Assembly (NCBI RefSeq): GCF_014204715.1
Contig: NZ_JACHLY010000001.1
Span: 3,618,501 to 3,682,500, forward strand
Length of the DNA stretch: 64,000 bases
Source: Streptomonospora salina
Lineage (GTDB): Bacteria > Actinomycetota > Actinomycetes > Streptosporangiales > Streptosporangiaceae
Direction of reading: 5' to 3'
The notes under the pieces are model-generated. The model did no database searches. It was not told where the DNA came from and saw nothing but the letters and a program-made list of their open reading frames with translations. This document shows, in pieces, positions 1 through 64,000 of the stretch (within the stretch, counting starts at the first letter, position 1; the number at the start of each line of letters is the position of its first letter). A program made the position numbers and the translations under genes.

Positions 1-261
1 TCATCGGCTGCTGCTGCCGGTGCGCTGGTCGGGGACGGGCATGCGGTTGCGGCGGCGCCGGTCGTGCTCCTGGACGATCGCCTGTGCGTAGCCGTGACTG
101 AGGCCGTACTCGTCGGCGAGCCAGTTGGTGCGTTCCAGGCAGCGGGTGAGACCGGGGCCCTTCTCCAGGGTGTCGAACCACTCGCTGAGTTCGCGGCCGG
201 TGACGGTCGGGATCCTTTCGATCAAGCGCGCGTGCAGCTCCGGCGAGTGGGTTACCGACAT
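1..261 (-). CDS. DUF4287 domain-containing protein
   Basis: A small soluble protein of 86 residues whose function is not known. Its core (SPELHARLIERIP, then TGRELSEWFDTLE, then NWLADEYGLSHGYAQAIV) has the pattern of DUF4287 proteins, short actinobacterial and proteobacterial proteins sometimes fused to a DUF5655 domain. I chose the ATG at 261 because a GGAGGT Shine-Dalgarno sits 5 nt upstream; a GTG at 267 is also open but would overlap that site. The stop codon is the first triplet of the window, so the gene is complete. It stands alone downstream of the thiolase gene on the same strand. Confidence 0.8.
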   Translation of the reverse strand: MSVTHSPELHARLIERIPTVTGRELSEWFDTLEKGPGLTRCLERTNWLADEYGLSHGYAQAIVQEHDRRRRNRMPVPDQRTGSSSR

Positions 262-322
262 TGGCACCTCCGTAGGTGAGTGGCACTTACCTGCGACACT
301 GCACCAGCATCACGGTTCGGAC

Positions 323-343
323 AAGACCTCCGGGCGGTCTTTT
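323..343. terminator. short hairpin between thiolase and DUF4287 genes
   Basis: AAGACC (323-328) can pair with GGTCTT (336-341) around a 7-nt loop, followed on the plus strand by more T. It lies downstream of the minus-strand thiolase gene. The stem is only 6 bp, so it is a weak terminator candidate. Confidence 0.35.
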
Positions 344-501
344 ACCCGGTGGATTCGTCGGACCCGCGTCCCGTCCCGATCACCCTCCGTTCGCCTCGGC
401 GACACGTTCGCGCGCATCGCCCGTGTCGCCGGGCCTGCCGCGGCCGGAGGCGGGAGCCGTCCCCGCCGCCCCGGCCGCGGCTGCCGGTCGTGCCGGTCGG
501 G

Positions 502-1725
502 TCAGTTGAGGCGCTCGAAGACGGCGGCCATCCCCTGGCCGCCGCCCACGCACATGGTCTCCAGCCCGAAGGTCGCGTCGTGGAAGTCCAAGCCGTTGAG
601 CAGCGTTCCGGTGATGCGGGCGCCGGTCATGCCGAAGGGGTGGCCGACGGCGATCGCACCGCCGTTGACGTTGAGCTGGGAGTCGATGTCGATGCCCAGT
701 TCGTCGGCGGCGGGCAGCACCTGCGCGGCGAAGGCCTCGTTGATCTCGACGAGGTCGATGTCGCCGACGCTCATGTTCGCCCGGGCCAGCGCCTGGCGCG
801 AGGCCTCGACCGGGCCCAGGCCCATGATCTCCGGGGACAGGCCGCTCACCCCGGTGGAGACGATGCGCGCGATGGGCGTCAAGCCGAGCTGGGCGGCCTT
901 GGTGTCGCTCATGACGACCAGCGCGGCGGCGCCGTCGTTGAGCGGGCAGGCGTTGCCGGCCGTCACGGTGCCGTCGGGACGGAAGACCGGCTCCAGCTGG
1001 GAGACCTTTTCGTAGGTGGTGCCCCGGCGCGGCCCGTCGTCGGTGTCGGCGACCGTTCCGTCGGGCGTGGTCACCGGGGTGATCTCGCGGCCCCAGAACC
1101 CGTTGTCGATGGAGCGCTCGGCCAGGTTCTGCGAACGCACGCCGAACTCGTCCTGGCGCTGCCGCGAGACGCCGCGGATCTGGGAGACGTTCTCGGCGGT
1201 CTGGCCCATCGAGGTGTAGACGTCGGGCAGCCGGTCGTCCTCGCGGGGGTCGTGCCAGGTCTCGGCGCCGCCCTCGGCGCGCTTGGCGGTGCGCTCTTCG
1301 GCGTCGGCGAACACCGGGTTCTTGGTCTCGGGCAGGGAGTCGCTGTTGCCCTTGGTGAAGCGGCTGACCATCTCCACGCCGGCCGAGACGAACACGTCGC
1401 CCTCGCCGGCCTTGATGGCGTGGTAGGCCATCCGGGTGGTCTGCAGCGACGAGGAGCAGTAGCGCGTCAGCGTGGTTCCGGGCACGGTGTCCAGGCCGAG
1501 CTGCACGGCGACGACGCGGGCGAGGTTGTTGCCCTGTTCGCCGCCGGGCAGTCCGCAGCCCAGCATGAGGTCGTCGATGGAGTTCGGGTCCAGCTGCGGG
1601 ACCTGGGCGAGCGCGGCGGAGACGATCTGGGCGGTGATGTCGTCGGGGCGCAGGTCTTTGAGGGAGCCTTTGAACGCGCGTCCGATCGGCGAACGGGCGG
1701 TTGCGACGATGACGGCTTCGGGCAT
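502..1725 (-). CDS. fadA: acetyl-CoA C-acyltransferase (thiolase)
   Basis: Thiolase-superfamily enzyme of 407 residues. The family cleaves 3-ketoacyl-CoA with CoA to give acetyl-CoA and a shortened acyl-CoA, or runs the reverse condensation. The nucleophilic Cys is in TRYCSSSLQT (C90), the catalytic His in GGAIAVGHPFG (H362), and the second catalytic Cys in METMCVGGGQG-like context (C392). The sequence starts directly with the fold (MPEAVIVATARSPIG) and has normal family length. A GAAAGG site lies 8 nt before the ATG. No FadB-type partner is next to it. A palindromic operator-like site (1755-1772) is 30 nt upstream, so a TetR-type regulator of acyl-CoA metabolism may control it (inference). 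Whether it is degradative or biosynthetic cannot be decided from sequence. Confidence 0.93.
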   Translation of the reverse strand: MPEAVIVATARSPIGRAFKGSLKDLRPDDITAQIVSAALAQVPQLDPNSIDDLMLGCGLPGGEQGNNLARVVAVQLGLDTVPGTTLTRYCSSSLQTTRMAYHAIKAGEGDVFVSAGVEMVSRFTKGNSDSLPETKNPVFADAEERTAKRAEGGAETWHDPREDDRLPDVYTSMGQTAENVSQIRGVSRQRQDEFGVRSQNLAERSIDNGFWGREITPVTTPDGTVADTDDGPRRGTTYEKVSQLEPVFRPDGTVTAGNACPLNDGAAALVVMSDTKAAQLGLTPIARIVSTGVSGLSPEIMGLGPVEASRQALARANMSVGDIDLVEINEAFAAQVLPAADELGIDIDSQLNVNGGAIAVGHPFGMTGARITGTLLNGLDFHDATFGLETMCVGGGQGMAAVFERLN

Positions 1726-1752
1726 GTCCGCGGCCTTTCTGGTACGGGACGG

Positions 1753-1772
1753 TTACCGACCAGTAGGTCGGT
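1753..1772. promoter_or_regulatory. palindromic operator upstream of thiolase
   Basis: ACCGAC, 6 nt, GTCGGT (1755-1772) is a perfect dyad. The left part, TTACCGACCAGTAG (1753-1766), recurs exactly at 5664-5677 before the acyltransferase gene. Dyads of this size upstream of fatty-acid genes in actinobacteria are usually TetR-family sites; the regulator is not in this window. Confidence 0.6.
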
Positions 1773-1789
1773 CGGTGTGGTACCCGACG

Positions 1790-2893
1790 TTAGCCTGTCG
1801 CGGAGCCTTCGCTCATCTCCGGGGCCGGATAGCCGGGCGCATCCCGACCGCTACCCCCCGCCGCGGCGGCGCTATCCCCGCCGGTGCCCTCGGCGTCCGC
1901 CGCACGGGCCCCGCCGCGATCCGCACCCGCGGTGCGGGGCCGCCGGACGAGCGCCGCCCACCGGCGTCCCCGCGGCGCCTGCCCGCGGTCGTCGGCGCCG
2001 GCCCGGCTGACTTCGCTGCCGCCCGCCTCGGCGGCCTCGGTCGCGGCCCGGTCCACCGGCAGCGGAGACTCCCGGATCCCGGCGGCGGGCCCGGCGGTCT
2101 CGGGCAGCAGTTCCAGTGCCGCACACGCTGAGGGCAGCACCGCCGCCGCGGCGTAGGCGTAGCCCTTCGCGGACGGGTGGAAACGGTCCGGACCGAAAAA
2201 CTCCTCCGGCTGAGCCAGAAAGTCGGACGCCAGGAGGTCGCTCAGGGACACCGCCCGGCCGCCCTCCTCGACGACCGCGATCGTCTGGGCGGCGGCCAGC
2301 TGGCGTGAGGCGCGGCGCGCGAGGGACCGCAGCGGTTGCCCGATCGGCTGGACCGTGCCCAGGTCCGGGCAGGTACCCACCACGACCGCGGTGCCGGCGC
2401 CGACCAGCTCGCGCACGACACCGCGCAGCTGCGCCACCGCCTCGGTCGGGCGCTGCCGGCGGATGACGTCGTTGGCGCCGATGAAGATCACCGCGAGGTC
2501 GGGCGGATGGTCGCGCAGCTTGTCCAGTTGGACGGGAAGGTGCGCTGAGACGGCGCCCGTACGGGCCAGGCGGCGCAGCCGCACCGGGCGGTCGGCGACG
2601 GCGGCGATGCCCGACGCCAGCATGCTTCCCGGCGTCCGGTCGGCCTCGGCGACGGCGAACCCCGCCGCGGTGGAGTCGCCCATCATCGCGAACCGGATCG
2701 GCCGGCCCCCGCCGTGCCCGTAGACGCCGTTGACCCGGGGCGCCTGCCACCGGGTGGATCCCACCGTCTTCACCGCATGGCGGGCCTGCACGTACAGCAG
2801 ACCGACGGTCGACGCCCCCAGCAGAGTCAGACCGCCGCCGCCGAACGCGGTGGCCGTCGCGATCCGCCGGGCACGTGCGGCGCGCAGCATCAT
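1790..2893 (-). CDS. SGNH/GDSL-type hydrolase with N-terminal membrane anchor
   Basis: Esterase or lipase-like protein of 367 residues. After a short basic start (MMLRAARARR) comes one hydrophobic segment (about residues 14-34), so the enzyme is probably exported and membrane-anchored. Block I with the nucleophile Ser is MMGDSTAAGFAV, block III is IFIGANDVI, and block V is PDRFHPSAKGY with the Asp/His pair. Together these give a complete SGNH catalytic set. The last roughly 90 residues are low-complexity, rich in Ala, Gly and Arg, and probably disordered. The ATG at 2893 has GGGAGG 5 nt upstream; the frame is open further upstream but without a ribosome site. The substrate is unknown. The gene is divergent from cystathionine beta-synthase. 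Confidence 0.85.
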   Translation of the reverse strand: MMLRAARARRIATATAFGGGGLTLLGASTVGLLYVQARHAVKTVGSTRWQAPRVNGVYGHGGGRPIRFAMMGDSTAAGFAVAEADRTPGSMLASGIAAVADRPVRLRRLARTGAVSAHLPVQLDKLRDHPPDLAVIFIGANDVIRRQRPTEAVAQLRGVVRELVGAGTAVVVGTCPDLGTVQPIGQPLRSLARRASRQLAAAQTIAVVEEGGRAVSLSDLLASDFLAQPEEFFGPDRFHPSAKGYAYAAAAVLPSACAALELLPETAGPAAGIRESPLPVDRAATEAAEAGGSEVSRAGADDRGQAPRGRRWAALVRRPRTAGADRGGARAADAEGTGGDSAAAAGGSGRDAPGYPAPEMSEGSATG

Positions 2894-3241
2894 GTCCGCC
2901 TCCCTGCTAAGCGCGGTCGGTCCTCGCGGCCCGCCCGAGCGGTGCGGGCGACGGTTCCCGTGCAGGACCGCACCCGCTGGAACGGCGTTCCGACCGTCGG
3001 TGTTCCCGCACGCGCGACGGTTCACGTGCCCGGCGCCGCCGCGACTGCGAAGTGTCACCGCCGAGTCAGCCGGGTAGACCCGATGGTCCGCGCAAGGGGG
3101 CGGCGAAGCCGTTGGGATTCCCTGCTCGTGCGGGGAGCGCGGCGGAGTGCCTCCGGTTTAGAGTCGGGTCAGCGGCGGCCCGCCCCCGATCGGGCGCGGG
3201 CGGCCTTCAGCAACGGCGCTGAACGTGAGAGGGGCACAGCA
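2894..3241. other. 348-nt divergent intergenic region (SGNH hydrolase / cbs)
   Basis: Contains promoters for both flanking genes. On the plus strand TAGAGT at 3159-3164 is a plausible -10 for cbs. The presumed leader can fold a hairpin at 3178-3201 (GCCCGC paired with GCGGGC, one C-C mismatch, three more pairs, GATC loop), ending 40 nt before the cbs ATG. I see no gene here. Confidence 0.5.
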
Positions 3242-4609
3242 ATGCGGGTGCACAACACCCTGATCGACCTCGTAGGGGACACCCCCCTGCTCCAGATGAA
3301 CAAGGTCACCAGTGGGCTCGCCCCGACCGTTCTGGCCAAGGTCGAATACTTCAACCCCGGCGGATCGGTCAAGGACCGCATCGCCCTGCGCATGGTCGAG
3401 GAAGCCGAGAAGAGCGGCGCGCTGCGCCCCGGCGGGACCATCGTCGAACCCACCTCGGGCAACACCGGTGTCGGCCTGGCGATCGTGGCCGCCGAAAAGG
3501 GCTACCGCTGCGTGTTCGTCTGCCCGGACAAAGTCGGCAACGACAAGCTGTCGGTCCTGCGGGCCTACGGCGCCGAAGTCGTGGTCTGCCCGACCACCGT
3601 CGCTCCCGACCACCCCGACTCCTACTACTCGGTCTCCGAGCGCATGGCCGAAACCGTCCCCGGAGCGTGGCGGCCCAACCAGTACGCCAACCAGGCCAAC
3701 CCCGACTCGCACTACCACTCCACCGGCCCGGAGATCTGGGAGCAGACCGGCGGCCGCATCACCCACTTCGTATGCGGCATCGGCACCGGCGGCACCGTCA
3801 CCGGGGCCGGGCGCTACCTCAAGGAGGTCTCCGACGGCCGGGTGAGCGTCATCGGCGCTGACGCGGAGGGATCGGTCTACTCCGGCGGCAGCGGGCGGCC
3901 CTACCTCGTCGAAGGCGTGGGCGAGGACATCTGGCCCGAGACCTACGACCCCTCGGTCTGCGACGAGGTCATCCCGGTCAGCGACAAGGAGTCGTTCCTG
4001 ATGACCCGCCGCCTGGCCCGCGACGAGACGCTGCTCGTGGGCGGCTCCTGCGGGCTCGCGGTGGTCGCCGCCCTGCGTGTGGCCGAGCGGGCCGGCCCCG
4101 ACGACGTCATCGTGGTGCTGCTGCCCGACGGCGGCCGCGGCTACCTGAGCAAGATCTTCAACGACGAGTGGATGGCCGACTTCGGTTTCCTCGCCGAGGA
4201 GACCGGCGAACCCGCCGCCGGCGACGTCCTCGCGGCCAAGGGCAGCGAACTGCCGGAGTTCGTGCACATCCACCCCCACGAGAGCGTCGGGACCGCGGTG
4301 TCGGTGATGCGCGAATACAGCGTCTCCCAAGTGCCGGTGATGAAGGAGGAGCCGCCCGTCATGGCCGCCGAGGTCGTAGGCGCCCTCGCCGAGCGCGACG
4401 TGCTGGACGCGCTGTTCAGCCAGCGGGCGCAACTGGAGGATCCGGTCGAGCGGCACATGGGCCCGCCGCTGCCGGTGGTCGGCTCCGGCGAGCCGGTCAG
4501 CCGCTGCGTGGAGCTGCTGCGCCAGGCCGGGGCGGTCGTGGTGCTGCGCGACGGCAAACCTTCGGGCGTGGTGACCCGCCAGGACGTGCTCAAACACCTG
4601 TCGGGCTGA
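3242..4609 (+). CDS. cbs: cystathionine beta-synthase
   Basis: PLP enzyme of 455 residues that condenses serine and homocysteine to cystathionine (reverse transsulfuration). The N-terminal catalytic domain has the PLP lysine in NPGGSVKDR (K44), the substrate loop EPTSGNTGVGLA, and the phosphate-binding GTGGTVTGAG. The last ~120 residues (from about EFVHIHPHESVGTAVSVMREYSV) are two CBS (Bateman) repeats ending VVTRQDVLKHLSG, the usual regulatory module of actinobacterial Cbs. GAGAGGGG precedes the ATG. Upstream in-frame extension is open but has no start with a ribosome site. It stands alone; the usual partner cystathionine gamma-lyase is not in the window. Cytoplasmic. Confidence 0.95.
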   Translation: MRVHNTLIDLVGDTPLLQMNKVTSGLAPTVLAKVEYFNPGGSVKDRIALRMVEEAEKSGALRPGGTIVEPTSGNTGVGLAIVAAEKGYRCVFVCPDKVGNDKLSVLRAYGAEVVVCPTTVAPDHPDSYYSVSERMAETVPGAWRPNQYANQANPDSHYHSTGPEIWEQTGGRITHFVCGIGTGGTVTGAGRYLKEVSDGRVSVIGADAEGSVYSGGSGRPYLVEGVGEDIWPETYDPSVCDEVIPVSDKESFLMTRRLARDETLLVGGSCGLAVVAALRVAERAGPDDVIVVLLPDGGRGYLSKIFNDEWMADFGFLAEETGEPAAGDVLAAKGSELPEFVHIHPHESVGTAVSVMREYSVSQVPVMKEEPPVMAAEVVGALAERDVLDALFSQRAQLEDPVERHMGPPLPVVGSGEPVSRCVELLRQAGAVVVLRDGKPSGVVTRQDVLKHLSG

Positions 4610-4772
4610 GCCGGAGGCCGGCGGACCGGTGCCCGCGCGGCGCCGCTCCGCCGGCGCGGTCCCGTCCGGCGCCGCCGTGCCCGGCGTCCGGCGGCGCAAT
4701 GCCAGAATGGCGGTTTCAGCGCAGGTCTCCCACCGCCGGACACGGCGGGATCCGCGATCACGAGGAGTACGG

Positions 4773-5564
4773 GTGGGTTTGTTCGACCAGGGCGGCGACG
4801 CAGCGGGCGGAGCGGAGCAGCCGCAGGACACGTCGCAGCTGCTGGAACGGGCGGCCGCGGCCTTCGACGCCGGGGACTACGCCGCCGCGGAGCCCCTGTT
4901 CGCCGAGGCGGTCCGGGTGCTGAGCGATCAGCCCGCCCACGGCCCCGAAGAGGGGGCCGAGCTCACCTTCCAGGTGATCGCCGTGTGCATGATGCTCGCC
5001 CGGGCCCGCGAGCACCTCGGCGACGACAGCGGGGCGCAGAGCGCCGCCACGACCGCCGAGTCGGCGGTGCGCGACCTCGTCGACGTGGACCGGCTGGACG
5101 AGATCGCCCGGCGCGCGCCCGATCTCGCGCGCGAGTACCTGTCCATCGCCGACTTCCTGGCGGCTCTGGCGGTCAAGTCGATGTTCGCGCGCATGGACGA
5201 CGAGTCCCTGGACGAGCCCGAGCTGGAGGGCTACCTGGGGTGGACCGGCAACGCGGTGGGCGCGTTCGTGCTGGCGGCCCGGGGGGACCCGCGGCCCGAG
5301 GTGTGCACCGGACTGGGCCGGGTGCTGGTGCGGCACGCCCTGGTGGCGCTGACCGTCAACCGCCTGGACGAGGCCCTGGACCACCTCGACCAGGCGATGG
5401 GGCTCATGCCCGACTACGAGCCGCAGCAGTGGTGGTTCGGCACGGTCCGCGAGGCCCTCGACTCGATCGAGGCGGTCCAGCCCGGCGTTCTCGACCGCCT
5501 GGCAGCCGACTCCGACCTCGCCCGCTTCCGCCGCGGCGAGGTGACCGAACCCGGGCGGGACTGA
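4773..5564 (+). CDS. tetratricopeptide-like protein, function unknown
   Basis: Soluble, acidic, largely alpha-helical protein of 263 residues. Near the N-terminus LLERAAAAFDAGDYAAAEPLFAEAV is a clear TPR-like helix pair, and a second helical pair (HALVALTVNRLDEALDHLDQAM) occurs near residue 205. No catalytic motif is visible, so a scaffold or adaptor role is likely but the partner is unknown. The GTG at 4773 follows an AGGAG box by 5 nt; the longer open frame upstream is Arg-rich and looks non-coding. It lies 163 nt after cbs on the same strand and could be read through from it. Confidence 0.75.
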   Translation: MGLFDQGGDAAGGAEQPQDTSQLLERAAAAFDAGDYAAAEPLFAEAVRVLSDQPAHGPEEGAELTFQVIAVCMMLARAREHLGDDSGAQSAATTAESAVRDLVDVDRLDEIARRAPDLAREYLSIADFLAALAVKSMFARMDDESLDEPELEGYLGWTGNAVGAFVLAARGDPRPEVCTGLGRVLVRHALVALTVNRLDEALDHLDQAMGLMPDYEPQQWWFGTVREALDSIEAVQPGVLDRLAADSDLARFRRGEVTEPGRD

Positions 5565-5663
5565 CGGGGCGCGTCGCCCTACCGGGGCGGCCGTCGCCGG
5601 CGCCGAGGGCGGCCACGGGTACGCGGTCGCCGGGGCACCGGCCGTAAACTGGGCATCTCCTCA

Positions 5664-5677
5664 TTACCGACCAGTAG
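5664..5677. promoter_or_regulatory. second copy of the TTACCGACCAGTAG motif
   Basis: Exact 14-nt match to 1753-1766 at the thiolase promoter, ending 8 nt before the ATG at 5686. The right half-site (GTCGGT) found at the thiolase is missing here. The motif runs into TAGATT (5675-5680), a possible -10 of a leaderless promoter. Confidence 0.5.
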
Positions 5678-5685
5678 ATTTGGGG

Positions 5686-6390
5686 ATGCGGGTGTCACGA
5701 CTGGTGTCCTGGATCCTGCGCCGACTGTGGGCGTGGGCGCGGAGCCATGCCGATATCCGTTCCGGCTCGCGCGCGGCGCGCCGCTTCGCCGCCTACGGGA
5801 CGGGGACCTCGATCGCCTTTCCGCCCGCGACCGTCTTCGGTGAACCGTGGATCGCGCTGGGCGCCCACACGCTGGTGGGCGCCGATATGACCCTGACCGC
5901 GGGCATGGTGCCCGGCCAGGAGCTGGGTTCCGGCGGGCCGCTGATCCGCATCGGCGACGGGTGCACGATCGGTCGCGGCTCGCACCTGGTCGCCCACCGC
6001 TCGATCGAACTGGGCGACGACGTCTTCACCGGGCCCTACGTCTACATCACCGACCAGAACCACGTCTACGCCGACGTCGACGTGCCGGTGGGCCGGCAGT
6101 GGCCCGCCGACGACCCGGTGCGCGTCGGCGACGGCACCTGGATCGGTGCCCACGCCGTCGTACTGCCCGGCGTGCGGCTGGGTCGCAACTGCGTCGTGGC
6201 GGCCGGATCCGTGGTGCGGCCGGGCGCCTACCCCGACCACAGCGTCGTCGCGGGCGTCCCCGGGAAGGTCGTGCGCCGCTACGATCCCGAGTCCGGCTGG
6301 GTGCCGCCGCTGCGCAGCGACGCGGCCGACGGCGGCGGGAGCGACGGTGCGCCGGTGGACGGCGCGGACATGGCGCAGCCGGAGGTGTAG
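5686..6390 (+). CDS. left-handed beta-helix (hexapeptide) acyltransferase
   Basis: Protein of 234 residues in the maltose/galactoside O-acetyltransferase superfamily. Hexapeptide repeats are visible as LIRIGDGCTIGRGSHLVAH, IELGDDVFTGPYVYI and VRVGDGTWIGAHAVVLPGV, followed by the canonical end NCVVAAGSVV and VVAGVPGKVVRRY. The family's catalytic His is probably in TDQNHVY. Such enzymes acetylate or acylate sugars and lipids. An N-terminal stretch (LVSWILRRLWAWAR) may associate with the membrane. The ATG at 5686 is preferred; a TTG at 5680 is possible. The gene shares its operator-like 14-mer with the thiolase, which suggests co-regulation with acyl-CoA metabolism and perhaps an acyl donor (inference). 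Confidence 0.85.
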   Translation: MRVSRLVSWILRRLWAWARSHADIRSGSRAARRFAAYGTGTSIAFPPATVFGEPWIALGAHTLVGADMTLTAGMVPGQELGSGGPLIRIGDGCTIGRGSHLVAHRSIELGDDVFTGPYVYITDQNHVYADVDVPVGRQWPADDPVRVGDGTWIGAHAVVLPGVRLGRNCVVAAGSVVRPGAYPDHSVVAGVPGKVVRRYDPESGWVPPLRSDAADGGGSDGAPVDGADMAQPEV

Positions 6391-6424
6391 GACCCGGCGC
6401 GCCCCTCCGAGAGCCGTTCCGGGC

Positions 6425-6440
6425 CGGGGCCACCGCCCCG
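6425..6440. terminator. terminator between convergent genes
   Basis: CGGGGC (6425-6430), loop CACC, GCCCCG (6435-6440) lies between the acyltransferase and the convergent membrane protein gene. Short but perfect stem in the right place. Confidence 0.5.
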
Positions 6441-6470
6441 AGGGTTCGGCGCTCGGCCGAGCGTGCGGGC

Positions 6471-7499
6471 TCAACCGGCGGACGCGTCGCCCCGCCCGCC
6501 GCCGGCCTCCGCCCCGCCCGCCGGGGGAGGGGCGGGACGCGGTCCGGCGGCCGAGCGGGTGACCGCCAGCGCGCCGCCGGCCCACACCAGGTCGGCGGCG
6601 GTCATGGACAGGCGGGACAGTGCTGCCACCACCAGCGCGGATCCGGGGTCGAGCACCGGCGCCAGGCACACCACCAGCACCAGTTCGCGCACGCCCAGCC
6701 CGGCGGGGGCGACGACCACCAGCAGTCCCAGTGTCCAGGCCAGCGCATAGGCGCCGGCGGCGACCGGTAGGGCGCGGACGTCGGCCCCGCCGCCCGCGGC
6801 GGCGACGAGCACCCACACGTGCACCGACAGCGGGACCCACGCGGCCAGCGACCAGCCCAGCGCTCCGGCCATGCCGCGGCCGGACGCGCGTTCCAGCTCT
6901 GCGGCCGCCGGCAGCGAGCCGCTCCCGGTTCCGTCCCGCGGCCCCCGGATCCGGCGCACGAGCCGCAGGACCGCGTTGATCAGCCCCGTCACCACCCGCG
7001 GATGGAGCAGGGCGAGCAGGAACGGCGCCAGCGCCAGCAGCCACCACCAGCGGCGCGCCGCATCGGTGCTGACGAACGGCAGGGTTCCGGCGGCCACCGC
7101 GAGGTTCACGGTCAGTGTCGCCGCCACCGCCAGCACGGTCGCGGCGGCCCCGCGCTGCCGCGCGACATCGTGGTCGCGGGCCAACTCGACCTGGGCCACG
7201 AACGCCCACACCGACCCCGGAAGATACTTGCCGAGCTGCCCCAGGAACATCACCCGCGCAGCCGTGCCGACCGGCAGCCGGGACCCCAGACCCGCGAGGA
7301 TCGCCCGCCAGGCCAGCATCTGCGCGCCGAGCGCGGCCAGCGCCGCCGGCAGCGACGCGGCCACCGCCCACGGCGACAGCGCCGCCAGCGCTTCGCGCGC
7401 CTCCTCCCAGCGGCTGTACAGCGCGAACCCGGCGCACGCCAGCACGACCACGACGACGGCCAGGCGCACCCACCGGTTGCTGCGAAGGCGGTTCAGCAC
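6471..7499 (-). CDS. lysylphosphatidylglycerol synthase transmembrane (UPF0104-like) protein
   Basis: Integral membrane protein of 342 residues with about seven to eight hydrophobic segments. It has the family's two recognisable motifs: GQLGKYLPGSVWAFVAQ in an early loop and VVVAPAGLGVRELVLV near residue 270. These match the membrane part of MprF and the UPF0104 family. The soluble lysyl-transfer domain of MprF is absent, so a lipid flippase or lipid-handling role is likelier than aminoacylation. The C-terminal 40 residues are Pro/Gly/Ala-rich. The GTG start at 7499 is probably leaderless: TAGGCT ends 6 nt upstream and there is no Shine-Dalgarno. Confidence 0.8.
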   Translation of the reverse strand: MLNRLRSNRWVRLAVVVVVLACAGFALYSRWEEAREALAALSPWAVAASLPAALAALGAQMLAWRAILAGLGSRLPVGTAARVMFLGQLGKYLPGSVWAFVAQVELARDHDVARQRGAAATVLAVAATLTVNLAVAAGTLPFVSTDAARRWWWLLALAPFLLALLHPRVVTGLINAVLRLVRRIRGPRDGTGSGSLPAAAELERASGRGMAGALGWSLAAWVPLSVHVWVLVAAAGGGADVRALPVAAGAYALAWTLGLLVVVAPAGLGVRELVLVVCLAPVLDPGSALVVAALSRLSMTAADLVWAGGALAVTRSAAGPRPAPPPAGGAEAGGGRGDASAG

Positions 7500-7505
7500 C
7501 CCGCC

Positions 7506-7511
7506 AGCCTA
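7506..7511 (-). promoter_or_regulatory. leaderless -10 (TAGGCT)
   Basis: On the minus strand TAGGCT lies 6 nt before the GTG at 7499, the distance expected when transcription starts at or next to the start codon. Confidence 0.5.
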
Positions 7512-7573
7512 GTCCCGCCGGCGTCCGGGAAAGCGGTTGTAGGGGCCGGGGCCGCGACGGCGGCCGCGGCCCC

Positions 7574-8506
7574 CTACCCCGATGCGGGGCCGGTGAGGAA
7601 GGACTCGATCGCGTCCGCGACCGCTTCCGGCCGGGTCATGTGGGCCGGGTACGGCGCGGCGAGCCGCTGGGCGCTGCGGTTGGCCCGCGGCGGGGCGGCG
7701 AGTTCGCCGGCGGCCCGGGCGGCGAGGACCTCGCGGAGGAGGGCGGGGGCGCCGGGAATCGGCGGGAAGGCTCCGTCGCCGACCACCGCCAGCGTGGGGA
7801 CCCGCGGGTCGGCGGCCGGCCCGTCGGTTTCACGGGCGTCGAGGTCGGCCGACATCGCCCGTACGGCGCGCGGGCCCGGGCGCAGCGAAACGAGGCGGTC
7901 CTCGCGCACCGACGCCCGCAGCGCCGTGGCCTCCGCCACCGCGCCGGGCACTTCCCAGACGCCGGTGCGGTAACCGGCCACCAGCCGGTCGAACACCTCG
8001 GCGGGCATCGGCGAGCAGGCGGCGGCCAGCTGGTCCACCAGGAACGCGCGGACCGTCGCCGCGGCGGCTGCGGCCCGCTCGACGGCGATACCGAGGTGCG
8101 CGGCGACGACGTCTGCGTCCGGCCGGGCGAAGCCGTCGATGCTCACCGCCGCCGTGAGGTCGGCGCGCCGGGCGGCGAACAGGGCGGTCACCGCGCCGCC
8201 GAGGCCGTATCCCGCCACCGCCGGTGCGCGGAGCCCGAACCGCTCGATCACGCGGGCCAGGTCGTCGACACAGCCGTCGACCGTCCAATCGCCGTCGGCT
8301 GAGCGTCCGTGGCCGCGCAGATCGTAGGTGTAGACGGGGTGCCGCGGCGCGAGCAGCCCCGCAACCGGATCCCACTCCTCCAGGGTGCCGCCCAGCCCGT
8401 GCAGCAGGACCACGGGCGCCCCGGGGCCGTCGCGCCCCCGGACCGCGAGGCTCGGGGAGTGCGGCCCGCCCTCGACGAGGGCCTCCCAGGGCGGCGCCGT
8501 CGCCAT
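7574..8506 (-). CDS. alpha/beta hydrolase-fold protein lacking the nucleophile serine
   Basis: Protein of 310 residues with the alpha/beta hydrolase layout: oxyanion motif VVLLHGLGGTLEEW, the DLRGHGRS strand, and a nucleophile elbow. The elbow reads AGYGLGGAV, so Gly (residue 101, codon 8204-8206) sits where GxSxG enzymes carry Ser. The acid (VVGDGAF) and His (AHMTRPEAV) positions look intact. With Gly at the nucleophile it should not act by the normal serine mechanism; it could be a pseudo-enzyme, a cofactor-free oxygenase-like fold, or a recent loss mutation (GGC versus AGC differ by one base). The ATG at 8506 has a strong GGGAGGTGG upstream. Divergent from the methyltransferase gene. Confidence 0.85.
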   Translation of the reverse strand: MATAPPWEALVEGGPHSPSLAVRGRDGPGAPVVLLHGLGGTLEEWDPVAGLLAPRHPVYTYDLRGHGRSADGDWTVDGCVDDLARVIERFGLRAPAVAGYGLGGAVTALFAARRADLTAAVSIDGFARPDADVVAAHLGIAVERAAAAAATVRAFLVDQLAAACSPMPAEVFDRLVAGYRTGVWEVPGAVAEATALRASVREDRLVSLRPGPRAVRAMSADLDARETDGPAADPRVPTLAVVGDGAFPPIPGAPALLREVLAARAAGELAAPPRANRSAQRLAAPYPAHMTRPEAVADAIESFLTGPASG

Positions 8507-8663
8507 CGTGCACCACCTCCCGTTTCGCGTCCGCTCCGAGGCGGCCGTCGGACGCAAACGCTAACCGCCGCCGCTGCCGCCGCCCTGACAGATCGCTGAT
8601 GCGGGGCGTGCAGGTCTTCCGCGTTCCGCGGGAACCTCCCGCGGTGCCGGGGATCCCGTACCG

Positions 8664-8669
8664 TAGGCT
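8664..8669 (+). promoter_or_regulatory. leaderless -10 (TAGGCT)
   Basis: TAGGCT followed by exactly 7 nt and the GTG at 8677; no ribosome-binding site is present. Confidence 0.55.
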
Positions 8670-8676
8670 GTGGCGC

Positions 8677-9396
8677 GTGGGAATGCCTGACGTCGTCGCC
8701 TTCGCCGGTAACCAGGTCCATGTCTGCCGCTACCGCGAGGCCACTACACTGTTGCGCTGGTTGGGGCCGGACCTGCGCGGCCAGACCGTGCTGGACGTCG
8801 CCGGGGGCGACGGATACTGGGCCGGCCGGGCCCGGCGCCGCGGGGCCGATGCGGTATCCGTGGACCTGGCGCGCGCCAAGATGGAGCGCGGCGCCAAGCT
8901 GCGCCATGCGCCGGAGCTCGTGGAGGGCGACGCGCTGCGCATGCCGCTGCGCGACGCGTCGGTGGACAAGGTGCTGTCCATCTGCGCCATCGAGCACTTC
9001 GACGACGGCCCGGCGGCGCTGGGCGAAATGGCGCGGGTGCTCAAACCGGGGGGCGAACTGGTGATGTCGGCCGACTGCCTGTCCCGCCGCGAGCGCTGGC
9101 CGCACCTGTTCGCCGCGCACAGCACCCGCTACCGCGTCAAGCGGACCTACACCCACGAGTCGCTCGCCGGCCTGCTCGACGAGCAGGGCCTGGAGGTGCT
9201 CGACCACAGCTACCAGTTCCGCGGTCCGCTGGCCGAGCGCACCTACCTGTCGGTCTCGGCCAAGGGCGGCCGCGTCGGATTCAACGCCGCCGCCCCGCTG
9301 GTGCCCCTGATCGCCCTGGGCGACGCCAGGAGCCCCAACACCCGCGGCAGCATCGTGCTGATCCGCGCGCGGAAGAGGTCAGGCACCCCTGCCTGA
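8677..9396 (+). CDS. class I SAM-dependent methyltransferase
   Basis: Methyltransferase of 239 residues of the Methyltransf_11 type. Motif I is TVLDVAGGDGYWAG, the acidic loop is AVSVDLARAKM, motif II is LRDASVDKVLSICAIEHFDD, and motif III is RVLKPGGELVM. The middle and C-terminal part (RTYTHESLAGLLDEQGLEV) resembles sugar, lipid or quinone methyltransferases, but the substrate cannot be read from sequence. I chose the GTG at 8677 because a -10 element ends 7 nt before it; the ATG at 8683 is an alternative. The frame is open far upstream, but that part overlaps the divergent hydrolase gene and has no start signal. Confidence 0.85.
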   Translation: MGMPDVVAFAGNQVHVCRYREATTLLRWLGPDLRGQTVLDVAGGDGYWAGRARRRGADAVSVDLARAKMERGAKLRHAPELVEGDALRMPLRDASVDKVLSICAIEHFDDGPAALGEMARVLKPGGELVMSADCLSRRERWPHLFAAHSTRYRVKRTYTHESLAGLLDEQGLEVLDHSYQFRGPLAERTYLSVSAKGGRVGFNAAAPLVPLIALGDARSPNTRGSIVLIRARKRSGTPA

Positions 9397-9443
9397 CCGG
9401 TGCCGGATGCCCGGTTCAGCCCCCTTCGTCGCCATGTTCCTTC

Positions 9444-9506
9444 CGTCGATCTTGTAGCTACGGTGCGTGAAAGCGATTTCCCGTGACGGTAGCTACAAGA
9501 TCGACG
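9444..9506. repeat. perfect 18-bp inverted repeat, 27-nt spacer
   Basis: The left arm 9444-9461 and right arm 9489-9506 are exact reverse complements; the arms contain GTAGCTAC, itself a palindrome, next to AAGATCGAC. It lies 47 nt after the methyltransferase stop and 138 nt before fbiC. As RNA it would form a long stem, so it could terminate the methyltransferase transcript, but it lacks a T-tract. The arms are AT-richer than their surroundings, which suggests a repeated extragenic element or miniature-transposon end. Confidence 0.7.
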
Positions 9507-9631
9507 ACCACCGGCGGGCGGGGGTCGGCGGGCGTCGGGACGGAACCGGCACCGACCGCCGTCCCCCCGTGCGTTCGCGCACACGTGCCGGCCCCCGGCG
9601 GGGCGGGATGGGGAGCGCGCGGGCCCCGCCG

Positions 9632-9637
9632 TATCGT
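9632..9637 (+). promoter_or_regulatory. leaderless -10 (TATCGT) of fbiC
   Basis: TATCGT, 7 nt, then the fbiC ATG at 9645; no ribosome-binding site. Confidence 0.5.
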
Positions 9638-9644
9638 GCCGACC

Positions 9645-12272
9645 ATGACTCGTGCCGGACATCGGAACAGCGAACCCGACGAATCCGCCCCCGCTCCCTC
9701 GTCCATGCGCCGCGCGCTGGCCCGGGCCCGTGACGGAAAGACCCTCGACCCCGCCGAAGCCGAGGTCCTGCTGCACGCGCGCGGCGACGACCTCGACGCA
9801 CTCCTCGGCCACGCCGGCCGTGTCCGCGACGCCGGGCTGGAAGCCGCGGGCCGCCCCGACACCATCACCTACAGCCGCAAAGTGTTCATCCCGCTCACCC
9901 GGCTGTGCCGCGACCGCTGCCACTACTGCACCTTCGCCACCGCCCCCGGCCACCTCGACGCCCCCTTCCTGTCGCCCGACGAGGTGCTGGAGACCGCCCG
10001 CCAAGGCGCCGCCATGGGCTGCAAGGAGGCGCTGTTCACCCTCGGCGACCGCCCCGAGGACCGCTGGCGGCAGGCCTCGCAGTGGCTGGACGAACGCGGC
10101 TACGAGGACACGCTCTCCTACGTCCGCGCGATGGCGATCATGGTCATGGAGGAGACCGGCCTGCTGCCCCACCTCAACCCCGGGGTGCTGAGCTGGTCGG
10201 ACTTCCAGCGGCTCAAGCCGGTCGCGCCCTCCATGGGGATGATGCTGGAGACCACCTCCGAGCGGCTGCACACCGAACGCGGGCAGCCGCACTACGGCAG
10301 CCCCGACAAGGACCCTGCGGTGCGGCTGCGTGTGCTGGAGGACGCCGGCCGCTGCACCGTCCCCTTCACCACCGGCATGCTCATCGGTATCGGTGAGACC
10401 ACGGCCGAACGCGCCGACACGATCTTCGCGATGCGCCGGGCGGCCCGCGAGTACGGGGCGGTCCAAGAGGTCATCGTGCAGAACTTCCGGGCCAAGCCCG
10501 ACACCGCGATGATGCACCGCCCCGACGCCGAACTCGCCGAACTGGCGGCCACCATCGCCGTCACCCGCCTGGTGATGGGCGCCAAAGCGCGTATCCAGGC
10601 TCCGCCCAACCTCATCGGCGACGAGTACGCGCTCATGGTGCGCGCGGGCATCGACGACTGGGGCGGCGTCTCGCCGCTCACGCCCGACCACGTGAACCCC
10701 GAGCGCCCGTGGCCCCAGATCGAGGAACTGTCCGAGCGCACCGGACAGGCGGGATTCCGGCTGCACGAGCGGCTGACCGTCTACCCCGAGTACGTCCGGC
10801 AGGGGGAGCCGTGGCTGGACCCGCGCGTGCTGGGCCACGTCGCCGCACTCGCGGATCCCGAAACCGGTCTGGCCCGCGAGGACGCCGAGGTGGTGGGCCG
10901 CCCCTGGCAGGAGCCCGAACCCCAGCACACGTCGAGCGGACGCACCGACCTGCACACCGCGATCGACTCCCAAGGCCGCACCGCCGAGCGCCGCGGCGAC
11001 TTCGACGCCGTCTACGGCGACTGGGACGAACTGCGCGAGCGCATGCCCCGCCCCGAACCGGGTGCCGGCGCGCCGCGCCGGTTCGACCCCGAGATCCGCG
11101 ACGCCCTCAAGCACGCCGAACGCGACCCCGCCGGGCTCGACGACGAGGAGTCGCTGGCGCTGCTGCACGCCGACGGACCCGAGTTGGAGGAACTGACCGG
11201 CCTGGCCGACCGGGTGCGGCGCGACACGGTCGGCGACGACGTCACCTTCGTCGTCACGCGCAACATCAACTTCACCAACGTCTGCTACACCGGCTGCCGC
11301 TTCTGCGCCTTCGCGCAGCGCCGCAACGACGCCGACGCCTTCACCCTTTCGCTGGATGCGGTCGCCGACCGCGCCGCCGAAGCGTGGGAGGCCGGCGCCG
11401 GTGAAGTGTGCATGCAGGGCGGCATCCACCCCGACCTTCCGGGAAGCGCCTACTTCGACCTCGCCCGCGCGGTCAAGGAACGCGTGCCCGGCATGCACGT
11501 GCACGCGTACAGCCCGATGGAGGTGGTCAACGGCGCCGCCCGCACCGACTCTTCGGTGCGGGCGTGGCTGGAGCGGGCGCGTGAGGCCGGCGTCGACTCG
11601 CTGCCCGGCACCGCCGCCGAGATCCTCGACGACGACGTGCGCTGGGTGCTGACCAAGGGCAAACTGCCCGCCTCGGCGTGGATCGACGTCGTCACCACCG
11701 CCCACGACCTCGGCATCCCGACCACGTCGACGATGATGTACGGCCACGTGGACTCTCCCGGGCACTGGGTGGCCCACATCAAGCTGCTGCGGTCGCTGCA
11801 GCAGCGGTCGCTGGAGCGCAACGGCCGCCCGGGCTTCACCGAGTTCGTTCCGCTGCCGTTCGTGCACACCGGCGCGCCGATCTACCTCGCCGGGCTGGCG
11901 CGCACCGGGCCGACCGTGCGGGAGAACCGCGCGGTGCACGCGCTGGCGCGCCTGCTGCTGCACGGCAGTATCGACAACATCCAGTGCTCGTGGGTGAAGA
12001 TGGCCGAGGACACCTGCCGCGAGCTGCTGGCGGGCGGTGTCAACGACGTTGGCGGCACGCTGATGGAGGAGACCATCAGCCGCATGGCCGGTTCCGACAA
12101 CGGCTCGTTCAAGACGATCAGCGACATCCGGGCGCTGGTCGGCCCCACCGGCCGCCCGCTGCGCCAGCGCACCACCCTCTACGGGGAGGTTCCTCCCGAG
12201 CGCCGCGAGGCCGCCGAGGCCAGCGACGGCGTGGCCGCGAGCATCCGGGGGGTCGGCCTGCCGGTGGTCTGA
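9645..12272 (+). CDS. fbiC: FbiC, bifunctional FO synthase
   Basis: Single-chain FO synthase of 875 residues making 7,8-didemethyl-8-hydroxy-5-deazariboflavin, the chromophore of coenzyme F420, from tyrosine and the flavin precursor 5-amino-6-ribitylaminouracil. Both radical-SAM halves are complete. The CofG-like half has C88-x3-C92-x2-C95 in [15 protein letters not shown]. The CofH-like half has C547-x3-C551-x2-C554 in [14 protein letters not shown]. Length matches mycobacterial FbiC. The gene starts at an ATG with no Shine-Dalgarno but with a -10 box 7 nt upstream, so it is probably leaderless. An 18-bp inverted repeat lies in front. Other F420 genes (fbiA, fbiB, fbiD) are not in the window. 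Confidence 0.97.
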
Positions 12273-12295
12273 GGCCGCCGGTCCGATCAGCCGGT

Positions 12296-12311
12296 ACCGC
12301 CTCGGGGCGGT
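12296..12311 (+). terminator. fbiC terminator candidate
   Basis: ACCGCC, loop TCGG, GGCGGT starting 24 nt after the fbiC stop codon. Short, GC-rich, no T-tract. Confidence 0.5.
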
Positions 12312-12389
12312 CGCCGCCGGCGGTGTGCGGGACAGCCCGGTTCCGCACGCCGCCGGCCCGGCGCCCTCCGGCCTGCCCGACGGTCCGCG

Positions 12390-12572
12390 GGGGACGCCGC
12401 GTCGGAGGGCCGCACCCGGATCGATCTGACCGGCGACGACGACGCGCTCGTCATCGAGGACGTCGTTCCGGCTCAGGGGATGCGGCACCGGCCGACGTTC
12501 CTGCCCGTCGGGGGCGAGCCCCCGGCGTGCGACCCGGTCCCCTACGGCGCACACCGCGACGTCGGCGCGTAG
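12390..12572 (+). pseudogene. possible 3' remnant of a protein-coding gene
   Basis: One forward frame from about 12390 to the TAG at 12570-12572 has strongly coding-like codon use (third positions nearly all G or C) and a balanced composition (for example RIDLTGDDDALVIEDVV and MRHRPTFLPVGGEPP). It has no start codon and no recognisable upstream portion. I read it as the tail of a decayed or truncated gene. I do not recognise the family. It could also be chance in GC-rich DNA. Confidence 0.3.
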
Positions 12573-12749
12573 CCGCCGGCCGGGGACGCGACCGCCGGGA
12601 GCGGCGGCGGTCCGGCCGCGGTGGGGGTCCGGCCGCGGTGGGGGTATGCCGCGGCCGGGCCGCCGCCTGGAGGGACGGTTGCGAACGCTACGCCCGCGCT
12701 GTCCGCGGCGGCGCGCGATGCGGCCGGTCGGCTGTGGCCGCTGTGCGGA

Positions 12750-13819
12750 TCAACCGGTCCCCAGCCGGGCGCCGACCGTGTCGGCGAAGGCGTAGCCGTT
12801 CGTTGCGTCCCAGTTGATCGACCACGTCATCGCGCCGCCCATCGGCCCGTAGGGCTCGCTGGGGCGAAGGAGCCGCAGTCGCGCCCCTCTTCGAGGCAGT
12901 TCAGGGCGCGGACGACGTCGCCGGCCGGCTGGTGGCCGCCGCCCGCGGCGTCGGGGGTGGCGGGCAGCCCCAGTCCCACCTGGTCGGGGCGCAGCCCCAG
13001 CTCCACCTGGATGCAGGCCTGGGCGGTCAGGAAGTCGACCGTGCCCTGCGCGTGGACCTGGTCGTCGCAGCCCAGCATGGTCCCGGAGTTGTAGTACTGC
13101 ATGTTGACGATGGTCAGGATGTCGCCGATGTTCTCTGCGAGTTGGTAATAGGCGAAGCTGGGCGCCTGGAAGTCGATGGTCTGCGGCGCCATCGTGATGA
13201 TGAGATCGGAGCCGGCGTCGGCCCGCAGCGACCGCAGCGCCTCTTCCATGTAATGGGCGTTCATGCCGTGTTCGAGGTCGATGTCGATGCCGTCGAACCC
13301 GTACTCCTGCATCAGTGCGTAGGCGGAGTCGGCGAAGTTGGCGGCTTCGGCGGCGTCGGTGACGTCGACGTGGCCGTTCTGGCCCCCGACGGACAGGACG
13401 ACCTTCCGGCCCTCGGCCTGGACCGCGGCCACGTCGTCCTTGAACTGCCGGTCGGTGTATCCGTCCAGCTCTCCTTCGGCGACGTCGAAGGTGATGCCGC
13501 CGGGGGAGGAGGCGTTGCCCGCGAAGGCCACCGCGATCATGTTGTAGGCGGAGGGGACCTCGCTGATCGGCAGCGTGGTAGAGCCGTTGTCGAAGTTGTG
13601 CCAGTACCCGGTGAGCCACTGGCCTTCTGCCGCCGCGGCGGGGGCGGCTGAGGCGGGGGCGGGGCCGTCGAGCAGGGCGGGAGCGGCGGCCGCGGCGACG
13701 CCGAGCGTGGCCAGTGCGGCGGCGCCCGCCAGGGTCGCGGAGAGCCGCGGGAAGCGGGCGAAGGGGCCGGCGGGGCGGCCGCTACGGCGGGTGTGCCGGG
13801 GAGGTCGGGGAGCGTTCAC
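12750..13819 (-). pseudogene. secreted GH18 chitinase-like gene, frameshifted near the 3' end
   Basis: Glycoside hydrolase family 18 gene coding for about 356 residues if repaired. The GTG at 13819 follows GGAAGGAG. The product has a signal-peptide-like N-terminus (basic PRHTRR region, hydrophobic segment, ASAAPA cleavage context), beta-strand motif VVLSVGGQNG, and the catalytic DxxDxDxE as FDGIDIDLE with acid E183. Reading frame 1 ends early in an aberrant tail (APASPTGRWAAR, stop at 12827). The normal family ending (YGPMGGAMTWSINWDATNGY) continues in the next frame to a stop at 12750. The shift is at a run of four G on the plus strand (12861-12864); one more base restores the frame. This is either a recent pseudogene or a sequencing error in a homopolymer. 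The lost part includes the last barrel strand with its Trp. Confidence 0.8.
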
Positions 13820-14163
13820 GAGGGGGGCTCCTTCCAGTGTCCGTGCGTCCGTGAGCGGGGAATGGGCGGGAATCCGGGGGTATTCCGACGGATTCGCCCT
13901 GAGTGATCGGATCCGCACGTGAAGTGTCAAGAAACCTAAGAGTTCTCGTGCTGCCCCGTCAACAGATCAGGAAGGATTATTTCCAAAAACATCGGGTGTC
14001 CGGTGGCGGCGCCGTCCGTGGGCGCACCCTTCGGGCAGGGCGAGCGGCGAGCGGGCCGCCGGCGGGATGTAGGCAACCTTCGGGGGAGGCGGGGCCGGGG
14101 AAGACTTCCTTTTACCTGCGGGTAACTGGTTCCCGGCGCCGCATCGGCGGGAACGCCGATGCT
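13820..14163. other. 344-nt divergent intergenic region (chitinase / DUF397)
   Basis: AT-richer than its surroundings and should hold the chitinase promoter on the minus strand. It includes TACCTGCGGGTA at 14113-14124, one base away from the perfect palindrome at 53710-53721. I found no DasR-type (dre) box and no gene. Confidence 0.45.
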
Positions 14164-14436
14164 ATGGACCTCCCCACCCAAGCCCGGGCGCACCGCTTAG
14201 CCGCAAGCGGCCGCGGCCCCGCCGGCGACGAACGTGCGCACGCCGGCCTCACCCCTTCCACAGCCCGGTTCCGGAAGTCGAGCTACTCCTTCCGGGAGAA
14301 CTGCGTCGAAGTCGCGAACGATCCCCGAACCGGCGTCGCCGTCCGCGACTCCGCGCACGCCGCCGCCGCGCACCTGACGTTCGCCCGGCCCGCATGGACC
14401 GCGCTGCTGGGGCTGGTGAAGGCGGGGCGGCTCTAG
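14164..14436 (+). CDS. DUF397 domain-containing protein
   Basis: Small protein of 90 residues. Its second half (FRKSSYSFRENCVEVAND, then GVAVRDSAHA, then FARPAWTALLGLVKAG) is a full DUF397 domain. DUF397 proteins occur in large numbers in actinomycetes, usually beside a paired XRE-family regulator that they are thought to modulate. Here no XRE gene is adjacent, so it is an orphan. The ATG at 14164 is preferred over upstream in-frame starts because those would run through the intergenic region; the ribosome site is poor. Confidence 0.8.
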   Translation: MDLPTQARAHRLAASGRGPAGDERAHAGLTPSTARFRKSSYSFRENCVEVANDPRTGVAVRDSAHAAAAHLTFARPAWTALLGLVKAGRL

Positions 14437-14491
14437 GCGGCGCGGTGGCCCGGTCCGCAGGCCGGCGGCCGGGCCGCCTGCTCAGCGTTGT

Positions 14492-14522
14492 GTCCTGCCC
14501 CGGGCATTCCCGGAGGCAGGAC
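14492..14522. terminator. bidirectional terminator, DUF397 / lipase
   Basis: GTCCTGCC followed by CCGGG, loop CATT, CCCGG, one bulged A, GGCAGGAC: a 13-bp stem centred between two convergent genes. Confidence 0.75.
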
Positions 14523-14568
14523 CGCTGCCGGATGCGCAGATCCGTTGAGTCCGAGCAGGCTCGGCGCC

Positions 14569-15234
14569 TCAGCTCAGGACCGCGCGGACCTCGTCGGACA
14601 CGTCGTCGTCGGTCACGAATGAGGTATGGCCCACGCAACCGGCGTAGCGGTTGTCGGCGCCCGTGATGGTGACGTTGTAGGAGGGGCGGACGATGAGGTC
14701 GCACAGGGAGCGGAACGTGGTGTAAGAGACGTCACCGGGGGTGGGGTCGCCGGAGTTGAGCTGCGTCAGGAAGGACGATCCTTCGACCACTTCCTGGCAC
14801 GACGGCTCGGTCTGCACGCACGGCAGTTCCACCGAGGAGCCCTCGTTGGGCCCGGCCAGTGAGACCCAGTCGCCGACGTGTGCGTCGCCGCCGAGGAACT
14901 TCAGGTACCAGCGGGAGGACAGCGACCCCATGGAATGGGCGACGATGTCCACTTCGGAGGCTCCCGACTCGGCGCGGAGGGCGTCCGCCTCGTCGGCGAT
15001 GAGCTGGGCGGTCTCGACGTTGGAGGCGTTGTAGTCGTAGCTGATCGGATGCAGGTCCGCGGCCGGCCAGCCGTCGGCGACGAAGTCGGCGACCATCGAG
15101 TCCCAGTTGCCGGCGTCGCCGCCGTAGCCGTGGACGAACAGCACGGGAGTGCGCTCCTGGGCGTGGGCCGAAGCCGGCGCCAGGACGAGGGCGGCCAGCA
15201 CCAGCCCGGACAGCACGGGGGTCAAAAGACGCAT
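14569..15234 (-). CDS. secreted lipase/esterase, alpha/beta hydrolase fold
   Basis: Secreted triacylglycerol-lipase-like enzyme of 221 residues. The N-terminus is a signal peptide (MRLL, then a hydrophobic stretch ending in ASAHAQ). The fold motifs are VLFVHGYGGDAGNW (oxyanion region), VDIVAHSMGSLSSRWYL (nucleophile Ser in GHSxG-type elbow) and GCVGHTSF (catalytic His). Four Cys in the mature part could form two disulfides. It resembles the Bacillus LipA/Streptomyces class 2 lipase group. AAAGGAG lies 6 nt before the ATG. It probably acts outside the cell on acyl esters. Confidence 0.88.
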   Translation of the reverse strand: MRLLTPVLSGLVLAALVLAPASAHAQERTPVLFVHGYGGDAGNWDSMVADFVADGWPAADLHPISYDYNASNVETAQLIADEADALRAESGASEVDIVAHSMGSLSSRWYLKFLGGDAHVGDWVSLAGPNEGSSVELPCVQTEPSCQEVVEGSSFLTQLNSGDPTPGDVSYTTFRSLCDLIVRPSYNVTITGADNRYAGCVGHTSFVTDDDVSDEVRAVLS

Positions 15235-15355
15235 CGGGGGCTCCTTTCGCTAGGGCCCCGAGCTTCCACCACGTACGTCACGCGGCGCATCCGTCGAATC
15301 ACGGGTCGTCGCACCCGGCTGGGCGACCGGTTCCGCGGCGTCCGGCGGGCCCGGG

Positions 15356-16147
15356 TCAGCCGCGGAAAGGAACGTGCAGCCACGGGCTCTGCGGGTGCGA
15401 CATCATCAGGTGGTGCACGTCGAGCGGCGTCGTGTACCAGTGGCCGAACTCGCCGTTGTCGAAGTGCAGGCACCGGCCCAGGATGTAGCTCGCGGAGAAC
15501 TCCGCCCATGTGGCGTAGTGCCGGCGGGCCTGCTCGCTCGCGTGCACCGCATACGTCTGCGACGTGTGCATGTCCGAGTAGCCGCATTGCACGCCCCACC
15601 GCGCCATGTTCGCGCCCCGGCCGAAATCCCAGGCCTTGATCGAGGGGACGATCGCGCCGGGCGGCAGCAGGCCGTCGGCCGTGAAGCGCTCCTCGTAGCT
15701 CAGGATCAGCCGGGCCAGGTCCACCCACTGCCGGTAGGAGGCTTCGTCGATCCCGTGCTGCCAGCACATGTGGGCGATGCCGTCGCGCCAGACCCCCGGG
15801 TCGATCGGTTGTCCGACCGCCTGTGACGACACCCGGCGCAGCTCCAGCAGGACACTCGCGGCGAAGTTGCTGTCCCGGTCGCCGATCAGCGACTCGGTCT
15901 GCCGCCGCCAGTCGTCGGGAGAACCGATTCCCCAGTCCTCGTACAGTCCGGCCCGCTTCTGCTCGGGTCCGCAGCAGGCGCAGCCGACCGGATTGTTCCA
16001 CTCGCCGCCGCCGGCGACCTGGATGTGCGCGCCGCACGCGTAGGCGTGGGCGAGCGGGCCGTGGAAAGGTCCGTGGGGGTCCGCGTTCAACCCGAGTCCG
16101 CCGTGCTGCACCGTGGCACCCTGCCAATCCGCCGCCGCACCCGGCAC
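15356..16147 (-). CDS. DUF1266 domain-containing protein
   Basis: Soluble protein of 263 residues. The C-terminal half (IKAWDFGRGANMARWGVQCGY, then YATWAEFSASYILGRCL) matches the conserved Trp/Arg/Tyr pattern of DUF1266, a domain of unknown function found in bacterial proteins of the YbeR/YbeU type. The N-terminal part contains a Cys pair (CACCGPEQ). No signal peptide. The start is uncertain: a GTG at 16147 is the most upstream start before the intergenic region, with no clear ribosome site. No functional neighbour. Confidence 0.6.
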   Translation of the reverse strand: MPGAAADWQGATVQHGGLGLNADPHGPFHGPLAHAYACGAHIQVAGGGEWNNPVGCACCGPEQKRAGLYEDWGIGSPDDWRRQTESLIGDRDSNFAASVLLELRRVSSQAVGQPIDPGVWRDGIAHMCWQHGIDEASYRQWVDLARLILSYEERFTADGLLPPGAIVPSIKAWDFGRGANMARWGVQCGYSDMHTSQTYAVHASEQARRHYATWAEFSASYILGRCLHFDNGEFGHWYTTPLDVHHLMMSHPQSPWLHVPFRG

Positions 16148-16244
16148 GCCGGCACGCGTATCGATCGCGGCCCCGGTATACCACGCCGCACGCCGCGGAG
16201 CAGCCAGGCCGCCGAGCGTGGCCGGCCGACTCCCCGCTGCGGCC

Positions 16245-17657
16245 TCAGCACTCGATGACGTTGACCGCCAGGCCGCCCCTGCTGGTCTCCTTGTACTTGT
16301 CCATCATGTCGCGGCCGGTGTCGCGCATGGTCTGGATGGCTTTGTCGAGGGAGACGAAGTGGCTGCCGTCGCCGCGGACGGCGATGCGGGCCGCGCTGAT
16401 CGCCTTGATCGACGCCAGGGCGTTGCGCTCGATGCACGGGACCTGAACGAGCCCGCCGATGGGGTCGCAGGTCAGGCCGAGGTTGTGCTCCATGGCGATT
16501 TCGGCGGCGTTCTCGATCTGGGCCGGGGTGGCGCCCCAGGCCTCGGCGAGGCCCGCCGCGGCCATCGACGACGCCGAGCCGACCTCGCCCTGGCAGCCGA
16601 CCTCGGCGCCGGAGATCGAGGCGTTGTGCTTGTAGAGGATGCCCACCGCCCCCGCCGCGAGCAGGAACCGGACCGCGCCCTCGTCGTCGGCGCCCGGGGT
16701 GAAGTGCGCGTAGTAGTGCAGCACCGCCGGGATGATGCCGGCCGCGCCGTTGGTGGGGGCGGTGACCACGCGGCCGCCGGCGGCGTTCTCCTCGTTGACC
16801 GCCAGGGCGTAGAGCGTGATCCAGTCGGTGCCGCGCATCGGGTCGCCCGGGTCGCTGTGGTCGGGCCCGGACAGGCCCGCGGCCTCGCAGTGGCCGCCGA
16901 GCTGGCGGTACAGGCGCGGCGCCCGCCGGGTGACCTTCAGACCGCCGGGCAGGGTGCCCTCGGTGGTGACGCCCCGGCGCACGCACGCGCGCATGGCGCG
17001 CCAGATCTCCAGTAGCCCTTCGCGGATCGCGGCGTCGGAGCGGCCGAACGCCCGCTCGTTGGCGAGCATGACCGCGCTGATGGACATCCCCGTCTCGCGG
17101 CAGATCTGCAGCAGCTCGGCGGCGCTGGCGAAGGGGTAGGGCTGGTCGGTGTCGTCGGCCGTGATCCTGTCGGCGCCCACCGCTTCGTCGTCGACGACGA
17201 AGCCGCCGCCCACCGAGTAGTAGGTGTGCGCCCGGAACTCGCCGCCGCCGGAGTCCGCGGCGACGAAACGCATCCCGTTGGGATGGCCCGGCAGCGTCTC
17301 GGTGCGGCGGAACTCCAGGTCGGTGTCGGGATCGAACACCGCCTCGTGCCGCCCGCCGCCCAGCGCCAGCCGGTGCCGGGAGCGCACGTCCGCCACCAGT
17401 GCCGGTGCCGCGTCGATGTCGACGTCCTCGGGCGTCCGGCCGAGCAGGCCGAGGACGACGGCGCGGTCGCTGCCGTGGCCCTTGCCGGTCAGCGCGAGCG
17501 AGCCGTAGAGCTCGACGCGCACCGCGGCGGTGTGCTCCACCAGCCCGGACGCGTCCAGCCCGTCGGCGAACCGGCGGGCGGCCCGCATCGGTCCGACGGT
17601 GTGCGAACTCGACGGCCCGATACCGATGGTGAACAGGTCGAAAACGCTGATTGCCAT
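16245..17657 (-). CDS. sdaA: L-serine ammonia-lyase (serine dehydratase), single chain
   Basis: Iron-sulfur L-serine dehydratase of 470 residues that deaminates serine to pyruvate and ammonia. It has the fused beta-alpha arrangement: [24 protein letters not shown] at the start (beta domain) and the 4Fe-4S alpha domain with Cys in [18 protein letters not shown] and at the very C-terminus (VIEC). AAGGAGGG precedes the ATG. It is last in gcvT-gcvH-glyA-sdaA, 104 nt after glyA. The location suggests that serine made from glycine is drained to pyruvate when the upstream riboswitch senses glycine. The gap before it holds a possible 8-bp hairpin (17704-17711 with 17729-17736) that may tune expression. 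Confidence 0.95.
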
Positions 17658-17761
17658 GGTCCTGCCCTCCTTGCGGGCGCAGGAACGATAGTGGTGTTCG
17701 GCACGGCCGGGACGCAACGCCGACGCGCCCCGGCCGCACCAGGAGGGCAGGCTGCGCCCCC

Positions 17762-19033
17762 CTACAGCTCCGGGTAGAGCGGGTGCTTGCGCACCAGTGC
17801 CTCCACGCGGCTGTGCAGCGCGGCGGCGTCGTACTCGGGCTTGAGCGCCTCGGCGATGACGTCGGAGACCTCGGCGAAGTCCTCGTCGCCGAACCCGCGC
17901 GTGGCCAGCGCGGGGGTGCCGACCCGCAGGCCCGAGGTCACCATGGGCGGCCGCGGGTCGTCGGGCACGGCGTTGCGGTTGACGGTGATGCCGATCTCGT
18001 GCAGCCGGTCCTCGGCTTCCTTGCCGTTGAGCCGGCAGTTCACCAGGTCGACGAGTACGAGGTGGACGTCGGTTCCGCCGCTGAGCACCCGGACGCCGTT
18101 GTCCACCGCGTCCTGGCGCATGAGCCGCTCGGCCAGGATCTTCGCGCCGGAGACGGTGCGGCGCTGCCGGTCGGCGAAGTCGTCGCCGGCGGCCATCTTC
18201 AACGCGACGGCCTTGCCCGCGATCACGTGCTCCAGCGGCCCGCCCTGCATACCGGGGAAGACGGCGGAGTTGATCTTCTTGCCGAACTCCTCCTTGCTCA
18301 GGATGAGTCCGCCGCGCGGACCGCCGAGGGTCTTGTGCGTGGTGGTGGTCACCACGTCGGCGTGCGGCATCGGGCTGGGGTGCAGCCCGGCGGCCACCAG
18401 ACCGGCGAAGTGCGCCATGTCCACCATGAACAGCGCGTCGATCTCGTCGGCGATCCGGCGGAAGCGCTCGAAGTCGAGCTCGCGCGGGTAGGCCGACCAC
18501 CCGGCGACGATCATCTTCGGCCGGTGCTCCTTGGCCAGCGCCTCGACCTCGTCGTAGTCGACGGTGCCGTCCTCGGGGCGGACGTGGTAGGCGACCGCGT
18601 TGAGGATCTTGCCGGAGTAGTTCAGCTTCATGCCGTGGGTCAGGTGCCCGCCGTGGGCCAGGTCCAGGCCCAGGATGGTGTCGCCCGGCTTGAGCAGTGA
18701 GAAGTACACCGCCGTGTTGGCCTGGGCGCCCGAGTGCGGCTGGACGTTGGCGTGCTCGGCGCCGAACAGTTCCTTGGCCCGGTCGATCGCGAGCTGCTCG
18801 ATCACGTCGACGTGCTCGCAGCCGCCGTAGTAGCGCTTGCCGGGGTAGCCCTCGGCGTACTTGTTGGTGAGGACCGTGCCCTGGGCCTCCAGCACCGCCT
18901 GCGGAGCGAAGTTCTCCGAGGCGATCATCTCCAGGGTGTCGCGCTGCCGGCCGAGCTCGGCGTCGACGGCTGCGGCCACCTCGGGATCGAGCTGGTCGAG
19001 GGACTGATCGAGCAGATTCCGCTGAGAGGGCAT
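17762..19033 (-). CDS. glyA: serine hydroxymethyltransferase
   Basis: PLP enzyme of 423 residues interconverting glycine plus 5,10-methylene-THF with serine plus THF. Motifs include [15 protein letters not shown] near the N-terminus, [14 protein letters not shown], and the PLP-lysine motif [16 protein letters not shown]. Full family length. The ATG at 19033 lies 4 nt after the gcvH stop, so the two are translationally close. In this operon its substrate methylene-THF is supplied by the glycine cleavage system. A second glyA for general one-carbon supply may exist elsewhere (inference). Confidence 0.97.
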
Positions 19034-19037
19034 GTGA

Positions 19038-19418
19038 TCAACCTTCGCCTTCGGTCAACTGCGTGTACTGCTCCGGAGAGAGCAGGTCGGACGGTTCTTC
19101 GGCGACCTCCACCTTGAAGAGCCACCCTTGGCCGTAGGGATCGGTCCCGATGACCTCGGGATTGTCCACCGCCGCCTGGTTGACGTCGACGACCTCGCCG
19201 TTGACCGGCGCGTACAGGTCGCTGACGGACTTGGTGGACTCCACCTCCCCGCAGGTCTCGCCGGGGGCGACGGTGGCGCCCGTCTCCGGCGGCTCGACGT
19301 AGACGATGTCGCCGAGCGCTTCGGCGGCGAAGGCGGTGATGCCGATCGTGGCGACACCGTCGTTGATCGCCACCCACTCGTGCTCGCTCGTGTAGTTCAG
19401 CTCTGCGGGAACGCTCAA
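19038..19418 (-). CDS. gcvH: glycine cleavage system H protein
   Basis: Lipoyl carrier of 126 residues that shuttles the aminomethyl group between the P, T and L proteins. The lipoylated Lys is in [11 protein letters not shown] (K63); the start [15 protein letters not shown] is typical. The start codon is TTG at 19418: GGAGA lies 6 nt upstream, and nearby GTT and GAA codons cannot start. The frame is open further upstream, but that stretch is Pro/Arg-rich junk. It follows gcvT by 168 nt. Confidence 0.95.
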
Positions 19419-19586
19419 TTCAACTCTCCAGGAGGTCGTCGTTGTCCGGGTATGGCGCGGCGCCGTGCGCGCAGGGCCGTCCGGCCCGGTCGGCGCGTGG
19501 ACCGCCGGCGGTCGGGCTTTCGCCGAATTCTGCCGCCTCGGCCTGCGGCCCCGCACGCGGTGTGCGCGGTTTCGGCCCGCTGAAGC

Positions 19587-20708
19587 TCAGCGGTCCCGCT
19601 GGTAGAAGGGCAGGTCGACGACGTCGACGGCCTCGGCGCGGCCGCGCACGTCCACCGTGGTCTCGCCGGCGGACGGGTCGGCCCCGCTGTCGATGTAGGC
19701 CATGGCGACGGGCGTGCCCAGGGTGGGCGAGGGAGCCCCGCTGGTGACCGTGCCCACGGGTTCGCCGTCGAGCAGGACGGGGTTGTCCTTGCGCAGCGGA
19801 CGGCGGCCGCGGGCCACCAGGCCGACCAGGCGGCGCCGCGGGCCGGAGTCCGCGACACGCTGCAGCGCGTCCCGGCCCACGAAATCACCCGGCTTGTCCA
19901 GTTTGACGACGCGGCCCAGATTGGCGTCGAAGGGGGTGGTCCCCGTGCCGAGTTCGTTGCCGTAGAGGGGCATACCGGCTTCCAGCCGCAGCGTGTCGCG
20001 TGCCGACAGCCCGGCGGGGACGAGGCCGTGCGGCTCGCCGGACTCCAGCAGGGCCGCCCACACGTCGGGCGCGGCGTCACCGGGCGTGAGGAAGATCTCG
20101 AAGCCGTCCTCGCCGGTGTAGCCGGTGCGGGCCAGCAGCGCCGGGTGCCCGGCGACGTCGTAGGAGTAGCCCGCGAAGTACCTGATGGTGCTCAGGTCGG
20201 CGTCGGTGAGGGGGGCGAGGATGTCGGCGGCGGCCGGCCCCTGCACGGCGACCAGGGCGTAGTCCGGGGAGCGGTCCTCGACCAGGCAGGCGAAGCCCGC
20301 CGCGCGCTCGCTGAGCGCGGTCACGACGGTCTCGGCGTTGGCGGCGTTGGCCACCACCATGTACTCGTCCTCGGCCAACCGGTAGACGATCAGGTCGTCG
20401 AGGACGCCGCCGTCGGCGTCGGTGATCATGGTGTAGCGGGCGCGGCCCGGCGTGACCTTGGACAGGTGCCCCGCCAAGGAGTAGTCCAGCATGTCGGCGG
20501 CCTGCGGCCCGCTGACGGTGATCTCCCCCATGTGGGACAGGTCGAAGAGTCCCGCGGTCTCGCGCACCGCCGCGTGCTCGGCGCGCTCGCCGCTGTAGCG
20601 CAGCGGCATCTCCCACCCGGCGAAATCGACCAGGGTGGCCCCGGCCTGTTCGTGGACGGCGTGCAGCGGTGTCGTTCGCAGTGCCGATCCCTGGTCCGGC
20701 GCAGTCAT
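19587..20708 (-). CDS. gcvT: aminomethyltransferase (glycine cleavage T protein)
   Basis: THF-dependent T protein of 373 residues. It releases ammonia from the aminomethyl-lipoyl H protein and forms methylene-THF. The N-terminus has LHAVHEQAGATLVDFAGWEMPLRY; then DLSHMGEITVSGPQA, LARTGYTGEDGFEIF and the C-terminal barrel with VGTVTSGAPSPTLG. CGGGAG lies just before the ATG at 20708. First gene of a riboswitch-controlled operon. The decarboxylating P protein (gcvP) is not in the window, as is common when it is encoded elsewhere. Confidence 0.96.
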   Translation of the reverse strand: MTAPDQGSALRTTPLHAVHEQAGATLVDFAGWEMPLRYSGERAEHAAVRETAGLFDLSHMGEITVSGPQAADMLDYSLAGHLSKVTPGRARYTMITDADGGVLDDLIVYRLAEDEYMVVANAANAETVVTALSERAAGFACLVEDRSPDYALVAVQGPAAADILAPLTDADLSTIRYFAGYSYDVAGHPALLARTGYTGEDGFEIFLTPGDAAPDVWAALLESGEPHGLVPAGLSARDTLRLEAGMPLYGNELGTGTTPFDANLGRVVKLDKPGDFVGRDALQRVADSGPRRRLVGLVARGRRPLRKDNPVLLDGEPVGTVTSGAPSPTLGTPVAMAYIDSGADPSAGETTVDVRGRAEAVDVVDLPFYQRDR

Positions 20709-20720
20709 TCTCACTCCCGA

Positions 20721-20759
20721 GAGGATGGACGTCGTTTCGTCACAGGCGTTGCCATCCTC
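20721..20759 (-). promoter_or_regulatory. hairpin in riboswitch expression platform
   Basis: CCATCCTC and GAGGATGG (arms 20752-20759 and 20721-20728) form a perfect 8-bp stem with a 23-nt loop. It lies between the second aptamer and the gcvT ribosome site; its left edge is 3 nt from the Shine-Dalgarno. It may be the switching helix that masks or frees translation initiation. Confidence 0.5.
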
Positions 20760-20765
20760 CCCCTC

Positions 20766-20940
20766 TGTCATGATGCCTGAGAGCTTCGCCGCGCGGACGC
20801 GGCTTGCACCTTCGGCGAGGGACCGAACGCCCCTGCTTTCCAGAGTGGTCTCGACCGTACGGTCCGTCGCGCCTGAGAGGTTCACTGGGGAGGAATTGCT
20901 CCTTCGGCGGCCCGTGCCGGCTGCACGGACTCTCTCCCGT
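20766..20940 (-). promoter_or_regulatory. tandem glycine riboswitch
   Basis: Two aptamers in series on the minus strand. The first begins at about 20940 with GGGAGAGAGTCC, has the conserved GCCGAAGGAGCAA core, and closes with CTCTCAGGC near 20880. The second has a CGCCGAAGGTGCAA-type core near 20810 and ends with CTCTCAGGCATCATG at about 20766. These are the glycine riboswitch consensus elements. It precedes gcvT by about 58 nt, so glycine should switch on gcvT-gcvH-glyA and probably sdaA. Confidence 0.9.
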
Positions 20941-21216
20941 ACGGATTCAACGACCGGTTCCAGGCTAACAGCGCCCCTTTCGGACGAACAGTTAAGGGCA
21001 CGCGAAGCGCCCCGGTCAGCGTGCCGACCAGCGCGAACGCGGGACGGAGTCGACGCGGGGCGCAACAGCGGAACCGGGGACGGCCCGACCGGTGGCGGGG
21101 CGCCGGCCGGAGCCCCGCTGACCGGTCCGGCCGGTGCTGCGGGAGGCCGCGGCAGGGCCCGGCGGATCCCGGGACAGGCGGCGCCGCCCGGACGCGGCGG
21201 TCCTGCGGAGCGGGGC
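20941..21216. other. 276-nt intergenic stretch after aroG, before the glycine riboswitch
   Basis: Contains the promoter for the riboswitch-gcvT operon just upstream of 20940 and a terminator-like fold (21087-21127). No gene. Confidence 0.5.
21087..21127 (-). terminator. terminator of DAHP synthase gene
   Basis: GACCGGT (21087-21093) and ACCGGTC (21121-21127) flank GCGGGGC / GCCCCGC (21095-21101, 21112-21118): a 14-bp interrupted stem about 90 nt past the stop. Confidence 0.6.
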
Positions 21217-23669
<2,453 letters not shown>

Positions 23670-23681
23670 GACCGCGGCCGG

Positions 23682-23727
23682 CCGGGTGCGGCGGGCCCGT
23701 GCGCGCGAACGCCCGCCGCGCCCGGCG
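23682..23727 (+). terminator. pip terminator
   Basis: Arms 23682-23697 and 23712-23727 form a 16-bp stem with one G-T wobble and a 14-nt loop, 12 nt after the pip stop codon. Confidence 0.7.
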
Positions 23728-23777
23728 TTAGGCTCGGGTGCGAATCAGCGGGCAGCGAGCGCAGAGCGAGGAGAACC

Positions 23778-23969
23778 ATGCGGGTGAGCGTCGACTTCGA
23801 CCAGTGCGAGAGCAACGCGGTGTGCATGGGCGTCGTGCCGGAGGTCTTCGAGGTGGACGAAGACGACTTCCTCAACGTCCTGCAGGAGGAGCCCCCCGAA
23901 GACCTGCGGGCCGAGGTCACCGAGGCCGCCCGCATGTGCCCCAAGCAGGCGATCACGGTCGAGGGCTGA
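23778..23969 (+). CDS. small ferredoxin (3Fe-4S/4Fe-4S type)
   Basis: Electron carrier of 63 residues. The pattern DFDQCESNAVCMGVVPEVFEV and ARMCPKQAITVE is that of actinobacterial single-cluster ferredoxins serving cytochromes P450. Three Cys (10, 16 and 53) are visible, which fits a 3Fe-4S cluster. AGGAG lies 4 nt before the ATG. Its 3' end overlaps the convergent ferredoxin reductase gene by 17 nt. No P450 is in the window. Confidence 0.92.
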   Translation: MRVSVDFDQCESNAVCMGVVPEVFEVDEDDFLNVLQEEPPEDLRAEVTEAARMCPKQAITVEG

Positions 23970-25170
23970 CCGCGGCCATCGCGTCCTGCCACGTGGTGGG
24001 CTCGCTCAGCAGGCGGCGGTAGCGCATCACCTTCGGGGTGGAGCGCAGCCCCAGCACGCCCACCAGCATCCCGGCCCGGCCGAGGAACGCCACGAATTTG
24101 CGGTCCTCGGCCGATCCGTGCACGATCTCGGCGGTGTCGGCGGGTGCCGCCTGCCCCAGCAGCTGGATCTTCATCCCGTACTGGTCGGACCAGAAGTAGG
24201 GGACCGGTGTGTACGGGGTTCCCGCGCCGTCGCCCGCAAGGAGGTTGGCCACCGCGGCGGCCGCCTGCTCGCCGGCGTTCGTCCAGTGCTCCAAGCGCAT
24301 CAGGCCGCCGTAGCGCCGGTACGGCCAGGCCGCGACGTCGCCCGCCGCGTACACGCCGGGAACCGCGGTGCGGCAGTACTCGTCGCAGAGCACCCCGCCG
24401 GTGTCGGCGGCGAGATCCACGCCCGACCCCTCCAGCCAGCCCGTTTCGGGAACCGCGCCCAGACCCGCTACCACCAGCGGCGTCTCGATCGCCGTGCCGT
24501 CGCCGAGCCGGACGCGCTCGACGTGCCCGTCGCCCTCGAACCCGGCCACTCCCACGCCCAGCCGGACGTCGACGCCCTGGTCCCGGTGCAGCTCGGTGAA
24601 CACGCCGCCGACGCGCGGGTCGACCACGCGGGTCAGCGGGGTGGCGGCGGCCTCGACCAGTACGACGTCCAGCCCGGCGGTGCGTGCACTTGCGGCGACT
24701 TCGGCGCCGATGAATCCGGCTCCCACGACCACGACGCGTTCGGCGGTGGCGAACGCGTCGCGCACCGCTTCGGCGTCGTCGACGGTGCGCAGCACGTGGA
24801 CTCCGGACAGTGCCGTCGAGGGGCGGCGTGCGCGGGATCCGGTGGCCACGACCACGCGGTCGGCGGTCACCGCGGAGCCGTCGTCGAGCTCGACGGCGCG
24901 TTCGTGCGGGCGCAGCAGCCGTGCCCGCCGCCCCAGCCGCAGGTCGAGGTCCAGAGCCTCGAACGCGGACTCCTCGCGCAGGTCCACGCCGGCGGGCCCG
25001 CCCTTGCCGGTGAGGAACTCTTTCGACAGCGGCGGGCGCGAGTAGGGCCGGTGCCGCTCCTCACCGATCATCGTGATGCGGCCTTCGAACCCGGATTCGC
25101 GCAGGGACTCGGCCGTGTGCAGCCCGGCCATTCCCGCCCCGGCGATCGCGACGTCGCCGATCTCGCCCAT
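23953..25170 (-). CDS. FAD-dependent ferredoxin reductase
   Basis: NAD(P)H:ferredoxin (or rubredoxin) reductase of 405 residues. The FAD-binding GxGxxG is DVAIAGAGMAGLHTAESL at the start, the NAD(P)-binding one is RVVVVGAGFIGAEVAASART, and the FAD-closing motif is GVYAAGDVAAWPYRRYG. The C-terminal domain (YFWSDQYGMKIQLLGQA) is typical of the BphA4/putidaredoxin-reductase group. The ATG at 25170 has AAGGGCGG upstream; the frame continues further 5' without a better start. It almost certainly reduces the adjacent small ferredoxin. The two genes are tail-to-tail with overlapping 3' ends. Confidence 0.92.
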   Translation of the reverse strand: MGEIGDVAIAGAGMAGLHTAESLRESGFEGRITMIGEERHRPYSRPPLSKEFLTGKGGPAGVDLREESAFEALDLDLRLGRRARLLRPHERAVELDDGSAVTADRVVVATGSRARRPSTALSGVHVLRTVDDAEAVRDAFATAERVVVVGAGFIGAEVAASARTAGLDVVLVEAAATPLTRVVDPRVGGVFTELHRDQGVDVRLGVGVAGFEGDGHVERVRLGDGTAIETPLVVAGLGAVPETGWLEGSGVDLAADTGGVLCDEYCRTAVPGVYAAGDVAAWPYRRYGGLMRLEHWTNAGEQAAAAVANLLAGDGAGTPYTPVPYFWSDQYGMKIQLLGQAAPADTAEIVHGSAEDRKFVAFLGRAGMLVGVLGLRSTPKVMRYRRLLSEPTTWQDAMAAVSPRP

Positions 25171-25293
25171 CTGCCGCCCTTCGTCGAACGTGTCCCGTGC
25201 GGGGCCGCGGGCGCGGTCCCGCACGGTGACAACGCGGCCCGAAGCGCCCCGATTCCGCGTGCGGCGCCGGTTCCCGCGCCGCCGGGGCGGCGG

Positions 25294-26256
25294 TCACACC
25301 GACCGGAGGCGCCCCACCGGTTCGTCACCGCCGCGGATTTCCGATTCGGCGAGGTCGCGTACCGCGTCGACGTCGGCGCCGGCGGCCTCCAGTGCGTCGA
25401 GGACCGCCATGGTGCGGGCCCGGAACCAGGGGTCGCCGTCGCTCAGCTTGACCGCCGCGGCCTCGCCGGTGGGTGCGGTCACGGCCAGGACCCCTTCGGC
25501 GCCCATCTTGGCGGCCGCGCCCGGCAGCCGCCGCATCAGCAGGGTGTCGATCCGGCCCTCCCCGGCGACGTTCGCGGGGAACTCCCGCATGGCGTCCAGC
25601 ACCCGGGCCTCGGGAGAGGAGTCCGGCGCGAACGCCATGGCCCGCAGCCCGCGCGCCAGCCCGGCCAGGGAGACGGCCAGTTGCGGCGCTCCGCACCCGT
25701 CCACGGCGGTGTGGGCGACGCGCTCGCCGCACGCCTCTTCGATCACCTGGCGCACCAGCTCCTGCACCGGGTGGCCGGGTTCGAGGTAGTCGCCGGTGCT
25801 CCATCCGCCGGCGACGCAGGCGGCGAGCATGGCGGCGTGTTTGCCGGAGCAGTTCATCAGCAGCCGGGTGGGGGCGCCGCCGGCCCGCAGCAGCCGGTCG
25901 CGTTCGCCGCCGTCCAGCGGCCAGTCGGCGGGACAGCGCAGCGCATCGGTGTCCAGCCCGGCGTCGGCCAGCATGCCCACCACGGTTTTGACGTGGTGGG
26001 GTTCGCCGCTGTGGCTGCCGGCGGCGAGCGCGGTCTGGGCGGGTTCGAGCCGGGCTCCGGCGCGCAGCGCGGCCGCCGCCTGGAACGGCTTGGCCGAGGA
26101 GCGCGGCAGCATGGGTGCGCGGACGTCGCCCCGCGTGTAGCCGATCTCACCCTGGCGCGTCAGCCCCACGGCCGTGCCGAAGTGCACCCCCTCGCCGAAT
26201 CCCGATCGGACCACTTCGACCAGCGGGACGTAGTGCGGCTGCGGATTTCGGGGCAT
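25294..26256 (-). CDS. L-asparaginase II family protein
   Basis: Asparaginase of the Rhizobium/thermolabile type (PF06089-like), 320 residues. It hydrolyses asparagine to aspartate and ammonia. Motifs: VEVVRSGFGEGVHFGTAVGL at the N-terminus, LPRSSAKPFQAAAAL, SHSGEPHHV, and LLMNCSGKHAAMLAACV. These are the conserved Ser/Lys and His/Glu positions of the family. No signal peptide, so cytoplasmic. GAGGAG lies 5 nt before the ATG. Divergent from the exonuclease gene. Confidence 0.9.
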   Translation of the reverse strand: MPRNPQPHYVPLVEVVRSGFGEGVHFGTAVGLTRQGEIGYTRGDVRAPMLPRSSAKPFQAAAALRAGARLEPAQTALAAGSHSGEPHHVKTVVGMLADAGLDTDALRCPADWPLDGGERDRLLRAGGAPTRLLMNCSGKHAAMLAACVAGGWSTGDYLEPGHPVQELVRQVIEEACGERVAHTAVDGCGAPQLAVSLAGLARGLRAMAFAPDSSPEARVLDAMREFPANVAGEGRIDTLLMRRLPGAAAKMGAEGVLAVTAPTGEAAAVKLSDGDPWFRARTMAVLDALEAAGADVDAVRDLAESEIRGGDEPVGRLRSV

Positions 26257-26394
26257 GGGAACTCCTCGGTCAGGGGAAGCTCGGGTCTTCGGGGCGCGCC
26301 CGCAGGGACGCGGGGGAGCGGCCGGTGGTTCAACGTCTCCGGGGGCGTCGCTCTTCCCCGCGTGTCGTAGTGTCGGCCCGCGGGAGGTGCCGCG

Positions 26395-27360
26395 ATGACG
26401 ATCGGACGGGGGCTGGACGAAGTGCTGGACGCCGAACCCGACGCGGGGCGGATGGTCCGGATGGGGTCTGTGACCCGCCGCCGGAGCTCCGCCCGCAGCG
26501 CACGCGAGCTTGAGTACGCCGTTGTGGACGTGGAGACCACCGGTCTCTACCCCGGCGAGGGCGCCCGGATCTGCGAGATCGCGGTGGTGCGCATGCGCGG
26601 CGACGGAACCCTGCTGCGCGAGTTCAGCACGCTGGTCGACCCGGGCCGCGCCATCAGCGGCCAGGAGTTCCACGGCATCGGCGCCAGCGACGTCGTCGGC
26701 GCGCCCAAGGCCGCCGAGCTGGTGGGCGTGCTGCGGGGGTTGTTCTCCGGCGCGGTGCTGGTGGGCCACAAACTCGACTTCGAAGGCCGCTTCCTGGCCT
26801 CGGAGCTGCTGCCGGCAGGGTTGCCGGGCGGGCTCCCGGGGCTGTGCACACTGCTGGCGCTGCGGTCGCAGGTCGACCTTCCCCGCTATTCGCTGCCGCG
26901 GGCCTGCCACACCCTCAGCGGGCACTGGCCCACCGGCCAGCACACCGCGCTGGGTGACGCCCGCGCCTGCGCCCAGCTGCTGGCCGAGTTGCTGGCCAAC
27001 GCCCCGGGAACGCTGCGTTACACCGGCCCCGACCCGGTCGAGTCGGATTCGGGCGAACCGGATCCCGGCCCGCTCAAGTCGCGCTCCTCGTATGCGTCCA
27101 CGCCCGGGGCCGTCGCGCTGCGCGGTCACCCTGAGCGCCCGCCGGCGGTGTGGCCGCGCCGCTGGCGCAGGCTGGAGCTCGACCCGCGCGACTGCGTGGG
27201 CCGCTTCACCGCCGAGCAGCGCGCGGCCGCCCAGCGCGAAGCGGAGTACCGCAGCGCCGCACGTGAGGCGGCGGCCGCTTCGGCGGCGCTGACCGCGACC
27301 GCGGCCGCCACCGGTGCCGCGCGCCTGCTGGGGCGCCGACTGCGTGCGCTGCTGTCCTGA
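26395..27360 (+). CDS. DEDDh 3'-5' exonuclease domain protein (DnaQ-like)
   Basis: Protein of 321 residues with a DnaQ/RNase T exonuclease domain at about residues 38-205. ExoI is YAVVDVETTGLYPGEGARICEIAVV (Asp, Glu), ExoII is VGHKLDFEGRFL (Asp), and ExoIII is GQHTALGDARA (His, Asp): a complete DEDDh set. The C-terminal ~110 residues are basic and Ala-rich with no known domain. It may be an accessory proofreading or repair nuclease; substrate unknown. GGGAGG precedes the ATG. Confidence 0.88.
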   Translation: MTIGRGLDEVLDAEPDAGRMVRMGSVTRRRSSARSARELEYAVVDVETTGLYPGEGARICEIAVVRMRGDGTLLREFSTLVDPGRAISGQEFHGIGASDVVGAPKAAELVGVLRGLFSGAVLVGHKLDFEGRFLASELLPAGLPGGLPGLCTLLALRSQVDLPRYSLPRACHTLSGHWPTGQHTALGDARACAQLLAELLANAPGTLRYTGPDPVESDSGEPDPGPLKSRSSYASTPGAVALRGHPERPPAVWPRRWRRLELDPRDCVGRFTAEQRAAAQREAEYRSAAREAAAASAALTATAAATGAARLLGRRLRALLS

Positions 27361-27411
27361 GTCGCGGCGCGTCGCCGGAGCCGCCCGCCGCGGCCCTGCG
27401 CCGGTGCGGGA

Positions 27412-27606
27412 TCAGACGCCCGACAGCGCCAGGAAGAAGGCGATGATCAGCGCGCTGCCGCCCACGGCGGTCAGTGCGGCCCGGCCCGCTTCGGTCAACC
27501 GGGCCCGGACCAGGTGAGGTGCGCGGCCGGCCGGAATCCGCGGGACGCGGTTGGACATCGCGACGGCGACCAGGACGGCACCGGCCAGGATCAGCAGCAG
27601 GGACAC
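27412..27606 (-). CDS. small two-helix membrane protein
   Basis: Hypothetical protein of 64 residues. It has a hydrophobic N-terminal helix (LLLILAGAVLVAVAM), a basic loop (HLVRARL), and a second helix (VGGSALIIAFFLAL). The GTG at 27606 follows GGAGGA by 4 nt, a strong start signal. I do not recognise a family. It lies downstream of the TetR gene on the same strand with a 127-nt gap. Confidence 0.65.
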   Translation of the reverse strand: MSLLLILAGAVLVAVAMSNRVPRIPAGRAPHLVRARLTEAGRAALTAVGGSALIIAFFLALSGV

Positions 27607-27690
27607 CGGGGTCCTCCGGGGGCGGGGGCTGGGCGATGCCCGATTCTGCCGCACCCCGCGGATCGCTGCGCGACCGGAGACCGGCCGCGA

Positions 27691-27720
27691 CCGGGTTCCG
27701 GGCCCGCCGCTAAAACCCGG
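27691..27720 (-). terminator. possible terminator after the TetR gene
   Basis: CCGGGTT (27691-27697) pairs with AACCCGG (27714-27720) around a 16-nt loop, 14 nt past the TetR stop. Confidence 0.4.
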
Positions 27721-27733
27721 CGTGTGCAAGCCC

Positions 27734-28357
27734 CTACACGGTGTCGCCGACAGCGCCGGCCGCGGCCGGACTCAGCGCACGCAGCGTGAAGTCCGACACC
27801 AGCCGCGCGGCGTCGGCGGCGGTGGTCTCGCCGTGCAGCAGCGGCACGCGCTGTGCGCCCAGCATCGCCAGCACGAGCCGCGCGACCGGCTCCACCGGTG
27901 CCGCGGCGAACTCGCCGTCGGCGACGCCTTGGCGCAGGATGCCGGTCAGCAGACGCTGCATCGGCGCGACGTGGTCGGCCAGCGCCTGGTAAGCGGCGGG
28001 CCCGAGGCTGGCGCCCAACTCGGCGGCGGCGGGGTGGGGGTGTTCGGCCAGTGCCTCGACCTGGAGGCGGACGAAGGACTCCAGCCGCTGGGCGGCGCCG
28101 GCGCTGTCGGGGAGTTCGCGCTGGAAGCGGTCGACGAACCCGGCGGTGGCCTGCTCGGTGAAGGCCAGCAGCAGTGCCGGCTTGTCGGGGAAGTAGTTGT
28201 AGAGGACGGTGCGGGTGATTCCCGCTGCGGCCGCCACATCGGTCATGGAGATCTCGTCGATGCCCTGATCCCGTGTGAGAACGGCCACCGCTTCCAGGAT
28301 GCGCTCGCGGGTCTGGGCGCGGTGCGCGGCGATGGTGGGCGCCGAGATCTTGGGCAT
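27734..28357 (-). CDS. TetR/AcrR family transcriptional regulator
   Basis: DNA-binding repressor of 207 residues. The N-terminal TetR HTH is clear: RERILEAVAVLTRDQGIDEISMTDVAAAAGITRTVLYNYFPDKPALL. The C-terminal ligand domain is alpha-helical and unassigned. It lies 85 nt downstream of the heme oxygenase gene on the same strand and probably shares its transcript. The palindrome at 29198-29216 in front of that operon is its most likely operator, giving autoregulated control of heme breakdown (inference). Confidence 0.9.
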   Translation of the reverse strand: MPKISAPTIAAHRAQTRERILEAVAVLTRDQGIDEISMTDVAAAAGITRTVLYNYFPDKPALLLAFTEQATAGFVDRFQRELPDSAGAAQRLESFVRLQVEALAEHPHPAAAELGASLGPAAYQALADHVAPMQRLLTGILRQGVADGEFAAAPVEPVARLVLAMLGAQRVPLLHGETTAADAARLVSDFTLRALSPAAAGAVGDTV

Positions 28358-28442
28358 GGCTCCATGGTGGCACGCGCGGTCGCGGGCGCGGAGCCGTATT
28401 CGGCGGCCCTGCCGGTGTGCGGCCGCCGGGTGCGCCCGCGGG

Positions 28443-29162
28443 TCAGGCGGCGGTTTCGGGGGCGAACTCGGCGCCGAGGCCGGCCAGTACCGCCACGTTG
28501 AGCCGGTAAGCCAGCCGGGTCTCGTCCACGACGCGGCGGCGGGCCGCGGCGTCCAGATCCAGCACGTCGAGCTGTGCGCGGTAGCGCGCCTTGAACCGCG
28601 GCAGGCTTCCCAGGGCGGAGAAGTCGTAGAAGGAGGTACCGCGGTGCTCGTCCAGGCCGTAGGCGCGTTCCGCGGCCGTGCGGACGAACTGCCCGCCGGA
28701 GAGGTCGCCGAGGTAGCGGGTGTAGTGGTGGGCCACATAGCGGGCGGGGTCCTCGGCGGTGCCTTCGATGCGGGCGGTGTAGGCGCGCGTGGCGGCGGTG
28801 GGGGCGATGCGCCTGCGCCAGCCGGTGCCGTACAGGGCGGCCAGGTCGCGCTCCAGGGCCGTGACCCGGAACAGGGCGGGGTCGACGACGCGGCCGGCGA
28901 CGGGGTCGGCGGCCAGCGAACGGCCGACCTCCTCCAGCGCGACGTAGGCGAAGTAGTGCTGGGCGACCATCGCCGCGTAGCCTTCGCGGGGAAGCGCGCC
29001 CTGCAGAAGGGCGCGGCTGAATCCGTGCTGCTCGGCGTCGTCGTGCGCCGACCGGGTGGCCTGTTTCAGCTGTTCGGAGAACGGCGGTCGGACCGCCGCG
29101 CCGGTGCGGCGGGGGGCGGGGGCGGGATCCTCGGTGGGGTGGCGGCCGGCTTCAGCGGGCAC
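28443..29162 (-). CDS. heme oxygenase (biliverdin-producing)
   Basis: Enzyme of 239 residues that cleaves heme to biliverdin, CO and Fe(II). It has the proximal His in LKQATRSAHDDAEQ, the distal helix YTRYLGDLSGGQFV (Gly-rich), and SFYDF typical of HmuO/HO-1 homologues. The first 25 residues are Pro/Arg-rich and extra. It is the first gene of an apparent operon with a TetR regulator. The neighbouring divergent operon is a signalling trio; biliverdin is also the chromophore of bacteriophytochromes, but none is encoded here, so iron acquisition or heme turnover is the safer reading. Confidence 0.93.
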   Translation of the reverse strand: MPAEAGRHPTEDPAPAPRRTGAAVRPPFSEQLKQATRSAHDDAEQHGFSRALLQGALPREGYAAMVAQHYFAYVALEEVGRSLAADPVAGRVVDPALFRVTALERDLAALYGTGWRRRIAPTAATRAYTARIEGTAEDPARYVAHHYTRYLGDLSGGQFVRTAAERAYGLDEHRGTSFYDFSALGSLPRFKARYRAQLDVLDLDAAARRRVVDETRLAYRLNVAVLAGLGAEFAPETAA

Positions 29163-29197
29163 GTGCCCTCCTTCGTCGCCTGTCGTCCCGAGCGGGA

Positions 29198-29216
29198 TGC
29201 TGACATGATGTCAGCA
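29198..29216. promoter_or_regulatory. TGCTGACA-N3-TGTCAGCA operator
   Basis: Perfect 8+3+8 palindrome 36 nt upstream of the heme oxygenase start. It has the size and symmetry of a TetR-family operator; the TetR gene in the same operon is the likely ligand. Confidence 0.7.
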
Positions 29217-29283
29217 CATCCGGGGGTGTTCAAGGGTGAGATGACACGGTGTCGACAAAGCACGCTCGCGGAGGGCGGGTAGC

Positions 29284-29334
29284 CTGGGGCCGCACGCAGG
29301 TGCGATCGAGCGCACCGAAGGAGCGGTGCCCCAG
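29284..29334 (+). promoter_or_regulatory. nested inverted repeats in the leader of the signalling operon
   Basis: CTGGGGC (29284-29290) pairs with GCCCCAG (29328-29334) and encloses GGTGCG / CGCACC (29299-29304, 29311-29316). TAGCCT, a possible -10, overlaps its left edge (29280-29285). It could be a structured leader or a terminator-like element. Confidence 0.4.
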
Positions 29335-29456
29335 CAGCCGCCACCGATGTTCTCCCGTGCAATCCCGCTAGCGACAACACGTGCAGGGCGACTATCGTTT
29401 GACTGCCACAACGGCTGACGACGTGCACCGCGCACCGGTCGACGTAGAGGCGATGT

Positions 29457-30725
29457 GTGGATACCAGGAAACCAGGACACGATCCCGTGACCATGACCGA
29501 TACCGAGCGAACGTGGCCGGCCGACGCCGGCCGCGCTGCTGAGGCCGTCATGGAGCGGCAGTCCCCCTCGACCGCCGAGGCGGTCGACGTCCTCCTCGTG
29601 GAGGACGACACCCAAGACGCGTTCCTGGTCGAGGAACTCCTCGCCGACGCCGCGCTGGACACTCGCATCACCTGGGTGAGCAGCCTCGCCCAGGCCCGGG
29701 AGCACTTCGCCGGGTTCCGCGGCTGCGTCCTGCTCGACCTCAACCTCCCCGACGCTCGGGGCATGGAGCTGCTGCGCGAGGTCCTGACCACCGCGTCCGC
29801 GGCGGCCGTGGTGGTGCTGACCGGCTTCAACGACGAGCACGAGGGTATCGCCGCCGTCGCCGCCGGAGCCCAGGACTACCTGGTCAAGGGCCAGGTCGAC
29901 GGCTCCTTGCTGGCGCGCAGCCTGCGCTACTCCGTCGAGCGCCAGCGTGCCGATGAGAACGCGCGCCAACTGCGCGAGGCCGAGCTCTACGCCCGCGAGA
30001 ACATGCGCCTGGAGCGCGGCCTGCTGCCCCAGGTGCTGCTGGACAGCTCCCCGCTGAGCCACCGCTCCTTCTACCGGCCCGGCCGCAAGCGCGCCCTGGT
30101 CGGCGGCGACTTCTACGACGCGGTGCAGAAGGGCGGCACCACCCACGTCCTCTGCGGCGACGTCAGCGGCCACGGCCCCGACGAAGCCGCGCTCGGCGTC
30201 AGCCTGCGCATCGCCTGGCGCGCCCTGGTCATGGGCGGTGTGGCCGAAGAGGAGCTGTTGCCCGCCCTGGAGGGGATCCTCATCAGCGAGCGGGCCCAAG
30301 AGGAGATGTACGCCACCCTGTGCCAGGTCAGCCTCGACGCCGGAAGCGAGGACGCCAGGATCCGGCTGTTCGGGCACCCGCCGCCGCTGGTCCTGCAGGA
30401 CGGCGGCGTCGAGGAGGTCTCCGTCGCGCCCCGCCCGCCGCTCGGCGTCTTCCCCGACCGCGAAACCGAGGTCGAGGACTTCCGGCTGCCCCGCGGCGCC
30501 ACCCTGATGCTCTACACCGACGGCCTGGTGGACGCCTACGACGGCAGCCCCCCGAACCGCCTGGAGGTCGGCGGCCTGCGCCGCATGGTCGGTGACGTGC
30601 TGGCGCGCGGCACCTCCATCGTCGATCTGCCCGAGCACCTGGTCGACGAGGCCGAGCACTACAACGGCGGCCCGCTGCAGGACGACGTCGCCATGCTGCT
30701 GATCACCCATGAGGACCGGCCGTGA
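29457..30725 (+). CDS. receiver-PP2C (SpoIIE/RsbU-type) phosphatase
   Basis: Response-regulator phosphatase of 422 residues. The receiver domain (about residues 43-160) has the acidic pocket LLVEDD, the phospho-acceptor Asp in CVLLDLNLPD, and Lys in YLVKG. A short coiled linker leads to a PP2C-type serine phosphatase with VGGDFYDAV, LCGDVSGHGPDEA and YTDGLVDA. Such proteins dephosphorylate anti-sigma antagonists or related targets in response to a histidine kinase. The GTG at 29457 follows AGAGG; a GTG at 29487 and ATG at 29493 are alternatives. It overlaps the next gene by 4 nt, so it is translationally coupled to the kinase. Confidence 0.92.
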   Translation: MDTRKPGHDPVTMTDTERTWPADAGRAAEAVMERQSPSTAEAVDVLLVEDDTQDAFLVEELLADAALDTRITWVSSLAQAREHFAGFRGCVLLDLNLPDARGMELLREVLTTASAAAVVVLTGFNDEHEGIAAVAAGAQDYLVKGQVDGSLLARSLRYSVERQRADENARQLREAELYARENMRLERGLLPQVLLDSSPLSHRSFYRPGRKRALVGGDFYDAVQKGGTTHVLCGDVSGHGPDEAALGVSLRIAWRALVMGGVAEEELLPALEGILISERAQEEMYATLCQVSLDAGSEDARIRLFGHPPPLVLQDGGVEEVSVAPRPPLGVFPDRETEVEDFRLPRGATLMLYTDGLVDAYDGSPPNRLEVGGLRRMVGDVLARGTSIVDLPEHLVDEAEHYNGGPLQDDVAMLLITHEDRP

Positions 30726-32599
30726 GAAGGTGGCCGCTGCGCCGCCGTGTGACCGTCCTGCTCGCCTCGGTGGCGGTGGTGCTGGTCGCGTCGGTCTCGA
30801 CGATCACCCTCGCCGCCTTCGACGCCCGCGAGTCCCTGAACCGGCAGGTCGACGAGCTGACGCCGGCCCAAAGCGCCGTGCGCCAGACCATGGCGGCCTA
30901 CCTCAACATGGACAACGGCATCCGCGGCTACGCCCTCACCGACGACCTCGACTTCCTCGCGCCCTACCAGCAGGGCAAGGAGGACCTCGGTGAGAGCCTG
31001 CCGCAGCTGCGGTCCGTGGCCGAGCGGAACGGCGACGTCGACGGCTACATCAACCGGCTCCTCAAGGCCGGCGAGGCCTGGCAGGAGGACTACGCCGACC
31101 CCACTCTGGAGAAGGCCTACGCCGACGAGGAGATCTCCTCCGAGGACTACCGCTTGGGCCGTGAGCGCTTCGACGACCTGCGCGCGGCGGGCGCCCGCGC
31201 CGAGCAGCGCATCGACGAGGAGCTGGAGCAGGCCCGCGACGGACTGACCCTGGCCACTCAGCAGGTCGTGGCGCTGCTCGTCCTGGTCGGCGCGGTCGTG
31301 GTGGTGCTGTGCTGCTTCCTGTGGGTCATGCTGCAGAGCTGGGTTCTGCGGCCGCTGGACGAACTCGGCAGGCACTTGGTCCAAGTCTCCGAGGGCTACT
31401 ACGCCCACCGCATCGAATTGCACGGCCCGCCCGAGATCGAGCGCGTCGGCCGCGACGTCGACGCCATGCGCGAACGCATCGTGCACGACCTCGACGAGGT
31501 CGGCACCGCCCGCAGGACCCTGCAGGAGCAGTCGGAGCTGCTGGAGCGCCAGACCGACGAATTGCGCCGCTCCAACCTGGAGTTGGAGCAGTTCGCCTAC
31601 GTCGCCTCCCACGACCTGCAGGAGCCGCTGCGCAAAGTGGCCAGCTTCTGCCAGCTGCTGCAGCGGCGCTACCAGGGCCGGCTCGACGAGCGCGCCGACG
31701 CCTACATCGACTACGCGGTCGAGGGCGCCAAGCGGATGCAGACCCTCATCAACGACCTGCTGGCGTTCTCGCGCGTGGGCCGGACGAAGGACGACGCGCC
31801 GGTCGATCTGGGCGAGGCGCTCGGCGACGCGCTGAGCAGTCTGGAGACCCGGCTGGAAGAGGCCGGGGCGACCGTCACCGCCGACGACATGCCCACGGTC
31901 CGCGGTGACCGCACCCTGCTCACGCAGGTCTTCTTCAACCTGGTCGGCAACGCCGTGAAGTTCCGCGGCGAAGCCCCGCCGCGGGTGCACGTCAGCGCTC
32001 GCCGCCAGGGCGAGGAGTGGGTGTTCTGCTGCACCGACAACGGCATCGGGATCGAGTCGCAGTACGCCGAGCGCGTTTTCGTGATCTTCCAGCGGCTGCA
32101 CACCCGCGACAGGTACGGCGGTACCGGCATCGGCCTGGCGATGTGCAAGAAGATCGTGGACTTCCACAACGGCCGCATGTGGCTGGACACGGCTCCCGGC
32201 GCGGATGACGGCGAGTGCGGCGGCGAAGGCGGCGAGTGCTGCGACGACGGCGAACGGTCGCAGGGAACGCGCATCTGCTGGTCGCTGCCCGTCGACGACA
32301 CCGCCGCCGTCGAGGCGGCCGCCGTCGCCGCCGGGGACGGGAGCGCGGGGACCGGCGAGGACGCGGGCGAAACCGCGTCCGGAACCGGCGGTGAGGAGCA
32401 GGAGCGGGGCCCGGGTGCTGCCGCGGGAGGGGGCGCCGGCGGAGGCGCTTCCGCCGGCGGCGAGCCTTCCGGATCCGGGCCCGCGACCTCCGGGGCCCGG
32501 CCGGGCGGCGGTCCGGGCGGCGCGGATGCCGCGAGTGGACGAGACGGCGCGCCCCCGGGCGCCTCCGACGACGATGCGGGGCAGGGCGGACGAGAATGA
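30722..32599 (+). CDS. CHASE3-HAMP sensor histidine kinase
   Basis: Membrane sensor kinase of 625 residues. Order: TM1 (VTVLLASVAVVLVASVSTITL), an extracellular CHASE3-like domain (AAYLNMDNGIRGYALTDD), TM2 (VVALLVLVGAVVVVLCCFLWV), HAMP, a coiled coil (ELLERQTDELRRSNLELEQ), HisKA with the phospho-His in VASHDLQEPLRKV, and the ATPase with NAVKFRG, DNGIGIE and GGTGIGLAMCK. This HDLQEPLR form is common in phytochrome-like and related kinases. The C-terminal ~120 residues are Gly/Ala/Glu-rich and disordered, unusual for the family, with three Cys in GECGGEGGECC. It overlaps both neighbours by 4 nt. Confidence 0.93.
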   Translation: MRRWPLRRRVTVLLASVAVVLVASVSTITLAAFDARESLNRQVDELTPAQSAVRQTMAAYLNMDNGIRGYALTDDLDFLAPYQQGKEDLGESLPQLRSVAERNGDVDGYINRLLKAGEAWQEDYADPTLEKAYADEEISSEDYRLGRERFDDLRAAGARAEQRIDEELEQARDGLTLATQQVVALLVLVGAVVVVLCCFLWVMLQSWVLRPLDELGRHLVQVSEGYYAHRIELHGPPEIERVGRDVDAMRERIVHDLDEVGTARRTLQEQSELLERQTDELRRSNLELEQFAYVASHDLQEPLRKVASFCQLLQRRYQGRLDERADAYIDYAVEGAKRMQTLINDLLAFSRVGRTKDDAPVDLGEALGDALSSLETRLEEAGATVTADDMPTVRGDRTLLTQVFFNLVGNAVKFRGEAPPRVHVSARRQGEEWVFCCTDNGIGIESQYAERVFVIFQRLHTRDRYGGTGIGLAMCKKIVDFHNGRMWLDTAPGADDGECGGEGGECCDDGERSQGTRICWSLPVDDTAAVEAAAVAAGDGSAGTGEDAGETASGTGGEEQERGPGAAAGGGAGGGASAGGEPSGSGPATSGARPGGGPGGADAASGRDGAPPGASDDDAGQGGRE

Positions 32600-33042
32600 G
32601 CGAGGACAACGTGGTGCACGCCATAGAGGTGCTGCTGGTCGAGGACGACCCCGGAGACGTCCTGATGACCAAGGAGGCCTTCCAGGAGCACAAGGTGGGA
32701 AACCGCCTGCACGTGGTCTCCGACGGCGTCGAGGCGCTGCGCTTCCTCCGGCGCGAAGGCGAGTACTCCGACGCGCCCAAGCCGCACCTGGTGCTGCTCG
32801 ACCTCAACCTGCCCCGCAAGGACGGCCGCGAGGTGCTGGAGGAGGTCAAACGCGACGAGGAGCTCTCCCACATCCCCGTCGTCGTGCTGACCACCTCCGA
32901 GGCCGAAGAGGACATACTGCGCAGCTACCGCCTGCACGCCAACGCCTACGTCGCCAAGCCCGTCGACTTCGAGCAGTTCATCCGGGTGGTCCGGCAGATC
33001 GACGACTTCTTCGTCACCGTGGTGCGCCTGCCCAACGGGTGA
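32596..33042 (+). CDS. stand-alone receiver (Rcp1-like response regulator)
   Basis: Single-domain response regulator of 148 residues. Motifs: VLLVEDDPGDVLMTKEAF, the phospho-acceptor in LVLLDLNLPRKDGREVL, and VVLTTSEAEEDILRSYRLHANAYVAKPVD. The extra loop and spacing are those of cyanobacterial Rcp1 and similar receivers usually paired with HDLQEP-type kinases. It has no output domain, so it probably acts as a phosphate shuttle or by protein contact. ATGA overlap with the kinase gene. Confidence 0.93.
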   Translation: MSEDNVVHAIEVLLVEDDPGDVLMTKEAFQEHKVGNRLHVVSDGVEALRFLRREGEYSDAPKPHLVLLDLNLPRKDGREVLEEVKRDEELSHIPVVVLTTSEAEEDILRSYRLHANAYVAKPVDFEQFIRVVRQIDDFFVTVVRLPNG

Positions 33043-33085
33043 ATCCGGCCCGGCCGCGGTCCGGCGGGGCACCGCCGTCCTGGGC

Positions 33086-33091
33086 TAACGT
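33086..33091 (+). promoter_or_regulatory. leaderless -10 (TAACGT)
   Basis: TAACGT, 7 nt, then ATG at 33099 with no Shine-Dalgarno. Confidence 0.55.
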
Positions 33092-33098
33092 GGGGACC

Positions 33099-33626
33099 AT
33101 GAGCCTGCCGGATCCCCTCGCCCCCACAGGTCCCTACCGCGTCTCGGTGGTGTGCCTGGGCAACATCTGCCGCTCGCCGATCGCCGAAAAGGTCCTCACC
33201 GCCGAGCTCGAACGCGCCGGCGTCGCCGACGCGGTCGCCGTGGACAGTTCCGGCACCGGCGGCTGGCACATCGGATCGGGCATGGACCCCCGGGCCGCCG
33301 CGGTCCTGCGGGTGCACGGCTACCCGACCCACCACTCCGCGCGCAGGTTCGACCCCGCCTGGTTCGGCGACCGCGACCTGATCCTCGCGATGGACCTGGA
33401 CAACCTGGACGAACTCGTGCACCTCGCCCCCGACCCGGCGATGGAGGGGGAGCGGCTGCGGCTGTTCCGCACCTTCGCGCCCGACGCCGGCCCCGGCCCC
33501 GAGGTCCCCGACCCCTACTACGGAGGCGACGACGGGTTCACCACCGTGCTGGGCATGATCGAGGCCGCCGCGGCCGGCCTGGCCGCCGAGCTCGCCGCCC
33601 GCTTCGGCCCCGGCGCTGCGCGCTGA
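33099..33626 (+). CDS. low-molecular-weight protein tyrosine phosphatase
   Basis: Phosphatase of 175 residues. The P-loop CLGNICRSPIAE (C-x4-C-R-S) lies near residue 19 and the general acid Asp in VPDPYYGGDDGF near residue 145. These define the LMW-PTP family, which removes phosphate from Tyr or Arg residues of proteins. Closest in style to Mycobacterium PtpA. Cytoplasmic, possibly secreted in relatives. Probably leaderless start at 33099. Confidence 0.94.
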   Translation: MSLPDPLAPTGPYRVSVVCLGNICRSPIAEKVLTAELERAGVADAVAVDSSGTGGWHIGSGMDPRAAAVLRVHGYPTHHSARRFDPAWFGDRDLILAMDLDNLDELVHLAPDPAMEGERLRLFRTFAPDAGPGPEVPDPYYGGDDGFTTVLGMIEAAAAGLAAELAARFGPGAAR

Positions 33627-33647
33627 TCAGCCCCGGGACAGGCGTTC

Positions 33648-33666
33648 CGGCACCGCGCGCGTGCCG
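33648..33666. terminator. terminator between convergent genes
   Basis: CGGCAC, 7-nt loop of CG repeats, GTGCCG between the tyrosine phosphatase gene and the convergent ogt gene. Confidence 0.55.
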
Positions 33667-33690
33667 AGCATCGACATGCTGGTCAGGGGT

Positions 33691-34368
33691 TCACGCACCG
33701 GCGTGTCCGGCTTCCAGGGCCAGGAGCGCGCGCTTCGCTTCGACGCCTCCCGAGTACGGCCCGAGGGCGTCGGGGTAGCCGTCGGCCACCACGCGGTGGC
33801 AGGGCAGGAACAGGCACAGCGGGTTCTCGGCGAGCGTGCTGGCGACGGCGCGGCGGGCGTTGGGGCGGCCGATGCGCGCTGCCAGTTCGCCCGGCGTGAT
33901 CGTGGACCCGTAGGGCACGTCCAGCAGCGACCGCAGCACCACGCGTCCGAAGTCGCCGGTCAGCCGCAGGTCCAGGGGGACGTCGAAGGCGGATCTCCGA
34001 CCGGCGAAGTAGGCGTTGATCTCGCGGCGCACCGGTTCGAGGCCGGCGTCGTGCGGCACGACGTCGGGCGAGACCGCCCGTTCGAGCCGGTCGATCACGG
34101 TCTCTTCGGGGGCGAACGAGCACGCGGCCAACCCGGCGTCGGTCAACGCGCAGAACAGGAAGCCCACCGGGGTCTCCGCCACTCCGGTGACGACGTCGAA
34201 GGGGACGCCGCGCGCCTCCACGGGTGTCGCGGCGGGTTCGGGGAGCGCGCCCCCGCGGCCCTGCCCGGACCCCGGCGACGTGGCGCGGACCAGCGCGTCG
34301 ATGTCGTCCGCGCCGGCCCTGAACCCGTCGGTGCCGTCGGAACCGGGGTAACGGTCGCCATGCCACAT
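33691..34368 (-). CDS. ogt: methylated-DNA--[protein]-cysteine S-methyltransferase
   Basis: DNA-repair protein of 225 residues that removes alkyl groups from O6-alkylguanine in a suicide reaction. The acceptor Cys is in LFLPCHRVVADG. The DNA-binding helix region LDVPYGSTITPGELAARIGRPNARRAVASTLAENP is canonical. The first ~50 residues are an extra Gly/Pro/Asp-rich tail. I took the ATG at 34368; GGGAGGA lies rather far (12 nt) upstream, so the true start may be a little inside. Confidence 0.92.
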   Translation of the reverse strand: MWHGDRYPGSDGTDGFRAGADDIDALVRATSPGSGQGRGGALPEPAATPVEARGVPFDVVTGVAETPVGFLFCALTDAGLAACSFAPEETVIDRLERAVSPDVVPHDAGLEPVRREINAYFAGRRSAFDVPLDLRLTGDFGRVVLRSLLDVPYGSTITPGELAARIGRPNARRAVASTLAENPLCLFLPCHRVVADGYPDALGPYSGGVEAKRALLALEAGHAGA

Positions 34369-34496
34369 GCCGGACGTGATCCTCCCGCGTCTCGCGTGTC
34401 CGGACCGAGGATGCCACGGCGGGCCCGCGGCTGTCGGCGAGGCGGGCCGGGCACCGCGGATTCCGGCGACGCGTCGGCGGGGAAGGGCCGCGGCCC

Positions 34497-34682
34497 CTAC
34501 AGCCGCTGCTGTGCACGCACCGGTCCGGACCTCCGGCGGCGCCGGATGCGGCCGAACGGTTTGGCGGCCGGCAGCACGGTGACCCCGACCAGTACCGACA
34601 GCGCCACCGACAGCGCCACGACGAGGCTGAGGCGGTCGGCGCAGGCCGGCAGCACCGTGCCGCCGCGGGTCGCCTCGGACAT
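34497..34682 (-). CDS. hypothetical small membrane protein (uncertain)
   Basis: A frame of 61 codons with coding-like GC at third positions. It encodes one hydrophobic helix (LSLVVALSVALSVLVGVTVL) followed by a basic tail (GRIRRRRRSG). No Shine-Dalgarno is visible before the ATG at 34682. It could be a real short protein or the 3' remnant of a larger membrane protein. Confidence 0.35.
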   Translation of the reverse strand: MSEATRGGTVLPACADRLSLVVALSVALSVLVGVTVLPAAKPFGRIRRRRRSGPVRAQQRL

Positions 34683-34775
34683 CCCGGCGGCCACCGGCGT
34701 GCCCGCCGAGCCAGCCCGCCGAGGCGACGGCATGCGTGCTCACCGGAGTCGTGCGGGGGAGTCCCGGCCGCACGC

Positions 34776-35114
34776 TCACGTGCGGCCGCCGCTGCGTTCG
34801 CCCGGCGTCCAGTTCAGCGCGCTGGCGCGCTCCAGGAACTCGTCGACGGTGACGTCGCCGCGGGCGAGGCGCTCGGCGAGTACCGCGCGGGCGGCGCGTT
34901 CGGGCGGCTCGGCCGCCGGCGCCCACGGCGGGCGGCGGCCCGTGGACCGCGAGATCCACAGGTAGGCGAGCAGACCCGGCAGAACCAGTACGAGGAGCAT
35001 GGCGGCTCCGATCATCGGCGGGAACGGCGGCGGGTGGTGGAAGCGGTCGGCGGGTCCGGCCGCGAGGACGGTTTCGGCGGCAGCGTCGGCCGCCGCCGTC
35101 AGCGCTGTGGTCAT
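34776..35114 (-). CDS. SHOCT-like domain small membrane protein
   Basis: Protein of 112 residues. One membrane helix (MIGAAMLLVLVLPGLLAYLWI) is followed by a cytosolic tail ending in LAERLARGDVTVDEFLERASAL, the SHOCT-type short C-terminal motif often found on membrane or secreted small proteins. GGAGG is just before the ATG at 35114. Function unknown. It is divergent from the two-component pair. Confidence 0.7.
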   Translation of the reverse strand: MTTALTAAADAAAETVLAAGPADRFHHPPPFPPMIGAAMLLVLVLPGLLAYLWISRSTGRRPPWAPAAEPPERAARAVLAERLARGDVTVDEFLERASALNWTPGERSGGRT

Positions 35115-35235
35115 GCCTCCAGCGTGCGGCGCCGCACGCCCGCGGCGCGTCGGCCGTGCAGCGGCGGTCGCACTACGCACTGCGCCGTACGCCGCCTGCG
35201 CCTCCGGGCCGACGACTCCGGTCGGCGGCACCCGC

Positions 35236-35241
35236 TACCGT
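35236..35241 (+). promoter_or_regulatory. leaderless -10 (TACCGT)
   Basis: TACCGT, 7 nt, then ATG at 35249 without a Shine-Dalgarno. Confidence 0.5.
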
Positions 35242-35248
35242 CGTGCCG

Positions 35249-36550
35249 ATGAGCCAACGCACCGCGCGCGTCCTCGCCGCGGACGTCCCGATCGCCCTCG
35301 CCGTGACCGCCGTCTCGCTGGTCGACGCGCACGTGCGGAGCGCTATGCCCCGGTCCCCGTCCGGAAACCCGTGGGGGCCCGACGGCCCGGACTCCGGGCA
35401 GCCGCCCTGGGCCGGCGGGGCGCCCTTCGCCGCCGGCGCCGAGACGCTGCCGCCGGCCGCCTACCTGTGCATCGCGGCGGTGGCCGTCTGCCTCGCCGCG
35501 CGCCGCTTCTACCCCCGCTCGGCCTTCGCCGGCGCGATGGCCGCCGTCGCCGCCTTCTACGCCCTCGGTCCCGACAGCGGCCTGCTCCGGCTGGGGCCCA
35601 TGGTGCTGGCCTACACCATGGCGGTACGGCTGCCGCTGCGGAAGTGGGCCGCCCTGACGGCGCTCGCCGTTCCGGTGCTCCTGGCTACGCGCGCCGACCT
35701 GCCCTACTTCGGGCTGCTCTACCCCGGAGCCGCCGGCGCGATCGTGGCCGCACTGGCGGTCCTGCTGGTGCCGGCGGCGCTGGGTGCCATCGTCCGCTCG
35801 CGCCGCGAGAACGCTCGCCGGGAACGCGACGGCGAACTGCGCCGCTCCGTCTACGAGGAACGGTTGCGCATCGCCCGGGAAGTGCACGACGTCGTGGGCC
35901 ACAGCCTGTCGGTCATCAACATGCAGGCGGGGGTGGCGCTGCACGTCCTGGACCAGCGCCCCGAGCAGGCCGAGCCCGCGCTGCAGGCGATCCGCCAGAC
36001 CAGCAAGGACGCGCTGGAGGAGTTGCGCGGTACGCTCGCGGTGTTCCGCGAACCCGGCGGTGCGGAACCCGGCGGGGCTGGAGGGGACGGCGCGACCCGC
36101 ACACCCGGCGACGCCGGAAGCCGGGCCGGCGGCGGCGCGGAGCCCGCGGGTTCCGGCCGCGAACCCGTCCCCGGGCTGGACCGTATCGACGAGCTCGCAG
36201 CGGGTATCGACCCTACGGGGCGGCGCGTGGCGGTGCACACGCATGGGGAGCGCGCCGCGCCGCCGGCCGCCGTCGACCACGCCGCCTACCGCATCGTCCA
36301 GGAAGCGCTGACCAACGCGGTCCGGCACGGCGGCGGCGCCGCGACCGTCGTCATCGGATACCACCCCGAGGAGCTGACCGTGGAGATCACCGACAGCGCA
36401 TCCGCCCGACCCCGCCGCGAGTACGCGGAAGGCAGCGGGATCGCCGGCATGCGCGAACGCGCACGTGCCGTCGGGGGCCGCCTGGAAGCCGGTCCGCGCA
36501 CCGAGGGCGGGTTCCGGGTGCGCGCGGACCTGCCGCTGGGGCAGCGGTGA
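35249..36550 (+). CDS. NarL-family sensor histidine kinase
   Basis: Membrane kinase of 433 residues. The N-terminal ~190 residues have several hydrophobic segments (for example YLCIAAVAVCLA and IVAALAVLLVPAAL). The HisKA_3 dimerisation domain has the phospho-His in RIAREVHDVVGHSLSVINMQ, and the ATPase ends in GSGIAGMRERARAVGGRL. A Gly/Pro-rich insertion (about residues 270-310) lies between them. This layout is the DesK/NarX-like two-component class of actinobacteria. The signal is unknown. The stop overlaps the GTG of the next gene by 4 nt. Confidence 0.93.
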   Translation: MSQRTARVLAADVPIALAVTAVSLVDAHVRSAMPRSPSGNPWGPDGPDSGQPPWAGGAPFAAGAETLPPAAYLCIAAVAVCLAARRFYPRSAFAGAMAAVAAFYALGPDSGLLRLGPMVLAYTMAVRLPLRKWAALTALAVPVLLATRADLPYFGLLYPGAAGAIVAALAVLLVPAALGAIVRSRRENARRERDGELRRSVYEERLRIAREVHDVVGHSLSVINMQAGVALHVLDQRPEQAEPALQAIRQTSKDALEELRGTLAVFREPGGAEPGGAGGDGATRTPGDAGSRAGGGAEPAGSGREPVPGLDRIDELAAGIDPTGRRVAVHTHGERAAPPAAVDHAAYRIVQEALTNAVRHGGGAATVVIGYHPEELTVEITDSASARPRREYAEGSGIAGMRERARAVGGRLEAGPRTEGGFRVRADLPLGQR

Positions 36551-37203
36551 GCGCGCTCCGGGTCGCCCTCGCCGACGACCAGGCCCTGGTGCGCATGGGC
36601 CTGCGCGTGCTGATCGACGCCGAGGACGACATGGAGCCCGCCGGCGAGGCCGCAGACGGCCGCGAAGCGGTCGACGTCGTGCGCCGCGAACACCCCGACG
36701 TGATCCTGATGGACGTGCGCATGCCCGGCATGGACGGCATCGCCGCGCTGCGCGAGATCGCGGCCGACGACGCCATGGCGGGCACCCGTGTCGTCGTTCT
36801 GACGACCTTCGAGCTGGACGAATACGTGTTCGACGCCTTGCGCGCCGGCGCCGCCGGGTTCCTGATCAAGGACAGCGACCCCGGCGAGCTGCTGCGGGCG
36901 ATCCGGCTGGCGGCGGCGGGGGAGTCGCTGCTGTCGCCCTCGGTCACCTGCAGCGTCATCGCCTCTTTCGCCTCGCGCGCCCCCTCCGGGGGCCCGCGCC
37001 CGGATCTGAGCGAACTGACCGAGCGCGAGCAGGAGGTCCTGGCCCTGGTCGGTGAGGGCCTGTCCAACGCCGAGATCGCCGAGCGGCTGGTCGTCAGCCC
37101 CGCCACGGCGCGCACCCACGTCAGCCGCGCGATGGTCAAACTGCACGCCCGCGATCGCGCACAGCTGGTGGTGACCGCCTACCGGGCGGGGCTGGCGGGA
37201 TGA
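36547..37203 (+). CDS. NarL/FixJ-type response regulator
   Basis: Response regulator of 218 residues, partner of the preceding kinase. The receiver has ALADDQALVRMGL, Asp in VILMDVRMPGMDG, and Lys in GFLIKD. The C-terminal LuxR-type HTH is LTEREQEVLALVGEGLSNAEIAERLVVSPATARTHVSR. The GTG start at 36547 overlaps the kinase stop (GTGA), so translation is coupled. Targets unknown. Confidence 0.95.
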   Translation: MSALRVALADDQALVRMGLRVLIDAEDDMEPAGEAADGREAVDVVRREHPDVILMDVRMPGMDGIAALREIAADDAMAGTRVVVLTTFELDEYVFDALRAGAAGFLIKDSDPGELLRAIRLAAAGESLLSPSVTCSVIASFASRAPSGGPRPDLSELTEREQEVLALVGEGLSNAEIAERLVVSPATARTHVSRAMVKLHARDRAQLVVTAYRAGLAG

Positions 37204-37311
37204 AACGGGGCAGTCGAACCGAGGTCGACGGTATTTTCCCAGGTCAACGACTTGCAGGATCGATCGCCCACAGCGAACACAGAAGGGGGAACAAAACGGG
37301 GCTCTTCTTTA

Positions 37312-37330
37312 TTGAGTGATAGTGACTCAA
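37312..37330. promoter_or_regulatory. HspR-type HAIR operator before lon
   Basis: TTGAGT, 7 nt, ACTCAA matches the HAIR consensus CTTGAGT-N7-ACTCAAG except for the outermost base pair. It ends 13 nt before the lon ATG and 3 nt before the Shine-Dalgarno. In Streptomyces, HspR represses lon, dnaK and clpB through this element. Confidence 0.85.
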
Positions 37331-37343
37331 CAAGGAGGGTCTG

Positions 37344-39761
<2,418 letters not shown>

Positions 39762-39781
39762 TTCCGGGCAGACCGAGACGC

Positions 39782-39815
39782 GATGGGGTTGTCGGCCGCG
39801 ACCGACAACCCCATC
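39782..39815 (+). terminator. lon terminator
   Basis: Perfect 14-bp stem (39782-39795 with 39802-39815), 6-nt loop, 20 nt after the lon stop. No T-tract, as usual in actinobacteria. Confidence 0.8.
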
Positions 39816-40013
39816 AAGCTGATCAGCTGATCACGGGTCCGTGCAGACCGAGTGGTCGCCGATCCGGCGCCAGACCATGAGCGGTTCTCCTCGAGGTCGA
39901 ACGACTCAGCAGCGCAGGAGGGATTCGTCCCCCTGCGTGTCCGGATTTTCCTTCGACTGCCGGCGGACGGTTCCTCCGCCCGCGCCTCGACCGGTTCCGC
40001 GCCTGGACCTGGC

Positions 40014-40019
40014 TACCGT
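40014..40019 (+). promoter_or_regulatory. leaderless -10 (TACCGT)
   Basis: TACCGT, 6 nt, then ATG at 40026; no Shine-Dalgarno. Confidence 0.45.
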
Positions 40020-40025
40020 GGGGGC

Positions 40026-41102
40026 ATGACCTCTGCGAACGACGCTGAACGAGAACTGCGGGTCGCCGTCATCGGCTACGGCAAGGGCGGCGAGGTGTTC
40101 CACGCGCCGCTGGTCGACGCGACCGCCGGGTTGCGGCTCGCGGCGGTGGTGACCGGCAACCCCGAGCGGCAGGCGGCCGCGCGGGAACGCTATCCCGGAG
40201 TCGAGGTGATCCCCTCGGCCGACGAGCTGTGGAAGCGCTCCGGGGACATCGACATCGCGGTGGTCACCACGCCCAACGAGACGCACGTGCCGCTGGCGAG
40301 GGCCGCGATGGAGTCCGGGTTCGCCGCGGTGGTGGACAAGCCCTTCGCGCTGACCGCGGACGAAGGGCGCGCGCTGGCCGAGGAGTCCCGCCGGTCGGGG
40401 CAGGTGCTGACCGTCTACCAGAACCGCCGCTGGGACTCCGATTTCCTGACGCTGTGGCACCTGGTGGAGGATCGCGCTCTGGGCCGGGTGCACCGGTTCG
40501 AGTCGCGGTTCGAGCGCTGGCGCCCCGAGGCCAAGGACACCTGGCGCGACAGCGGCGATCCCGGAGCGGGCGCGGGGATCCTCTACGACCTCGGTCCGCA
40601 CCTGATCGACCAGGCCGTGAACCTGTTCGGGCCGGTCGATTCGGTCTACGCCGAGCTCGACGCACGGCGCGGGGCGGCCGCCGACGACGACGCGTTCGTC
40701 GCGCTGACCCACACCGGCGGGGTGCGCTCGCACCTGTGGATGAGCGCCGTGGCCGCGCGACCGGGGCCGCGCTTCCGGGTGCTGGGCGACCGCGCCGCGT
40801 TCACGATCGACGGGCTGGACTCCCAGGAAGGGCGCTTGGAGCAGGGCGAGCGGCCCGACGCCCCCGACTGGGGCGTCGAGCCGGAGTCGGCATGGGGCCG
40901 GCTGGGCACCGTCGACGAATCGCGCCGGGTGCGCAGCGAGCGCGGCGCCTACCCGGCGTTCTACGAGGGCGTGCGCGACGCGGTCGGCGAAGGCGAGCCG
41001 CTTCCGGTCGAGCTGCACGAGGTCGTGCACGGGCTGGAAGTCATCGAGGCGGCCCGCCGCAGCGCCGGCGCCGGTCGGGTGGTGGCGGTGGGACCGGCCT
41101 GA
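40026..41102 (+). CDS. Gfo/Idh/MocA family oxidoreductase
   Basis: NAD(P)-dependent sugar or polyol dehydrogenase-like protein of 358 residues. The Rossmann motif is VAVIGYGKGGEVFHAPL, followed by VVTTPNETHVPLA and the active-site Lys motif AAVVDKPFALT (EKP-like). The C-terminal domain has GAGILYDLGPHLIDQAVNLFG with the usual D-x3-H. It is close in pattern to YdgJ/scyllo-inositol dehydrogenases. The substrate cannot be assigned. It is a single gene, convergent with the TetR gene. Confidence 0.92.
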   Translation: MTSANDAERELRVAVIGYGKGGEVFHAPLVDATAGLRLAAVVTGNPERQAAARERYPGVEVIPSADELWKRSGDIDIAVVTTPNETHVPLARAAMESGFAAVVDKPFALTADEGRALAEESRRSGQVLTVYQNRRWDSDFLTLWHLVEDRALGRVHRFESRFERWRPEAKDTWRDSGDPGAGAGILYDLGPHLIDQAVNLFGPVDSVYAELDARRGAAADDDAFVALTHTGGVRSHLWMSAVAARPGPRFRVLGDRAAFTIDGLDSQEGRLEQGERPDAPDWGVEPESAWGRLGTVDESRRVRSERGAYPAFYEGVRDAVGEGEPLPVELHEVVHGLEVIEAARRSAGAGRVVAVGPA

Positions 41103-41129
41103 CGGCGGCCCCGGACACGGTCCGGTGAA

Positions 41130-41157
41130 CCGGATCCAACCGAAAGGTTGATTCCGG
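41130..41157. terminator. terminator between convergent genes
   Basis: Stem of 5 + 5 pairs with a 2x2 internal loop and a GAAA tetraloop (CAACC-GAAA-GGTTG at its top) between the oxidoreductase and the TetR gene. Confidence 0.65.
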
Positions 41158-41188
41158 GTGGCCGGAGGCGTCCTTCGGGCGGCTCCGG

Positions 41189-41803
41189 TCACTGCCGGCC
41201 GCCGTCGCCGGCGGATGTGTGGGCCGCGCCCCGCACCGCCGCGTCGGCCATGGCGACGACGTGCGCCCGAAGGTCGGCCGAGCCCTGGGCGGTGAGCACC
41301 CGCGGGCCGACGACCAGGCGTGTCATCTGCGGCATCGCGGACGGCCACGCCCCCATTCCGACCAGCGCGAGCAGGGTCATCGCCGCCGCGCCGTCGGGTT
41401 CGATCCCCAAGCTGTCGGCCAGGGCCAGCACCTTGGCGGCGTAGACGTCGGAGCGGGACTCGTCCGTGGGCAGCGGGCGGTCCTCGAAGTACAGCGCCTC
41501 CCACATCATGAGCCGCACCATCGTGCGGTTGGCGGCGTGGGCGTCGTAGAGGCGGCCCACCCATTCGCCCGCGTTCTCGCCCGGCTGGGGCAGCGACGCG
41601 GCGTGCTCGGCCTTGACCGCCTCCAGGACCGCCTGGAACAGCTTCTCCTTGCTTCCGAAGTGGCCGTAGACCCGCTCCTTGTTCACGCCGGCGCACTCGG
41701 CGATGCGGTCGATGCGCCCGCCCGCGATCCCGTGCTCGGCGAACTCCTCGCGCCCGGCCTCCAGCAGCTTGCGCCGGGTGGCCGCACTGTCCCTCGGTGC
41801 CAT
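41189..41803 (-). CDS. TetR family transcriptional regulator
   Basis: Repressor of 204 residues. HTH: RRKLLEAGREEFAEHGIAGGRIDRIAECAGVNKERVYGHFGSKEKLFQAVL. The C-terminal domain (with NRTMVRLMMWEALYFED) is the TetR_C type seen next to transporters. It is divergent from an MFS transporter with the dyad CCAACTAGTTGG between them, so it very likely represses that gene and itself. The ATG at 41803 has no Shine-Dalgarno but TATGCT 6 nt upstream, so it is probably leaderless. Confidence 0.93.
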   Translation of the reverse strand: MAPRDSAATRRKLLEAGREEFAEHGIAGGRIDRIAECAGVNKERVYGHFGSKEKLFQAVLEAVKAEHAASLPQPGENAGEWVGRLYDAHAANRTMVRLMMWEALYFEDRPLPTDESRSDVYAAKVLALADSLGIEPDGAAAMTLLALVGMGAWPSAMPQMTRLVVGPRVLTAQGSADLRAHVVAMADAAVRGAAHTSAGDGGRQ

Positions 41804-41809
41804 GTCACA

Positions 41810-41815
41810 AGCATA
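41810..41815 (-). promoter_or_regulatory. leaderless -10 (TATGCT) of the TetR gene
   Basis: On the minus strand TATGCT is followed by 6 nt and the ATG at 41803. Confidence 0.5.
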
Positions 41816-41827
41816 TCCGATTGACAC

Positions 41828-41839
41828 CCAACTAGTTGG
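41828..41839. promoter_or_regulatory. TetR operator CCAACTAGTTGG
   Basis: Perfect 12-bp dyad between divergent tetR and MFS genes. TTGACA (41821-41826) beside it could be the -35 of the MFS promoter. Confidence 0.75.
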
Positions 41840-41856
41840 TTGGTTTCCATGGTGGC

Positions 41857-43101
41857 ATGCTCAAGCAGACCTCCGATCCCCCGGCCTCCGGCTCGCTCCC
41901 GTCGACGGACCGTGCACCGCGCCTGACCGCGCAGATCCTGGTCGTCTCCGCCGCCGCACTCGTCGTGACCGGGCAGCTGTATCTGGCCCTGCCGCTGCTC
42001 TCCCCGATCGCCGACTCCACCGGCGCGACCGTCGACCAGGCCAGCTGGTCCGTCACCGCGTTCGGCGCCGCCTACGCGCTGGGATTTCTGGCCGTGGGCC
42101 CGCTCGGCCCGCGCGTGGGCTACCGCCGACTCATCGTCGGCGGCGTGGCCGCCACCGCCCTGTTCGCCTGGGTCACGGCGTTCATGCCCACCGTCGAGGC
42201 GGTCATCGCGGCGCGCGCCCTGCAGGGCTGTGCCGCGGCGGCGTTCGCTCCCACCGCCATCGCCTACCTGGCGCACAACATCCCGCCGCACCGCAGGCCG
42301 CTCGCCTTCACCGCGCTGACCAGCTCCTTCCTGGCCGCCGCGGTCGTCGCCCAGGTCGCCGCCCAGCTCATCACCGCCCGTTGGGACTGGCCGGCGGTGT
42401 TCCTGGCCTCGGGCGCGGCAACCGCCGCAGTCGCGGTCCTGGCCCGCTACCTGCTGGTGCCCGACGCCCCCGAGCGGGCCGTATCGCCCGGCGCGGCGTA
42501 CCGCAATCTCGCCGCCTCCGTCGCGCGACCGCGCCTGCTGCCCTTCTACGGGATCGCGCTGACCCTGCTCTTCGGCTTCGTCGGACTCTACGCGGCGATC
42601 CGGCTCGCCGACCCGCTCGGTGTCGCCGCCGACGACGGCGCCCTGCTCGTGCTGCGCGCCAGCGGTCTGCCCGCCATCCTGCTCGCCCCCTTCGTGACGC
42701 CGCTGCTCTCCCGGCTCTCGGCGCTTCACCGGCTCGCGGCGGGCCTGACGGCCGCGGCCGCCCTCATCGCGGCCGCCGGGCTGTCCGTGCCGCTCGTGGG
42801 ATCGGTCGGCCTGTTCATCCTGCTGCTGGCGGGCTACGTGCTGGCCACGGCCGTGGCCCTGCCCGCCGCGATGCAGGCCTCGCAGGCCGCCGCGGGCGAG
42901 TTGTCCGCCGCGGTCGGCGCGATGTACGGCTTCTGGCTCTACATCGGATCAAGCATGGCGGCGCCCGTCGTCGCCGCCGCCTCCGGACTCGGATTCGCGG
43001 TCCTGAGCGCGCTGTTCGCCGGAGCTCTGCTGGTCGGCACGGCGCTCGCCCTCCTCACCGCCGCGAATCAGCGCCGCCCGCCGGCGGCGGAGAGCCGCTG
43101 A
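41857..43101 (+). CDS. MFS transporter (drug-efflux type)
   Basis: Major facilitator protein of 414 residues with about 12 hydrophobic segments. The motif-A region is ALGFLAVGPLGPRVGYRRLIVGG after TM2. The first ~25 residues are cytosolic. It is divergent from a TetR repressor with a shared operator, the standard arrangement for inducible efflux pumps. The substrate is unknown. The start ATG at 41857 lacks a strong ribosome site. Confidence 0.92.
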   Translation: MLKQTSDPPASGSLPSTDRAPRLTAQILVVSAAALVVTGQLYLALPLLSPIADSTGATVDQASWSVTAFGAAYALGFLAVGPLGPRVGYRRLIVGGVAATALFAWVTAFMPTVEAVIAARALQGCAAAAFAPTAIAYLAHNIPPHRRPLAFTALTSSFLAAAVVAQVAAQLITARWDWPAVFLASGAATAAVAVLARYLLVPDAPERAVSPGAAYRNLAASVARPRLLPFYGIALTLLFGFVGLYAAIRLADPLGVAADDGALLVLRASGLPAILLAPFVTPLLSRLSALHRLAAGLTAAAALIAAAGLSVPLVGSVGLFILLLAGYVLATAVALPAAMQASQAAAGELSAAVGAMYGFWLYIGSSMAAPVVAAASGLGFAVLSALFAGALLVGTALALLTAANQRRPPAAESR

Positions 43102-43263
43102 GCGTTCAGCCGCCGCGAACGGACCGGAACCGCCGCGCGCGGGCGCCGGCGAGCGGGGTGCTCGGGCCTGCGGAACGGTTCGCACCGCCGTCGGGCCCCG
43201 GCCACCGCCGATGCGGCCCGGTGCTCGCCGAGCGCGTCCCACCGCCGCCGCCGGCGGCGGGGT

Positions 43264-43269
43264 TAACGT
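43264..43269 (+). promoter_or_regulatory. leaderless -10 (TAACGT)
   Basis: TAACGT, 7 nt, GTG at 43277. Confidence 0.5.
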
Positions 43270-43276
43270 CGGACGG

Positions 43277-44491
43277 GTGGATGACGGGACAGCCGTGAGC
43301 GGCCACAGCGGCCACCGGGCCGGCAGCAGCGGGTACCGGCGCATCGTCGCGGCGATGACCGCCGCCGGCGTCGCCACCTTCGCCCAGCTGTACGCGGTCC
43401 AGGCGGTGCTGCCGGGCCTGGCCGACAGCTTCGCCGCGTCGGCCTCGGGCGTGGCGCTCAGCGTCTCCTTCGCCACCGGCGGCTTGGCCGCGTTCGTGCT
43501 GGTGTGGAGCGGAATCGCCGATCGCGTCGGCCGGGTCCGCGTGATGGCGGCCGCGCTGACCGTCTCCACCGCGCTGGGGCTCGCCGCACCCTTCGCCCCC
43601 GAGCTGTGGGCCCTGCTGGTGCTGCGCGGCCTGCAGGGGGCCGCGCTGGGCGGGGTGCCGGCCGTCGCCATGGCCTACCTCGCCGAGGAGGTCCACCCCG
43701 CGCACCTCTCCCGTGTAGCGGGGATCTACATCGCGGGCAACACCGTCGGCGGGATGAGCGGCCGCCTGGTCGCCGGCGCCGTCGCCGACCTCGGCGGGTG
43801 GCGCTGGGGCGTGGGGGCCGACTCGCTGCTGGCACTGGCTGCGCTGGTCGTGTTCGCCGCGACCGTGCCGGGCACCCGCGGCTTCGTCCCCCGGCCCCGC
43901 GGTGCGTCCGGCCCGGGCCTGCTGCGGCGGGTGGGTGCGGCCGTGGCCGACCCCGGGCTGATCGCGCTCTACTGCCAAGCGCTGTTCCTCATGGGCGCCT
44001 TCGTCACCGTCTACAACTACCTTGCGTTCCGGATGACCGGTCCGCCCTTCGGGTTCTCCCAGACCGTGGCGGCGTTCCTGTTCGTCGCCTACCTCGCCGG
44101 CACCGCCGGGTCGGCCGCCGCCGGGCGCCTGGCGGAGCGGCTGGGGCGGCGCGCCGTGCTGCTGTCCGGGGTGGGCGCCATGGCGGCCTCCGCCGCGGTG
44201 CTGCTGCTTCCCGCCCTGAGCGCGGTCGTCGCCGGGCTGCTGGTGTTCACCTTCGGGTTCTTCGCCGCCCACGCCACCGCGTCGGCCTGGGTGGGCCACC
44301 GGGCCACGGCCTCCCGCGCCCAGGCGGCGGCGCTCTACACCCTGGCCTACTATCTGGGCTCCAGCATGTTCGGCTGGCTCGGCGGCGTCTTCTACGACGA
44401 CGCCGGATGGCCCGCCGTCGTGGGCTACGTCCTGGCGCTGTGCGCCGCCGCGGTCCTGGCCGGAGCGGCGCTGCGCGAACGCACGGGATGA
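43277..44491 (+). CDS. MFS transporter
   Basis: Second major facilitator protein, 404 residues, about 12 membrane segments. The motif-A loop is FVLVWSGIADRVGRVRVMAAA. It resembles the YnfM/YdhP-type efflux branch (QAVLPGLADSFAASASGVALSVS). It lies 122 nt before the four-carbon acid sugar kinase gene on the same strand, so co-transcription is possible but not needed. The GTG at 43277 is probably leaderless; a GTG at 43295 is an alternative. Confidence 0.9.
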   Translation: MDDGTAVSGHSGHRAGSSGYRRIVAAMTAAGVATFAQLYAVQAVLPGLADSFAASASGVALSVSFATGGLAAFVLVWSGIADRVGRVRVMAAALTVSTALGLAAPFAPELWALLVLRGLQGAALGGVPAVAMAYLAEEVHPAHLSRVAGIYIAGNTVGGMSGRLVAGAVADLGGWRWGVGADSLLALAALVVFAATVPGTRGFVPRPRGASGPGLLRRVGAAVADPGLIALYCQALFLMGAFVTVYNYLAFRMTGPPFGFSQTVAAFLFVAYLAGTAGSAAAGRLAERLGRRAVLLSGVGAMAASAAVLLLPALSAVVAGLLVFTFGFFAAHATASAWVGHRATASRAQAAALYTLAYYLGSSMFGWLGGVFYDDAGWPAVVGYVLALCAAAVLAGAALRERTG

Positions 44492-44612
44492 GAGGGTCGG
44501 AGCACGCGGACGGCGTCGCCCCGGGCGCGGCCGAGCCGCTGCCGACACGCGCCCGCCGGGACCGCGCGTCATCCGCGCATCCGGCACAGCGCAGAAGGAA
44601 GGGAAGGAAGCC

Positions 44613-45977
44613 GTGGCCCAGGTTCTCGTCGTCGCCGACGACCTCACCGGCGCCAACGCCACCGGTGCCCGCTTCGCGCGCGCCGGCATGCGGGTCGCGA
44701 CCGTCACCCCCGAACATGTCAGCTCCGTCGCCGAAGAGTACGACGCGGTGGTGGCCAACCTCGACAGCCGCTACGCCTCCGCCGAGCAGGCCGCCGACCT
44801 GGTGGCCGACGTCGTCGAGGCCATCTGGCCGGTCGGACTGGTCGTCAAACGCCTCGACAGCACCCTGCGCGGCAACGTCGGAGCCGAGCTGGAGGCCGCC
44901 TGGCGGGCCGTGCGCGAACGGGTGAACTCCCGCTACGCGGTGCGCGCCCTGGTCGTGCCCGCCTTCCCCACCGGAGGCCGCACCACCGTCGACGGCGTGC
45001 AGCTGCTGGGCGGGCGCCCCTTGGGCGAGACCGAGCTCGCCCGCGACCCCTTCTGCCCGATGGACACCGGCGACGTCGCCGGGATCATCGCCCGCCAGTC
45101 CGGGCTGTCCGTGCGCCGCCTGCCCGACCGGCCCGTCACCGAGACCATGCTCTCCGCCGACCTGCGCACCGGCGACGAACCCGTGCTGGTCTGCGACGCG
45201 TCGGACGAGCAGCGTATCGAGAGCCTCGCGCGCGCCGCCGCCGAGGTGCACCGCGAAGACGGCACCGTATGGGTGGCCGCCGACCCCGGACCCAGCGGCG
45301 CGCTGCTGGCCTATGCGCTGCGGTTGGGCGGTCAGACCGGTGCGCCGGGGCCGCTGCTGGCCGTCGACGGCAGCGCCACCGAGCTCGCCCGCCGCCAGTT
45401 CGGCGCGCTCGCGCGTTCGGGGCCCGGCCATTTCGTCGACGCCGACCCGCTGCTTTTGGGCAGCGGCGACCGCGAACACGCCCGCGAGGTCGTGCGCCGA
45501 CTCGTCGACCGGCTCACCACCGCCGTCTTCCCCGACCTCGTGGTTCTGCGGTTGCTCGAACCCGAGTCGGAGCCGACGCGGGCGGCCGAGCGCGCGCTGC
45601 CCGCGCGCATGGCCGAGCTGCTCGCCGAGGTGGTCTCCCGGGTGGAGGAGGACGCCGGCAGCCACGCGCTGCCCAGCGGGCTGTTCATCACCGGCGGCGA
45701 CACCACCTCCAGCGCGTTCGACGCCCTGGGCGTGCACGGCTTCGACGTCGCCGGCGAGGTACTGCCCCTGGCCGTGCTCGGCACACTCGGCGGCGGCCTG
45801 CTGGAGGGGGTGCCCGCGGTGGTCAAGGGCGGGCACGTCGGCGACGAGTCGGCCGCGGTGGAATGCCTCGGCCGGTTGCGCCGCGCCGCGCGGGCCCGTC
45901 TGCAGCAGGTGCATTCGGAGGTCTCCGAGCACGTCCTGCCGCCGGCGGACCCGTCGCCGCCGCTCGGGGCCGGCTGA
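44613..45977 (+). CDS. four-carbon acid sugar kinase family protein (DUF1537)
   Basis: Protein of 454 residues in the OtnK/DtnK (formerly DUF1537) family. The family phosphorylates four-carbon acid sugars such as erythronate or threonate. Conserved blocks: VVADDLTGANATGARFA at the N-terminus, VVKRLDSTLRGNVGAEL, VPAFPTGGRTTVDGVQ, and the nucleotide-binding C-terminal GLFITGGDTTSSAF with GGLLEGVPAVVKGGHVGD. The usual partners (PdxA2, aldolase, dehydrogenase) are absent, so the substrate is open. GTG start with GGAAGGAAG upstream. Confidence 0.9.
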   Translation: MAQVLVVADDLTGANATGARFARAGMRVATVTPEHVSSVAEEYDAVVANLDSRYASAEQAADLVADVVEAIWPVGLVVKRLDSTLRGNVGAELEAAWRAVRERVNSRYAVRALVVPAFPTGGRTTVDGVQLLGGRPLGETELARDPFCPMDTGDVAGIIARQSGLSVRRLPDRPVTETMLSADLRTGDEPVLVCDASDEQRIESLARAAAEVHREDGTVWVAADPGPSGALLAYALRLGGQTGAPGPLLAVDGSATELARRQFGALARSGPGHFVDADPLLLGSGDREHAREVVRRLVDRLTTAVFPDLVVLRLLEPESEPTRAAERALPARMAELLAEVVSRVEEDAGSHALPSGLFITGGDTTSSAFDALGVHGFDVAGEVLPLAVLGTLGGGLLEGVPAVVKGGHVGDESAAVECLGRLRRAARARLQQVHSEVSEHVLPPADPSPPLGAG

Positions 45978-46106
45978 AGCGCCGTCGCCGTCGGCGGTAG
46001 CCGCCCCTCCGGGGGTGCGGACGCTCCGGTGCGGCGGGTCCGCGCCGTGGTGGGCAGTGGGCGGCGTCACCCCGGGGCGCGCCTCCCGCGCGCGAGAGTG
46101 CCGGTC

Positions 46107-46112
46107 TAGACT
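46107..46112 (+). promoter_or_regulatory. -10 element of the deaminase gene
   Basis: TAGACT fits TANNNT; it lies 70 nt before the ATG at 46183, which has its own GAGGAGG site. Confidence 0.4.
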
Positions 46113-46182
46113 GCCGGGAAATTTATCCGGATGAGGGCGCTCGCCTTCAGCGACCGGAGACACGACCGCACCGAGGAGGACG

Positions 46183-47304
46183 ATGACACCACTGGACCGC
46201 GATACCGTCCGGCACCTGCCCAAGGTGCTGCTGCACGACCACCTCGTCGGCGGGCTGCGCCCGGAGACCGTGCTGGATCTGGCCGCCCGCACCGGCGCCG
46301 CCGACCTGCCCGCCGCAGATCCCGAACGGCTGCGCGCATGGTTCCGCGCCGCGGCAGCCACGCCCGAGGAGCGGGGCCGGCGCCTCGCCCCGGTCGTCGC
46401 GCTGCTCCAGGACGCCGAGTCGCTGACCCGGGCCGCCGCCGAATGCGTCCAGGACCTCGCCGCGGACGGCGTCGTCTACGCCGAAGTCAAGCTCGCTCCC
46501 GAGCAGCACACCGAGGGCGGTCTGACCCGCGGGCAGGCCGTCGACGCCGTGCTGGAAGGGCTGCGGGTGGGCCGGGCCAAAGCCCGCCTGTTCGGCGGCG
46601 ACGTCGACGTGCGGCTGCTGCTGACGGCGATGCGCCAGGCTGCGGACTCGCTGGAGATCGCCGACCTCGCGGTGCGTTACCGCCACCGCGGCGTGGCGGG
46701 CTTCGACATCGCCGGCCCGGAAGCCGGCTACCCGCCCACGCGTCACATCTCCGCCTGCGAACACGCCAAGCGCGCCAACTTCCACGTGACCCTGCACGCC
46801 GGCGAGGGGTTCGGGCTCTCCTCCATCTGGGAGGCGATCCAGTGGTGCGGCGCCGACCGGATCGGCCAGGGCGTGCGCATCGCCGACGACATCGCGGTCG
46901 CCGAGGACGGATCGGCCAAGCTGGGCGAGCTCGCCGCCTACATCCGTGATAAGCGGATCCCGCTGGAGCTGTGCCCCACGTCCAACGTCAACACCGGGGT
47001 GCTGCCGTCGCTGTCCGCGCACCCCGTGGACACGCTGCGGCGGCTGCGGTTCCGTGTCACCGTCAACACCGACAACCGGCTGTTGGACAGTTCCGGCCTC
47101 ACCGAGGAGCTGGCGCGGTTGAGCGCGGAGTTCGGCTATACCCCCCAGACACTGCGCTGGCTGACGGTCAACGCGATGAAGTCGGCCTTCATCGGCCACG
47201 ACGAGCGGTTGGCGCTCATCGACCGGGTGATCAAGCCCGGCTACGCCGAACTGGAGAACCGTCGGGCCGGTGCGGCGTTCTTCCGCCGAGAGGACCCCTG
47301 GTAA
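46183..47304 (+). CDS. add: adenosine deaminase-like protein with two altered active-site residues
   Basis: Amidohydrolase of 373 residues with strong overall similarity to actinobacterial adenosine deaminase (adenosine to inosine). Metal ligands are kept: H18-x-H20 in LLHDHL, H205 in TLHAGEG (with catalytic E208), and D297 in VNTDN. Two usually invariant residues differ. The Asp after HxHL (substrate ribose contact, D19 in the mouse enzyme) is V22 in HDHLVGGLRP. The catalytic His of RIGHG (H238 in mouse) is Q229 in DRIGQGVRI. Each is a one-base change. Activity may be lost, weak, or shifted to another substrate. GAGGAGG precedes the ATG. Confidence 0.9.
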   Translation: MTPLDRDTVRHLPKVLLHDHLVGGLRPETVLDLAARTGAADLPAADPERLRAWFRAAAATPEERGRRLAPVVALLQDAESLTRAAAECVQDLAADGVVYAEVKLAPEQHTEGGLTRGQAVDAVLEGLRVGRAKARLFGGDVDVRLLLTAMRQAADSLEIADLAVRYRHRGVAGFDIAGPEAGYPPTRHISACEHAKRANFHVTLHAGEGFGLSSIWEAIQWCGADRIGQGVRIADDIAVAEDGSAKLGELAAYIRDKRIPLELCPTSNVNTGVLPSLSAHPVDTLRRLRFRVTVNTDNRLLDSSGLTEELARLSAEFGYTPQTLRWLTVNAMKSAFIGHDERLALIDRVIKPGYAELENRRAGAAFFRREDPW

Positions 47305-47372
47305 CCGCGACCGACCGGGTCCGCGGCGCGGCTGCGGCCGGTGCGGCCGCCGGAATCATGCGCACCGCGCGC

Positions 47373-47396
47373 CCCGCGCTCGCTGCGGAGCGCGGG
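47373..47396. terminator. bidirectional terminator, add / DUF4873
   Basis: CCCGCGCTC, 6-nt loop, GAGCGCGGG between convergent genes. Confidence 0.7.
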
Positions 47397-47458
47397 ACGC
47401 ATCGGCGCGTGCCGGAAGCGGACGGTCCCCTCATGTCTGATCCGCCTCCGGACGGCAT

Positions 47459-47779
47459 TCAGTCGTCGGGCGCCACCTGCGGCACCGCGAACGGCGGGGT
47501 CCCGGTGCCGACGATGCGGTAGCCGCCCCACACGTTGGTCTCGGTGAGCTTGCCCTCGGCTGCGTAGCCGTCGGGCGTCCGGACCACGGCCGCGGTATCG
47601 CCGGCCGCGTAGGCGGCGTCGACCGCCGGGTCGGCGCTGATGCGGCCCACCCACCGGTAGCCGCCCACCAGCGGATCGAAATGCCCGGAAACGTGCACCT
47701 CGACCGCGGCCTCCGCGCCGCCGGCGACCACGGTCGCCGGGCCGTGGTACTCCTCCTCGTCGTCGCCCATACCGCTCAC
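47459..47779 (-). CDS. DUF4873 domain-containing protein
   Basis: Small protein of 106 residues. The pattern EEYHGPATVVAGGAEAAVEVHVSGHFDPLVGGYRWVGRI and then GYRIVGTGTPPF is DUF4873. This domain is known as a stand-alone protein or a tail of flavin monooxygenases in actinobacteria. A perfect AAAGGAGGT lies before the GTG start. It is 56 nt downstream of the Baeyer-Villiger monooxygenase gene on the same strand, which supports a shared pathway. Function unknown. Confidence 0.9.
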   Translation of the reverse strand: MSGMGDDEEEYHGPATVVAGGAEAAVEVHVSGHFDPLVGGYRWVGRISADPAVDAAYAAGDTAAVVRTPDGYAAEGKLTETNVWGGYRIVGTGTPPFAVPQVAPDD

Positions 47780-47835
47780 GGCGACCTCCTTTCGGCTTCC
47801 GGATCCGGCCGGCGGCCCTTCGGCCGGGCCCGATC

Positions 47836-49413
47836 TCACCCCTGCGCGGGCTGTGCGCCGACCGCGTGCTCGGCTGCGTCGGGCCGGCTGCGTGCGCGCC
47901 CGGAGCCGGGGGCCGTGCGCAGGTGGTAGTTGCCGGGGTCGAAGCGTCTGGTGCGCAGCTTGTAGTCCCAGGTGAATCCGGGCCACAGGGTGGTGTTGCG
48001 GCCCTGGTCGTTGAGGTACCAGCTGTCGCAGCCGCCGCTGACCCACACGGTGCCTTCCATCTTCTTCTGGACCCACCGGGTGTAGGCCTCCTGCGCCTCG
48101 GCGCGCGGTTCCAGCCGGTCGGCGCCGCGGTCGTGGGCGTAGCGCAGTGCGGCCATGGTGTAGCCGATCTGGGCTTCGAGCATGAACAGCTGGGAGGTGT
48201 GGCCCAGCCCGGTGTTGGGGCCGGCCAGTACGAACAGGTTGGGGTAGCCGGACACTGTGGTGCCCCGGTGCGCGCTCATGCCCGCACCGCTGTTCCAGCG
48301 GTCGGCCAGCAGCACACCCTCGGCGTCGCGGATCCGGTGGGCGATGGGGCTGTCGGTGACGTGGAAGCCGGTGCCGAAGATCAGCGTGTCCACCTCGTGG
48401 CGGGTGCCGTCGGCGGTGACGACGGCGTCGGCCTGGACCTCGGAGATGGAGTCGGTGACCACGTCGACGTTGGGCGCGGCGAGCGCCGGATAGTAGTCGT
48501 TGGACAGCAGGATGCGCTTGCAGCCGATGGTGTAGTCGGGGATCAGCTTGCGGCGCAGCTCGGGGTCCTGCACACCGCGCCGCAGGTTGGCCAGCGCGAG
48601 CTTCTCGACGAGCTTGAGCAGCCGCGTGTTCTTGGCGAAGCCGAAGATGTAGTTCTCCCGGCCCCAGTAGATGAGGGTGCGGGCCAAGCGCTGGACCGCA
48701 GGAACGGCGTTGTAGATCCGCTGCTCGACGGCGGTGATGTCGCGGTCGTGGCGCGGGATCACCCACGCCGGGGTGCGCTGGAACACCCGCATCGTGTCGA
48801 CGTCGGGCTGGATCTCGGGGACGAACTGGATCGCCGAGGCGCCCGTGCCGACCACACCGACCTTGCGGCCGGTGAGGTCGTGGCCGTGGTTCCAGGTCGC
48901 GGAGTGGAAGACCTCGCCTTCGAAGGCGTCGAGCCCGGGCAGGTCCGGGATGGCGGGATCGGCCAGTGGGCCGCAGCCGGTGACCAGGAACTGGGCGGTG
49001 ACGGTGCCGCCGGTGGTGTGCACCCGCCACCGGTTGCCTTCGGGTTCCCAGCGGGCCTCGGTCACGTCGTGGCCGAAGCGGATGTGGCGTACGACGTCGT
49101 AGTCCTTGGCCACCCGGCGCAGGTAGTCCCAGATCTCGGGTTGCGGCGAGAAGCTGCGGCTCCAGTCCGGATTGGGGGCGAAGGAGAAGGAGTACAGGTG
49201 CGAAGGGACGTCGCACGCGGCACCGGGGTAGGTGTTGTCGCGCCAGGTGCCGCCGACGTCCTCGGCGCGCTCCAGCAGCACGATGTCGTCGAGCCCGGCC
49301 TGTTTGAGCCGGACGGCCGTTCCGATTCCGGCGAACCCGGTGCCGATGACGGCGACCCGGTAATGGGGAGTCGCCGCCTCCCGGGTGTCGGTCGCATCCT
49401 GTGCTTGGGTCAC
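47836..49413 (-). CDS. Baeyer-Villiger-type flavin monooxygenase
   Basis: FAD- and NADPH-dependent monooxygenase of 525 residues. FAD site: RVAVIGTGFAGIGTAVRL. The fingerprint F-x-G-x3-H-x3-W is FEGEVFHSATW, followed by the NADPH site KVGVVGTGASAIQFVPEI. This is the class B (type I BVMO) set, so it probably oxidises a ketone, aldehyde or heteroatom. The C-terminal 25 residues are disordered. GTG start; a weak AAGGA is 11 nt away. It is the middle gene of the AurF-BVMO-DUF4873 operon, 107 nt after the diiron oxygenase gene. No substrate can be assigned. Confidence 0.92.
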   Translation of the reverse strand: MTQAQDATDTREAATPHYRVAVIGTGFAGIGTAVRLKQAGLDDIVLLERAEDVGGTWRDNTYPGAACDVPSHLYSFSFAPNPDWSRSFSPQPEIWDYLRRVAKDYDVVRHIRFGHDVTEARWEPEGNRWRVHTTGGTVTAQFLVTGCGPLADPAIPDLPGLDAFEGEVFHSATWNHGHDLTGRKVGVVGTGASAIQFVPEIQPDVDTMRVFQRTPAWVIPRHDRDITAVEQRIYNAVPAVQRLARTLIYWGRENYIFGFAKNTRLLKLVEKLALANLRRGVQDPELRRKLIPDYTIGCKRILLSNDYYPALAAPNVDVVTDSISEVQADAVVTADGTRHEVDTLIFGTGFHVTDSPIAHRIRDAEGVLLADRWNSGAGMSAHRGTTVSGYPNLFVLAGPNTGLGHTSQLFMLEAQIGYTMAALRYAHDRGADRLEPRAEAQEAYTRWVQKKMEGTVWVSGGCDSWYLNDQGRNTTLWPGFTWDYKLRTRRFDPGNYHLRTAPGSGRARSRPDAAEHAVGAQPAQG

Positions 49414-49520
49414 GTCAGCCGATCCTTTCCGGCCGGTCGAGCGGGCGGTCGGCCCGCCGGGCCCGCGTGCAGCGCAGCGGGTCCCGGCGGGGCGGCCGGC
49501 GGGGGAGCCGGCCCGGTCGC

Positions 49521-50477
49521 TCAGGCGCGTTGAGCTTCCGGGCCGGCGGTCGTGGGGGCGGATGCGCCGCGGCGGCCCAGCAGTCCGGCCTTGCGCCAGA
49601 AGTACCTGCCGGGGCCCGAGATGGCGCCCGCGCGGTCGAGGGTGTCCACGACCTTGCGGGCCGCCCAGGTCTTGGTGTCGATCCAGTGCGGGTTGCGGCG
49701 GGCCGCCTTGCGGGCTTCCCGGGGATCGAGGCCGACGCGCTTATAGACCGCGGGGTTGATCAGCCGGGTCGCCGAGTAGTACACGACCAGGCTCAGCATG
49801 ATCCTGCTGTAGTGCTGGACGACGGGGCCGCGCTTGTTCCAGTCGCGCGCGAACTCCTCGCGGGCGTAGCGCATGTGCCGCGCCTCTTCCACGACGTGGA
49901 TGCGCGAGACCGCCCGGGTGAGGGGCTCCAGTTCCTCGTCGGCCATGATCTCGCGCTGGAGCTGGTCGAGGATCTCCTCGACGAACAGGGCGCCGCTGAA
50001 GGTCAGGGGGCCGTTGGAGATGGTCTTGAAGACCTTGCCCAGGAAGTGGGCGACGGGATCGAGCCGGTAGTAGGGGGCGTCGAGCTTGCCCAGCAGCTTG
50101 GCGAACATGACCGAGTGGCGGCATTCGTCGGCCACTTCGGTGTAGGCGTACTGCACGTGGTTGCTGGTGGGGTCGCGGTCGTAGGCGTGGCGCACGAGCA
50201 TCTGCATCAGGATCGTTTCGAACCAGATCCCGATGCTGGCGACGCTGGCGATCTCCTGGCGGCTGAGCTCCTTGCGCTGTTCCTCGGTGAGCGACTCCCA
50301 CAGTTCGGTCCCGTAGAGGGAGATCCGCTCGGGCCGGATGGCGTAGCGGTCCGGGTCGACGGGGGCGTCCCAGTCGATCTCGACGAGGGGGTCGAAGGAC
50401 GCCTTGGCCGACGAGCGCAGCAGGCGTTTGGCGATGTCTTCGCGGTCGGTCGTGCGGGTCTGCGGCTCAACGGTCAA
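49521..50477 (-). CDS. AurF-like diiron oxygenase
   Basis: Protein of 318 residues of the p-aminobenzoate N-oxygenase (AurF) type. The diiron ligands are visible in TEVADECRHSVMFAKLLG, FVEEILDQLQREIM and IHVVEEARHMRYAREEF (E-x-x-H type pairs). AurF itself oxidises an aryl amine to a nitro group; most homologues in actinobacteria are uncharacterised and may act on lipids or small aromatics. The ATG at 50477 is the first in frame, with AGGAGG just upstream. It is the first gene after a strong promoter (50605-50633). Confidence 0.9.
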   Translation of the reverse strand: MTVEPQTRTTDREDIAKRLLRSSAKASFDPLVEIDWDAPVDPDRYAIRPERISLYGTELWESLTEEQRKELSRQEIASVASIGIWFETILMQMLVRHAYDRDPTSNHVQYAYTEVADECRHSVMFAKLLGKLDAPYYRLDPVAHFLGKVFKTISNGPLTFSGALFVEEILDQLQREIMADEELEPLTRAVSRIHVVEEARHMRYAREEFARDWNKRGPVVQHYSRIMLSLVVYYSATRLINPAVYKRVGLDPREARKAARRNPHWIDTKTWAARKVVDTLDRAGAISGPGRYFWRKAGLLGRRGASAPTTAGPEAQRA

Positions 50478-50603
50478 CGTCGGTCCTCCTTGTCCTCATC
50501 CGGCGGCGGCCCGGCGGCTGCCGACGGCGGTGGACCCGGTGGGTTCGCCGCCGGACCGCGCCCTGAGGGGCGGATGTGATCTCGTCCACACCGTGGATGC
50601 CGA

Positions 50604-50633
50604 AACATTACAACGGCCATTGTCACAATTCAA
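50604..50633 (-). promoter_or_regulatory. promoter A, AurF operon, with TGTGAC spacer dyad
   Basis: On the minus strand: -35 TTGAAT (50628-50633), 17-nt spacer, -10 TAATGT (50605-50610). The spacer begins with TGTGAC and the dyad ATTGT-G-ACAAT covers its upstream edge. TGTGAC-N8-TTGTAATGTT is shared with promoter B at 53679-53702. Confidence 0.7.
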
Positions 50634-50729
50634 GCGGTAAGCCGAATCGGGAGGAAGCGGCGCTACACGGGCGGCCGTGTCGGAGCCCGCGCGTTTCCCC
50701 GCGGCCGCCGGATCCCGCCCGCGACGCCC

Positions 50730-50735
50730 TAGGCT
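50730..50735 (+). promoter_or_regulatory. leaderless -10 (TAGGCT) of the MerR gene
   Basis: TAGGCT, 6 nt, ATG at 50742, no Shine-Dalgarno. Confidence 0.5.
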
Positions 50736-50741
50736 TGGGGC

Positions 50742-51635
50742 ATGGCCGAATACCGCATCGACGAGTTGGCGCGGCTCGCGGGTACGACGGTGCGTAACGT
50801 CCGCGTCTACCAGGACCGGGGGCTGCTCTCCCCGCCCCGCCGCGAAGGGCGTGTGGGCATCTACACCGAGTCCCACCTGGCGCGGCTGCGGCTGATCGGC
50901 CAGTTGCTCAAGCGGGGCTACACCTTCGCCAACATCAGCGAGCTCGTCACCGTCTGGGAACGCGGCGGCGACCTGCACGACATCCTCGGATTCGAGTCGG
51001 CCGTGGGCGATCCGTGGTCGGACGAGATTCCCGGATACATCACCATGTCCGAACTGCGCGACACGTTCCCCGGGCAACTCAGCGCGCCGAACATCACCCG
51101 GTCGCTGCGGCTGGGCCTGATCGAGCGCGAAGGGCTGCGCTTCCGGGTGCCCAGCCCCCGGCTGCTCAACGCCGGCGCGGAGCTGGTGGCGGCGGGCATG
51201 GAACTCAGCACCGTCCTGGACATCTCCGAGCGGCTGAAGGAGCGCGTGGGCGACCTCGCCGGCGAGCTGGTGCGCTCGGTCGCCGACCACATCCTCGCCC
51301 AGCACGCCCCGCAGGGGATCCTGCAGGGCGAGGAGATCGCCGAGACCGCCACGCTGGTACGCCGGCTGCGGCCCCTGGCCCAGACCGCGGTCGACGCCAT
51401 GCTCGCCGACGCCATGGCCCGCAACCTCCAGGAGGTGCTGGGCGAGCACTTCGCCGAGGTGCTCGAACACATCAACGAGCGCAAAAGCACCGCGGAGGCG
51501 ATCGAGGCGGCGGACGGAGCCGGACGGGGGGACGACGGGTCGGACGGAGCGGACGGCGCAGTCGCCGACGGGTCGGACGGCGCCGCCGGAGGCGCGGTCG
51601 GCGGGACCCCGGCCGCGGAGCGGCCCTCGGCCTGA
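50742..51635 (+). CDS. MerR family transcriptional regulator
   Basis: Regulator of 297 residues. The winged HTH at the N-terminus is YRIDELARLAGTTVRNVRVYQDRGLLSPP followed by a MerR wing and LRLIGQLLKRGYTFANI. The remaining ~200 residues are an alpha-helical effector-type domain (about 75-240) and an acidic, Gly/Asp-rich disordered tail. It is divergent from the AurF operon and convergent with the GMC oxidoreductase gene. MerR proteins usually bind dyads in the promoter spacer, exactly where the two similar promoters (50604-50633, 53672-53702) carry one. It is therefore the best candidate regulator (inference). Confidence 0.92.
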   Translation: MAEYRIDELARLAGTTVRNVRVYQDRGLLSPPRREGRVGIYTESHLARLRLIGQLLKRGYTFANISELVTVWERGGDLHDILGFESAVGDPWSDEIPGYITMSELRDTFPGQLSAPNITRSLRLGLIEREGLRFRVPSPRLLNAGAELVAAGMELSTVLDISERLKERVGDLAGELVRSVADHILAQHAPQGILQGEEIAETATLVRRLRPLAQTAVDAMLADAMARNLQEVLGEHFAEVLEHINERKSTAEAIEAADGAGRGDDGSDGADGAVADGSDGAAGGAVGGTPAAERPSA

Positions 51636-51652
51636 CCCACGGCGCCCGTGGG
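51636..51652 (+). terminator. MerR gene proximal hairpin
   Basis: CCCACG, 5-nt loop, CGTGGG directly after the stop codon. Confidence 0.45.
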
Positions 51653-51674
51653 CCCTCCCACTCCCGCGCACGCA

Positions 51675-51727
51675 CCGCTCCGCCGCCCGCGGCCCCGGGG
51701 GACGAGGGGACGCGGGCCGCGGAGCGG
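51675..51727. terminator. bidirectional terminator, MerR / GMC
   Basis: Arms 51675-51691 and 51711-51727 pair over 17 bp with one mismatch, 19-nt loop, between convergent genes. Confidence 0.75.
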
Positions 51728-51733
51728 ACCGGG

Positions 51734-53599
51734 TCAGGTCCGGCGGGCGGCGCCTTCGGACTCGCCGGCGGTCTCGCCCGGTCCGGCCACGCTCAGCGGC
51801 AGCGGTGCGGTGAAGCGCAGCTCGGCCATCGCCCCGGCCGGGACCGCCGGATCGTTCGGGAACACCGGGGTGATGCGCCGATAGGCCTCGCCGGCCGCGG
51901 GCCGGGGGTCGTCCTCGCCCTTGTTGGGCCAGTACGACATCGCCCGCTCCGCCTGAGCGGTGATGGTCAGCGACGGGTTCACGCCGAGGTTCGCCGAGAC
52001 CGCCGAGCCGTCGACCACGTGCACACCGGGGTGCCCGTAGAGCCGGTGATAGGGATCGACGACCCCCTCTTCGGGGGACGCGCCGATGGGGCACCCGCCC
52101 AGGAAGTGCGCCGTGAGCGGGATGTCCAGCACTTCGCCGATCGTGCCGCCGGCGTGTCCGCCGATCTCGTCGGCCAGGCGGGTCATCACCTCCTGGCCCT
52201 GGGGGATCCAGGTGGGGTTGGGCTCGCCGTGGCCCTGGCGCGAGGTCAGCACCCGGTTGCCCAGCGCCCCCCGCTTGGTGAACGTCGTCAGGGAGTTGTC
52301 CAGGGACTGCATGACCAGGCCGATGATCGTGCGCTCGGAGAAGCGGCGCACCGAGAGGCTGCGGGCGAAGACGCGGGGCCGGCGCGCGGCGATCCCCAGG
52401 AACCGCAGCCACCGCGGGATGCGTCCGCCGCCGGGCACCTGCACGGTGGCCAGCAGGCCCATCGCGTTGGAGCCCTTGCCGTAGCGGACCGGCTCCACGT
52501 GAGTGCGGGAGTCGGGATGCATCGACGAGGTGATCGCCACCCCTCGGGAGAAGTCCTCGGCGGGTGCGGCGTCCTTGTCCATCGCCCCGGCCAGCGACTC
52601 GGAGTTCGTCCGCGTCAGCGTGCCCAGCCGAGCGGAGATCCGCGCCAGTGCGCCGGTCTCGCGCATGCGGTGCAGCAGCGTCTGGGTGCCGTAGGTGCCG
52701 GCGGCGACCACCACATGGCGGGCCGTGAAGGTGCGTGCGTTGGCGCGCTTGCGCGGAGCGCCGGTGGAAAGGGCGTCGACCGCGTAGCCGGTTCCGCCGG
52801 TGCCCTCGCCGGGCAGTTCGCGCAGCCGCTCGACGGTGGTCATGGGGTGGATCACCGCGCCGTCGCGCTCGGCGAAGTACAGGTAGTTCTCGGTGAGCGT
52901 GTTCTTGGCGCCGTGACGGCAGCCGGTCATGCACGCGCCGCACTCGATGCAGGCTTTGCGGTCGGGTCCGGCGCCGCCGAAGTAGGGGTCGCCGCCGTCC
53001 TCGCCCGGTGCCGCGCGGTGCTCGCCGTCGCCGTCGTCGGCGTCGCCGAAGTAGACGCCCACCGGCGCCATGTGGAAGCTCGCGCCCACCCCCATGTCGT
53101 CGGCGACCTTCCTCAGGTGCGCGTCCGAGGGGGTCACGGTCGGGTTGGTGCGCACGCCGAGCATGCGGCGGGCCTGGTCGTAGTGGGGCGCGAGCTCCGA
53201 GCGCCAGTCGGTGATGCCGCGCCACTGGGGGTCGTCGTAGAAGTCGTCGAGCGGCGTATAGAGCGTGTTGGCGTAGTTCAGGGAACCGCCGCCGACGCCG
53301 GCCCCCGCCAGGATCATGACGTCGCGCAGCAGGTGGATGCGCTGGATGCCGTACATGCCGAGGCGGGGCGCCCATATGAAGTTCTTCACATCCCACGAGG
53401 TCTCGGGGAGGGTCTCGGGGGTGAAGCGCCGCCCGGCTTCGAGGACGCCGACGCGGTAGCCCTTTTCGGTCAGTCTTAGGGCGCTTACGGCACCGCCGAA
53501 ACCAGAGCCGATGACAACGACGTCGTAGTCGAAGTCGCCGGAGCGGGGGGCCGCCTCGGGGTGCTTCTCGGGTGCTGTGCTTGCGCTGTGCGTTGCCAC
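51734..53599 (-). CDS. GMC-family oxidoreductase (cholesterol-oxidase-like) with Cys cluster
   Basis: FAD-dependent oxidoreductase of 621 residues. FAD motif: YDVVVIGSGFGGAVSALRLTEKGYRVGVLEAG. The GMC C-terminal domain has LTAHFLGGCPIGASPEEGVVDPYHR. A CxxCxxCxxxC cluster (CIECGACMTGC) fits a ferredoxin-like 4Fe-4S site, as in the ChoD-like branch of the family. GTG start at 53599 with GGAAGGCGAGG upstream. It probably oxidises a sterol, lipid alcohol or similar substrate. It is divergent from the DUF6230 operon. Confidence 0.9.
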   Translation of the reverse strand: MATHSASTAPEKHPEAAPRSGDFDYDVVVIGSGFGGAVSALRLTEKGYRVGVLEAGRRFTPETLPETSWDVKNFIWAPRLGMYGIQRIHLLRDVMILAGAGVGGGSLNYANTLYTPLDDFYDDPQWRGITDWRSELAPHYDQARRMLGVRTNPTVTPSDAHLRKVADDMGVGASFHMAPVGVYFGDADDGDGEHRAAPGEDGGDPYFGGAGPDRKACIECGACMTGCRHGAKNTLTENYLYFAERDGAVIHPMTTVERLRELPGEGTGGTGYAVDALSTGAPRKRANARTFTARHVVVAAGTYGTQTLLHRMRETGALARISARLGTLTRTNSESLAGAMDKDAAPAEDFSRGVAITSSMHPDSRTHVEPVRYGKGSNAMGLLATVQVPGGGRIPRWLRFLGIAARRPRVFARSLSVRRFSERTIIGLVMQSLDNSLTTFTKRGALGNRVLTSRQGHGEPNPTWIPQGQEVMTRLADEIGGHAGGTIGEVLDIPLTAHFLGGCPIGASPEEGVVDPYHRLYGHPGVHVVDGSAVSANLGVNPSLTITAQAERAMSYWPNKGEDDPRPAAGEAYRRITPVFPNDPAVPAGAMAELRFTAPLPLSVAGPGETAGESEGAARRT

Positions 53600-53671
53600 G
53601 GCCTCGCCTTCCTGTGCCGTCCATGCTGCTGAGGGTCGTCCTCGCGGCGAATTCGCACGTGAGGCAGACGG

Positions 53672-53702
53672 TTGGAAATGTGACATCAACTATTGTAATG
53701 TT
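53672..53702 (+). promoter_or_regulatory. promoter B, DUF6230 operon, with TGTGAC spacer dyad
   Basis: -35 TTGGAA (53672-53677), 18-nt spacer, -10 TAATGT (53696-53701). The spacer contains the dyad ATGT-G-ACAT and the same TGTGAC-N8-TTGTAATGTT as promoter A. Points toward the DUF6230-DUF6114 genes. Confidence 0.7.
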
Positions 53703-53709
53703 CATCACC

Positions 53710-53721
53710 TACCCGCGGGTA
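53710..53721. promoter_or_regulatory. TACCCGCGGGTA palindrome
   Basis: Perfect 12-bp palindrome just downstream of promoter B, near the expected transcription start, so well placed for a repressor. One base differs from TACCTGCGGGTA at 14113-14124. Confidence 0.55.
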
Positions 53722-53816
53722 AGGTGGCCTGATCAACACAAGGGCGCACATACCTCACACCCCCTCGCCCCCATCGCGGACACCGGCTGATCGATGTCCG
53801 TAAAGGAGGAAGTTCA

Positions 53817-54440
53817 ATGGCAGAGGAGACGGCTGCGGAAGCCCCCCGGGCGTCCGGCGGCACCGCCTGGAAGCGGTTCGCTCTCACCTTCATCCCGGCG
53901 CTGGGCGCCGCGGGAATCCTCGTCGGCCTGACCGCCCAGGGCACCCTCGCCGCTTCGTTCGCGGTCTCGGGCGAGAGCTTCAAGGTCTCGGCCGACCAGC
54001 TCAGCGGAGACGGCTTCGCGCAGTTCCCCGAGACCGCGACCTCCGCCGACGGCACGGAGCACCCCGTCGCCCTCTCCGTCATCGACCATGCAGAGCTGAG
54101 CAACCTCTGCCAGTCGGTGCTGATGGACACCGGGGTCGGCGAGGTGACCCTGCTCGTCAAGGCCGGCCAGGGCGACCAGCCCGCGGTCGCCGAGAACATG
54201 GTCATCGACGTCGAGCAGCTCTCCGGCGACGCCGAGTTCACCCAGATGGAGATCGGCCGCGACGCCAGCACCCTGGAGAACGCCAGCGGCGAGAGCGGCG
54301 AGGTCGGCGCCTTCGGCCAGCAGGCCGACACCATCACCGTCGACGGGCTCCGGCAGACGGCATGGTCCGTCAACGCCGGCACCTTCAGCCTCACCGGTCT
54401 GAAGCTGAACGTGAAGCCCGGTAATCACGAGTGCTACTGA
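53817..54440 (+). CDS. DUF6230 family protein
   Basis: Protein of 207 residues. One N-terminal membrane helix (FALTFIPALGAAGILVGLTAQG) is followed by an extracytoplasmic beta-rich domain (SFAVSGESFKVSADQL, ending TFSLTGLKLNVKPGNHECY). This is the DUF6230 family of streptomycete-type actinobacteria, of unknown function, usually next to DUF6114. AAAGGAGGAAG precedes the ATG. It is 4 nt from the DUF6114 gene, so one operon. It may interact with that membrane protein. Confidence 0.92.
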   Translation: MAEETAAEAPRASGGTAWKRFALTFIPALGAAGILVGLTAQGTLAASFAVSGESFKVSADQLSGDGFAQFPETATSADGTEHPVALSVIDHAELSNLCQSVLMDTGVGEVTLLVKAGQGDQPAVAENMVIDVEQLSGDAEFTQMEIGRDASTLENASGESGEVGAFGQQADTITVDGLRQTAWSVNAGTFSLTGLKLNVKPGNHECY

Positions 54441-54444
54441 TCCC

Positions 54445-56061
54445 ATGACCCGAAACGGCACCTCACGCAGGTGGCAGACCGCCCGCGCGGCGTTTCGGCA
54501 GTGGCGCGGCAGCCGCCCCTTCTGGGGCGGTCTGCTGATCGTGCTGTCCGGAGCCGTCATCGTCGCCGCGCCCGCGCTGAACCCCCTCGACCTGATCGTC
54601 AAGCAGGGCGTCGCGGGCATCTCCGGCTACTTCGCCGGACTGCTGCTGATGGCGGTCGGCGTGCTGGCGTGGCTGCAACCGCCGCAACGCTTCTTCTACG
54701 GCATCGCGGCGATGCTCCTCGCCCTCGTCTCCTTCGTCACCTCGAACTTCGGCGGCTTCGTCTTCGGGATGCTCTTCGGCCTGGTCGGCGGTGCGCTGAC
54801 CGCCTCCTGGGTTCCCGACCGCGCCCGCGCAGCCGCGTCGCCGGGCACGTCCGCGCCGGGCCGCACCCGCCTGGCCGGGCTGCGCGGCCGCCGCACGGGA
54901 CGGGGCGGCGGGGCCGCGGCGGCGGAGACCGCGGTCCAGCCTGCTGACGCGGACGCCGCGGACGAGTCGGACACCGGATCCCGGGACACCTCCGCAGCCG
55001 GGACCGGGCCGGCCGGTGCCGGGACGGATCCCGCGCAGGGGCCCGACGCCCCTGCGCAGGACTCCGCCCGCGACGCCCCGGACACGGACTCCGGCGAGCC
55101 CCGGGCCGACGGTGCCACCTACTTCACGTCGCCCGGTTCCCCGTCCGGCGACACCGCGGCCGGGCGGCGCCGGCGGACCGGTGACGGTCCCGCGCCGGGC
55201 GACAGCCCGGGGGGCGGCCGGATGCACTCGCTGGCCGCGGTCGCCGCGGCGCTGGTCGTCGCGGTCCCCGCCCCCGCTACCGTCACCTGGCCCTGGGACG
55301 ACTGGTTCGGCGGCGACGAAAGCGGCGAGGAGACCTCCGAGCCCGACCCGTCGCCGACTCCGACCGCCTCTCCGACGACACCCGCGCCCTCCGGCGGCCC
55401 GGACGGCGGAGGCGGGGGCGACGGAGGGGGCGACGGAGAGGCCGCGGGCGGACAGGACGGTTCCGCTGAGGACGACGGCGAGGACGAGGGCGACGAGGAG
55501 TCCGAGACCGCCGAGGAGTGCTCGGTCCAGGAAGGCTCCTCCTCGATGGGCGAGGACGAGTACCGCGCCCTGCTCGAAGCCTGCCGCCAGGCCAAGGAGG
55601 ACGGCCAGGATCCCGAATTCGAGGTCCGGCAGGGCGACGCTCCGGAAGGCGACGGGCCCTGGCTCGCCCACACCGACCCCTCCGGGCTCGACGCCGACTC
55701 CCTCAGCATGAGCGGTGCGGCCTTCGAAGGCGTGGTCGAATACCCCGTCCACGGCGGCACCGTGCGCTACCTGAAGCTGTCCATGGACACCGCGGAGCTC
55801 AGCGGCGCCCGGCAGTGGGCGGAGCACGACGGGACGACCACGTCGCTGGGGATCCCGGAGATGACCATGTCCGGTGACGTCGTCATGCACGTCACCCGGA
55901 TGAAGGTGCGGATTCTGGGCATCCCGCTGGAGTTCACGCCGGACTTCCCGCCTCCGCTGCTGCTCCCGTCGATGACGGTCACCGATCTGGAGGCCGACCA
56001 GCCGCTGGCCCGGGCCCAGACGGTCACCATCGCCGGGCTCGACGAGCAGGTGGGGGACTGA
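54445..56061 (+). CDS. DUF6114 membrane protein with extra C-terminal domain
   Basis: Protein of 538 residues. The N-terminal ~130 residues are four membrane helices with WRGSRPFWGGLLIVLSGAVI and the conserved FFYGIAAMLLALVSFVTSNFGGFVFGMLFGLVGGALT, the DUF6114 core. Then comes a long Pro/Asp/Gly/Thr-rich disordered stretch, one more hydrophobic segment (LAAVAAALVVAVPAPATV), an acidic linker, and a ~130-residue beta-rich C-terminal domain (GVVEYPVHGGTVRYLKLSM). Typical DUF6114 proteins consist mainly of the membrane core, so this is a fusion or extension. The C-terminal domain could be exported and may resemble its DUF6230 partner. Confidence 0.85.
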   Translation: MTRNGTSRRWQTARAAFRQWRGSRPFWGGLLIVLSGAVIVAAPALNPLDLIVKQGVAGISGYFAGLLLMAVGVLAWLQPPQRFFYGIAAMLLALVSFVTSNFGGFVFGMLFGLVGGALTASWVPDRARAAASPGTSAPGRTRLAGLRGRRTGRGGGAAAAETAVQPADADAADESDTGSRDTSAAGTGPAGAGTDPAQGPDAPAQDSARDAPDTDSGEPRADGATYFTSPGSPSGDTAAGRRRRTGDGPAPGDSPGGGRMHSLAAVAAALVVAVPAPATVTWPWDDWFGGDESGEETSEPDPSPTPTASPTTPAPSGGPDGGGGGDGGGDGEAAGGQDGSAEDDGEDEGDEESETAEECSVQEGSSSMGEDEYRALLEACRQAKEDGQDPEFEVRQGDAPEGDGPWLAHTDPSGLDADSLSMSGAAFEGVVEYPVHGGTVRYLKLSMDTAELSGARQWAEHDGTTTSLGIPEMTMSGDVVMHVTRMKVRILGIPLEFTPDFPPPLLLPSMTVTDLEADQPLARAQTVTIAGLDEQVGD

Positions 56062-56152
56062 CCGGAGGGCGGCGGCACTCCGGCGGAGGCGGAGTCCGGT
56101 CGGCAGCCGTCCGGGCGTGCCGAAGCGGTGATCGGGGCCCGGCCGCGGGCAC

Positions 56153-56188
56153 CCGCGGTGGGGCGGTCCGCTGACCGGCCCACCGCGG
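56153..56188. terminator. bidirectional terminator, DUF6114 / helicase
   Basis: CCGCGGTGGG and CCCACCGCGG arms, a G-G mismatch, then CGGTC / GACCG around a CGCT loop: a 15-pair stem between convergent genes. Confidence 0.75.
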
Positions 56189-56217
56189 CGCCGTACCGGC
56201 CCGTGCCGCGGCCCGGT

Positions 56218-58107
56218 TCAGGTTCCGGACAGGGCTCCGGCGGACGCCCGCGGACCGGCCTGCGATCCGGGGCCGGCGATCTGGGGAAGCAGTCGGCTGG
56301 GCGTGCCGACGTAGGAGACGTACAGAGCGTCGCGGGCGCGGGTGCAGGCGACGAACAGCAGGTTGCGCTCCTGCTGGTACACCTGATCCAGCGCGACGGG
56401 GTCGCCCTCGGCGGAGTCGACGGCGGCCTGGGGCGGCAGCAGCGGCTCGCTCATGCCCACGATCGCCAGGCAGCGGAACTCCTGGCCCTTGAGCCGGTGC
56501 AGCGTGCCCACCCGCACGGCGCTGACGTCCTCGGCGGAGTCCACGGCGGCGGTGGGCACCCCGCGGGCCTGCAACTCCTTGGTGATGGTGCGGACGACCC
56601 AGTGGTTGCGGCCGGCCACGGCGATCGAGGCCGGGTCGACGCCCGCCTCCAGCCAGACGCGCACCCACGCGCCCACCGCGGTGCGCTCCACGGACCGCGA
56701 GGGGCATTCGCGCACGACGGGTTCGGGGCCGTGCAGCAGCGAGCGGTATCCGGAGGGCGTGTCGGCGGCGCCGTCCGGACCCGCCGACGCGTGGCCGGCC
56801 AGCATCGGTTCGGCCCAGTCGAGGATCTCCTGGGTGACCCGGTAACTGACGCGCAACCGGTGGCTGCGCCCGCGTACGTCGATCCCGATCGAGGCCAGCG
56901 ACACCCGGGGGTCGTGGATGCGCTGATGCGGGTCGCCGGCGACGAACAGGTCGTCGGGCCCGCCGGGCACGGCGGCGCGCAGCATCCGCCACTGCGCCGG
57001 GTGCAGGTCCTGGGCCTCGTCGACGACGACGTGCCGGTAGAGCGGCCCGGAGCGTGCCAGGGCCCGGGACGCCTCCAGCGCGACCTGCGGGTAGCTCCAC
57101 TCGGCGGCGACCTCCATCGCGCCGGTGTAGCGCTGGAGCGCCTCCCAGACGTGGGTGCGGTGCTCGGGGGCGAGGTGCAGAACGCGGCCGCTGCGCTCGC
57201 AGCGGATGTAGTCGGACAGGCGGGTGATGTTCTGCGCGAGGATCACCTGCTCCCATTCGTCGACGAGGAACCGCCCGGAGAAGGGCAGCCCTTCGGCGCG
57301 GGCGGCGTCTCGCCAGCGTTCGCTCAGCTCGTCGCGACCGAGCGTCTGGGGGCGGTGCCCGGTCCGCTCCTGGGCCAGGGAGCGCGCGAGGCTGTCGGCG
57401 GTGGCGACCTCGACGCGGTCGCGCAGGTCGGGGTCGGGCAGGATGCGGTCCAGCCGCTGGGCCAGATTCCGGGCGAGGACGCGGCTGAAGGTGGTGAGCA
57501 GGACGCTGCGGCGGCCGTCGTGAGGGTGGCGGTCGGCGTCGCGGCGGGCGAGGTGCGCGGCCCGGTGCAGGGCGAGCACGGTCTTGCCGGTTCCAGGGCC
57601 GCCGGTCACCTGGGCCGACCCGGCGTAGTGCGCCTCGGCGAGGCGGCGCTGCCGGGGGTGCAGGGTGATCTGCCAGTCGGCGAAGGACCGGTCCAGCTCG
57701 GCGGCGAGTTCCCGCGGGCCGGCGACATGCGGGGGCTCGCTGCGGGGAGCGGGGACGGGGCCGCCGCCCCGGACGGCTCCCGACGAGCCGGGCCCGGCAC
57801 CGGCTGCGGTGGTGTGCGCGGACGGCCCGGCGGCCGGGAGGCCGCGGGCGAAGGACGCGGCCTCTTCGTGCGGGCGGACCGCGATCAGCCACGCGGAGCC
57901 CTCGGAGTCGGGGGTGACGACCCCGGCCCAGGCCGGCCCGAGGCGCAGCAGGCGGATCCGGGGATCGGCGGCCCCGGCGACGGCCTCGATCCGGGCGTCG
58001 CCGCCCGACATGTACTGCTGCACGGCCGCGAGCGCGGCGTCCTGGATCCCTTGGTCGAGTCGGGAGAATTCAGCGAGGAACGTCGGGGAAATGGCGATCT
58101 TGGGCAC
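56218..58107 (-). CDS. UvrD-like SF1 helicase with RelE-like N-terminal domain
   Basis: ATP-dependent DNA helicase of 629 residues. Residues 1 to about 85 (PKIAISPTFLAEFSRLDQGIQDAALAAVQQ to WLIAVRPHEEAASFA) have the layout of a RelE/ParE-type toxin fold. The helicase core follows: Walker A QVTGGPGTGKTVLALHRA, Walker B VVDEAQDLHPAQWRML, and motif VI FVACTRARDALYVSY. A Pro/Gly linker (about residues 90-135) joins the two. Its role may be repair or defence, but no partner is adjacent. The GTG at 58107 follows GGAGG by 11 nt; an ATG at 58131 has no ribosome site. Confidence 0.88.
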   Translation of the reverse strand: MPKIAISPTFLAEFSRLDQGIQDAALAAVQQYMSGGDARIEAVAGAADPRIRLLRLGPAWAGVVTPDSEGSAWLIAVRPHEEAASFARGLPAAGPSAHTTAAGAGPGSSGAVRGGGPVPAPRSEPPHVAGPRELAAELDRSFADWQITLHPRQRRLAEAHYAGSAQVTGGPGTGKTVLALHRAAHLARRDADRHPHDGRRSVLLTTFSRVLARNLAQRLDRILPDPDLRDRVEVATADSLARSLAQERTGHRPQTLGRDELSERWRDAARAEGLPFSGRFLVDEWEQVILAQNITRLSDYIRCERSGRVLHLAPEHRTHVWEALQRYTGAMEVAAEWSYPQVALEASRALARSGPLYRHVVVDEAQDLHPAQWRMLRAAVPGGPDDLFVAGDPHQRIHDPRVSLASIGIDVRGRSHRLRVSYRVTQEILDWAEPMLAGHASAGPDGAADTPSGYRSLLHGPEPVVRECPSRSVERTAVGAWVRVWLEAGVDPASIAVAGRNHWVVRTITKELQARGVPTAAVDSAEDVSAVRVGTLHRLKGQEFRCLAIVGMSEPLLPPQAAVDSAEGDPVALDQVYQQERNLLFVACTRARDALYVSYVGTPSRLLPQIAGPGSQAGPRASAGALSGT

Positions 58108-58508
58108 GTCTGCGTATTCCTCCGGTCGCATTCCGGGCGCGGTACGCCGTGGACAGGGGGGAAGGGTGCGGGGCGAATCGTCTGCCGGCCGGTGCGGTCA
58201 CCCGCAGTCATACTCGTGCCTGAATTTGGGCAAACGCGGCCGACTGCCCGATTCCGGGACCGGTTCGGCGCATGGTGCTCGCGATCGAATATGCAGGTCA
58301 AACGTACTGTTTCGGAGGTGTATTCGAACGCGGGCCTGCTGGTGTCCCCACTCCGCGAGGAGAAGGGTGTTGTGTCGGGGAGTACGGAGCCCGTAATCCC
58401 TGATCCGGACTGTCCTAAACCAGGATCCCGGCCTCGGGAAGGGCGCTTGCAACGGCGAAAGCTGCGTGCGATGCACGGGCCGGGCGGGCGCCCCGCTTCG
58501 GGCGGGGC
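58108..58508. other. 401-nt intergenic region upstream of the helicase gene
   Basis: Should hold the helicase promoter on the minus strand and, at its right end, the terminator of the secreted-protein gene. A locally AT-richer part (about 58205-58330) is the likely promoter region. No gene seen. Confidence 0.5.
58490..58508 (-). terminator. hairpin directly after the secreted-protein gene
   Basis: GCCCCGC, loop TTCGG, GCGGGGC; the stem abuts the stop codon on the minus strand. Confidence 0.55.
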
Positions 58509-59027
58509 TCACACCCGCCGTTGCACGCCCTGTGCGGTGGCCGTCAGTTCGGACTCGGGAAACCGCGCGGTGTCGAGCCGGACCTCGGCCGCGGTTCCCG
58601 GATCCACCAGCCAGAACGCCAGGACACCGGCGCGGTGCCCGGGTGCGTCGCCGTGCTGGAAGGGGTGCAGTCGCCAGGTGTCGGGGTCGTGCTCGTGGTA
58701 CTCGGCGAGGAACGCCCGCAGCGCCGGCAGGTCCGCGAGGCGCTCGCCCCGCAGGATGTTGATCTTCAGGTCGACGCTGTAGCCGCCTTCGGGCAGCTCG
58801 CGTTCCCACACCCGGGAGGCGAAGGCGACGCCGCCCCACTCGGTGCGGAAATCCGCTACCTCCGCGCCGATCCCTTCGGGCAGGTGACCGACGGTGAATC
58901 CCGACAATTCGCTCATTCCGGCCTCCTCGGTCACGACACCGGCCGCCGGCGGCGACAGCGGACCGGTACCGACAGCGAGCACGGCGAAGACGAGCACAGT
59001 GAACACAGCACGGGAGGTCGAACCCAT
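58509..59027 (-). CDS. secreted protein of unknown function
   Basis: Protein of 172 residues with a signal peptide (AVFTVLVFAVLAVGTG, cleavage near PPAAGV). The mature part is acidic, with the features YSVDLKINILRGE and FLAEYHEHDPDTWRLHPFQHG, but I do not recognise a family. No Cys in the mature chain. GAAAGG precedes the ATG at 59027; the open frame upstream is not supported. It lies between the helicase gene and the cyd genes on the same strand, with no evident link. Confidence 0.7.
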   Translation of the reverse strand: MGSTSRAVFTVLVFAVLAVGTGPLSPPAAGVVTEEAGMSELSGFTVGHLPEGIGAEVADFRTEWGGVAFASRVWERELPEGGYSVDLKINILRGERLADLPALRAFLAEYHEHDPDTWRLHPFQHGDAPGHRAGVLAFWLVDPGTAAEVRLDTARFPESELTATAQGVQRRV

Positions 59028-59239
59028 GGCGCACCTTTCGGAGAGGCCGCCGGGCACCCCCTGCGGATGCCCGGTCGACTTCCATACTCGAAAGCGCACC
59101 GCCCGGCCCGCCAGCGGGATTGTTCCCCTGTGGAAAAGCGGCGCCCGCGCGGGCGCCGGCCCCGTCTTCGCGCCGCCGCGCCCGCGGACCGGCCGACCCG
59201 GGGCATCCACCGGTCGCCCCTACCCCGCGGACCGGCTGT

Positions 59240-61072
59240 TCAGACGCGCAGAGCGCGCGCGTACCAGCCGTCCCGCTGCGCCAACTGCGCATGGGTGCCG
59301 TGCTCGACGATCCCGCCCTCGGCGACCACGTAGATGTCGTCGACCCGGTCCAGACCCGCCAGATCGTGGGTGATCAGCAGGGTGGAGTATCCCCGGGCCG
59401 CCGCCAGCAGGTCCGCCGTCACCGCGTCGCGGGTGCCGGGGTCCAGGTGCGCCGTCGGCTCGTCCAGCACCAGCACCCGCGGGGCCGCCAGTACCGCCCG
59501 CGCCAGGGCGAGCCGACGGCGCATGCCGCCGCTCAGCTTCATCCCGTGCGAGCCCGCATCGGTGCCGAGCCCGTGGGGCATCGCCCGTACGTCGGCGGCC
59601 AGGCGCGCCCGCTCCAACGCCTCCCACAGCCGGTCGTCGTCGGCGCCCGGAGCGGCCAGGCGCAGGTTCTCGCGCACCGTGCTCGCGAACACGTGCGGGT
59701 CCTGCGGTACCCCGGCGACCGCGGCGCGGATCTCGTCGGCGGGGAAGGCGGTGATGTCGGCGCCGCCGAGCTCCACCGTCCCTTCGTCGGGGTCGCGGAA
59801 CCGCAGCAGCACTTCGGCCAGCGTGCTCTTGCCGGCCCCGCTGGGGCCGACCAGCGCGACGGTGCTCCCCGGTGCGACGTCGAGGTCGACTCCGCGCAGC
59901 GCCCACGGCTCGTCGGGGGCGTAGCGCACGCTCAGCGACCGCACCCGCAGCGCCTCCGCCGGTGCCGCCTCCGCACCGGCGGTACCGCCCGCACCGGCGT
60001 CGGCGGGCAGGCGGCGCTGCGGATCCGTCGGCGGCGCGACCGCCGGCGGCGCGTCCAGAATCCCGAACAGCCGCTCGCCCCCCGCACGGATCGCGCCGAG
60101 CCGCCCCGCGACGGCGGGCAGCGGGGACACGATCTCGAACGCCGCGAGAGCCGTCAGCACCAGCACGGCCAGCGGCACCGCGCCGAGCGAGCCGCCCTCC
60201 ACCGCGGCCACGCCGAGCAGCAGCGTGCCCCAGACCGTCAGACCGGTGATCAGCGCCGAAGCGCCGGCCCCGAAGCCCAGCACCGCGGCGTCGCGCCGCG
60301 CGACACGGGTCAGCTCGGCGTCCGCGTCGTTCACCCGCTGCACCGCGCGGTCCATGGCGCCGTACGCCACCAGGTCGGGAGCGCCGTAGAGCGTGTCGAC
60401 CAGGGCCGTGGCCAACTCGCCCCGCGCGGCCGCCTGGCGCCGCCCCGGCCCGCGCCCCAGGGCCGCTGAGATCAGCGGCACCGCCAACCCGGCCGCAAGC
60501 AGGCCCGCGCCGAGCAGGAGCCCTCCGGGAACCAGCAGGGCCGTGCACAGCGCTACGGCCGCGCTGCCGGTGAGCAGCGCGGCCAGCGGCGGCGTCAACC
60601 CGCGCACCAGCAGGTCCTGGGTGGCGTCGGTGTCGCTGACCAGCCGCGAAACCAGGTCGCCGGAGCGGAAGCGGCGCACCGGCTCGGTGCGGGCCAGGCG
60701 TTCGTAGACGCGCACACGCACGTCCGCGAGCGTGCGGAACGCGGCGTCGTGGGTCACCAGCCGCTCCAGGTAGCGGGTGAGGCCCCGCGTGATCCCCAGG
60801 GCCCGTGTGGCGACCACGGCCACGCTCAGTGCCGTGATGGGGGGATGCTCCGCCGCACGTGCGATGAGCCACGCTGCGACGCTCAGCAGCGCCACGCCCG
60901 ACCCAGCTGCGAGGGCACCCAGTGCCACGCCGAGTAGGAATCGGGCGCTGCGCGGCCGCGCGAGCGCGATCATCCGCCACAGCGGGTCCCGGCCCGCACC
61001 GGCAGGGGCGTCGGCGTCCGCGGCGCGGTCCGGCCCCCGGCCCCGTTCCGGGTCCGCGGTCTCGTCGCTCAT
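59240..61072 (-). CDS. cydC: ABC exporter subunit CydC
   Basis: Half of the CydDC ABC exporter, 610 residues. CydDC moves thiols (glutathione or cysteine, probably another low-molecular thiol in actinobacteria) or heme across the membrane and is needed to assemble cytochrome bd. The N-terminal membrane domain has about six helices (LLGVALGALAAGSGVALLSVA onward). The ATPase has Walker A LVGPSGAGKSTL, signature KLSGGMRRRLALARA (LSGGM instead of LSGGQ), Walker B VLVLDEPTAHLD and the H-loop LLITHD. The ATG overlaps the cydD stop (ATGA), so the two are translationally coupled. Confidence 0.95.
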   Translation of the reverse strand: MSDETADPERGRGPDRAADADAPAGAGRDPLWRMIALARPRSARFLLGVALGALAAGSGVALLSVAAWLIARAAEHPPITALSVAVVATRALGITRGLTRYLERLVTHDAAFRTLADVRVRVYERLARTEPVRRFRSGDLVSRLVSDTDATQDLLVRGLTPPLAALLTGSAAVALCTALLVPGGLLLGAGLLAAGLAVPLISAALGRGPGRRQAAARGELATALVDTLYGAPDLVAYGAMDRAVQRVNDADAELTRVARRDAAVLGFGAGASALITGLTVWGTLLLGVAAVEGGSLGAVPLAVLVLTALAAFEIVSPLPAVAGRLGAIRAGGERLFGILDAPPAVAPPTDPQRRLPADAGAGGTAGAEAAPAEALRVRSLSVRYAPDEPWALRGVDLDVAPGSTVALVGPSGAGKSTLAEVLLRFRDPDEGTVELGGADITAFPADEIRAAVAGVPQDPHVFASTVRENLRLAAPGADDDRLWEALERARLAADVRAMPHGLGTDAGSHGMKLSGGMRRRLALARAVLAAPRVLVLDEPTAHLDPGTRDAVTADLLAAARGYSTLLITHDLAGLDRVDDIYVVAEGGIVEHGTHAQLAQRDGWYARALRV

Positions 61073-63108
61073 CGGGCGTCCTCCGCTTCGACGCGTCCGT
61101 CGCGCACCGGGACCACCGCGTCTACGGCGTCGGACCAGCGCGTGTCGTGGGCGACCACGACACCCGTGCGGCCGGCGAGCAGCCGGGTGACCGCCGTGCG
61201 TACGGCCGCGGCGTTGTCGGGGTCGAGGTGGGCGGTGGGCTCGTCCAGCAGCACGATGGGGGCGTCGAGCAGGAACGCCCGGGCGAGGGCGATGCGCTGC
61301 CGCTGCCCCGCGGACAGGCGGGCGCCGCGCTCGCCGAGGCGCGTGGCGTAGCCCTCGGGAAGGGCGCGGACGAACGTGTCGGCTTCGGCACGCTCTGCCG
61401 CCAGCCGGACCTCGTCCATACCGGCCTCGGGCGCGCCCAGCCGGATGTTGCCGGCGACGGTGTCGTCGAACAGGTAGGGCGACTGCGGCACCCACGCGAT
61501 GCGCCTGCGCCACTCGTCCACGGGGACGCCGTCCAACGGCACCCACTCCGCCTCCGCTCCGGAGCCCGCGGCGCCGGCCTCGGCGTCGCGCACCCGGATG
61601 CGCCCCGCCACGGGATCGGCGAACCGCAGTAGCAGCGACAGCAGCGAACTCTTGCCGGATCCGCTCGGGCCTGCGAGGAGCACCGAGCGGCCGGGTTCGA
61701 TCAGCAGATTCGCCCCGTCGAGCGCGGGAGCCTCCCGGCCCGGATAGACGAGCCGGACATCCTCCAGCTCGATCCACGCGGCACCGGAGGACCCGATGCG
61801 CGGGCGCTGCTTGTCGGCGGTGCGGTCGGCATCGCCCACTCCGCTCGCTCGTCGCCTCTCCAACTCGGTGTTGTCTGGGAGTGTTCGGCTTCTCGCTCGG
61901 CTGCGCGGGCGCTGCTTGTCGGCGGTGCGGTCGGCATCGTCCACTCCGCTCGCTCGTCGCCTCTCCAACTCGGTGTTGTCTGGGAGTGTTCGGCTTCTCG
62001 CTCGGCTGCGCGGGCGCTGCTTGTCGGCGGTGCGGTCGGCATCGCCCACTCCGCTCGCTCGTCGCCTCTCCAACTCGGTGAACACCTGCTCGGCGGCGGC
62101 TACCCCTTCCATGCTGGCGTGGAAGCGGGATCCCACCTCGCGCAGCGGGAGGTAGGCCTCCGGCGCGAGGATCAGCACCAGCAGAGCGGTCTGGTAGTCC
62201 AACACCCCGTACATCAGACGGATGCCGATCTCCACCGCCACCAGGGCCACCGCCAGGGTCGAGAGCAGCTCCAGCACGAACGCCGACAAGAAGGCCACCC
62301 GCAGTGTCGCCATGGTGGTGCGCCGGTGCTCGTCGGTGATCCGCCGGATGATGGCGGCCTGGGCCTTGGCGCGGCGGAAGATCGCCAGTGTGGGCAGCCC
62401 TTCCACCACGTCCAGGAAATGGCCGCCCAGCCGGTTGAGCAACTGCCACTGGCGCCGGGTGCGCGCCTGGGTGTGCCATCCCACCAAGGCCATGAACAGC
62501 GGGATCAGGGGAAGCGTCACCGCGATGACGGCGGCCGAGATCCAGTCCGCGCCCGCTACGACGACGAGGACCGCGCAGGGGACGAGCACCGCCAGCACCA
62601 GCTGCGGGAGATACCGGGCGAAGTAGTCATCCAGCGCGTCCAGGCCACGTGTGGCGAGCGTGACCAGTTCGCCGGCGCGCGGCGTGCCCGTCCCCTCGTC
62701 GGAACCGGCCTGCCCTGACAACCAGACCGCTTCCGCCCCCGACGGCCCTGCGGGCCGGGGGGAGTCTTCCGATTCCCCGTCCTGTCCGTCTTCGCCGCCC
62801 GTTCCCGTCACATGCGCCACCAGGCGCCGGCGCAGCTGGGACTTGGCCCGGGCCGCCGAGCGCAGTGCCGCGGTCTCCTGGGCGTAGGCCGTGGCCGCAC
62901 GCGCGAGGGCCACGGCGGCGACGGCGCTGATCGCCCAGCCCAGTTCGGCCGTGCCGGCGCCCTCCGCCGCTCCGGAGATCACGTGTGCCAGCAGCCAGGC
63001 CTGGGCGAGGACGAATCCGGTCACGAGCGCGCCGGCGACCACGGTGACGGCCACGTGCACGCGCACGGCGCGCGCCGCGCGCACGAGGCGGGGGTCGAGC
63101 GGCTTCAT
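61069..63108 (-). CDS. cydD: ABC exporter subunit CydD with in-frame tandem-repeat insertion
   Basis: Second CydDC half, 679 residues, about 100 longer than usual. The membrane domain is normal (RGLDALDDYFARYLPQLVLAVLVP) and the ATPase has Walker A LLAGPSGSGKSSLL, signature RLSAGQRQRIALARA and Walker B IVLLDEPTAHLD. Between them, residues 344-437 are 2.7 tandem copies of a 35-residue unit beginning TELERRRASGV; a complete unit ends RTLPDN. The unit is highly basic and has no counterpart in CydD. A second, smaller acidic insertion (about residues 106-148) lies in the first membrane region. GGAGGG precedes the ATG. The cyd order is B-D-C. Confidence 0.95.
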   Translation of the reverse strand: MKPLDPRLVRAARAVRVHVAVTVVAGALVTGFVLAQAWLLAHVISGAAEGAGTAELGWAISAVAAVALARAATAYAQETAALRSAARAKSQLRRRLVAHVTGTGGEDGQDGESEDSPRPAGPSGAEAVWLSGQAGSDEGTGTPRAGELVTLATRGLDALDDYFARYLPQLVLAVLVPCAVLVVVAGADWISAAVIAVTLPLIPLFMALVGWHTQARTRRQWQLLNRLGGHFLDVVEGLPTLAIFRRAKAQAAIIRRITDEHRRTTMATLRVAFLSAFVLELLSTLAVALVAVEIGIRLMYGVLDYQTALLVLILAPEAYLPLREVGSRFHASMEGVAAAEQVFTELERRRASGVGDADRTADKQRPRSRARSRTLPDNTELERRRASGVDDADRTADKQRPRSRARSRTLPDNTELERRRASGVGDADRTADKQRPRIGSSGAAWIELEDVRLVYPGREAPALDGANLLIEPGRSVLLAGPSGSGKSSLLSLLLRFADPVAGRIRVRDAEAGAAGSGAEAEWVPLDGVPVDEWRRRIAWVPQSPYLFDDTVAGNIRLGAPEAGMDEVRLAAERAEADTFVRALPEGYATRLGERGARLSAGQRQRIALARAFLLDAPIVLLDEPTAHLDPDNAAAVRTAVTRLLAGRTGVVVAHDTRWSDAVDAVVPVRDGRVEAEDAR
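61797..62080. repeat. 105-bp tandem repeat, 2.7 copies, inside cydD
   Basis: Period exactly 105 bp (for example CGGGCGCTGC at 61801, 61906 and 62011). The copies are identical where they overlap except at 61940 (T), which is C at 61835 and 62045 (Gly to Asp). Length divisible by 3 and no stops, so the cydD frame is kept. Unit DNA includes CTCGCTCGTCGCC and is less GC-rich than the flanks. Confidence 0.95.
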
Positions 63109-63128
63109 CGGCTGATCCCTCCGGATGG

Positions 63129-64000
63129 TCAGGCGTCGGCCGGGCCGGGCGGCGGTGCCTGCTGCGCCGCCGCGGCGCCTGTTCCGCCCGCCCCCGCGGA
63201 GCCGCCCGTGCCGCCCGCTGCAGAGTCACCATAGGCGGGTGCGGGGTCGATCTGCTCACGGCTCACGCGCCTGCGGAACACCCAGTAGCTCCACGCCTGG
63301 TAGGCCACGACGATCGGCAGGAAGACCACGGCCACCCAGGAGATCACCGTGAGCGCGTAGGGAGCCGAGGACGCGGAGGCCACGGTCAGATCGAACGCGG
63401 GGTCGGTGGTCGAGGGCAGCACGGCCGGATACAGCGCCCCGAACAGGGTGACGGCCGTCGCGCCGATCGCGGCCATCGTCGCGGCGAACGACCACCCTTC
63501 GCGCCCGGCCGCGGCCAGCCGCGCGCCGACGGGCAGCGCCGCCGCGGCCGCCGCGGCGACGGGCAGCGTCCACCCGGCGCCGTACGCGTACTGCGTCCAC
63601 GCCAGGAACACGGCGCCCGCCGGGACCGCGACCGCCGACGCGCGCAGTGCGGCGGTGCGGGCGCGTGTCCGCACGGGACCGGAGGTCTTGAGGGTCAGGA
63701 AGACCGCGCCGTGCAGCGTGAACAGGGCCAGCGTGGTCAGCCCGCCCAGGAGCGCATACGGGTTGAGCAGGTCCGGCACGGTGCCGGTGACGATGCCGTC
63801 GGCGTCCATCGGAACGCCGCGCACGATGTTGCCGAAGACCACGCCCCACAGCACCGCAGGGACCGTGCTGCCGGCGACGATCGCCCGGTCCCACCAGGCG
63901 CGCCACCGGTCGGTGTCGCCTTTGCCGCGGTATTCGAAGGCGACGCCGCGCACGATCAGCGCGAGCAGGATGAGCAGCAGAGGCAGGTAGAAACCGCTGA
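63129..64000 (-). CDS. cydB: cytochrome bd oxidase subunit II (partial)
   Basis: C-terminal part (about 290 residues) of CydB; the 5' end lies beyond the window and the frame is open to its last bases (SGFYLPLLLILLALIVRG). CydB is the membrane subunit paired with CydA in the high-affinity quinol oxidase. Visible: WRAWWDRAIVAGSTVPAVLWG, DLLNPYALLGGLTTLALFTLHGAVFL and PYALTVISWVAVVFLPIVVAYQAWSYWVF, all family-typical. The C-terminus carries a Gly/Ala-rich tail after the last helix. It ends 20 nt before cydD, so cydA-B-D-C is probably one operon continuing outside the window. Confidence 0.95.
   Translation of the reverse strand, partial: SGFYLPLLLILLALIVRGVAFEYRGKGDTDRWRAWWDRAIVAGSTVPAVLWGVVFGNIVRGVPMDADGIVTGTVPDLLNPYALLGGLTTLALFTLHGAVFLTLKTSGPVRTRARTAALRASAVAVPAGAVFLAWTQYAYGAGWTLPVAAAAAAALPVGARLAAAGREGWSFAATMAAIGATAVTLFGALYPAVLPSTTDPAFDLTVASASSAPYALTVISWVAVVFLPIVVAYQAWSYWVFRRRVSREQIDPAPAYGDSAAGGTGGSAGAGGTGAAAAQQAPPPGPADA

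Follow-up and report, generated by a model that had tools for sequence, protein, structure and literature searches.

The gene for CydD in Streptomonospora salina carries a nearly perfect tandem repeat that is translated as part of the protein, and this raises the question of whether the repeat is a duplicated piece of linker, a module of the exporter, or a nucleic-acid element that became part of a coding sequence. We analyzed the locus within a window of 64,000 nucleotides, the whole stretch of DNA considered here, and compared it with related genomes. The initial annotation of this DNA had claimed 2.7 copies at 105-bp spacing that differ at one base and add about 94 residues in frame to an otherwise normal cydD. 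Tandem Repeats Finder returned exactly this array, with 98% matches and 0% indels, and its score of 561 was the highest of the entire window. The two full copies, which are 99% identical, differ only at position 61940 (plus-strand numbering), where the exchange falls in the stem of the hairpin described below and unpairs it; all 74 bases of the partial third copy are identical to the first copy. The array has a length of 284 bp, corresponding to about 94 codons with 35 codons in every unit, and the open frame of 679 aa that contains it on the minus strand is unbroken. Each 105-bp unit contains one copy of a repeat family and also a repeated host stretch (about ACCGAGTTGGAGAGGCGAC). Coordinates are collected in Table 1, in which the host genes of dispersed copies (glycosyltransferase, nuo, atp, carA, and so on) bear the names that we take them to have from their translations.

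Table 1. Features of the cydD locus in the window, followed by sites of the repeat family at other genes (TRF, Tandem Repeats Finder; G000, genome of the window; G000-G005, Streptomonospora).
Feature	Position or genome	Strand	Basis or remark
In-frame tandem array, 105-bp period, 2.7 copies	61797..62080	-	TRF; site and period common to 6/6 Streptomonospora genomes searched
Partial copy (TRF phase), 74 bp, nearest the cydD start	62007..62080	-	contig coordinates G000:C1:3680507-3680580
Full copy (TRF phase), differs from the other full copy at 61940	61902..62006	-	
Full copy (TRF phase), nearest the ATPase domain	61797..61901	-	
Repeat-family core, first unit	61986..62063	-	covariance model R1, 76.0 bits
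Repeat-family core, second unit	61881..61958	-	covariance model R1, 75.6 bits
Repeat-family core, third unit, truncated (array end inside core)	61774..61853	-	covariance model R1, 47.8 bits
Core hairpin of first unit	62010..62049 (arms 62039-62049 and 62010-62020)	-	covariation/fold structure applied to the sequence, coordinates by hand
cydD, 679 aa, array host	61069..63108	-	ORF; TIGR02857 654 bits; ABC_membrane and ABC_tran
cydC, next operon gene (downstream)	59240..61072	-	TIGR02868 594.7 bits, cut-off 329
Cytochrome bd oxidase subunit II gene, upstream neighbor, runs past window edge	63129..63998	-	Pfam Cyt_bd_oxida_II 229 bits
Acyl-CoA ligase 3' end	G003, G004		unit includes stop codon
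Acyltransferase interior, in frame	L037 3922-5973 (G003)		array of 5.5 x 102 bp
nuoM/nuoN junction	G001, G002, G000		one copy, three tandem copies, and one degenerate copy, respectively
Glycosyltransferase-like N-terminus	L083, L087, L090 (G001, G003, G004)		solitary core in frame
carA C-terminus	G010, G020, G078		
carB end, atpF/atpH, pyrH/frr, nuoB/nuoC, nuoD/nuoE, nuoG/nuoH, rplE/rpsN, and others			other core sites

The host protein is a CydD by the equivalog model TIGR02857, as its 654 bits lie above the curated cut-off of 435. The array is positioned between the ABC_membrane match (residues 144-313) and the ABC_tran match (residues 463-626), in agreement with the initial placement between transmembrane and ATPase domains. 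The best solved chain, 8ipq_B, presumably an M. smegmatis-type CydD, covers query residues 150-343, and the ATPase matches of other solved chains begin at residues 430-463. In an AlphaFold model computed with 19 sequences, residues 356-440, which correspond to the array, had pLDDT values below 50, and most of the ATPase domain was above 85. As the membrane part of the same model was poor (mean pLDDT 62.9), this prediction supports linker disorder mildly, and we regard the Arg-rich peptide as probably disordered. A conserved protein domain was rejected because the middle of the peptide is variable and its pLDDT is low. A separate short imperfect tandem (30 bp x 1.9, 90% matches) lies at 63508-63568 within the neighboring gene for cytochrome bd subunit II.

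Units of 105 bp occur at one and the same CydD site in all of the six Streptomonospora genomes searched. In each of them the array starts directly after AAEQVFTELE, and the core starts are exactly 105 bp apart. From G000 to G005 there are 2, 3, 1, 2, 2, and 2 full units, each with a further partial unit, and the CydD lengths are 679, 712, 644, 689, 709, and 702 aa. The 16 outgroup CydDs, chosen from 50 non-Streptomonospora cydD loci, were all without units; these proteins have 557-611 aa, and their linkers are shorter and unrelated and lack the core. The linker had initially been proposed to vary in length, and with 1 to 3 full units it does so between Streptomonospora species; it is therefore not the constant linker in relatives that had been named as a possible objection. 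The other objection, an assembly artefact, has in its favor that near-identical tandem copies are a usual source of misassembly, and the exact number in one genome may indeed be wrong. Arrays at this site are nevertheless present in six genome assemblies of 2 to about 120 contigs, with species-specific sequence, which leaves an artefact with a next to negligible probability.

The near-identity of the copies had been taken as a sign of recent duplication or homogenization. Since G002 has a single full unit, this can be judged in five multi-unit species, and in four of them the full units are nearly the same (G000 99.0, G001 99-100, G003 100, and G005 98.1% identity), as proposed. The exception is G004, where the full units are alike at only 74.3%, so that homogenization is not universal. 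Between species, unit identity averaged 79.1% in 59 comparisons, with a maximum of 92.4%.

The initial annotation had further suggested that the unit is a mobile or extragenic type of repeat captured in a coding sequence. When one unit was compared with 41 genomes by BLAST, eight matched, namely the six Streptomonospora genomes, G010, and G012; the G012 match was discarded as chance because there was no core in the sequence when read. The outcome was twofold: the core occurs at unrelated genes of relatives, but the own genome contains no other clear copy of the unit, only one degenerate copy at 36 bits. The sequence CGAGCGAGCGGAG has four exact matches in this genome: three lie in cydD, and the fourth precedes a different gene, with the remaining core absent. 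The core reads in the order GAGNGAGCGGAG, stem, GCGCAGCGANCGAG. The pattern GAGCGAGCGGAGN{5,35}GCAGCGAGNGAG proved too strict, as it matched four of 150 family genomes and none from Streptomonospora, and we therefore built the covariance model R1 from 16 cores, the cydD copies included.

With R1, ten genomes that had been chosen for having already shown a copy gave 4, 5, 5, 15, 7, and 3 matches (G000 to G005) and 8, 6, 8, and 48 matches (G010, G020, G072, and G086) at E <= 0.05. With stricter filters, 19 of 196 genomes sampled from the class matched at E <= 1e-4, the genome of the window among them. These 19 are spread over four families (9, 8, 1, and 1 genomes), and three of them have a single match at E 7.9e-6 to 3.6e-5, which could be chance. 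G317 has 24 matches of the family, and tandem copies occur at several loci in G086 and G317. Outside cydD, G003 has two more arrays, and further core copies were found in G004, G001, and G010, whereas the genome of the window has the family at two loci only.

These distributions bear on the view that the array is an ordinary intragenic minisatellite, which would have arisen by duplication within the CydD linker, the likeness at other loci being due to chance in GC-rich, GAGCGAG-like sequence. Variable linkers often contain minisatellites, the unit does include host linker sequence, and its own genome is nearly devoid of other copies. Against this, R1 matches occur at many unrelated genes and with covariation, and the core is absent from outgroup CydD linkers. 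At the same threshold, 177 of the 196 class genomes had no match, so the family likeness is not a product of GC-richness alone; chance or GC-richness as its source is rejected, and a minisatellite of this kind is highly improbable.

That the core is a structured element is seen from its alignment. In 114 R1 matches (103 of them distinct), 95.1% of the cells at 13 pairs were paired, compared to 83.5% in shuffles and at most 46.7% with slid partners; this large alignment was fitted to R1, and related rows are counted repeatedly, so the counts share ancestry. Among the 103 distinct copies, 134 cells had changes on both sides of a pair compared to 42.7 in shuffles, and none of 500 shuffles was as high. 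The number of pairs having such a change was not exceptional (7 compared to 6.0, with 111 of 500 shuffles as high). One outer core pair, as an example, is C-G in 56 rows, U-A in 23, and G-C in 10. The ten distinct cydD units, which were aligned without structure, gave the same picture, with 94.4% of cells pairing and 15 both-side-change cells compared to 6.2 in shuffles (0 of 500 as high). Three stem positions switch within cydD, between A-U and G-C, C-G and U-A, and G-C and C-G. Two other cydD-only measures were unexceptional: 493 of 500 shuffles were as high for further pair types, and 58 of 500 for pairs with a change on both sides. Single cydD units (n = 3) fold slightly better than shuffles (z -1.13, -1.59, and -1.94), and a copy from G086 folds far better (z -5.78). 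The repeat is a palindromic element with a covarying hairpin, and both cydD and the acyltransferase gene of G003 contain it as an in-frame fusion.

The same alignments are informative for the idea that the repeat is a functional protein module, whose peptide would have been selected for a role in exporter regulation, such as that of an Arg-rich docking or length-tuning linker. The array is in frame in all six species, its copy number differs between them, and the peptide flanks LERRRAS and ARSR are well conserved, all of which speaks for such a module. The middle of the repeat peptide varies freely, however, while the hairpin pairs covary, also within cydD, which indicates that conservation applies to a nucleic-acid structure and that the encoded peptide drifts. 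In addition, the same core also occurs outside coding sequence and is read in other frames elsewhere, and the linker is predicted to be disordered. We thus consider selection for a protein module unlikely.

Some copies are evidently younger than the cydD array. The acyltransferase with the in-frame array in G003 has orthologs in all five congeners, and none of them contains the array, although the flanks in G004 are 92 and 95% identical to those in G003. Similarly, the acyl-CoA ligase has at least two copies in G003 and G004, and no core was present within 400 bases of its end in G000, G001, G002, and G005. As the cydD array is genus-wide, it is older, and together with the two empty sites it shows that capture occurred more than once. 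With copies at unrelated genes, covariation, and empty sites in congeners, the proposed capture of a dispersed repeat is well founded.

We therefore favor, with a probability of roughly 0.8, the explanation that a dispersed hairpin repeat was captured in the CydD linker, grew in tandem together with a host stretch, was homogenized, and is tolerated in frame. A putative non-autonomous mobile element, moved by some enzyme, would have inserted in the ancestor of Streptomonospora, and tandem duplication would have taken in the adjoining host stretch. Unequal exchange or slippage between units may then alter their number and keep them alike. The Arg-rich peptide could be neutral and tolerated because the CydD linker is unconstrained, with selection presumably acting to preserve not the peptide sequence but the frame, and perhaps also the hairpin.

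Members of the family are mostly located in sense orientation at the 3' ends of genes and at operon junctions, often in tandem. In 81 rows taken from the 114 matches, mostly first copies and with two cydD arrays entered twice, the upstream gene was on the strand of the element in 62, on the opposite strand in 6, and unclear in 13. Strand was judged by third-position GC, which errs at times, as L094 (atpF/atpH) was scored antisense although its translation shows sense. Of 35 first copies in G086, 32 have a stop-like triplet no more than 16 bases in front of the core; the upstream frame was callable for 30, and in 27 of these it ends between -30 and +5 relative to the core. Most G086 matches are at gene ends; at L103 1518-1839, four tandem copies with 86-bp spacing follow a stop codon.

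A DTGA rule applies to the MIRU repeats of mycobacteria, and similar flanks were seen here. In G317 and G325, two genomes of the family f19, 14 of 22 first copies have DTGA at 10-20 bases in front of the core, compared to 5 of 22 in a control window; 16 of 22 have it behind the core, and 11 of 22 on both sides. The latter, and the 29-codon ORF that runs from TGATG to ATGA in the atpF/atpH copy of G010 and G020, may point to a habit like that of MIRUs. DTGA flanking does not apply to the cydD array, which is intragenic.

MIRU units have 46-101 bp and occupy 41 loci in M. tuberculosis (PMC3914561). Mobility is attributed to them, as are insertion at start codons and an ORF that is coupled at -4 nt to the gene that follows (PMC12548453). 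The family described here is likewise short, dispersed at many loci, tandem with variable copy number at some, and found at gene junctions, but it has other hosts, the CydD array is not junctional, and the likeness is one of habit. The Rickettsia RPEs, according to PMC2229807, are stem-loop-forming elements of 105-146 bp that are intergenic or fused in frame within protein genes. The present family also forms stem-loops and occurs both between genes and in frame inside protein genes; its phylum is different and its sequence presumably so, and tandem growth with host sequence is prominent. The same source describes ERIC and other enterobacterial intercistronic repeats as small stem-loops that are co-transcribed with their neighbors and whose orientation matters. 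The family shares small size, stem-loop formation, and a dependence on orientation with them, in hosts other than enterobacteria. Compared by habit, the family works like MIRUs and RPEs.

Searches with Rfam release 15 gave no match in 12 element-bearing loci, and the cydD part of the window was without any even when E values of up to 0.1 were admitted; one sub-threshold match in three loci lay outside the element. No carriage was found on plasmids searched with the f19 core and the cydD units, or on phages searched with the f19 core alone. A literature match to the core letters was a mutant primer and due to chance. The analysis adds a structured repeat family of Actinomycetes, without a description found in the literature searched, where subscription papers were thinly covered. 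It also provides a clear case of a nucleic-acid element that is translated within a conserved transporter and at the same time shows covariation of its hairpin pairs. Within Streptomonospora, one ABC exporter is available with a natural series of linker lengths, and if the unit number varies between strains, the cydD array would serve as a typing marker like MIRU-VNTR.

How the element spreads may be reflected in its arms. The gene end that precedes the core in G086 (X) tends to be followed, behind the core, by its reverse complement (X'), even where the end is unusual, for example ATCGGCTGAGCC with GGCTCAGCCGAT and GATCGCGTGA with TCACGCGATC. For 35 first copies, the helix score with the own arm averaged 6.69, compared to 5.73 with swapped arms and a maximum of 6.43 in 5000 permutations. 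For the 17 copies with unusual ends the respective values were 7.82, 5.92, and 7.35, and no permutation reached the own-arm mean in either set. The mirror rule is not universal, as the own arm was no better than the mean of others in four of these 17 (L102, L114, L125, and L132).

Among seven Streptomonospora sites, the young G003 acyltransferase array gave the highest own score (9), and its arm mirrors 13 of 15 host bases by hand count. The acyl-CoA ligase sites scored 7 in G003, where another site reached 11, and 8 in G004. The cydD array of the window matched weakly, with an own score of 6 and one other site at 7, and the three remaining sites scored 4, 6, and 4. By eye, no mirrored arm was found in the operon-junction copies of G010 and G020 or in f19 copies.

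Either selection maintains the hairpin, or the target is copied into the arm. A tentative and rather doubtful extension of the second possibility is templated spread, in which the element would be written into new sites by copying host sequence, with a coding relative in CydD. In G086 the layout would then be X - core - X' - AAGCAC-like loop - X - core, and so on, each insertion bringing the mirror of its target and tandem growth repeating it. If true, this would be a mode unlike that of cut-and-paste MITEs, and the mirrored arms make the spread of such short elements a directly testable question. Direct target duplication was observed at rplE/rpsN and another junction, where in L193 (f19 genome G169) and L191 (G225) the unit ends with a copy of the 3' end of the upstream gene and its stop codon.
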